Below are positions 1 through 38,660 of a DNA stretch of 38,660 nucleotides, one piece after another; within the stretch, counting starts at the first letter, position 1, and each line of letters begins with the position of its first letter. The translations under genes and the position numbers were made by a program. The stretch lies in the NCBI GenBank assembly GCA_026991135.1, contig JALXCD010000109.1:12284-50943 (forward strand), in the 5' to 3' direction. Source of the DNA: Deltaproteobacteria bacterium (GTDB lineage: Bacteria > Desulfobacterota > Dissulfuribacteria > Dissulfuribacterales > QOAL01). The notes under the pieces were generated by a model. That model saw nothing but the letters and a program-made list of their open reading frames with translations, did not search any database and had not been told where the DNA came from.

Positions 1-192
1 GAGTTGTGGAATTTTTGAAGAAATGCTATCAATTTCTCCCATTCTCACCGACAAAAATAGATACCAAAAAAGGGCAATGGGAATAATCCAGGAAATCACC
101 AAAATTAGTATCTTTTGCCACAAGGGCATTGAATAGACTGTATCAAATATTGTAGATGGGATTTTTAATTGTAGATTTGTCTTTAAAGGCAT
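1..192 (-). CDS. pilO: Type IV pilus inner-membrane protein PilO, N-terminal part (truncated by window edge)
   Basis: Manual reverse translation gives MPLKTNLQLKIPSTIFDTVYSMPLWQKILILVISWIIPIALFWYLFLSVRMGEIDSISSKIPQL: cytoplasmic start, one TM segment, then coiled coil. It lies directly downstream of pilM-pilN. Confidence 0.7.
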   Translation of the reverse strand, partial: MPLKTNLQLKIPSTIFDTVYSMPLWQKILILVISWIIPIALFWYLFLSVRMGEIDSISSKIPQL

Positions 193-201
193 ATTTTCTT
201 G

Positions 202-744
202 TTAACTCCTTAAATCTACAGTCAAATCAAATGACATGAGTTCATGTCCCTGAATATTTTTCCGCCTTGTGGTATTTAATTTCACCTTTTTTGTGAATTT
301 GGAGGCATCCAGACGCCTCATAAACAATGCAACAGTATGGTTATCCATGGCGATACCAGAAACATGAAGAGTTTCTCCCTTAAGGCTCAAGTTTGTTAGC
401 CACATCCTGTTAATTGGTAAAGAAGTGACCACCTCATCCAAAATTTTGACTGTTTTGGTCCTACCTTGTTGTAATTTTTCAATGGCTGAAAATTTTGTTT
501 CAATCTCTTTGCTTTTTTTCTTAACCTGGTTGATTTTTTTATTTACATATGAAAGTTTAGCCTTCCTTGCTTCTAATTTTTTTAACTCTTCTCTTTGAAT
601 AGAAACCTTTCCCTGAATGGCAAAACCAACAGCAAAAAGGGAAACCGACAACAGAATTAATGAAAGAAAATAAATGGATATCTGCTGTCTAACACTCTCT
701 CTTTTTTTCCATTCCCTTACTGGTAATAGGTTGATGGCAATCAC
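202..744 (-). CDS. pilN: Type IV pilus assembly protein PilN
   Basis: 180 aa; starts MIAINLLPVREWKKRE, single TM, coiled coil, 'ASLPINRMWLTNLSLKGETLHVSGIA'-type PilN fold; overlaps the pilM stop. Confidence 0.9.
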   Translation of the reverse strand: MIAINLLPVREWKKRESVRQQISIYFLSLILLSVSLFAVGFAIQGKVSIQREELKKLEARKAKLSYVNKKINQVKKKSKEIETKFSAIEKLQQGRTKTVKILDEVVTSLPINRMWLTNLSLKGETLHVSGIAMDNHTVALFMRRLDASKFTKKVKLNTTRRKNIQGHELMSFDLTVDLRS

Positions 745-1814
745 TATTCGACACTCCTTAGGGCAAGACCTGAGGCAATGGCCATTTGGGGCTCTATTCT
801 CTCAACATATTTTTTATCAATTTCCTTTGGTATAATCAGTTCTGAGAGACAGTTAAACTTTTTAGTCTTAAGTCCCAATTTTTTGGAAAATCTTGTCTCT
901 ATTCCACTTAAAAGAGCAGTTCCCCCACTTAAAAATATACATGTTGGCTGACCTTCATTTGGTGAGCTGGCTTTATAAAAATTTATTGCCTTACCAACTT
1001 CTTCAACCCAAAGATCCACAATTCTTACAATGGTCTCACTTACTTCCTTTTTTAAAAGGTTATCTTTTGTACCGATGATCTTGACTTTTTCCGCTTCCAG
1101 ATTGTTTAAACCTGTGGCCTCTTCTATTGCCTCTGTTAGATGCTCTCCTCCAAAGGCCATATCCCTTGTAAAGACAGGCATACCGGATTTAACGATGTTA
1201 AGATTTGTCTTTGTGGCGCCAATATCAATTAAGACTGCCGCCTCTTCGCTCCTGCCATATGCCATTTCAAAGGCATTTGTGAGACAAAAGGCGTCAACAT
1301 CAATTATAGAAGGGATAAGACCGATGGATTCCAAAAGATCTGCATATTCATCCACAATTTCCTTTTTTGCTGCCACCAAAAATATGTCACTTTCACCCTT
1401 TTCCTCATCCATTTTCAAAATGCTAAAATCGATATAGACCTCTTCAATTTCAAAGGGTACATATTTTTCAGATTCAATTATAAGATTTTCCTCGATCTCT
1501 CGTTCAGTGAGATAAGGGACATTTATTCTCTTTACAATTACAGAATATCCAGAAATGGATGCAGAAACCCTTTTCAATTTTGGTGCACAGTTGGAAATTA
1601 AATTTTTAAGACATTCCTCTACTATCTCTCGATCCTTTAGGGAACCATCTATCACTGCCCCTTTTGGAACTAGAGTCCTTCCAACCGTCTTAAGACATCT
1701 TTTGTCTCCAGAACCCTCAAACTCGATAAGTTTTATGGTATGAGAACCTATATCTATTCCAAGGGTAGGTTTTTGTTTTGGCTTAAAAAATGATTTCAAG
1801 GAAAAACTTTTCAT
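744..1814 (-). CDS. pilM: Type IV pilus assembly actin-like ATPase PilM
   Basis: 356 aa; LGIDIGSHTIKLIE, 'VLIDIGATKTNLNIV' and 'IFLSGGTALLSG' actin-fold phosphate motifs. Confidence 0.95.
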   Translation of the reverse strand: MKSFSLKSFFKPKQKPTLGIDIGSHTIKLIEFEGSGDKRCLKTVGRTLVPKGAVIDGSLKDREIVEECLKNLISNCAPKLKRVSASISGYSVIVKRINVPYLTEREIEENLIIESEKYVPFEIEEVYIDFSILKMDEEKGESDIFLVAAKKEIVDEYADLLESIGLIPSIIDVDAFCLTNAFEMAYGRSEEAAVLIDIGATKTNLNIVKSGMPVFTRDMAFGGEHLTEAIEEATGLNNLEAEKVKIIGTKDNLLKKEVSETIVRIVDLWVEEVGKAINFYKASSPNEGQPTCIFLSGGTALLSGIETRFSKKLGLKTKKFNCLSELIIPKEIDKKYVERIEPQMAIASGLALRSVE

Positions 1815-1983
1815 TGCAATTTTATCTTTCCCTTTTGTTTATGTATTAAACGGTTCGGCTTCATTTATTTTTTTCTTAAGCACATTAAAAAAACTTGTCT
1901 TAATAAAATTGAAAGTTATCATTAGAGGTCTTATCTTAGGCATCTTGTTATAATCTTTAAAAATTACTCAAATAATTTTAACC

Positions 1984-3780
1984 ATGTTTGATATTGAACG
2001 AATAAGAAACTTTTCAATAATTGCCCACATAGACCATGGAAAATCCACCTTGGCAGACAGAATCCTAGAATATACGGGCAGTGTTACAGCTCGGGAAATG
2101 AAAAAGCAATTTCTGGACCAAATGGATCTTGAAAGGGAAAGGGGCATTACCATAAAAGCCCAAACAGCGCGTCTATTCTATGATGCCAGGGATGGAAATA
2201 GATACCTTTTAAATTTGATAGATACCCCTGGGCATGTTGATTTTTCCTATGAAGTGTCAAGAAGTCTAGCAGCTTGTGAAGGCGCACTCCTTGTGGTGGA
2301 CGCAACCCAGGGGGTGGAGGCCCAGACCCTTGCAAACGTATATCTTGCCCTTGAAAACGACCTTGAAATCATACCTGTTATAAACAAGATTGATCTTCCA
2401 AGCGCTGATCCTGAAGGCGTTGCAAGACAGGTGGAGGAAATTATCGGCCTTGATGCCTCTGATGCTATTTTTGTGAGTGCAAAGGAGGGCATAGGCACAA
2501 AAGACGTCTTAGAGGCTATAGTAAATAAAATCCCTCCGCCAAAGGGCAAATCTAATAACCCCTTGCAGGCTCTTATATTTGACTCATGGTTTGATTCCTA
2601 TCAAGGCGCCATAGTCCTGGTGAGAGTTGTTGAAGGGACTCTTAAAAAAGGAATGGGCCTTATGATGATGTCAAACGGCAAAAAATATGAGGCCCTAAGG
2701 ATAGGCGTATTTGCTCCTCACAGTGTGGATGTTGAAGCCCTTGGACCAGGAGAAGTGGGATTTGTTGTGGCCGGTATTAAAAACGTAAGGGACACCCAAA
2801 TTGGCGACACCCTTACAGATTCGAAAAGGCCTGCAAAGGAGCCCCTTCCAGGTTTTAAGCCTGTAAAACCAATGGTCTTTTGTGGACTTTATCCTGTGGA
2901 TTCGAATCAGTACGATCAACTAAAGGAGGCGGTGGAAAAGCTCTGGCTAAATGACCCTGCCTTTTCATACGAGCCGGAAAGCTCTGCCGCCCTGGGTTTT
3001 GGTTTTAGATGCGGGTTTTTGGGACTTTTACACATGGATATTGTGCAAGAAAGACTTGAAAGGGAATTTGAGCTTCAGCTTATCACCACGGCACCTGCTG
3101 TTGCATACAGAGTTGAGCTTACATCAGGCGAAAGGACCACCATTCACAACCCGGCACAGATGCCAGAGGCAGGAAAGATTAAATCCATTTATGAACCCTT
3201 TGTGGAAATGGAGATATATGTCCCAAAGGAATTTGTGGGACCTGTCATGACCCTTTGTGATGAAAAAAGAGGAAAGCAAAAGGACATGACCTATTTGACT
3301 GCCGAAAGGGTCCTTTTAAAGTACGAACTTCCCTTTAATGAAATTGTCCTTGACTTTTACGATAGACTCAAATCAATAAGCCGAGGCTATGCCTCCATCG
3401 ACTATGACTTCCTTGATTATAGACCAGCAAATCTGGTGAAGCTTGATATCCTTATAAACAAGCAGCCTGTTGACGCCTTGTCTGTAATCGTACACAAGGA
3501 CAAGGCCTATTACAGGGGAAGGGAACTTGTGTCAAAACTCAGAAAGATTATTCCAAGGCAGCTTTTTGAGGTGGTAATACAGGCAGCCATAGGAAGTAAG
3601 GTCATTGCAAGGGAACGCATACCTCCCTTAAGAAAGGATGTCACTGCCAAATGTTATGGCGGAGATATCACAAGAAAGAGAAAGCTTCTTGAAAAACAAA
3701 AGGCTGGCAAAAAGAGGATGAAACAGGTGGGGCAAGTGGAAATTCCCCAGGAGGCCTTTTTGAGTGTTCTAAAGGTGTGA
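1984..3780 (+). CDS. lepA: Elongation factor 4 (LepA/EF4 GTPase)
   Basis: 598 aa; [58 protein letters not shown]-terminal LepA domain. Confidence 0.98.
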
Positions 3781-3945
3781 TTCATAAAATTCCTGGCAGT
3801 CTTTTAGGAAAGGGATTTTGGAGTTTTGCCTTTTTTATGGAAAAATGGGCAAAGGGATAAAAATTTTATTGAAATCTTTCATGAAGACGGGAAACTTTCG
3901 AAAATTTTTTGAAATCAGTTTTACATGTTTAGGGTAAAAGCCAAA

Positions 3946-6762
3946 TCAACTGGATAACTTTTTCGCCAAATCATCCAAAAGCTCTTTGCATCCTTTTGTA
4001 TCCGGGTGTGCATCCCCCAAAGCTGAAAGCCATATATCATAGGCCTTCTGGGCTAGATCAAGGGCCTTTTCATAATGGTGCAGGTCCCTATAAACATTCG
4101 CTAAATTGAACTGCCGAATGGCCACGACAGGGTGATTGGGGCCAAAGTTCTTTAGATCAGACGCCAAGGCCTCTTTCAGTAAATCTCGAGCCCTTTTACA
4201 ATCGCCTAAAGCCTGGTAAACAGTCGCCAAATTGTTCTTTCGAACGGCCACCTGTGGATGATCCGGGCCAAAGTTCTTTAAATCAGACGCTAGGGCCTCC
4301 TCCAGTAATTTACGAGCCCTTTCATTATCGCCCAAATCCTCGTAAACTAGCGCCAAATTGGACTTTCGAACGGCCACCCGCGAATGATCCGGGCCAAAGT
4401 TCTCTAAATCAGACGCCAGGGACTCTTCCAGTAATTTACGTGCCCTTTTATATTCGCCTAAAGCCCAGTAAACAGTCGCCAAATTGTTCTTTCGAACGGC
4501 CACATCGGGATGATCCGGGCCAAAGTTCTTTAGATCAGATGCTAGGGATTCTTCCAGTAAATCTCGAGCCCTTTCATAATCGCCTAAAGCCCGGTAAACT
4601 AGCCCCAAATTGGACTTTTGAACGGCCACCCGCGAATGATCCGGGCCAAAGTTCTCTAAATCAGACGCCAGGGACTCTTCCAGTAATTTACGAGCCCTTT
4701 TATATTCGCCTAAAGCCCAGTAAACAGTCGCCAAATTGGACTTGTCAAGCGCCACATCGGGATGATCCGGGCCAAAGTTCTTTAGATCAGATGCCAGGGA
4801 TTCTTCCAGTAAATCTCGAGCCCTTTCATAGTCGCCTAAATCCCTGTAAACTAGCGCCAAATTGTTCTTTCGAACGGCCACATCGGGATGATCCGGACCA
4901 AAGTTCTTTAAATCAGACGCAAGGGCTTCTTCCAGTAATTTACGAGCCCTTTCATATTCGCCTAAATCCTCGTAAACTAGCGCCAAATTGGACTTTCGAA
5001 CGGCCACCCGCAGATGATCCGGGCCAAAGTTCTTTAGATCAGACGCAAGGGCCTCCTTCAGTAAATCACGGGCCCTTTTATAATCGCCCATTTCTCTATA
5101 AACCAATGCTAGGTTATTTTGTAAAAGGGCCTTTTGAGGGGATGTGTCATCTGGAATCCTTTTTAAGAGCGCCTCTCCAAAGGGAATGTATTGAAACTTA
5201 TCAACAGGATTGTCCTTGGTTTCATCAATATCCAACAAATCCGTTACAGACTCAATTAAAAACTTAAGGTCTTTTAAACCGACCTTGAGCTTTAGGGAAA
5301 GGGCTTCTGAAAGGACAGGGTGCATTTTATAGCGGTCACTTTCCTTTTCTTTCAATATAAAGCCCTTTTCATAAAGGCCTTCCAGGTAACCGGCAAAATC
5401 CTCCTCCCATTCCAGTTTCTCAACCTTTAAAAGGGAGGTAAGAAAATCGTATTCAATAAAGGCCGTGGGAAGGGCAGTAAACTGCTTTAATATGTAAATC
5501 TCCCTTTCATCAAGATTACTTAGATCAAAAATACTACTTAGGTAGCTTTTAATGCGTTCGATCTTTTTTTTGGAATGGAGCACACTGACATTTGCCTTGG
5601 CATCCAAGGTCAAGGCTTCCAATATCTTATCAAAGTCCCAGTGATTCCTACTGGATGACTTGGCCAAAATTTCAACAGTAAGGGTGTGCCTTTCCACCCT
5701 GTTTACAATGATGCGCACCTGGTCCCTTGCAAGTTCTGAATTATGCCTTTTAAAAAGGTCAATGGCCTCTTCTTCATCTAAAAAATCAAGCTCAATGATA
5801 TGAAAGCGGGGGATGCGCTCCCGGGAGATAACAAGAAGATGCCAGCCAGGCGGCCATGGCAATAGGTCATAATAACGGGCCAGTTCCTCCCTGGCATTGT
5901 CCAGGACCAGCAGCTTGGGCCCTTTGCTCTCCAGGGTGCGGAGCCTGTTTAAACAGGCCTCCATTTGGTCACTTGGAGGAAAATCTCTAAGGCCAAGGTT
6001 TTCCATCAGGGAAAAATTGGTTTTTATGGCCTCTTCAAAGGAATCTTCAATGGTAAGCCACAGGATGTGGTCATATTCTTCGTAGTATTCATCTACATAT
6101 ACGGCAGCAAGGGTTGTTTTCCCAATTCCACCCATCCCGTTTATAAGTGCGGTTACCCTGTTTTTTAAAAGGGCCTGGCGCAAATCTTCAAGGTCCCCTT
6201 CCCGGCCGACAATCTCCCTTTTGGGGACCCTTACAGGAGGGGTTATCTCCTTGGGAATTTTTGAAGGCTTGCCTTCAGACCCTTCAAGTATTTTAAAGAG
6301 GCTGTCTATTTTTAGAGAGATTTCCGTAAGTTTAAGGGCATTATTAAATATTTGGGATTTATAGTTTTCATCTACTTCCAGCTTTTTAAGCTCTTTATTA
6401 TCTGCAACCTTTTCATTAAAAATTTCAATAAACTTTTGTAATTGTTCCTTGGTAGGGGGGATAATATGGGGATTTTTTTTAAGTTCCCTTTTTAGTTTTT
6501 TCTCATCTATTTTGTAGCCGCCCTTGGCGACAAATCTAAATTTTAGAAGTTCATCAACAATGATCTGGGATTCGTAAAAGGGGAATCTATCGCCTTCATC
6601 TTTTATGGGATATTTCTTTTTGAATTCCTCAATGGTTTCATATATGACCTTGGTAAGATTGTCTTCAAAACTCTTTCTGTCTGAAAATATCCTGTCAAGG
6701 CCTTTATTAAAGGCATAGGTGGCAATGCTATTTGCAACTAGGGAGGCGACCGTATCAAGCAT
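3946..6762 (-). CDS. NB-ARC (STAND) NTPase with C-terminal array of kinesin-light-chain-like TPR repeats
   Basis: 938 aa; Walker A 'INGMGGIGKTTLA', Walker B 'PKLLVLDNA', followed by nine 42-aa TPR units (e.g. AVRKNNLALVYRDLGDYERARDLLEESLASDLKNFGPDHPDV). The ~160-aa N-terminal region has no motif I recognise. Confidence 0.93.
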   Translation of the reverse strand: MLDTVASLVANSIATYAFNKGLDRIFSDRKSFEDNLTKVIYETIEEFKKKYPIKDEGDRFPFYESQIIVDELLKFRFVAKGGYKIDEKKLKRELKKNPHIIPPTKEQLQKFIEIFNEKVADNKELKKLEVDENYKSQIFNNALKLTEISLKIDSLFKILEGSEGKPSKIPKEITPPVRVPKREIVGREGDLEDLRQALLKNRVTALINGMGGIGKTTLAAVYVDEYYEEYDHILWLTIEDSFEEAIKTNFSLMENLGLRDFPPSDQMEACLNRLRTLESKGPKLLVLDNAREELARYYDLLPWPPGWHLLVISRERIPRFHIIELDFLDEEEAIDLFKRHNSELARDQVRIIVNRVERHTLTVEILAKSSSRNHWDFDKILEALTLDAKANVSVLHSKKKIERIKSYLSSIFDLSNLDEREIYILKQFTALPTAFIEYDFLTSLLKVEKLEWEEDFAGYLEGLYEKGFILKEKESDRYKMHPVLSEALSLKLKVGLKDLKFLIESVTDLLDIDETKDNPVDKFQYIPFGEALLKRIPDDTSPQKALLQNNLALVYREMGDYKRARDLLKEALASDLKNFGPDHLRVAVRKSNLALVYEDLGEYERARKLLEEALASDLKNFGPDHPDVAVRKNNLALVYRDLGDYERARDLLEESLASDLKNFGPDHPDVALDKSNLATVYWALGEYKRARKLLEESLASDLENFGPDHSRVAVQKSNLGLVYRALGDYERARDLLEESLASDLKNFGPDHPDVAVRKNNLATVYWALGEYKRARKLLEESLASDLENFGPDHSRVAVRKSNLALVYEDLGDNERARKLLEEALASDLKNFGPDHPQVAVRKNNLATVYQALGDCKRARDLLKEALASDLKNFGPNHPVVAIRQFNLANVYRDLHHYEKALDLAQKAYDIWLSALGDAHPDTKGCKELLDDLAKKLSS
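4000..5137 (-). repeat. In-frame tandem 126-bp repeat (9 units) encoding TPRs
   Basis: 'gatccgggccaaagttct(t/c)ta(a/g)atcaga(c/t)gc' recurs every ~126 bp, with near-identical flanks, from about 4.1 to 5.05 kb. The terminal units are more diverged. Confidence 0.93.
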
Positions 6763-6979
6763 GGTAAAAAGATACCTTTATTTTGGCCCTAAAAAAGGTT
6801 TCAACATGCCCAAAAAAGCCATTTAGACACCCTTTTTACGATTTTTTCCTAAATTTTAACAAAAAATATTATAAACATTTTCTTATTTGATCATCAAGCG
6901 AAAGGATAAAGAAAAAAACGGGTTTAAGTTATTAGTGGCCCTGGCCCTTTTCAAAGGCTGTTGCAATATCTATCCATGA

Positions 6980-6994
6980 GGGCTAACATAGCCC
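6980..6994 (+). promoter_or_regulatory. Perfect 6-bp-stem hairpin just upstream of lepB start
   Basis: GGGCTA-ACA-TAGCCC at 6980-6994; lepB ATG at 7004. Confidence 0.4.
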
Positions 6995-7003
6995 ACCAAG
7001 AAA

Positions 7004-7630
7004 ATGGAAAATTCAAAAGACAAATTCATATCCACACTCAAGGAATATGCCCAGGCAATTGTAATTGCCCTTATTCTGGCCCTTTTTATAAGGACATTTG
7101 TGGTCCAGGCCTTTAAGATCCCCTCTGGCTCCATGATAAAAACCCTTTTGATAGGAGACCACATCCTTGTAAATAAATTCATCTACGGGGTCAAAAACCC
7201 CTTTACCCGTGTGACCTGGATACCAATAGACAGTCCCCATAGGGGGGATGTGGTGGTTTTCATCTTTCCAATGGATAGAAGTAAGGACTTTATCAAAAGG
7301 GTTATCGGCCTTCCAGGAGATGAGATAAAGATAGTGAACAAAAAGGTCTATGTTAATGGAAGGCCCTTTGTTGACCCCCCTGGGGTTCAGCACACAGATC
7401 CTAATATTCTTCCTGCAAGCGTAAGCCCAAGGGACAACTTTGGCCCAATAAAGGTTCCGCCAGGAAAGATATTTGTCATGGGAGACAACAGGGATCAAAG
7501 CTTTGACAGCAGATTCTGGGGGTTTGTGCCCCTAAAGGACGTAAAGGGAAAGGCATTTATCATTTACTGGAGCTGGGATTCTGAAAGGTTTGCCCCAAGG
7601 CTTGGAAGGATTGGTCATCTTATTCATTAA
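7004..7630 (+). CDS. lepB: Signal peptidase I
   Basis: 208 aa; N-terminal TM, 'KIPSGSMIKTLLIGDHILVNK' (catalytic Ser box), 'DFIKRVIGLPGDEI' (catalytic Lys box), 'VMGDNRDQSFDSRFWGFV'. Confidence 0.97.
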   Translation: MENSKDKFISTLKEYAQAIVIALILALFIRTFVVQAFKIPSGSMIKTLLIGDHILVNKFIYGVKNPFTRVTWIPIDSPHRGDVVVFIFPMDRSKDFIKRVIGLPGDEIKIVNKKVYVNGRPFVDPPGVQHTDPNILPASVSPRDNFGPIKVPPGKIFVMGDNRDQSFDSRFWGFVPLKDVKGKAFIIYWSWDSERFAPRLGRIGHLIH

Positions 7631-7697
7631 CTGAAGTTTCAGGAAAGCTTAAGTTAATCTTGTATTTTCCCCTTCTTGAGATTAGTTTATTTGCCCC

Positions 7698-8009
7698 ATG
7701 AAACCGGATAAATGGAAGGCAATAGATAGGGCCAGAAGGATTCTCGGCCTCACAGACAAGGCCACCAGGAACGAGATAAGACAGGCATATATGCGCGCCT
7801 GCAAGCTGAATCATCCTGATATTGCCTCCTCCAGCCAGGATACTGAAAGGGAAATTGCAAGGATTAATGCAGCCTATCGCCTCTTGATGGAATATGCAGA
7901 CAACTATCGGATAAACTTTATGCCCAATGAGGACGGCATGGACGACACGGACTGGTGGTTTTACCATTTTGGACAGGATCCAATATGGGCCGGAGAACAA
8001 GAGGAGTAA
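7698..8009 (+). CDS. Short J-domain (DnaJ-like) protein
   Basis: 103 aa; J-domain with the HPD tripeptide ([14 protein letters not shown]); no Zn-finger or C-terminal DnaJ domains. Confidence 0.85.
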
Positions 8010-8011
8010 AG

Positions 8012-9244
8012 ATGGCACTTGTAATTCAGAAATACGGTGGAACATCTGTTGCAAACACCAACAGGATAAAGAGGGTTGCAGAAAGGGTAATTGAGCGAAA
8101 AAGACAGGGGGATGACATAGTTGTTGTCCTTTCTGCCATGGCAGGACAAACCAATTACCTCATAAACCTTGCCCTTGAAATGCAGCCCCAGCCTGACAAA
8201 AGGGAACTGGATGTGCTTTTGTCCACTGGAGAGCAGGTTACAATTGCCCTTTTTTCCATGGCAGTGAAAAACCTTGGTTTTGATGCAGAGTCCTTTCTGG
8301 GCTTTCAAATACCCATTGAGACCGATACTGCCCATACCAAGGCAAGGATAAAAAATATCCCCACAGAAAGGCTCAAAAGGGCCCTGAAGGAGGGGAAAAT
8401 TCCGGTGGTTGCAGGTTTTCAGGGAATCGATGCCTCCGGAAGCATCACCACCCTGGGAAGGGGGGGCTCGGATACAACGGCAGTTGCAGTGGCGGTTGCC
8501 CTTAAGGCAGATGTTTGCGAAATATATACAGATGTGGACGGGGTCTATACAACTGATCCGAACATCTGTCCAAGCGCCAGGAAGATAGAAAGGATTTCCT
8601 ATGAGGAGATGCTTGAGATGGCAAGCCTTGGGGCCAAGGTCCTTGAGATTCGCTCTGTTGAGTTTGCCATGAGATACAACATGCCCCTTCATGTCCGGTC
8701 AAGCTTTACCAACAGCCCTGGTACAATGGTAGTCAAGGAGGATAAATCCATGGAAGACGTATTGGTTTCTGCAGTAACCTATAGCAGGGATGAGGCCAGA
8801 ATCACTGTAAAAAAGGTACCTGATAAACCTGGTATTGCAGCAGCGCTTTTTAGCCCCATTTCAGAGGCCAATATAGTGGTAGATATGATTATCCAGAATA
8901 CCAGGGAAGGAAACCTAACCGATATGACATTTACGGTTCCCAAAAATGACCTAGAACAGGCATTGGAAATAGTCAAAAAGACTGCTGAAAAAATAGGGGC
9001 AGAGGCAGTCGTTGGTGACAAAAACATTGCAAAGGTTTCAATTATAGGGGTTGGTATGAGAAATCATGCAGGTGTCGCCAGCAAGATGTTTGATATCCTA
9101 GCAAGACATGGCATAAATATCTTAATGATTAGTACTTCTGAAATTAAGGTTTCATGTGTTATTGATGAAAAGTTTACTGAGCTTGCAGTAAGGGCCCTTC
9201 ATGAAGGTTTTGGCCTGGACAAAGAGGGCTTTAGTGAGGGTTAA
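8012..9244 (+). CDS. lysC: Aspartate kinase
   Basis: Likely start ATG 8012 ([20 protein letters not shown]) preceded by GAGGAG; '[35 protein letters not shown]'; two C-terminal ACT domains. The supplied ORF start at 7955 overlaps the J-domain gene and is probably too early. Confidence 0.96.
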
Positions 9245-9250
9245 TGAAAA

Positions 9251-10837
9251 ATGACCAGACGTGTTGAGATCTACGACACAACTTTAAGGGACGGTACTCA
9301 AGCGGAAAATTTTAACCTTTCTGTTGAAGACAAAATTAGAATTGCTATAAGGTTAGACGAATTCGGGATAGACTATATTGAAGGGGGCTGGCCAGGATCA
9401 AATCCAAAGGATGAAAAGTTCTTTTCAGAAATAAGAAACTATTCACTCAAGCACAGCAAGATATCTGCCTTTGGAAGTACTCATCTAGCCAAAAATAAGG
9501 CCCATGAAGACAAGAATCTAAAGGCCCTCATAGATGCAAGGACTCCTGTTGTCACCATATTTGGAAAGAGTTGGGACATACATGTAAAAGACGCCTTGAG
9601 AATTAGCCTTGATAGAAATCTTGAAATAATCCATGACTCAGTAGCCTTTTTAAATCAAAATGTGGATACAGTCTTTTATGATGCAGAACATTTTTTTGAT
9701 GGATTTAAGGCAGATAAGGACTATGCCATATCAACCTTAAAAAAGGCCAAAGAAGCGGGGGCAAAGTGTCTGGTTCTCTGTGATACCAATGGGGGGACTT
9801 TGCCCAATGAAATAAGTGCAATCATTGACGAGGTAAAAAAAGAGCTTGGAGATAATACGGATCTTGGTATCCACTGCCATAACGACTCTGAAATGGCAGT
9901 TGCAAATTCCATTCAGGCGGTTCTTTCAGGTGCACGGCAAGTTCAGGGGACAATAAATGGTTTTGGAGAAAGATGCGGCAATGCTAACCTTTGTTCCATA
10001 ATTCCGGCTCTTGTGCTAAAGCTTGGCTACCAATGTGAGGCTAGTAATAACCTTAAAGAACTCACCAGCACTGCCCGTTTTGTCTATGAAATCGCAAACT
10101 TAGCCCCCAATAAATATCAGCCCTATGTTGGAGCCAGTGCCTTTGCTCATAAGGGAGGAATCCATGTAAGTGCTGTGCAAAGAAATCCTGAAACCTATGA
10201 ACACATAAGACCAGAGCTTGTTGGAAATGTACAAAGGATACTGGTTTCAGACCTTTCTGGAAAAAGCAATGTAATAGCAAAGGCAAAACAGTTCGGCCTT
10301 GATCTATCAAGTGACGACCCACTGGTCCTAGATATTGTTGCAAAGCTAAAGGAGCTTGAGGCACAGGGGTTTCAGTTTGAAGGAGCAGAGGCCTCCTTTG
10401 AACTTCTCATGAGACGGGCAAGTGGAACTCTTAGAAAGTATTTTGATCTTCTGGCCTTTAGAGTAATTGATCAAAAATGCAAAGAAGAAGAGCCTCCTCA
10501 AGCAGAAGCTACTGTCATGGTAAGGGTTGGAGGAAAGGTGGAGCATACGGCTGCAGTAGGAAACGGGCCAGTGAATGCCCTTGACAATGCCATTAGAAAG
10601 GCCCTTGAAACCTTTTATCCTCAGCTTAGGGAAATGACATTGGTGGACTATAAAGTACGTGTGCTTCCTGACAGCCCGGGAACAGGGGCGAAGGTTCGGG
10701 TGCTTATCGAATCAAAGGATGGAAAGGATAAATGGGGAACTGTAGGAGTTTCTCATGATATCATTGAGGCAAGCTGGCAGGCCCTTGTGGATTCAATATG
10801 TTATAAATTGATGAGGGATGAAGGCAAAAGACAATAA
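9251..10837 (+). CDS. cimA: (R)-citramalate synthase, CimA type
   Basis: 528 aa; '[48 protein letters not shown]', '[16 protein letters not shown]', C-terminal LeuA-dimer regulatory region. Confidence 0.92.
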
Positions 10838-11198
10838 TTTTTTAAAAGATTACCTTTCCTTTCTTTTGATTCCCCTTTTTTTGATATGTTTTATATCCTT
10901 GAAATCCTTTTTAGCTTTTACGAACGCCAAAACAAGAAACGTCCCAATTAAAGGATCTTTTCTTAACAATAACATTCCCTTCTTTGAGGAAAAACTACAA
11001 GATATCAATGAAGCAAGCCTTCCTGAATTGATAAGGCTTCCTGGAATTGGCCTAAAGACCGCCCAGGCCGTAATAGGCTTCAGGGAAAAAGCTGGGATTA
11101 TTTGGGATATTTCAAGCCTTCTTAAACCCTTTGGCCCTTTAAATGACAGGGAATTTCAGGTAATTTCCTGTTACTATGATGTAAGTTTTAAAGAATAA
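10818..11198 (+). CDS. Membrane-anchored ComEA-like helix-hairpin-helix protein
   Basis: N-terminal hydrophobic segment, then '[32 protein letters not shown]' (ComEA/HhH); overlaps the cimA 3' end by 20 bp. Confidence 0.8.
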
Positions 11199-11210
11199 AG
11201 GAGTATCAAT

Positions 11211-11981
11211 ATGTCCTATGGTGATGTAAATATCATTGCAATGGCAGGAAAAGGTGGAACAGGTAAAACCACCATTACAGCACTATTGATAAAATACCTG
11301 GTTGAATCCAATCTCACGCCTGTTCTTGCAGTTGATGCAGACGCAAATGCCAACTTGAATGAGCTCCTTGGCCTTCAAGTAGATGTGACCCTAGGTGAAA
11401 TAAGAGACAAAATGAAGACAGAAACCCCACAAGGTATGACAAAAAACGAATTTATGGAAATACATATTAACCAAGCTGTCATAGAAGCAAAGGGATTTGA
11501 TCTTCTCGTAATGGGCCAGCCAGAAGGTCCAGGGTGTTATTGCATGGCAAACTCCATTCTTGCACAGGTTATGGAAAGGCTTTCAAAAAATTATAGGTAT
11601 CTTCTCGTTGATAACGAAGCTGGAATGGAGCATCTTTCAAGACTTAACCTAAGGAAAATAAATACCCTTTTTGTTATCTCTGATCCTTCTTCAAGGGGAG
11701 TGCTTACAGCGGCAAGAATAGCAGATCTCACAAAGGCCCTCCAGGTTCAGGTGGGTCAAAAGGTCCTTATTGTAAATCGTGTCCCTGAGCCTCTGCCTGA
11801 GTCCCTTGACCAGCATGTCAAGGATGCAGTTGAAAAGACTGATCTCGTCTTCGCTGGCTATCTACCTGCAAGTCAGGAAATATTTCAAAAGGAAATGGCA
11901 CAGGAATCTCTCCTGGAACTTCCCTCAGAAACTCCAGTAGTAAAAAAGGCCTTTGATATATTTAAAAGGTTTATTTCCTAG
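11211..11981 (+). CDS. cooC: CooC-type Ni/CO-dehydrogenase maturation P-loop ATPase
   Basis: 256 aa; MAGKGGTGKTTITALL deviant Walker A (MinD/SIMIBI type), 'EGPGCYCMANSILAQ' CxC motif, 'LLVDNEAGMEHLSR'. Confidence 0.87.
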   Translation: MSYGDVNIIAMAGKGGTGKTTITALLIKYLVESNLTPVLAVDADANANLNELLGLQVDVTLGEIRDKMKTETPQGMTKNEFMEIHINQAVIEAKGFDLLVMGQPEGPGCYCMANSILAQVMERLSKNYRYLLVDNEAGMEHLSRLNLRKINTLFVISDPSSRGVLTAARIADLTKALQVQVGQKVLIVNRVPEPLPESLDQHVKDAVEKTDLVFAGYLPASQEIFQKEMAQESLLELPSETPVVKKAFDIFKRFIS

Positions 11982-12736
11982 AAAAGCCTGTCTTTCAAAG
12001 ATTCAATAAGGCGGTATGACCTTGGTTCTTCTTCCAGACAAAAGCTATGCCGCCTTTTAAGATAACTCCAAAGCTCTCGCTTATTGCCATTTGTAATCTT
12101 TAATCTGAATATTCTCGATGGCTCACAATTTGTAAGATAGCTTAAGGACTTAATTGAAGAAAGGTGTATAATATTACCATTTCTATTTTCACAACATGAT
12201 AGACAAATTATTTGTCCTGAACCCAACGAATAGGATACAGAAGGACCCTTCGGTTCCTTTCCGCAGAATTTACACCTTTTTAAAACTGGCAAAAGCCCCA
12301 CTGCTCTTAAAAGCCTTACCTTATAAACAAGTGTAAGAATAAATGGATCTTGCCCATCTTCTAGGCTCACAAGATACCATTTTAAAAGATCAAAAATCTT
12401 GTCATCCTTTTCCCCTTCCTTAAACCACATATCAGTAAGCTCAAGGACAAGGCTTGCCATTAGAAAGCTTAAATAGTCGGATCGTATCCTTTGAAAAGGC
12501 TGAATTGTATGAGAGTTTTCAAGAAAAAAAAGGGAATTATCTCCCTTTTGACGCATACTAATTTTTATAAAACTAAAGGGTTCAAGGGCATTCATAAACC
12601 TTTTTTTGCTCTTTTTTGCACCCTTGGCTATACCCTTTATCTTTCCATGGCCCTTTGTAAAAAGGGTAACTATAAGATCACTTTCACCAAAGGATTCCCT
12701 GGAAAGAACAAATGATGGGCAAGTGATCTGCCGCAT
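11978..12736 (-). CDS. recO: DNA repair protein RecO
   Basis: 252 aa; 'SFVLSRESFGESDLIVTLFTKGHGKIKGIAKGAKKSKKRFMNALEPFS', C-terminal Cys pairs CKFCG...CLSCC. Confidence 0.93.
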   Translation of the reverse strand: MRQITCPSFVLSRESFGESDLIVTLFTKGHGKIKGIAKGAKKSKKRFMNALEPFSFIKISMRQKGDNSLFFLENSHTIQPFQRIRSDYLSFLMASLVLELTDMWFKEGEKDDKIFDLLKWYLVSLEDGQDPFILTLVYKVRLLRAVGLLPVLKRCKFCGKEPKGPSVSYSLGSGQIICLSCCENRNGNIIHLSSIKSLSYLTNCEPSRIFRLKITNGNKRELWSYLKRRHSFCLEEEPRSYRLIESLKDRLF

Positions 12737-12751
12737 TATTAGATGCTTGAA

Positions 12752-13342
12752 TTATTTATTGCTACTCTTAACCGTATCTTTAGTAAGATTGGCGTTGTCA
12801 CTATTATTTGGCGAACTTTCCTTTACTTCTTCTTCTAAAAGAATATCTGGTGTCTTATTTATTTTGTTATTACTGCCTCTTATGCGACCCTGCTTATCAT
12901 TTAAAGACGAAGTGACATTAACACTAGGGGATAAAACATTTTGGGAACTTTTTTCTGAAAAGAAATAATAATAGACACCGCCAGAAATGAGAATTATCAA
13001 AATTGCCAATAGTAACCAATAAAAAGGACTTGATTTTTTCTTTGGTTCAATATGAAATTTTGAATCAGGTATTTCTTGAGCAGCAGGAATCTGCTTTTCC
13101 TCCCCTTCAAGGTCTTCTTCCAATCTCAATATTGCCTCTTCAGGGTCAATCCCTATGTATTCTGCATAATTTCTGATAAAACCTCTTACAAAGACCTCTG
13201 CAGGAAGGTCGTCAAATCTATTTTCTTCTATAAGTTTTAGCCGTGCAACAGATATCTTTGTCCCTTCTGAAATTTCTTCTAGGGTAATTTGCCTAAGTTC
13301 CCTTTCTTTTTTTAAATATTCGCCTACAGTCTCCTTTGCCAT
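12752..13342 (-). CDS. RodZ-like HTH/single-TM protein
   Basis: 196 aa; 'GEYLKKERELRQITLEEISEGTKISVARLKLIEENRFDDLPAEVFVRGFIRNYAEYIGIDPEEAI', then TM 'FYWLLLAILIILISGGVYYYFF'; short low-complexity periplasmic tail. Confidence 0.88.
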   Translation of the reverse strand: MAKETVGEYLKKERELRQITLEEISEGTKISVARLKLIEENRFDDLPAEVFVRGFIRNYAEYIGIDPEEAILRLEEDLEGEEKQIPAAQEIPDSKFHIEPKKKSSPFYWLLLAILIILISGGVYYYFFSEKSSQNVLSPSVNVTSSLNDKQGRIRGSNNKINKTPDILLEEEVKESSPNNSDNANLTKDTVKSSNK

Positions 13343-13354
13343 GTTAGTTTGCCC

Positions 13355-14335
13355 CTATAATAATATCCGAATGGTTGACTTGGCCCTCAAATCATTTAAC
13401 CATTCCTGAAACCTTTCATTTATGGCCTCACGATAGAGCTTGTTCCTTACCTCTTCCATTTCAGTTGGATCAATATCTATCTGTTTACTATTTGAGATAC
13501 CAGAGAGCCTTAAGATTTCAAAACCCAACTTTGTCCTAATTACCTTAGAATATTCTCCTGGCTCTAACTCTTTTACGACCTTTTTAATATCAGGAGCCAT
13601 CTCATCTATACTGAAAATTCCAAGCCTTAACTCTTTGGCTATGGGATCATTACTGGAATATTTTTGGGCAACTTCATTAAATGGAATCCCATCTTTAAGG
13701 GCCTTTAGAGCCTCTTGAGCCCTTTTTCTCGCCCGCTCAATATCCTTTTTGCTTTCAGACTCGGGAACTATGCAGATATGGTCAATAATATAAAAGGGAC
13801 CTTCATAGGTTGTTTCTCCACGCTCTTTCCTGATATAATCCCTGACCTGTTCATCTGTTATTACTATCTTTGAACGGACTTGGGCATTAATTAATTGCAT
13901 TCTTTCAAGCTGTTTGGCCATTTGCCTCTTATATTGTTCCAGAGTAAGCCCCTCTTTTTTTAATTTCTCTTTAAATTCTTCAAGAGTTATTCCATTTGAT
14001 TGACAAATTCTTTCAATGGCTGCATTTACATCGTCATCTGTGACCTTTATTCCAAGCTTTTTTATCTCTTCATCAACTAGGTAATCATCTATCATTTGAG
14101 GTAAAATCTTTGCATAAATCTGTTGTTTAATCTTTCTTTTTTCCTCGTCTGTGGCAGAATCATCTAGGTATTCCTTTAGAAAAGGGGCAGCCCTTTTTTC
14201 TAGCTCAGAAAGAGTTATTACATTCCCGTTCACTATGGCAACAATTCTATCAACTATCACTGCATAAACTAGATGCAGGTGAAATAAAAGAAAAAAACTG
14301 ACTATAATCCCTAAAATTATCAAATTTTTCTTCAT
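13355..14335 (-). CDS. SurA-like periplasmic peptidyl-prolyl isomerase (parvulin/PPIC)
   Basis: Likely start MKKNLIILGIIVSFFLLFHLHLVYA (signal peptide); SurA_N region 'DRIVAIVNGNVITLSELEKRAAPFL', PPIC domain. The supplied ORF extends upstream to 14371. Confidence 0.88.
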   Translation of the reverse strand: MKKNLIILGIIVSFFLLFHLHLVYAVIVDRIVAIVNGNVITLSELEKRAAPFLKEYLDDSATDEEKRKIKQQIYAKILPQMIDDYLVDEEIKKLGIKVTDDDVNAAIERICQSNGITLEEFKEKLKKEGLTLEQYKRQMAKQLERMQLINAQVRSKIVITDEQVRDYIRKERGETTYEGPFYIIDHICIVPESESKKDIERARKRAQEALKALKDGIPFNEVAQKYSSNDPIAKELRLGIFSIDEMAPDIKKVVKELEPGEYSKVIRTKLGFEILRLSGISNSKQIDIDPTEMEEVRNKLYREAINERFQEWLNDLRAKSTIRILL

Positions 14336-14393
14336 GATCTTCCTTTTATTTTTTACTTCATTAAAGAACATTTTGAATCAAAAATATTTTTCA

Positions 14394-17300
14394 TTAATTA
14401 GTAAGTTTAATCAACTCTTTCAACAGTCTTATTACCTTTTTGGTAAAATTGTTTGCATCGACATCTTTCCTCTTCAATTCAATAAAAAGCCTTCCCTCAG
14501 GAAGAAGTTTGAATCTTCCATCTGATTGAACCAGCTTTAAAAGTCCATCAACGTCTTTAGGACCCTCTGGAACAAAGGTCATGGTCAGCTTCATACCCTG
14601 TTTCCAGCTACCATCTAGTCTTAAGACGTTAAGGTGCCTTAAAAGGGCCTTTATAATCATTATATCTAAAAGGTTCTCTACTTCCTTTGGAACAGAACCA
14701 AATCTGTCCCCTAGTTCCTCAATAACCATTTCTTTATCCCTTTCAGTTTCAACTTCTGTAAACCATCTATAAAGCTCCATCCTTTCATGAACACTTGGAC
14801 AGAATTCTTCAGGGATATATGTTGGTATTCCAAGGCTTACCTCAGGCTCAATCCTCTTTTCAGTCTCTTTGCCCTTAAAGGCATCAATGGCCTCCTTTAA
14901 AAGATCAAGATAAAGATCATAACCAACTTCTGCTATCTGCCCTGCTTGGGCTATACCTAAAAGATTTCCAGCGCCCCTTATCTTTAAGTCCTTTAGGGCA
15001 AGATGCATTCCACTTCCAAGCTCTGAGGTCTCCATTATGGCCTTAAGCCTAAGGGCAGCCTCTTTTTTCAAATCGTCAAGGCTTGGCACAAAAAGATAGG
15101 CATAGGCCTTTAAATGACTCCTTCCCACCCTTCCCCTCAATTGATATAAATCAGCTATCCCAAGTCTATCTGCCCTGTTGACTATCAAGGTATTTGCTGA
15201 AGGAATATCAATTCCAGATTCTATTATTGTGGTACAAACAAGACAATCTATTTCTCCTCTGACAAATCGAATCATAATCTCTTCGAGCTTGGAAGGTTCC
15301 ATCTGTCCATGGGCGACTTCCACCCGCACGTCTTTAATAAGTGCCTTAATGTGATCTGCCATCTTGAATATACCTTTTATACGATTCTGTACAAAAAATA
15401 CCTGCCCTCCCCTTTTCTTTTCTCGTAAAATGGCCTCTTTCAAGATGGCATCATCAAATTCAGCAAGAAAGGTCCTAACAGATTGCCTTCCTTTCGGCGG
15501 ATCCTCAAGGATGGACAGATCTCGGATCCCTAAAAGGGAAAGTTGAAGTGTTCTTGGTATGGGTGTAGCAGTAAGGCTAAGGCAATTTACCTCCTTTGTT
15601 ATTGCCTTAAGCCTTTCCTTTTGCTTTACGCCGAATCTATGTTCCTCATCCACTATCACAAGCCCAAGCCTTTTAAAGACCACATCTGATTGAAGTATCC
15701 TGTGGGTACCAATCAATATATCTATCTTTCCACTTCTCACTCCATCGAGGACCTGTCTTTGAAGGCCCTTTGATTTAAGGCGACTAATGGCAGCAATATT
15801 TACTGGAAAATTTTCAAAGCGTGTCCTAAAGGTCCGTTCGTGCTGTTCTGCCAATAGGGTGGTGGGAACAAGAACGGCAACCTGAAAACCGTTTTGAACT
15901 GCCAAAAAGGCCGCCCTCATGGCAACTTCAGTCTTTCCAAAGCCAACATCCCCACAAAGAAGTCTATCCATGGGATAGTCGGCCTCAAGATCTTCGATTA
16001 TCTCATTTATGGCCTTTTCCTGATCCTCTGTAAGTTCATAGGGAAAGCCCATTTCAAATTGTCTGTACATCTCATCTGGCGGTAAAAAGGAAATACCCTT
16101 TGTGACCTTTCGGATGGCATAAAGCTCAACAAGATCATGAGCTATCTCTTTGATGTTCTTTTTTACCTTGGCCTTTCGATTTTGCCACGTCTTTGCACCT
16201 AATCTATCAAGGCTTGGCTCCCTTCCTTCAATTCCTACATAACGCTGAAGCAAATTTAATCTGTCAACAGGTACATAAAGCTTATCTCCACCATGATATT
16301 CAAGATGCACATATTCACCAGAAACACCTGCGATATCCATCTTCACAAGTCCATGATAAAGACCAACTCCAAAGTCCCTATGAACAATAAAATCCCCTGG
16401 AGCCATCTCGGATATAGAGGCTACAGCAAGTTTTTTTTGTCTTCTTTTGGGACTCTTTTTAGAAATTGAGACAGCAAAAAGGCTGTGATCAGGTATAAAT
16501 ACAGAAGAATCATCCAGTAAAAATCCTTCTTCTAGAAAACCCCTTACCAGAAAAAGCCCTGAATTAGTCTTTAGGACACTTTCCCAAAAATCATCCCTTT
16601 GGGAAAAGATATGAAAATTTCTTTGATAGTGTTCAAGAATACCTGTAAGCCTGTTAAGGCTTTTTTCATTTTGATAGAAAAGAAAAACCCTTTTTCCTTG
16701 AGAAAGCCATTTATCTAATGATTCAATAAATCTTGCAAATATCTCAAGTCCTTTTCCAGAAGATATTGTAAGGGCTCCATGCTCTACTCCCTTTATATTT
16801 AAGGTAGCTTGACTCCTCTTTTTAAAAAGTGAGGGTAGAAAAAGATCTTCTTTGCCTAAGATATTGGTTGAATTTAAAAAGATGCGCCTTTTTTCCCCTA
16901 TTTTCTTATCAAGATTATCGAAGTCAAGCACATATCCAGATTTTTCCATGACAAGATGTCCCCTTTGAGAAAGATTCAAAAGGGTTTCTTCCATCTTGAT
17001 CATGGTATCTTGCATTTCCCTTGCAATTAAAAGGGAATCTTCAAAAACAAGAATTGAATCCATAGAAAGATAATCAAAAAAAGAACCAGGATTTATGTAA
17101 ATAAATGGCAAAAGACTCAGGGTCCCTTCCGTATAGCGCTGATGTTCAAGGGCTTGAAGTGCATCTTTTACCATCGAACCAGACCACTTCATTCTTTTGG
17201 CATATTCAACTATGTTTGAGGAGGCATCTTCCAATAGATCTTTAGAAAAAATGCACTCTTTTACAGGTATAAAGACAGCTTCTTTAAGCCTTCTTACTGT

Positions 17301-17891
17301 TCTTTGATCATCTGGATCAAAGACCCTTATTTCTTCAACCAGTTCATCAAAAAATATAAGCCTTATGGGACGTAAATAATTGGGAGTAAAGATGTCTAAT
17401 ACTTCTCCCCTAACTGAAAATTCCCCTACATTTTGAACTCTAGGGAGCCTTTCATAACCTACTTCTGTTAACCATGATATCAGGCCATTACGATCAATTT
17501 CCTCTCCTTCAAGGGCAAGCTCAATATTATTTAGAAGGATATCCCTTGGAATAATCCGCTCCATAAGGGCCCTTGCATGTGTCAACACTATTATGTCCTT
17601 AGACTCAGCAAGATGAAAAAGTGTATTTAATCTTTGAGCAGAAATTTTAGTTGAGGGGACAAGGGGCAAAAATGGAAAATGCTCATAGGCTTGAAAAATT
17701 AAAACCTTTCGGGGTGAAAGACTTGATAACTCTTTAGCTCTTTTAAAGAGGGTGTCTTTATCCTTAACTATCCAGATAAGACCCTTACACTTTTTCAAAT
17801 ACTTTAAAAGCTCTAAAAGTCCGCCAGAAATAACACTGGTATTAAGTTCAAGTGGGAAACCCTTTTTAAAAAGGCTAGATGTATGTGTCAT
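14394..17891 (-). CDS. mfd: Transcription-repair coupling factor Mfd
   Basis: 1165 aa; 'GDFIVHRDFGVGLYHGL' (CarD/RID), 'LLCGDVGFGKTEVAMRAAF', 'VIVDEEHRFGVKQKERLK', 'LTATPIPRTLQLSLLGIRDLSILEDPPKGR'. Confidence 0.98.
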   Translation of the reverse strand: MTHTSSLFKKGFPLELNTSVISGGLLELLKYLKKCKGLIWIVKDKDTLFKRAKELSSLSPRKVLIFQAYEHFPFLPLVPSTKISAQRLNTLFHLAESKDIIVLTHARALMERIIPRDILLNNIELALEGEEIDRNGLISWLTEVGYERLPRVQNVGEFSVRGEVLDIFTPNYLRPIRLIFFDELVEEIRVFDPDDQRTVRRLKEAVFIPVKECIFSKDLLEDASSNIVEYAKRMKWSGSMVKDALQALEHQRYTEGTLSLLPFIYINPGSFFDYLSMDSILVFEDSLLIAREMQDTMIKMEETLLNLSQRGHLVMEKSGYVLDFDNLDKKIGEKRRIFLNSTNILGKEDLFLPSLFKKRSQATLNIKGVEHGALTISSGKGLEIFARFIESLDKWLSQGKRVFLFYQNEKSLNRLTGILEHYQRNFHIFSQRDDFWESVLKTNSGLFLVRGFLEEGFLLDDSSVFIPDHSLFAVSISKKSPKRRQKKLAVASISEMAPGDFIVHRDFGVGLYHGLVKMDIAGVSGEYVHLEYHGGDKLYVPVDRLNLLQRYVGIEGREPSLDRLGAKTWQNRKAKVKKNIKEIAHDLVELYAIRKVTKGISFLPPDEMYRQFEMGFPYELTEDQEKAINEIIEDLEADYPMDRLLCGDVGFGKTEVAMRAAFLAVQNGFQVAVLVPTTLLAEQHERTFRTRFENFPVNIAAISRLKSKGLQRQVLDGVRSGKIDILIGTHRILQSDVVFKRLGLVIVDEEHRFGVKQKERLKAITKEVNCLSLTATPIPRTLQLSLLGIRDLSILEDPPKGRQSVRTFLAEFDDAILKEAILREKKRGGQVFFVQNRIKGIFKMADHIKALIKDVRVEVAHGQMEPSKLEEIMIRFVRGEIDCLVCTTIIESGIDIPSANTLIVNRADRLGIADLYQLRGRVGRSHLKAYAYLFVPSLDDLKKEAALRLKAIMETSELGSGMHLALKDLKIRGAGNLLGIAQAGQIAEVGYDLYLDLLKEAIDAFKGKETEKRIEPEVSLGIPTYIPEEFCPSVHERMELYRWFTEVETERDKEMVIEELGDRFGSVPKEVENLLDIMIIKALLRHLNVLRLDGSWKQGMKLTMTFVPEGPKDVDGLLKLVQSDGRFKLLPEGRLFIELKRKDVDANNFTKKVIRLLKELIKLTN

Positions 17892-17901
17892 TTAAGAAAT
17901 T

Positions 17902-18480
17902 TTAAAGGGAAGAAAGACTATACAATTGGGGAATTAGATTTTTTTCAAAAAAGCTGGTGAGTTCTTTTTCTAATTCAATTAGTTGGTCCTTTGAAAAGAC
18001 CATTTCAAATTCATTATTTAGAAGTTCTTTTAAGACCTTATCTAGGGTAACTTTTTTATCTTTGATAAATGTTTCTCTAAATGCCATATATCCTTGGTCA
18101 AAAAGACTTTTAAAATACTCGTAACCACCTTTACTGACATCTTTTTGAAAAAAGACCTTATAAAGCGAATCAGAAAATTCCTTTTTTATATTTTCAATAG
18201 GAAAAAGGCGCCCTTTTGAAACAAAATTTAAAAATTCTCTTTCTAGGATTATAAGAAAACAAAAGACAATGCCCTTTGATATGACTATAAGATCTTCCTT
18301 GGCCAATTGGTCCTCTTTGTGGCCATATTCTTTAAGAATATTTGTTGCATACCCTATAATCTGAGCACTTAACTCCTTAGTCCAGGCATCAACCGTGTCT
18401 TCATTATGTCCAAGTTGATTTCCTGAATTTCGGAATCTGTGCTTAATTTTAATATCTTCTTTTCTTAATGTTTCATTCAT
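17902..18480 (-). CDS. Hypothetical helical protein between mfd and mnmE
   Basis: 192-aa intact ORF that fits the gene spacing; predicted mostly helical; no recognised motif. Confidence 0.65.
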   Translation of the reverse strand: MNETLRKEDIKIKHRFRNSGNQLGHNEDTVDAWTKELSAQIIGYATNILKEYGHKEDQLAKEDLIVISKGIVFCFLIILEREFLNFVSKGRLFPIENIKKEFSDSLYKVFFQKDVSKGGYEYFKSLFDQGYMAFRETFIKDKKVTLDKVLKELLNNEFEMVFSKDQLIELEKELTSFFEKNLIPQLYSLSSL

Positions 18481-18541
18481 AAAAATTTATTCTTTGTCTT
18501 CTAAAAATACGCCAACCACAATTACTGGTCAAGAAGTTAGC

Positions 18542-19966
18542 CTATTTTCCAAGACAAAAATTTGAAAAGATCTTATCGAGGATATCTTCAGTAGCCGTCT
18601 CTCCTGTTATTTCACCCAATAAATCAAGACCTTTTCTTAGATCAATTGCGACAATGTCAGGGCTCATTTTCTGATTAATATTTTCAAATGCTGAAGAAAG
18701 ATAGCTAATACACCTTTCTAGTACCTGCTTTTGTCTAAGATTTGGGACACATTTTACTGTTTCTATTCCTGAATCCCTGGTAAGAATTTCAAAAATCAAT
18801 TCTGTTAGCTTGCCTAAACCTTTTTGTCTTTTGGCTGAAATAAGACAAAAAGGCACCTTACTTAAAATAGGCGCATTTTCTCTCAAATAAGAAATCAACT
18901 CCTTGGCCAGACCGTCTGCATCCTTTACCTTATCAATCTTATTAAAGGCCACAATTATCTTTGTATTCGGATATTCCCTTAAGAAGTCTATAACTGCCTG
19001 ATCTTCTAATACAATTCCTTCAGAGATATCTAAAAGCCATACGAATATCTTAGCCTTTTTTGCTACTTCATGGATTTTTTTTATCCCTATGGCCTCTATT
19101 ACATCTGGAGCCCTTCTTATGCCGGCTGTATCCATAAGAGTTACAGGTATCCCGTTTATCTCTATCTGCCTTTCTACAACATCTCTAGTGGTTCCGGGAA
19201 TATCTGTAACAATGGCCCTTTCTTCAAGGCAAAGGGCATTTAAGAGACTGGATTTCCCAGCATTTGGACGACCAATAAGAATAACATTTACTCCAAACCT
19301 TTGAATCTTTGTCTTTTTGTAACCCTCAATAAGGGTCTTAATAGGCAAAATTACCTTTTCTTTTAGTCGCTTACTTATCTCTTCTTCCTGAAGTATCTCA
19401 GAATCTTCTTCTGGATAATCAATTGCAACCTCAATGGCTGAAAGGCAATAGGTCAACTCTTCTTTTATTGAGGCTAGGATTTCATGAAGTCCACCCTTAA
19501 GCCCTGCCATCCCCAGTTCTACAAGGCCTGAACCTTGGGCTTCAATAATATCAAGAATTGCCTCAGCTTGATCGAGACTTATCCTACCATTTAAAAAAGC
19601 CCTTTTAGTAAACTCGCCTGGCTCTGCAAGCCGTGCCCCCTGTGACATTACTATAGAAAGGATATGGCTTATAACAGCTGGACCACTATGACATTGGATC
19701 TCAACAACATCTTCCCTTGTATATGTCTTGGGTGCCTTCATATAAACACATAGGGCCTCATCAACATCCTTGCCTGTTTCTGGATTGAAAATTGTCCCAT
19801 AATAGAGTCTATGGGAAGAAAAGGGGCAATCCTTTCTGGCGGGCCGAAATATCCGCCTTAAAATAGGAAGGCTTTCAGGGCCGGATATCCTGACAATTCC
19901 AATTCCCCCTTGCCCCAAAGGGGTCGCAATGGCACAAATAGTGTCAAATTCCCTGTCTAATTTCAC
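18542..19966 (-). CDS. mnmE: tRNA modification GTPase MnmE (TrmE)
   Basis: 474 aa; 'DTICAIATPLGQGGIGIVRISGP', 'GRPNAGKSSLLNALCLEERAIVTDIPGTTRDVVE', C-terminal 'FSNFCLGK' (MnmE FC(I/V/L)GK). Confidence 0.98.
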   Translation of the reverse strand: MKLDREFDTICAIATPLGQGGIGIVRISGPESLPILRRIFRPARKDCPFSSHRLYYGTIFNPETGKDVDEALCVYMKAPKTYTREDVVEIQCHSGPAVISHILSIVMSQGARLAEPGEFTKRAFLNGRISLDQAEAILDIIEAQGSGLVELGMAGLKGGLHEILASIKEELTYCLSAIEVAIDYPEEDSEILQEEEISKRLKEKVILPIKTLIEGYKKTKIQRFGVNVILIGRPNAGKSSLLNALCLEERAIVTDIPGTTRDVVERQIEINGIPVTLMDTAGIRRAPDVIEAIGIKKIHEVAKKAKIFVWLLDISEGIVLEDQAVIDFLREYPNTKIIVAFNKIDKVKDADGLAKELISYLRENAPILSKVPFCLISAKRQKGLGKLTELIFEILTRDSGIETVKCVPNLRQKQVLERCISYLSSAFENINQKMSPDIVAIDLRKGLDLLGEITGETATEDILDKIFSNFCLGK

Positions 19967-19980
19967 TTTTTAAAGGGCAA

Positions 19981-20796
19981 TTATCTACCCCTTCTATTAT
20001 TCTTTTTCCTTCTAAGTGGGGTGATTATCACCTTTCTTTGGGAGCCATCGCCTGAACTATGAGTTCGAACTCCCTTAAAATCTTTAAGGGCAAGATGTAC
20101 TATTCGCCTTTCCCTTGAAGGCATTGGCTGAAGACTTACCGCCCTTCCTGTCCTTTTTGCCTTAATGGCAAGACGCTCTGCAAGGGCAATAAGATTTTTC
20201 TTCCTTCTGTCCCTATATCCTGTAGCCTCCACCATAATTCTGGTGGGAATGTCAGATATTTTTCTTTTTAGGTAAAGATTTACAAGATATTCTAGGGCAT
20301 CTAATGTCTGACCGTCTTTTCCGATAATTAGAGAAAGATCATCTCCTGTTATGTTTAAAAAGGGCTTTTTACCTTGGCTGATAACTTCGGCATGGCCAGA
20401 AAGTCCTGAATTTTTTAAAATACCATTCAAAAATTCACATGCCTTTTGGGCCAGGCCTTCTAATTTTTCAAGGTCCGTCTCCTCACTAATTTCTTCAGCT
20501 AAGGGGCCTTCGACTTCTCCATTTACTTCCTCTTTTTCTTGTAACTCCTCCCCAGATTCTTCCCGAGTTTCTTCATGAGGTTTTTGTTCAAAAGGTTCTT
20601 CTGTTATTCCTTTTTTGGGAAAGGCCTTTATCTTTGCCTTTTTCCCGCCAATACCAAATAGTCCAGTGGAACCTCTTGTTATGATTTCTATCTCAAGGTC
20701 TTCTTCTTCACACCCAAAAAATTCACAAGCAAGCTTTACAGCTCTTTCCACAGTCTTTTCTTCAAATTCTTTTGGTTCTGTATTAAATGTTTGCAT
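19981..20796 (-). CDS. jag: Jag (SpoIIIJ-associated) RNA-binding protein: Jag_N, KH, R3H
   Basis: N-terminal 'KTVERAVKLACEFFGCEEEDLEIEIITRGSTGLFGIGGKKAKI', KH 'LIIGKDGQTLDALEYLVNLYLKR', R3H 'PMPSRERRIVHLALKDFKGVRTHSSGDGSQRKVII'. Confidence 0.95.
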   Translation of the reverse strand: MQTFNTEPKEFEEKTVERAVKLACEFFGCEEEDLEIEIITRGSTGLFGIGGKKAKIKAFPKKGITEEPFEQKPHEETREESGEELQEKEEVNGEVEGPLAEEISEETDLEKLEGLAQKACEFLNGILKNSGLSGHAEVISQGKKPFLNITGDDLSLIIGKDGQTLDALEYLVNLYLKRKISDIPTRIMVEATGYRDRRKKNLIALAERLAIKAKRTGRAVSLQPMPSRERRIVHLALKDFKGVRTHSSGDGSQRKVIITPLRRKKNNRRGR

Positions 20797-20819
20797 ACTC
20801 GACAGAGCCTCACTCTACT

Positions 20820-22472
20820 TTATTCAGTAAATTTATTTACATAATATTGTTGCACTATTGAAAGAATATTATTTACCAGCCAGTAAAGCACTAAACCAGA
20901 TGGGAAATTAATAAACATAAAGGTAAAAATTATTGGCAAAAACTGCATCATCTTTGCCTGGGTTGGATCAAGGGATGAAGGGCTCATCTTTTGCTGTAGA
21001 TACATGGAGGCACCCATTAGCAATGTCAAAACTGGTATGCCATCTATCATTGGAATCTGTATTCCTGGGATCATCAACCTGTCAGGGGCAGAAAGATCAT
21101 TTATCCAAAGAGCAAAGGGGGCATGTCTAAGCTCTATTGCCTGCAATAGAACCTTATACAAGGCAAAAAATACTGGAATCTGGAGTAACATTGGAAGACA
21201 TCCACTCATTGGGTTTACCTTGTAGGTCCTATAAAGTTGCATAAGTTCCTTATTTAGCCTTTCTTTATCATCCCCATATTTTTCCTTTAGCTTTTGAAGC
21301 TTTGGCTGGAGCTTTTGCATGGTTTTCATTGACTGGGCACTTTTATGGGCTAGTGGCCAAAAAAGGACCTTTATAAGAACAGTAAGGACTATTATGGCAA
21401 CACCATAATTATGAAGATACTTGTAAAAGAAATTAAGAACATATAAAAGAGGTTTTGCAATGGGATCAAACCATCCAAAGTTTATTGCTTCTGAAAGGTT
21501 ATGGCCAATTGCCTTTAGCCTGTCAATTTCCTTAGGCCCCAAATAAACAACAATTTTACAAAGTTCATTTCCAAGGGGAATTCCAGAAAGGCGGCTTTCG
21601 GTAAGGCCTAAGTCATCAAGTTTTTTTATTCCAAGACGCCAAGGGCCTTGATGTTCTAGGGGGACTAAAGCAATCATGAAATAGTTGTCGCCAAAGCTAA
21701 CCCAGTCAAGTGGCCCTGAAAATTTATGGACGTCTCCTACTTCCTTTAGCTCTATCTCCTCAAGACCCTTTTCAGGCGTGTAATAGGAAGGACCAGAAAA
21801 GATATAAGCGGAATCAGCCTTATAAGGCCTATCATAAAGATAGACTGAAAAGCTATTGACTGAGGCACCTTCTAACCTCATGGTCATCTGTACAACATAA
21901 CTATCTCTTTTAAATAAAAAATCCTTATATAGTATCACTCCATTACCAAGATCCGTCTTGAAGATAAGTTGAGCCTCTTTTTGTTGATTGTTCAAAATTA
22001 CCTTCTTCGCATTCGCAGAAAATAGCCTTGTCCTCAAATCTATCTCCTGACCGGAACCACGTATCTTGACACCGAGAGGTAAAATGGGAGGCTTTACATT
22101 GATTAGATCAACACCCTTTGCACCTTTATCAAGGCTTTCCTTATATTTTTTTAGGACAAAATGTTTAAAGGTAGCCCCGTTTTCACTCATAACTGCCCTA
22201 AAAAGGGGAGTTTCAATGATAACATCCTTTCCATTACCTTTTGGAGCCGATGGTAGATCAAGGGTGGACAATGTCTTTTTTAGTGACGCCTCTTTTGGCT
22301 TTTCTATGGAATGTTTGCCAACATTCTTAGATAAACTTTGTTTTAAAGATGAATTTGTTGCATTAGTTCCATTTAAGGCAGTTGTAGGAACCATTTGGTT
22401 TCCAAAAAAATATTGAAACCCTGCCAATACTGCAATAGAAAGCACTATTGCCAATAATGCTCTAGTTTCCAT
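20820..22472 (-). CDS. yidC: Membrane protein insertase YidC
   Basis: 550 aa; N-terminal TM, periplasmic domain, 'MKTMQKLQPKLQKLKEKYGDDKERLNKELMQLYRTYKVNPMSGCLPMLLQIPVFFALYKVL'. Confidence 0.98.
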   Translation of the reverse strand: METRALLAIVLSIAVLAGFQYFFGNQMVPTTALNGTNATNSSLKQSLSKNVGKHSIEKPKEASLKKTLSTLDLPSAPKGNGKDVIIETPLFRAVMSENGATFKHFVLKKYKESLDKGAKGVDLINVKPPILPLGVKIRGSGQEIDLRTRLFSANAKKVILNNQQKEAQLIFKTDLGNGVILYKDFLFKRDSYVVQMTMRLEGASVNSFSVYLYDRPYKADSAYIFSGPSYYTPEKGLEEIELKEVGDVHKFSGPLDWVSFGDNYFMIALVPLEHQGPWRLGIKKLDDLGLTESRLSGIPLGNELCKIVVYLGPKEIDRLKAIGHNLSEAINFGWFDPIAKPLLYVLNFFYKYLHNYGVAIIVLTVLIKVLFWPLAHKSAQSMKTMQKLQPKLQKLKEKYGDDKERLNKELMQLYRTYKVNPMSGCLPMLLQIPVFFALYKVLLQAIELRHAPFALWINDLSAPDRLMIPGIQIPMIDGIPVLTLLMGASMYLQQKMSPSSLDPTQAKMMQFLPIIFTFMFINFPSGLVLYWLVNNILSIVQQYYVNKFTE

Positions 22473-22514
22473 AATAAAATCCTTCTATTCTACAAAAAAT
22501 AATGTAAAGGAATC

Positions 22515-22775
22515 TTAGGGAACGGGATCAAACCCACCTGGGTATAAAGGGTTGCAGCGGAGAATTCGTAATAAGGAAAGATATATTCCCTTTAAAGGAC
22601 CATATCTTAATATGGCCTCATAGCTATATCTTGAACAGCTTGGATAGAAGCGGCAGGTATTTGGGAAAATAGGTGAGACAAGCGCCTGATAAAATTTGAT
22701 CAGCGCCAATAAACCTTTTGTTATAAGACCAATTTTCAGGCCTTCATTCCCTTTTTTCATGAATTCTTTTGGCAA
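22515..22775 (-). CDS. yidD: Membrane protein insertion efficiency factor YidD
   Basis: 86 aa; '[62 protein letters not shown]'; overlaps rnpA by 32 bp. Confidence 0.97.
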
Positions 22776-23115
22776 TTTTTCTAACTGCCTCCTCTATCCT
22801 CCCATTCAGTTCCTGCCAACTGCTTTCTAATATGGCCTTTTTGGGCAAAAAGATCAAATCTATCCCTTTTGGGATTTTATATTTATTAAGTCTAAAAAGC
22901 TCTCTACACAGCCTTTTTGCCCTATTTCTCTTAACTGCATTACCAAAGCGTTTCCCGACTCCAACCCCCATTCGGGAAATATTTAGATTGTTTAGAGCAA
23001 ATACCAAATTAAACTCTGGAAAATTGATCCTTTCACCTCTTTTAAAAACCTGTTGAAATTCTTGACTCTTTCTAATCCTCTCCGCCTTGGTAAGTTTGAA
23101 CCTTCCCCTTGTCAA
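22744..23115 (-). CDS. rnpA: Ribonuclease P protein component
   Basis: 123 aa; '[21 protein letters not shown]', RNR-type '[24 protein letters not shown]'. Confidence 0.95.
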
Positions 23116-23127
23116 TCCAAAAATCTA

Positions 23128-23262
23128 TTAGACACAAAGCCTTTTTCTTCCCTTAGCCCTGCGCCTTGCCAAAACCTTTCTTCCAGCTTTAGTGCTCATA
23201 CGCTTTCTAAAACCGTGTGTCCTCTTCCTCTTAATGATACTGGGCTGAAAAGTACGCTTCAT
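23128..23262 (-). CDS. rpmH: 50S ribosomal protein L34
   Basis: Manual translation: [44 protein letters not shown] (44 aa). Not in the supplied ORF list because of its length. Confidence 0.97.
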
Positions 23263-23473
23263 CAGTTACAAACTCCTTAGTCAATATATATATTTAAAAA
23301 CGACTTTATAGTCTATATGAACGGAGGTTAAAATTTTTACTAATCCCTTGTTATTATGTCAAGATTACCTTTGCTTTTTTATAAAAAAACAAATTTCTCC
23401 ATCAAGCTTATTTCCTTGCTTTTTCAAATGCACTTTGTTAGTTTTTGAGCGTTTAATATTCGAAAAAATGTAG

Positions 23474-24514
<1,041 letters not shown>

Positions 24515-24526
24515 TTTATTTAGAAA

Positions 24527-25375
24527 TTGTCTAGAAGGTCAAATAATTCCTCAGGGAATAGCATCAAAAAACTCTTTGTCATCTTTCTTGTGATTGCTCT
24601 GACCCTTGGTGGTTTTAGTCTTCTTCACCACTTTAGGTCCAGATTGACAAAGCCTATGGAGTTGGCATTAAAGGATGTGAACGGAGAACTCCAGGATTTC
24701 TTTTCCTATCCCTTCTCAAAATTAAACTCTATCTGGAAAAATTACTTAGACCTCGTAAGAGTAAAACAGGAAAATAAAATATTAAAGGCCCATTTATCCC
24801 AGCTTCAAGCCGAAATAACCACCTATAGGGAGGCCCTCATAGAAAATGGCCGACTTAAAAAGCTTTTACAAATCAAAAGAAAAAGGCCGGAAAAATCAAT
24901 TGTAGCCAATGTGGTTGGTTTTGATCTTGCCTCTTGGCGAGCAATTATCACAATTGATGTTGGTAAAAAACAAGATGTCCTAAAGGATATGCCTGTTTTG
25001 AGCCAAGGCGGAGTTATTGGAAGGGTAATTGAAGCTGGAATGACTCATAGTAGAGTAATGCTCGTTACAGACTATAACAGTAGGGTTGCTGCCATCATAC
25101 AGAGAAATAGAGCTAGAGGAATACTAAAGGGACAGGGCAGAGGAGGATGCATTCTTGATTATGTCAAAAAGGGAATTGATGCCCAAGTAGGGGACATGGT
25201 GATAACATCTGGTCTTGATGGAATTTATCCCAAAGGGCTTATTCTTGGAAAGATCAAACTTGTAGGGCCAGGTGATAGGGCAGAGCTATTCCAAAGTATA
25301 TTGGTGGAACCTGCTGCGAATATGGATGAGGTTGAAGAAGTGCTTGTCCTATTGATCAAAAAAGAGGAAAGATAA
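24527..25375 (+). CDS. mreC: Rod shape-determining protein MreC
   Basis: 282 aa; N-terminal TM, coiled coil, 'VLSQGGVIGRVIEAGMTHSRVMLVTDYNSRVAAIIQRNRARGILKG'; apparent TTG start 12 bp after the mreB stop. Confidence 0.95.
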   Translation: MSRRSNNSSGNSIKKLFVIFLVIALTLGGFSLLHHFRSRLTKPMELALKDVNGELQDFFSYPFSKLNSIWKNYLDLVRVKQENKILKAHLSQLQAEITTYREALIENGRLKKLLQIKRKRPEKSIVANVVGFDLASWRAIITIDVGKKQDVLKDMPVLSQGGVIGRVIEAGMTHSRVMLVTDYNSRVAAIIQRNRARGILKGQGRGGCILDYVKKGIDAQVGDMVITSGLDGIYPKGLILGKIKLVGPGDRAELFQSILVEPAANMDEVEEVLVLLIKKEER

Positions 25376-25376
25376 G

Positions 25377-25865
25377 TTGAAGACATCTTTAATATTTCTA
25401 TTATTGTCATATTTATCTCTATTACTCAATACTACCTCACAATTCCCAGAAAGACTTTCTTTTCTCCACATTGATCTTTTACCCGCCTTATTAAATTGGT
25501 ATGCCCTTAACGAACAGACATTTAAAGGCTCCTTTTTGATTTTACTCGTTGCAGCAATTTCAAGCCTATTTTCAGTTCTTCCTTTCTGGTCTTTTTTTAT
25601 TAGTTACTTAATAGCCTTTTTGATAATAAGATATATTTGTTCCAATGTCCTTGAACTTTCCTGGCTCCACATACACCTTTTGACTTTATTTACAAGTATA
25701 GAGATACTGGTAATAGAAATGATTTTCACAGGAACACCTGAACTCCTTTGGCCTTATGGCATGGCCCAGGCCTTTTTTAATCTTTTATTGAGTCCTTTTT
25801 TATTTTTTATAGCCAACACAATTTTGGAGTTCAAAGAACAAACCTCAACTTCAAGTAGGGAATGA
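25377..25865 (+). CDS. mreD: Rod shape-determining protein MreD
   Basis: 162-aa multi-TM protein between mreC and mrdA; identified largely by position and hydrophobicity. Confidence 0.8.
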   Translation: MKTSLIFLLLSYLSLLLNTTSQFPERLSFLHIDLLPALLNWYALNEQTFKGSFLILLVAAISSLFSVLPFWSFFISYLIAFLIIRYICSNVLELSWLHIHLLTLFTSIEILVIEMIFTGTPELLWPYGMAQAFFNLLLSPFLFFIANTILEFKEQTSTSSRE

Positions 25866-27766
25866 AAAAGTCAGAGGATAAAAAAAATAATTCTAAAATC
25901 AAAGTATTTAGCACCAAAATCCGCCTTAAACGCTTTGACTATAAAGAATTAGATCAGCGATTAAGACTTGTAACTTATGCAAGGCTGTTTCTTTTTTTAT
26001 GTTTTCTTCTCATCTGTACAAGGCTTTGGTATCTACAAATATTAAAGGGAAACCAATTTAAGGCCCTTTCCGAAAAGAACAGCATTAAATACATAAGGCT
26101 TCAACCCTACAGGGGCAATATTCTTGATTGTTCAGGAAGATTAATAGCAGGAGTTGAGCCAAGTTTTAACATTGGTATTGTTCTAAAGGATGTAAAAAAT
26201 GTTGAATGGTTAATTGAAAGGCTTGCTCCTTTACTTCAGTTGTCCCCTACTGACATAAGAATGAAACTAGTTGCATCAAAGAATCAGCCATCCTATTTAC
26301 CCATAATTGTGAGAAGAGATGCCACCTGGGAAGAGCTTTCTAAAGTGGAGGCTCGACTTTTCGAACTTCCTGGTGTCGTTATAGAGGTAGCCCCTTCAAG
26401 GCAATATCCCTTTGGCCCAGTTGCACCACATCTTCTTGGATATTTGGGAGAAGTCAGCCTTGAGCAGCTTCGCCAAAAAAAGTTTGCTAATGCAAGGCCT
26501 GGCGACCTTGTTGGCAAATCAGGCATTGAGCTAAGGCATCAAGAAGAACTTTCAGGTATTAGCGGCTATAAAATGATTGAAATAGACGCCAGAGGAAGAC
26601 TTGTAAAGGTACTAAAGATAAAAAGGCCGGAGCCTGGAAAGGACATTCAGCTATCACTCAATCTTGATATACAGCTTGCTGCAGAAGAGGCCCTTTCAGA
26701 TAAAGTCGGTGCCGTTGTAGCCCTTGACCCAAGAAATGGAAAAATATTGGCTATGGCAAGCAGCCCTAAGTTTGACCCTAAGATATTTGCAAGGGGGGTA
26801 ACTAAGGACGAATGGAAAGAGTTAAACAACCCTCTTTTGACTCCTTTGGTCAATAAGGCCATTCAGGGGCAATATTCTCCTGGTTCTACCTTTAAGATTG
26901 TTATGGCCTCTGCTGGCCTAAATGAGCACGTTATTAGTCCTTCTTCAACTTTTTTTTGTAACGGTTCATTTAAGCTGGGAAGAAGGCGTTTTAGGTGTTG
27001 GAAAAAAGGCGGACACGGACAGACTAATCTTTATAAGGCCTTAGTCCAGTCCTGCGATGTCTATTTTTACAATATTGGCCTTAAACTTGGTGTTGACAGA
27101 ATTTCAAAATATGCAAAGGGATTTGGCCTTGGAGAAAAAACTGGTATTGACATAAAAGGAGAAAAATCTGGGCTTGTTCCTACAAAAAATTGGAAACTTA
27201 GAAGATTCAAGGAGCCATGGCAGAAGGGAGAGACCGTCAATTATTCCATTGGACAAGGCTTTCTACTTGTAACACCAATACAGCTTGCACGCCTAATCTC
27301 TGCTGTTGCAAATGGTGGAAAGTTATTTCGTCCTGAATACTTGCTAAATACTGAACCTAATCTTCAGGGCATTGTGCCTGTTAAAAGTTGGATCCTCAGA
27401 ACCATCATTCCTGCCCTTAAGGGCGTAATTTCTGATAAACATGGAACTGCCAGAATATGCAGAATTGAGGGGCTTGAAATAGCTGGAAAGACTGGAACTG
27501 CCCAAGTTATAAAGCAGAAAAAGAGAAGAGAAGATGAAAAAATGGTCTGGCGTTATAGAGATCATGCCCTTTTTGTTGCATTTGCCCCTGTAAAAAATCC
27601 TAAAATAGCCGTTGCAGTTGTAATAGAACATGGGGGACATGGTGGATCAGCTGCTGCTCCAGTTGCCAGAGCTGTTATTGACAGATGGTTCAAGCTTCAG
27701 ATGCCCAAACCTTCTACCATAATTGAGCAAACAGCCCAAAAAGAAAAGGCTAAGGTTCATGGATAA
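25862..27766 (+). CDS. mrdA: Penicillin-binding protein 2 (elongasome transpeptidase)
   Basis: 634 aa; 'GQYSPGSTFKIVMASA' (SxxK), 'KSCDVYFYNIG'-like SxN region (VQSCDVYFYN), 'IAGKTGTAQV' (KTG). Confidence 0.97.
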   Translation: MKKSEDKKNNSKIKVFSTKIRLKRFDYKELDQRLRLVTYARLFLFLCFLLICTRLWYLQILKGNQFKALSEKNSIKYIRLQPYRGNILDCSGRLIAGVEPSFNIGIVLKDVKNVEWLIERLAPLLQLSPTDIRMKLVASKNQPSYLPIIVRRDATWEELSKVEARLFELPGVVIEVAPSRQYPFGPVAPHLLGYLGEVSLEQLRQKKFANARPGDLVGKSGIELRHQEELSGISGYKMIEIDARGRLVKVLKIKRPEPGKDIQLSLNLDIQLAAEEALSDKVGAVVALDPRNGKILAMASSPKFDPKIFARGVTKDEWKELNNPLLTPLVNKAIQGQYSPGSTFKIVMASAGLNEHVISPSSTFFCNGSFKLGRRRFRCWKKGGHGQTNLYKALVQSCDVYFYNIGLKLGVDRISKYAKGFGLGEKTGIDIKGEKSGLVPTKNWKLRRFKEPWQKGETVNYSIGQGFLLVTPIQLARLISAVANGGKLFRPEYLLNTEPNLQGIVPVKSWILRTIIPALKGVISDKHGTARICRIEGLEIAGKTGTAQVIKQKKRREDEKMVWRYRDHALFVAFAPVKNPKIAVAVVIEHGGHGGSAAAPVARAVIDRWFKLQMPKPSTIIEQTAQKEKAKVHG

Positions 27767-28853
27767 GAAAAGGCTTTTAAAGGACTTTGACCTTCCCCTT
27801 TTGCTATATCTTTTTTTGATTATGGCCTTAGGTCTTATAAATCTTTGGAGTGCAAGTGCCGCATCAGGATATCCCTTCCACATTAAACAGTTACAATGGT
27901 ATTTGATAGGAACAGGATTTATGTGTGCGGCCTGTTCTTTTGATTATAGAAAACTTTCAAACTATTCTGGCTACATATATGCCATTACCATTTTATTGCT
28001 TATAATTGTAATGGTCGCTGGCAAAAAAGTATCAGGCTCACAGAGATGGATTTCCTTGGGATTTTTTAATTTGCAACCGTCTGAACCTGCAAAACTCTTG
28101 ATGGTAATAGTAATCAGTAGTTTTTTGGCACAGGAAGACAAAGAACAGTTCGGTCTGACAGACCTTATTAAACCATCTCTTTTGGTATTTATTCCCTTCA
28201 TATTAATATTTAAACAACCAGATCTGGGAACAGGACTTTTAATTCTTATAATTTTTGCCTCCCTTGTCTATTTCGTAAGGCTCAAATGGAGTGCCTTTAT
28301 AACCATATTCGCCTTTTTGTTATGTGCCATACCATTGGCATGGAAGATAATGAAACCCTATCAAAGAAAAAGGATAGAAATATTTCTAAATCCAGAGGCA
28401 GATCCTTTTGGCGGTGGCTGGCATGTTATCCAATCAAAAATTGCCGTTGGTTCAGGTGGCCTTTATGGAAAGGGCTTTATGAAAGGCACCCAGGCACAGT
28501 TAAACTTTTTGCCAGAGGTACATACAGATTTTGCCTTTTCCATCTGGTCTGAAGAATGGGGGTTTGTAGGGGCAGTTATACTTATTTCAATATATTTTTT
28601 ATTCCTACTTCGATGCCTTAATATTGCTCAAAACACCAGGGATAAATTTGGCTCCTATCTTGTTTTTGGTATAACCGCTATGATATTTTGGCAGGTAGTC
28701 ATCAATACCTTTATGGTTCTGGGACTATTACCAGTTGTTGGCATTCCCTTGCCACTTATTAGCTATGGCGGTTCATCTGTAATTACCACACTTTTAGGCA
28801 CAGGTCTTATTCTTAACGTAAAACTAAGACGCTCCTTGTTTCAGGGAAGCTGA
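27759..28853 (+). CDS. rodA: Peptidoglycan glycosyltransferase RodA
   Basis: SEDS protein; likely start MDKKRLLKDFDLPLLLYLFLIMALGLINLWSAS; 'FLPEVHTDFAFSIWSEEWGFVGAV', 'GIPLPLISYGGSSVITTLLGTGLILNV'. Confidence 0.97.
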   Translation: MDKKRLLKDFDLPLLLYLFLIMALGLINLWSASAASGYPFHIKQLQWYLIGTGFMCAACSFDYRKLSNYSGYIYAITILLLIIVMVAGKKVSGSQRWISLGFFNLQPSEPAKLLMVIVISSFLAQEDKEQFGLTDLIKPSLLVFIPFILIFKQPDLGTGLLILIIFASLVYFVRLKWSAFITIFAFLLCAIPLAWKIMKPYQRKRIEIFLNPEADPFGGGWHVIQSKIAVGSGGLYGKGFMKGTQAQLNFLPEVHTDFAFSIWSEEWGFVGAVILISIYFLFLLRCLNIAQNTRDKFGSYLVFGITAMIFWQVVINTFMVLGLLPVVGIPLPLISYGGSSVITTLLGTGLILNVKLRRSLFQGS

Positions 28854-28873
28854 CAGGTTATTATTTAAAAAAA

Positions 28874-28946
28874 GGGGATGTAGCTCAGTTGGGAGAGCAC
28901 CACGTTCGCAACGTGGGAGTCGGGGGTTCAAATCCCCCCATCTCCA
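28874..28946 (+). tRNA. tRNA-Ala (anticodon CGC)
   Basis: GGGGATG TAGCTCAGTTGGGAGAGCA CCACG-TTCGCAA-CGTGG GAGTC GGGGG-TTCAAAT-CCCCC CATCTCC A; 73 nt; anticodon CGC; acceptor carries the G3:U70 alanine identity pair; no encoded CCA. Confidence 0.95.
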
Positions 28947-28962
28947 AAATCTAGATTTTTTT
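28946..28962 (+). terminator. Possible short terminator after tRNA-Ala
   Basis: Palindrome AAAATCTAGATTTT running into a T-tract (ATTTTTTT) immediately after the tRNA 3' end; the stem is AT-rich and weak. Confidence 0.3.
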
Positions 28963-29038
28963 AATAGACAAAAGTCCTTATCTAATTCAATATTAGGACT
29001 TCTATCCATAAAAATACTCTTTTTCTTGCTTTTGCTAA

Positions 29039-30115
29039 TCACTTTTCATTTTGCTGGATAGACCGTACACTAAGTTTTTCCAGGATCAATTCATCTAGCC
29101 TTTTACCAGTACCTGGAACCTCGTTTCCATTTTTGTCTTTTCTAACGCCTATGCGATGAGAATTAATGCAGGTCTCCCAACTATTTGGATCAGCCGGAAG
29201 CGGATGCCGAGTACACCCAAAACCTGCAACAATGCATGGTGGCCCTGGATGCTGACAGGAATATTTCGGGTTGAATTCGCCCAAAGTGTCAGGGTGATAA
29301 AATTGACGCGTTATGGATGTGCCATAATGGCCCTCCCGGCAGAGACAATCCAAAAACGATCGCGGGAGACTGATATTCATTTTTTTTAAAACAGCTTGTT
29401 GCTTTTTATCACTAAGCCCGCTAAGCATTTCAATAACGATTTGACCTGGTTTTTTTACCCCTTGTGTTTTTTTTGTTTTTGTTGGCGCAGATGGGGTTTG
29501 AGAAGATATTTTTGGTGTGTTTTTTGTTTTTGAAGAATTAGGATGTGAAAATTTGGAATAGCTATCAGTAGAATAGTATAATCTAATACGATATTCTAAC
29601 TTATCCATTGTTGTTTCCTGCATTTTTTCAGAGATTCTCGATGGATCGCGGTAATATCTGACTTTAACCAATTTTTGGGTAAGAGAAAGCTCTCCAAGTT
29701 TAATGCTAAAATTCTTATTCCAATAATATCTTAGTTTGGCCAAGTGGTTTTGACATCTTCTAAATCTTTCTTCTGCAACTTCCAATTTGTTCCGCAATTG
29801 GTTTACCTCCTGCTGCCTAGAATTGCGTGAAACAACACCACTATTATACGCATCAATATCATTTCTGATTTCATTTATCTGTTTTTCCTGAGTTCTTATA
29901 CATTCCTGTGTCTCTTTATAGTCTTTATACAACCGCCAAGCCCACTCGCCTTCTTTGTTCACAAAAACGGGAACCTTGTGCAATGACCTTAAAACAGGAC
30001 CATTTATATTTTTGGCATAAGCTAAAGTTGGTGCGATTAAAAAAACAACATAAAGTATAGATATAATAAACGTATAAAGTTGGATATAATGTTGTATTTT
30101 AAAACGATTAATCAT
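29039..30115 (-). CDS. Uncharacterised exported coiled-coil protein with Cys-rich C-terminus
   Basis: 358 aa; N-terminal hydrophobic segment 'YIQLYTFIISILYVVFLIAPTLAYA', charged coiled coil, C-terminal 'FLDCLCREGHYGTS...YSCQHPGPPCIVAGFGCTRHPLP...WETCI'. Confidence 0.75.
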   Translation of the reverse strand: MINRFKIQHYIQLYTFIISILYVVFLIAPTLAYAKNINGPVLRSLHKVPVFVNKEGEWAWRLYKDYKETQECIRTQEKQINEIRNDIDAYNSGVVSRNSRQQEVNQLRNKLEVAEERFRRCQNHLAKLRYYWNKNFSIKLGELSLTQKLVKVRYYRDPSRISEKMQETTMDKLEYRIRLYYSTDSYSKFSHPNSSKTKNTPKISSQTPSAPTKTKKTQGVKKPGQIVIEMLSGLSDKKQQAVLKKMNISLPRSFLDCLCREGHYGTSITRQFYHPDTLGEFNPKYSCQHPGPPCIVAGFGCTRHPLPADPNSWETCINSHRIGVRKDKNGNEVPGTGKRLDELILEKLSVRSIQQNEK

Positions 30116-30219
30116 GTTTGCACCTTCCGTTTAATAAATACTTAATGAAAACAGGTGGTCCCCGGTTTTCTTTAGAAAAGATAACACAATTATTTCTTAA
30201 TCTTATGACAATTCGTCAA

Positions 30220-32565
30220 TCATTGATTTATTTGTTTTCTCATGTCATCAATAAATGCGTCAACATTAAATTCCTCATCATCCAGCAAACACCATCTCTG
30301 TATTCTAGTCATCCCTTCTGGTGCCACCCACTGCCCTGTAATCTTCTCAAGCTCCATATGTGCTCCACCATTTTGATATGAAGGATGGGCATACACCGTC
30401 ATGTAACCGCCATATAAAAACTTGTTCCAATAATCCCGTATCGATGGTCCGCCTGGAAGGCGGATGCGCAGCCACTTGTTACTGAAAAATTCCATAATGA
30501 TACGGCCATCCCAATGTTTCTTCACCCATTCACCATCAACCGTGCGGCTATATGCACCGTTGCCTCCAAGATCCAGTACGTAATTACCCTTGCGCGGACC
30601 CTTTTCAGCACGGATAAAACTGAAATACATGAACTTTTTAGGCCACATGGCAGGATATTTTCCATCGGCGAACATGACCTGAATGCCACTTGTGGCTTTG
30701 GGATCGAATTTCCAGGTCAGCCGGTAGAATGCCTGATGGATACGCCGATCCACATTAAAGGGCTTAATGGGTTTCGAAGATATTAGGCCACACTTTCCCC
30801 ACCAGTTCACGTTTGCTTTCACATCGGCCACCAGTTTTCTGTCCTGATAATGAGCGCATTGTTTTGCATCAAATCCGACAGCCGCCGGTTCGAACCATTC
30901 CCCTGGGCTGCCGTTGAAAAAGGTCTTGACCGGCAGAGGCGGCACTCCCGGTGCAGGTTTCGGTTCCTGAAGCGGAGCGCCTGGTCTGCGCCTGAGGGTG
31001 ATTTTGGAAAGCGCCATTTTTACCGGCTGGCCGGCCTTGTCTGGTTGAGAATAGACCATTAGGCGAATTCCTGTCCCCTCCTTTAACTCATTCCAAGCTA
31101 TAGGTTCTTGAGGTAGACCAGGCGCCTGGAATATCATCCCTACTGGGGTCAGGTGAATAAGCAGGCTTTTTGGTGCATCGGGGGGCGTAATTACGTCAAA
31201 AATCGTTTTTTTGAATAAATCTTTTGTCAGCGTAGCGTGAGCTCGACCGTCTACTGTTTTGCGCCAGTGAAAAATAAGACTGGGGTAACCAGGGTCGTTT
31301 CCATTTATGACACCATGCCTAATAAAAGCAACAGTAAATCCCGTAGTACGGACAGGATCAAAGCTAAACATTAAGGTCTGTTCCGCCCCTTTCCCGAAAT
31401 TGTCCAGCCATACCAGCGGTTGCGGAGAACAGATGCCCACCATCCCCCACCAAGACTTTGGTGGTACCTCCACTACTAGGCCATCCTCTGAAAGACGGGC
31501 GTGACGGGAAAAATCGCCACCGGCCGCATTGTATCTGCTCCATAACCGTCCCAGACGCCCATTTGCGAATAGTGTCAGTTCATTTTCTTGTAACAGGAAG
31601 GCATCAGGTTCGGGTAGCTTTTCCCATGGAAGTTCCTCTAAAAGTATATCTTTTAGCGCCAGATGGGCTGGTTTACCTGCCTTTGGTGCATGAGCGAGCA
31701 CCAATATTCTGAAAGCCGAATGAACAGCTTCGTCTGGCATTACACCTTGTAATAAGAGCCTATCTTTTTGATCCCTTACAACAATCTCTCCATCCGGGAA
31801 CCGCAAAACCTGTAATTTAGCAAGGCTTCCAGGAGCAATAAATAGGGAATCTACTTTTTCCCGCCTGACAAACAAACTCAGTTCTTGTTTATCGGCCTGT
31901 TTTCCCAAGCCGATCCTGAATTCATGTGCCCACCATTCATCCTGCTGATTGTGCGAAGACTGAGGCACGAAAGAGATGACATAGCCATCATCCGCTCTTG
32001 ACAATAGAGAGAATGTAAGTTTTTGTACCCTTTTGGAAGATGCTAGTAGCAGAGGCACTCTCGAAGCAATACCTGTTTTTCCCCAATTGTTTCCAGCGGG
32101 AACTTCGACCTCCAACACCCCTTTTTTGATTTTTGCAAATTTTTTGAAGTTCCCTCCGGCTGAGGCATAGGGTTGCCAGCTATCGGTCATCTGACCCTGG
32201 AACAACCACCGTTGGGAAGCAGGTTTTGATGTGGAAGATTTGGCGTTAAAAAAAAGATTGCGCAAGGCCTTAAGTCGCTTCAGCCTATCATCACGCTCGG
32301 GTAGTGGTTGAATTCGCTGAGCGGCTTCCAGTGCCTTTATAGCCGCATCAATATCGTCGTCTATTATCGCCTGCTTTACCTTCTCCATGTAACAATTCAC
32401 ATCATTACCACAAAAATCCGCTGCTGCGACCTTTATGGCCAAGAATGCATGGAAAAAGATAATCACGATTCCCATTTTTATTGAAAAAGCGAAACAAGTG
32501 TGCAGTGGTACTAGTTTTATCCCTACTAGTTTATGTCCTCGGTAAAAAACATTTGATTGTTTCAT
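30220..32565 (-). CDS. Uncharacterised exported protein with three diverged ~213-aa internal repeats
   Basis: 781-aa intact ORF; hydrophobic signal 'MGIVIIFFHAFLAIKVAAA'; 'DFCGNDVNCYMEKVKQAIIDDDIDAAIKALEAAQRIQP' helical segment; three repeats anchored on NNWGKTGIAS / SWWGMVGICS / NWWGKCGLISS. Confidence 0.82.
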   Translation of the reverse strand: MKQSNVFYRGHKLVGIKLVPLHTCFAFSIKMGIVIIFFHAFLAIKVAAADFCGNDVNCYMEKVKQAIIDDDIDAAIKALEAAQRIQPLPERDDRLKRLKALRNLFFNAKSSTSKPASQRWLFQGQMTDSWQPYASAGGNFKKFAKIKKGVLEVEVPAGNNWGKTGIASRVPLLLASSKRVQKLTFSLLSRADDGYVISFVPQSSHNQQDEWWAHEFRIGLGKQADKQELSLFVRREKVDSLFIAPGSLAKLQVLRFPDGEIVVRDQKDRLLLQGVMPDEAVHSAFRILVLAHAPKAGKPAHLALKDILLEELPWEKLPEPDAFLLQENELTLFANGRLGRLWSRYNAAGGDFSRHARLSEDGLVVEVPPKSWWGMVGICSPQPLVWLDNFGKGAEQTLMFSFDPVRTTGFTVAFIRHGVINGNDPGYPSLIFHWRKTVDGRAHATLTKDLFKKTIFDVITPPDAPKSLLIHLTPVGMIFQAPGLPQEPIAWNELKEGTGIRLMVYSQPDKAGQPVKMALSKITLRRRPGAPLQEPKPAPGVPPLPVKTFFNGSPGEWFEPAAVGFDAKQCAHYQDRKLVADVKANVNWWGKCGLISSKPIKPFNVDRRIHQAFYRLTWKFDPKATSGIQVMFADGKYPAMWPKKFMYFSFIRAEKGPRKGNYVLDLGGNGAYSRTVDGEWVKKHWDGRIIMEFFSNKWLRIRLPGGPSIRDYWNKFLYGGYMTVYAHPSYQNGGAHMELEKITGQWVAPEGMTRIQRWCLLDDEEFNVDAFIDDMRKQINQ

Positions 32566-32954
32566 TGGCTAGTACCTTTTTATCAAATGATAAGCTGAGA
32601 AGCCTTAAAAAAGGAGATTGCTTTCAGCAAATGGATCGATGGAAGGGAAAACTGTCCACCAACGAAAATACCCTAAATTTATTTCTAGTCCGTCCTCTTA
32701 TTTTTGTCAATAATCATCCAAGATTCCCGTTTAAGACCCCGCACCAAGCCTGTTTAACACGTTTTTTTGTTTCTTTTCTAAGAAAAATCAGTGTCTTTTC
32801 ATACTGCTTCTTGTCTTTGTTAAAGTCGTTTGCTCCCCCACCGCGGGTTCTTAAAAAACCCCACTTGATTATTGATTAGCACAAGGATAATTAATGGTTA
32901 CCTTGTCTGGTTGGAGTAATAAACCAGATAGGGACCCTCTATGAATGGTATTGA

Positions 32955-34250
32955 TCAGTCCACGCAGATACCCATAGTTTTTCGCGACAAGCGAGGCATG
33001 TTTTCTTCAGCCAAAACCTCGATCTTTCCATTTGGAGTCACCTGATAAAGCATTCTCTGGGGTTTATGTGTGCCACAACCGAATCTATGTTTTTTGACAG
33101 CAAAAACCAGGTAATCTCCATCAAATTGCGCTGCACTGAAGACCCTAGTGTCGGACAACAACGAATGAACCAAAAGCATGGCCTTGTTTGCCGTGTTTAC
33201 GGTTCCAATCCATTGGCGCAGGGCATCCGCCGTGCGAATCTCTGTGCCGTTCTTGTCAACCAGCCGGTAATAGATACCGACCATTCCGCCTTCCCGTCGC
33301 AGGTATTCGTCATCTTCACTTCCTTCCCCCCTGGCAGGGATAAAGGTCTTTTCCCTAAGGCCAAAAAATTTCATAAGTTCCTTATTACCTGGGTAAGGTT
33401 GCCACTTCTGTATAGACAATGTCAACAGCACATTTTCTGCAGCCGTGTCCCATTTCCAGTCCACGCCGTCCATAGGGGGAGCCTTTTCCTTCTTCCACGT
33501 TCCCTGCCGGCAGACAAAATACCCTTTCTTGAGACAATCGACTTTGTCCCCGTATTGGAGGCACTGGAGGAATTCACCCTCTTTATAGGTCCACTTTGAA
33601 TTTGTACAATGAACTTTGGAAATACTGTCAGTGGAATCGGCCAGCTCACCAAGACGAACGGATGCTTTTTGCCCGCCTCCATCTCCCCCAAATCCATACA
33701 CCTCCACTTCCCTAAAATGTAAAAAGTTCCTATCCTGAAGCTGGAGTCTTACAAATCGTGCCCTGATCCGATCAATGGGCACGTCCAGCTTGTCAAAATT
33801 ACGCCCGTCATGACTGTAAACCGTCTTCCAGTTGTTTCCGTCATTGGAGACCTTTATCTCGAGAGTTGCGATCTTTTCACCGCAGCAGTCCACCCTGTTA
33901 TATATCCTTACCAGGGTTAGGGCATAAACCTTGCCAAGGTCAACCTGCCACCAGGGAGACTGCTCCATTGCCGTGTGGACCAGTCCGTAAGGGGTAACCG
34001 ATGGAGGATTGATGACGCCATCAACACCAAGATGTGGCCCCTGATCCACCCCTGTACCTCTATAAACACTGCTCTGGGTGGCTGGCTTGCCTCTGGCTAA
34101 ATTGACTGGTTTTTTCGAACCGGGTTTTGAAACCTTGACAATCTTACGCTCCTTGAAAAAATACGCCCCTTCCGATGCGAAAGAATATGTAGAAGAAAGC
34201 ATAAATATGACCATAAATACAACAATTGTTACATAACTAGACCACTTCAT
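32955..34250 (-). CDS. Exported discoidin (F5/8 type C, galactose-binding-like) domain protein
   Basis: Probable start MKWSSYVTIVVFMVIFMLSSTYSFA (ORF extends to 34289); 'NLARGKPATQSSVYRG...VDGV...EQSPWWQVDLGKVYALTLVRIYNRVDCCGEKIATLEIKVSNDGNNWKTVY...RARFVRLQLQDRNFLHFREVEVYG'; unknown ~240-aa C-terminal region. Confidence 0.85.
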   Translation of the reverse strand: MKWSSYVTIVVFMVIFMLSSTYSFASEGAYFFKERKIVKVSKPGSKKPVNLARGKPATQSSVYRGTGVDQGPHLGVDGVINPPSVTPYGLVHTAMEQSPWWQVDLGKVYALTLVRIYNRVDCCGEKIATLEIKVSNDGNNWKTVYSHDGRNFDKLDVPIDRIRARFVRLQLQDRNFLHFREVEVYGFGGDGGGQKASVRLGELADSTDSISKVHCTNSKWTYKEGEFLQCLQYGDKVDCLKKGYFVCRQGTWKKEKAPPMDGVDWKWDTAAENVLLTLSIQKWQPYPGNKELMKFFGLREKTFIPARGEGSEDDEYLRREGGMVGIYYRLVDKNGTEIRTADALRQWIGTVNTANKAMLLVHSLLSDTRVFSAAQFDGDYLVFAVKKHRFGCGTHKPQRMLYQVTPNGKIEVLAEENMPRLSRKTMGICVD

Positions 34251-34958
34251 TTTTCCCTGAATGTGTATTTTTTCAGTGGATAATTTCATAATAGCCCCTT
34301 TCTTGAATTAGCCTTTGAAATTTTCAAATCTTTCTTTGAAAAAGTCCTGTGGTTCAAGGACTGGACTTTCTCAATAAAAAATCACTTTCCACCAATTAAT
34401 GGCCTATCAAAAGCGTCCATTTGCCTATTAAGTTTATCCCCATAAGCGTTTATCGAAAAAAAGGAATAACTTAAGAAAAAATGAAAGATAGCAATGGGTT
34501 TCAAAAATAAATCCAGTAAATGGGGCTTGAGTTCTTGACCTTTAGGGAAAGAAATGCAACTGGCAACGGACACTCAAACCGCCATAAACAGGCGCCACTG
34601 CCCTTTCAATTTTCCAAAGCGTTATATCCACTCCTTTTAGCCAAAAAGAAAAGGCGAGGTGACAGGAAATGGCCTTAAGCAATTGGGCCTGTGGAGTGAA
34701 ATTTTAATTTCCCCAACATTTTCCAATCTAAATTTGTTTTTAGTTGACTATCTAATTATTGTCAACAGTATAATCGCTTCAAAAATTGCTGTTATTGACG
34801 GAAAAAGGCTCTACATAAGATATGATAAACCGAAGTGAAAGAAGCTTTTAAAATAAAATCACAAGGGTTTTAACAAAATTATCAAAAATCAAAGTAATTT
34901 TTAAGTAAAAACCACCAATTTTTATACTTAGAAAAATCCTTTAATTTAAAAGCGCTCC

Positions 34959-37322
34959 TTATGTGGTCAAAACCCTGTATATTTCCGGTACCCGCTTATG
35001 AAGCAGCCTTACATCAGGGACAAATATATAGTTTGCAGCCCCATAAAGCCTTGGCAGGTAACTTCTTGCCTCCTTGTCAATGGTGATGCAAAATGGTCTT
35101 ACTCCATACTGCCGTGCCTCAAAAAGGGCCATTCTGGTATCCTCTATGGCATAGGGTCCTTTGTATTCATCATAGTCCTCTGGCTTCCCGTCGCTTAGAA
35201 CCAAAAGTATCTTGATCCTGGCCTCCACTTCCTTGAGCCTATTTGTTGAATGTCTTATGGCTGGCCCCATCCTGGTATAATCCTTGGCGGTAATTCCAAT
35301 AATCCGTTCCTTTACCGTGGTAGTTAACCCTTCATTAAAATCCTTTATGACAAAGTATTGGCAGCCTGTCCGTCTCATACCGGAAAATCCGTAGATTCCG
35401 TATTGATCCCCAACAAGTTCAATGGCATGAGTTAAAAGGACAAGGGATTCCTTGATGGCTTGATTTACCCAGCCCTCTGTTGAGGCGGACATATCAACCA
35501 AAAAAAGGACCGCAATATCTCTTTTGGCCTGATTCAATCTATAATAGAGCCTTTCAGTAGGACTTAGCCTTGCCATAAGGTCTGTATATGCCTCAACATA
35601 TGCGTCTATATCTATTTCTTGCCCGTCCTTTTGCCTCTTTTCACACCTGAAATCCTGACGCATAAGCTCGAACTGTCTTCTTAGGGTTTCCACCTGGCCC
35701 TTGTATTTTCTAAGGGTTGTCTCTATGAAATTTCCAGATGCCCTGCTCGAATGCATCTCTTTTACAGTGCACCAGTTTTCCCGGTAATTTCCCCGCCTAA
35801 AATCCCATTCCGGGTAACTGAAGAATAAAAAGGCAGGCCCTTCATCCTTTTTGGAATCCAGTAAAAGGGTGGGGTCATAAAGACCTGTAGCCAGATCTAG
35901 GGTGGTTGAGACATAGGAGCTTGGAATCCTTCCAAGGTCCTTCATTATCTCCCTTCCAACCTTTTCAAGTTTTTCTAAAAGGTCCCTATTTTCGTGAAGG
36001 GTAATGTGTTCACCATCTAAAAAACAATCCTTTTTGTCCCTGCAAAGGCCCTTTTGAAACACCATTGCCAGTGCTGACTCCATATCGTCTGCCGTGAAAG
36101 GCATATTTTTAAGCTCTTCTGGGCCTTTCTCCCTGTCTTTTTTAATTGATCCTTGGCCACGGGACTTTACAATGAGGGCTCCGAGGATTTCGATAAATCT
36201 CTTTTCAAGCCTCTTTCGTCTTTCTAAAAGCCTTATCTCCAGCCTTGAAAGGTCTATTGTGCCCACATAAAGAAAAAGGTCCTTAAAGGGCATAAGATCA
36301 AGGCTGTAAGGGCCTTCGAGTAAAGATTTTAAGGTCTTAAGGGAGTCAATATTGGTGCTTTCCCTGTCAAGAAGCCTTTTAACATGAGCTCTTAACAGTC
36401 TATCTTCAGGAAGAAATTGGGAATCGTAGTCATTTAAGATAAAACGGGCAATTTGAGAAATGGCGCCTTTTTCTTTAAAAGACCCCTTTAAGGTGATTAG
36501 CCTGGATAGGTTCTTTTTAAAGGATGAAATATCCCTTTTAAATCCATTAAAGTCTTCTTCCAGCCTTTTTTCTATCCTTATCGTCTCTATTACAGAGTAA
36601 AGGGTTAAGATATCAAGCTTTTTATACCTTTCAGAAAGGATATTCAGTAAGTGGACAATACCAGGTCTTTCTATTTCATTTTTAAGTTCTTCCAGTTCGG
36701 GAAAAACCTCCATTAAAAGGCCCTTTGGGGCAAGAAAGCTATTAAGGCGTATCTGGCCAATCTTATGGATGGCGCACACCTTTAAAAAAAGGATGTTTTC
36801 CTCAAAACTTTTGAACCTTGAAAAGGTCCTTGGAAGATAAATGGTTTCGCTGTCTGTAAAGGGCACGTCTGAAGGCTCAAAGCAAATGGCCCTTTCCGTA
36901 AGCCCGGAGGCCAGAATGGATAGCTTTGCAGCCACGTCTTCAAGGGTTGCAACACGTCTTGAATTTCCAAAGGAAAGGGCGGTTTCCTGGGGCCTTGATA
37001 AAAACTCAGTGGCAGGATGAAGCCCCTGGGCCTCATATATTGAAAGGGCCTTTGTAACCCACTCTTCCATCTGGTCCAGATCAAGATACTTGAGGGCCTT
37101 TGAGCAATTTTCCATGAAGCTAAAGGCCAAAAGGTCAGATACCGAGCCTGAAATGAGCCTTACAAACCTAAGGATCGGCCCTATCTTTTCATTTGGAATC
37201 GGCCTAAGAAATTCAACGGCATTTTCAACATGACATGAGCCTATTGTATCGGTGTAAAAGATCTGGATGAGGGCATTTTTAAGGGCCTCTTCACGCCTTT
37301 TTTCCTTGGGAGTAATGGTCAT
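34959..37322 (-). CDS. Large VWA-domain protein, NorD/CbbO type
   Basis: 787 aa; C-terminal VWA with MIDAS 'VLFLVDMSASTEGW' and 'ILLVLSDGKPEDYDEYKGPYAIEDTRMALFEAR'; directly downstream of a NorQ/CbbQ-like ATPase. Confidence 0.88.
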   Translation of the reverse strand: MTITPKEKRREEALKNALIQIFYTDTIGSCHVENAVEFLRPIPNEKIGPILRFVRLISGSVSDLLAFSFMENCSKALKYLDLDQMEEWVTKALSIYEAQGLHPATEFLSRPQETALSFGNSRRVATLEDVAAKLSILASGLTERAICFEPSDVPFTDSETIYLPRTFSRFKSFEENILFLKVCAIHKIGQIRLNSFLAPKGLLMEVFPELEELKNEIERPGIVHLLNILSERYKKLDILTLYSVIETIRIEKRLEEDFNGFKRDISSFKKNLSRLITLKGSFKEKGAISQIARFILNDYDSQFLPEDRLLRAHVKRLLDRESTNIDSLKTLKSLLEGPYSLDLMPFKDLFLYVGTIDLSRLEIRLLERRKRLEKRFIEILGALIVKSRGQGSIKKDREKGPEELKNMPFTADDMESALAMVFQKGLCRDKKDCFLDGEHITLHENRDLLEKLEKVGREIMKDLGRIPSSYVSTTLDLATGLYDPTLLLDSKKDEGPAFLFFSYPEWDFRRGNYRENWCTVKEMHSSRASGNFIETTLRKYKGQVETLRRQFELMRQDFRCEKRQKDGQEIDIDAYVEAYTDLMARLSPTERLYYRLNQAKRDIAVLFLVDMSASTEGWVNQAIKESLVLLTHAIELVGDQYGIYGFSGMRRTGCQYFVIKDFNEGLTTTVKERIIGITAKDYTRMGPAIRHSTNRLKEVEARIKILLVLSDGKPEDYDEYKGPYAIEDTRMALFEARQYGVRPFCITIDKEARSYLPRLYGAANYIFVPDVRLLHKRVPEIYRVLTT

Positions 37323-37324
37323 GG

Positions 37325-38134
37325 TTAAAAGACTGCCTTTATCATCTCTTTTAAACCGTTTAATAGCTCTTCATCATCGGTAAGGGGCTGACAGATTGCA
37401 ACCTCACAGGCAAGATTCACATCAATACCAGATTTTATAAGCTTTCCTGCATGGATTAAAAGCCTTGTGCTTGCACCCTCTTGAAGGCCCTGCTCCTTTA
37501 GCCTTCTTGTCATTCTTCCAAGCTTTACAAGATTTGCCGAAAGCTCATGGTCAATCCCTGCCTCTTTCTCAACGATCTTTTTTTCATGCTCTTCATCGGA
37601 GTATCTGAAATCTATGGCAAGAAATCTCTGTCTTGTGCTGGGCTTAAGGTCCTTGAGGACGCTTTGATAGCCTGGGTTATAAGAGATTACAAGCATGAAT
37701 TCCCTTGGGGCATCAAGAATTACTCCAAGCTTTTCCATGGGAAGTTTTCTCCTGTCATCTGCCAGGGGATGAATGACAACCGTGGTGTCCTTTCTTGCCT
37801 CCACCACTTCATCAAGATAACATATTCCCCCATTTTTTACCGCAAGGGTTAGGGGGCCGTCCATCCAGATTGTCTCGCCCCCTTTTATAAGATAACGCCC
37901 CACAAGATCACTTGTGGAAAGATCGTCATGGCAAGATACGGTAAAAAGAGGCCGTTTCAGCCTCCAGGCCATATATTCCATAAACCTCGTCTTTCCACAG
38001 CCGGTCGGCCCTTTCAAAAGTAGCGGAAGGCAGTGCCTAAAGGCGATCTCAGCAAGCTCAATCTCATTACCAAGGGGAAGGTAAAAGGGTTCCCTTGTTA
38101 TAAAAAAGCTTGAAAGTTTCTGCTCAGACTCCAT
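37325..38134 (-). CDS. MoxR-family AAA+ ATPase, NorQ/CbbQ type
   Basis: Probable start MESEQKLSSFFITREPFYLPLGNE (ORF extends to 38197); 'LLLKGPTGCGKTRFMEYMAWRL', 'HDDLSTSDLVGRYLIKGGETIWMDGPLTLAVKNGGICYLDEVVEARKDTTVVIHPLADDRRKL'. Confidence 0.92.
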   Translation of the reverse strand: MESEQKLSSFFITREPFYLPLGNEIELAEIAFRHCLPLLLKGPTGCGKTRFMEYMAWRLKRPLFTVSCHDDLSTSDLVGRYLIKGGETIWMDGPLTLAVKNGGICYLDEVVEARKDTTVVIHPLADDRRKLPMEKLGVILDAPREFMLVISYNPGYQSVLKDLKPSTRQRFLAIDFRYSDEEHEKKIVEKEAGIDHELSANLVKLGRMTRRLKEQGLQEGASTRLLIHAGKLIKSGIDVNLACEVAICQPLTDDEELLNGLKEMIKAVF

Positions 38135-38248
38135 TTGTGCCCCTTTTGACTTATTACTTTTTAGATAAAATTTATCATATTTATATTGATTTTTCAATAA
38201 AAAAGAATTATAATGTTTTTAAATATTAGGTATCAAAAGGAGGATGAC

Positions 38249-38521
38249 ATGAACAAGGAAGAATTATACAAAAAGATCCAGGAAATTTACCCTGACATTG
38301 GCCAGTGCGGAATAAACCTGGATGTAACCTATGATGAAGAAAAAAAGGCATGGGTGGTCAATCTGGAAAGAAAGGGAAAAAGGCTTTCCCACTATCTGGA
38401 TGAGGAAGACATAAAGGCCTGTATGGAAGGAAGACAGTGCGTTGCCCTTGGCATCCAGGTTGGAGAACTCAAAAGAGATGTGGAAGAGATGCCTTCAACA
38501 AGGCAATCTGAAGGGGTTTGA
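38249..38521 (+). CDS. Conserved-looking 90-aa protein of unknown function, divergent from the NorQ/NorD-like pair
   Basis: Good AAGGAGG Shine-Dalgarno about 6 nt upstream of ATG 38249; MNKEELYKKIQEIYPDIGQCGINLDVTYDEEKKAWVVNLERKGKRLSHYLDEEDIKACMEGRQCVALGIQVGELKRDVEEM. Confidence 0.8.
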   Translation: MNKEELYKKIQEIYPDIGQCGINLDVTYDEEKKAWVVNLERKGKRLSHYLDEEDIKACMEGRQCVALGIQVGELKRDVEEMPSTRQSEGV

Positions 38522-38528
38522 ACCTAAA

Positions 38529-38546
38529 GGGGCCTTATCAGGCCCC
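38529..38546 (+). terminator. Hairpin after the 90-aa ORF (candidate terminator)
   Basis: GGGGCCT-TATC-AGGCCCC: 7-bp perfect GC-rich stem, 7 bp after the stop codon; no convincing U-tract follows. Confidence 0.5.
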
Positions 38547-38660
38547 ACTAGATGAGACCTCTGAGAAACTCTCTATTTAAATTAAGAACTAACTTTGTAT
38601 AATTATTACAAATTTTTGCAAAATAATACTTATTTTTATATAATTGATACAGTTCATAAT

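Follow-up and report, generated by a model that had tools for sequence, protein, structure and literature searches.

In fungal NLR proteins whose TPRs have high internal conservation (an identity of 85% or more between repeats, over 100 amino acids or more), the positions that vary and are under positive selection lie on the concave side of the repeat array, as modelled on the kinesin light chain KLC2 (PMC4986451). For TPRs in general, Magliery and Regan placed the hypervariable concave face at positions 2, 5, 9, 12, 13, 33 and 34 of the unit, and peptide contacts are made by positions 2, 5, 6, 9, 12 and 13 (PMC1261162). In KLC1, the residues in contact with cargo peptides are K340, N343/N344, L347, N351, V305, K309, R266 and N301/N302; the Asn pairs bind the main chain of the peptide, and the choice of N or S at one site (KLC1 N343, KLC2 S328) sets the specificity of the isoforms (PMC6214655). 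As to the Avs proteins, Avs1-Avs4 are stated to use nuclease effectors (PMC12931631).

In the following, we analyse a gene that lies in a stretch of 38,660 nucleotides of DNA (the window) from a Deltaproteobacteria bacterium (GCA_026991135.1, contig JALXCD010000109.1). We will argue that it encodes a single-gene NLR-like STAND protein, most likely a receptor in the defence against phages or other non-self, with a TPR array as the sensor and with selection acting on the groove of that array. We hold this reading to be probable, and weigh it below against four others.

Results and Discussion

The features of the gene are collected in Table 1. In the full protein, the NB-ARC domain scores 32 bits against a cut-off of 23.5 (Pfam PF00931; 34.6 bits when the region is searched in isolation), and nine TPR_10 and seven TPR_12 stretches are found, all of them C-terminal to NB-ARC. 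A P-loop NB-ARC core is thus followed by C-terminal superstructure-forming repeats, which is the STAND/NLR-like architecture. Residues 342-530 are without a Pfam match of their own. In the AlphaFold model, pLDDT is about 81-94 over most of the TPR array, with helix pairs every 42 residues, and the NB-ARC part is of low confidence. A 337-aa open frame runs antisense to the array (window 4254-5267, plus strand); it is open because the repeated coding frame leaves no stops on the other strand, and is probably a by-product of this stop-free repeat.

Table 1. Coordinates of the gene, its parts and its insertion site (positions in the window).
Feature	Positions	Strand	Evidence
Entire gene; STAND/NLR-like protein of 938 aa with an Avs2-type N-terminal domain, NB-ARC and a KLC-type TPR array at the C-terminus	3946-6762	-	Intact ORF, ATG at 6762; NB-ARC and TPR_12/TPR_10 pass the Pfam cut-off
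N-terminal helical domain, aa 1-165, common to Avs2 proteins; putative effector/recruitment module	6268-6762	-	phmmer to Avs2 PDB 9o4e_A, six-member alignment, AlphaFold
NB-ARC NTPase core, aa 188-341, P-loop GMGGIGKTT	5740-6201	-	Pfam PF00931
Remaining NOD and linker, aa 342-530; presumed helical/winged-helix	5173-5739	-	Conserved in Ignavibacteriales homologue
TPR array, aa 545-933; nine units of 42 aa when set in TPR register, of which the ninth is degenerate; putative sensor	3964-5130	-	TRF, unit alignment, AlphaFold helix pairs, KLC1/KLC2 matches
Units 2-7 (register of the sequence-only reading), most homogenised stretch, holding the two-unit block duplication	4216-4971	-	Lag-2 pairs 93.7% DNA identity
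Unit 1 (register of the sequence-only reading); its first six bases, 5097-5092, are TPR positions 12-13 and recur every 126 bp downstream	4972-5097	-	
Insertion between lepA and lepB, approximate extent, this gene alone inside	3781-6960	.	lepA-lepB spacing compared with congeners

The gene is the only one between lepA and lepB, which are here 3,223 bp apart. In the congener G004, whose neighbouring genes are 97-98% identical to those here, the spacing is 55 bp; the two genes are close together in five further congeners as well, and the gene is absent from this place in six congeners. The NOD half is absent from 60 relatives, including eight congeners. The spacing and the absence from relatives thus make it an accessory single-gene insertion, which is the usual behaviour of a defence gene, although not proof of one. 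At the edges of the insertion, we saw no transposase, integrase or clear target duplication. The neighbours, named from sequence, are pilM/pilN-like, lepA, lepB, DnaJ-like and aspartokinase-like genes, so that the context is one of housekeeping genes and not a defence island. Elsewhere in the window, a vWA-domain protein adjoins a CbbQ/NorQ-type AAA ATPase (34959-38197, minus strand) in a MoxR-vWA-like pair, and a 781-aa ORF (30220-32565, minus strand) has no Pfam match at E 1e-5.

A direct protein search of GTDB genomes confirmed no ortholog, and homologues were reached only through alignment of the N-terminal domain; in 395 genomes of the phylum the matches were at the level of NB-ARC only. 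Phage records gave no match to the N-terminal domain and only weak Wolbachia-phage matches to the TPR part, and viral contigs gave no match. PADLOC returned nothing for the full 938-aa protein.

The N-terminal domain is the part that links the protein to a known defence family. Residues 24-155 match Avs2 of PDB 9o4e_A with E=1.1e-12 (phmmer). The AlphaFold model of the domain is mostly helical (mean pLDDT 76), and a fold search of the PDB with it gave no significant match, 9o4e included. The alignment-based scan yielded five further members, giving six in all; two of the five are full-length Avs2 and one is Avs2-related according to PADLOC (up to 1,628 bits), and the domain is conserved in the Avs2 homologues L064 and L065. 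The Avs2-related member is an 880-aa protein of Cellulophaga (L062:5893-8535), and a fourth one is a 458-aa protein of a Bacteroidales MAG that reads as NACHT-like (L063:2707-4083). The domain is shuffled among STAND proteins; it may act as an effector or a recruitment module. Here, this poorly understood domain sits on an NB-ARC/TPR chassis, which suggests that it is portable as a module. The fifth member, encoded in an Ignavibacteriales MAG, is homologous to the entire NOD half (41% over 580 columns) and runs off the end of its contig inside its array; immediately upstream of it lies a gene (L061:1214-2332) whose product joins a NusG-like domain to an Mrr-type restriction nuclease.

We now consider the repeats themselves. 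The sequence-only reading had described nine 42-aa units, and these are present at residues 556-933 (window 5097-3964, minus strand). The pairs of residues that it listed after 'VY' (RE, ED, RD, WA, RA, WA, ED, QA, RD) and the residues after RAR in units 1-8 (D,K,D,K,D,K,K,D) are exactly those in the protein. It should be pointed out that in the conventional TPR register, used below, the array starts at residue 545 (window 5130) and its units are numbered 0-8; unit n of the sequence-only reading straddles the boundary between units n-1 and n. The scaffold had been called almost invariant, which is correct for the first eight units as then numbered but not for the last (31-48% protein identity). 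Variation had also been ascribed to a few positions; it is indeed concentrated, but 17 of the 42 columns, rather than three, vary in the seven core units.

Leaving out the last one, any two units share 69-93% of their protein and 71-94% of their DNA sequence; for units 1-7, the DNA identity is 79-94%. Seven or eight units are thus homogenised and the ninth is degenerate. Tandem Repeats Finder detects the 126-bp period, but the 252- and 378-bp periods score higher, and the array therefore has a higher-order structure. The closest pairs are two units apart, 2/4 and 3/5, each with 93.7% DNA identity, which marks a duplicated two-unit block. Most of the differences within these pairs change the amino acid and lie in the N-terminal half of helix A, where codons swapped at several bases (AAC/TCC, GAC/CGA) stand next to others that are unchanged. 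The four-gamete rule is violated in 105 of 190 informative site pairs, and short tracts have therefore been exchanged between units, unless mutation was recurrent. Since the longest exact stretch shared at unit spacing is 73 bp, short reads could have collapsed the array in assembly, though they need not have done so.

The D/K switch, which had been taken as variation of the ligand surface together with the residues after 'VY', does not fit that role. It is TPR position 22, in helix B and outside the groove, and by itself is not unusually variable (P=0.21). In units 0-7, it goes in all eight cases with whether codon 32, ten residues away, is CTA or the synonymous TTA, and in seven with CGA or CGT at codon 21. 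This concordance with synonymous codons makes it look like a passenger, and it has probably hitchhiked on the two-unit block duplication.

For the two residues after 'VY', on the other hand, the assignment to a ligand-contacting surface stands: they are TPR positions 12 and 13, on the concave face together with 2, 5 and 9 (PMC1261162), where the face is assigned by register and by alignment to KLC1. These five positions were taken as the test set, in units 1-7. All five vary (hypergeometric P=0.007), and they hold 15 of the 42 minority states, with 5 expected (P=0.002 over all columns), as the suggestion of variation concentrated at certain sites would have it. When only exposed columns are permuted, exposure being taken from the TPR consensus, the value is P=0.007. 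It is P=0.005 for a set that includes positions 33 and 34 as well, and P=0.03 for the KLC1 contact positions as the set; the sets overlap, and the P values are not independent tests. The comparison of codons across units that had been proposed gives pN/pS of 2.59 at the five groove positions and 0.39 elsewhere (Nei-Gojobori counts), which is descriptive and not a valid formal test of selection, because seven units are few and recombine. Position 5 switches between N and S, position 12 is R, E, W or Q, and Asn6 never varies in this array.

The contacts can be followed further in the kinesin light chains. KLC1 and KLC2 are the best PDB sequence matches of the array, KLC structures are among its best fold matches, and the alignment to KLC1 is gap-free over more than four units. 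By this alignment, K340, N343/N344, L347 and N351 of KLC1 correspond to TPR positions 2, 5/6, 9 and 13, and V305, K309, R266 and N301/N302 to positions 9, 13, 12 and 5/6. The isoform-determining site (N343 in KLC1, S328 in KLC2) falls at position 5, where N and S also alternate here. The KLC structures provide a contact map at the level of residues, and each variable residue of the array would therefore be a testable specificity position, should the groove reading hold.

We have also considered other bacterial arrays, which were picked from the best matches and not randomly. Under the five-position test, a CHAT-NB-ARC-TPR array on a Haliscomenobacter plasmid has P=0.0002 (exposed columns only, 0.0009), one of Herpetosiphon P=0.004 (0.012) and that of a second STAND gene in the present genome P=0.012 (0.040). 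A Streptomyces array is without groove concentration (P=0.42; 0.47). Three of these four arrays thus show it under both nulls; a further array of four units, in G357, lies outside this count (P=0.026, all columns). Asn6 is invariant in 46 of 46 units of five arrays, namely the present one and the comparison arrays except G357. The groove reading has the support of the register, of the statistics, of a structural homologue and of the independent arrays. The pattern recurs in several more bacterial STAND-TPR proteins and, if the reading is right, could be used to find diversifying bacterial sensors by sequence alone. In the open-access literature, we found no paper on groove-focused variation in bacterial TPR STAND arrays.

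The second STAND gene is of the CHAT-NACHT-TPR type (G000:C132:6829-10602; L050:2827-6603, minus strand), with a homogenised 45-aa TPR array, and a KAP-family NTPase gene adjoins it on the opposite strand. Its ortholog in the congener G007 (L074, G007:C50:1-3501) has two NLG-type units against ten in this genome, and its NACHT region appears to be frameshifted, as in a pseudogene or by an error of assembly. This ortholog appears to show array turnover within the genus, for the related gene only.

The following mechanism would account for these observations. The C-terminal TPRs form a right-handed solenoid whose concave groove would bind a ligand, probably a peptide segment in extended form or else the surface of a protein. 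The invariant Asn6 of each unit would hold the backbone, and residues 2, 5, 9, 12 and 13 would set the side-chain preference. Binding would free the NB-ARC core from a closed ADP form, leading to oligomerisation, which in turn may bring together or activate the Avs2-type helical N-terminal domains. The array itself evolves through the duplication of blocks of one or two units and through short exchanges between units, with a homogeneous scaffold as the outcome, while selection would favour change at the groove residues.

An array of this kind could also arise by plain concerted evolution without diversifying selection, from recent duplicates in which the groove residues vary as exposed and tolerant sites while the scaffold is constrained. 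The visible two-unit block duplication fits this, as do the full concordance of D/K at position 22 with the synonymous marker at codon 32 and the fact that the groove holds the most variable TPR positions generally (PMC1261162). However, the enrichment of the groove persists among exposed columns, its pN/pS is above neutral, and what separates the units of pairs 2/4 and 3/5 is for the most part a change of amino acid, multi-base swaps included; we consider this explanation unlikely, though one to be taken seriously. Some of the variable codons, next to unchanged neighbours, would fit an A-bearing template (AAC/TCC at position 5, NNG at position 12), as expected if a diversity-generating retroelement acted on the array by adenine-directed mutagenesis from a template repeat. 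Yet the draft genome, 97% complete, contains no reverse transcriptase (PF00078; controls positive), the repeat DNA is found nowhere else in it, and some variable columns of groove codons lack A (base 1 of codon 2 and base 2 of codon 9). With neither the enzyme nor a second repeat copy, a retroelement is therefore so unlikely that we give it next to no weight.

The remaining two alternatives concern the function of the protein. AfsR and MalT are NB-ARC/STAND-TPR proteins, and the AfsR NOD and TPR_MalT models match weakly, so that a transcriptional or metabolic regulator of the MalT or AfsR kind might be envisaged in place of a defence receptor. Against this, Pfam finds no DNA-binding domain at either end of the 938-aa protein, the N-terminal domain is that of Avs2, and the 60 relatives, with the eight congeners among them, lack the protein; regulators of the MalT or AfsR type are also not known for homogenised repeats. 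We regard such a role as very doubtful. The closest match in pattern is to fungal NLRs, a group that includes incompatibility loci, and this would suit a receptor for self/non-self (kin) recognition or developmental death, like the heterokaryon-incompatibility NLRs of fungi. But no secreted, contact-dependent or cell-fusion partner is found near this lone gene in its housekeeping locus, and the N-terminal domain points to phage defence; kin recognition is accordingly improbable in our view. A receptor for phage or other non-self defence is thus the reading that we carry into the comparison below.

Comparison with known systems

FxsT, the TPR protein of the FxSxx-COOH system (NF040586), is likewise an NB-ARC-type ATPase with TPRs, and the present protein scores above its NCBIfam cut-off; the best-matching stretch, however, lies in the TPR units. 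No FxSxx peptide, radical-SAM/maturase or vWA partner lies beside the gene.

With KLC1 and KLC2, the array shares 42-aa KLC-type TPRs that align without gaps, Asn at position 6 and N/S at position 5. It differs in being a putative sensor of an NTPase, in having units that are far more alike than those of KLC, and in a groove composition that changes from unit to unit. The protein of Haliscomenobacter hydrossis plasmid pHALHY02 (L054) is also an NB-ARC-like STAND protein with a homogenised 42-aa TPR array, a very similar unit consensus and identical variable positions, but its N-terminal domain reads as CHAT-like and not as Avs2-type.

Avs2 (AVAST type 2; PDB 9o4e; PADLOC Avs2) has in common with the present protein the STAND architecture and the homologous N-terminal helical domain (aa 24-155). 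The core here is NB-ARC rather than the Avs2 NTPase, the C-terminal sensor is a KLC-type TPR array rather than that of Avs2, and the length is 938 aa as against about 1,400-1,500, with no PADLOC Avs2 match. By its N-terminal domain the protein belongs with Avs2, and by its NTPase and C-terminal sensor it does not.

A bolder view is that the units of bacterial KLC-type TPR sensors can be read as a code, with Asn6 for the backbone and positions 5/9/12/13 for side chains, in which duplication and shuffling of units rewrite specificity. They would then be a natural counterpart, for protein recognition, of TALE repeats, and in the present protein would be joined to an Avs2-type response domain. We consider this a long shot.

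The direct precedent is provided by the fungal NLRs of high internal conservation, such as the NB-ARC/TPR protein Pa_2_10340 of Podospora anserina (PMC4986451), and judged by its sequence the present protein seems to be their bacterial counterpart. Both have NB-ARC followed by near-identical TPR (PF13374) units that vary on the concave face. The present case is a bacterial single gene in which an Avs2-type N-terminal domain replaces the fungal effector domains, and its mean unit identity (75-82% in protein; closest pairs 90-93%) is below the fungal threshold of 85% over 100 aa. If the correspondence is true, bacteria, like fungi, keep an immune sensor that is stable yet changeable, by homogenising its scaffold and varying its groove.
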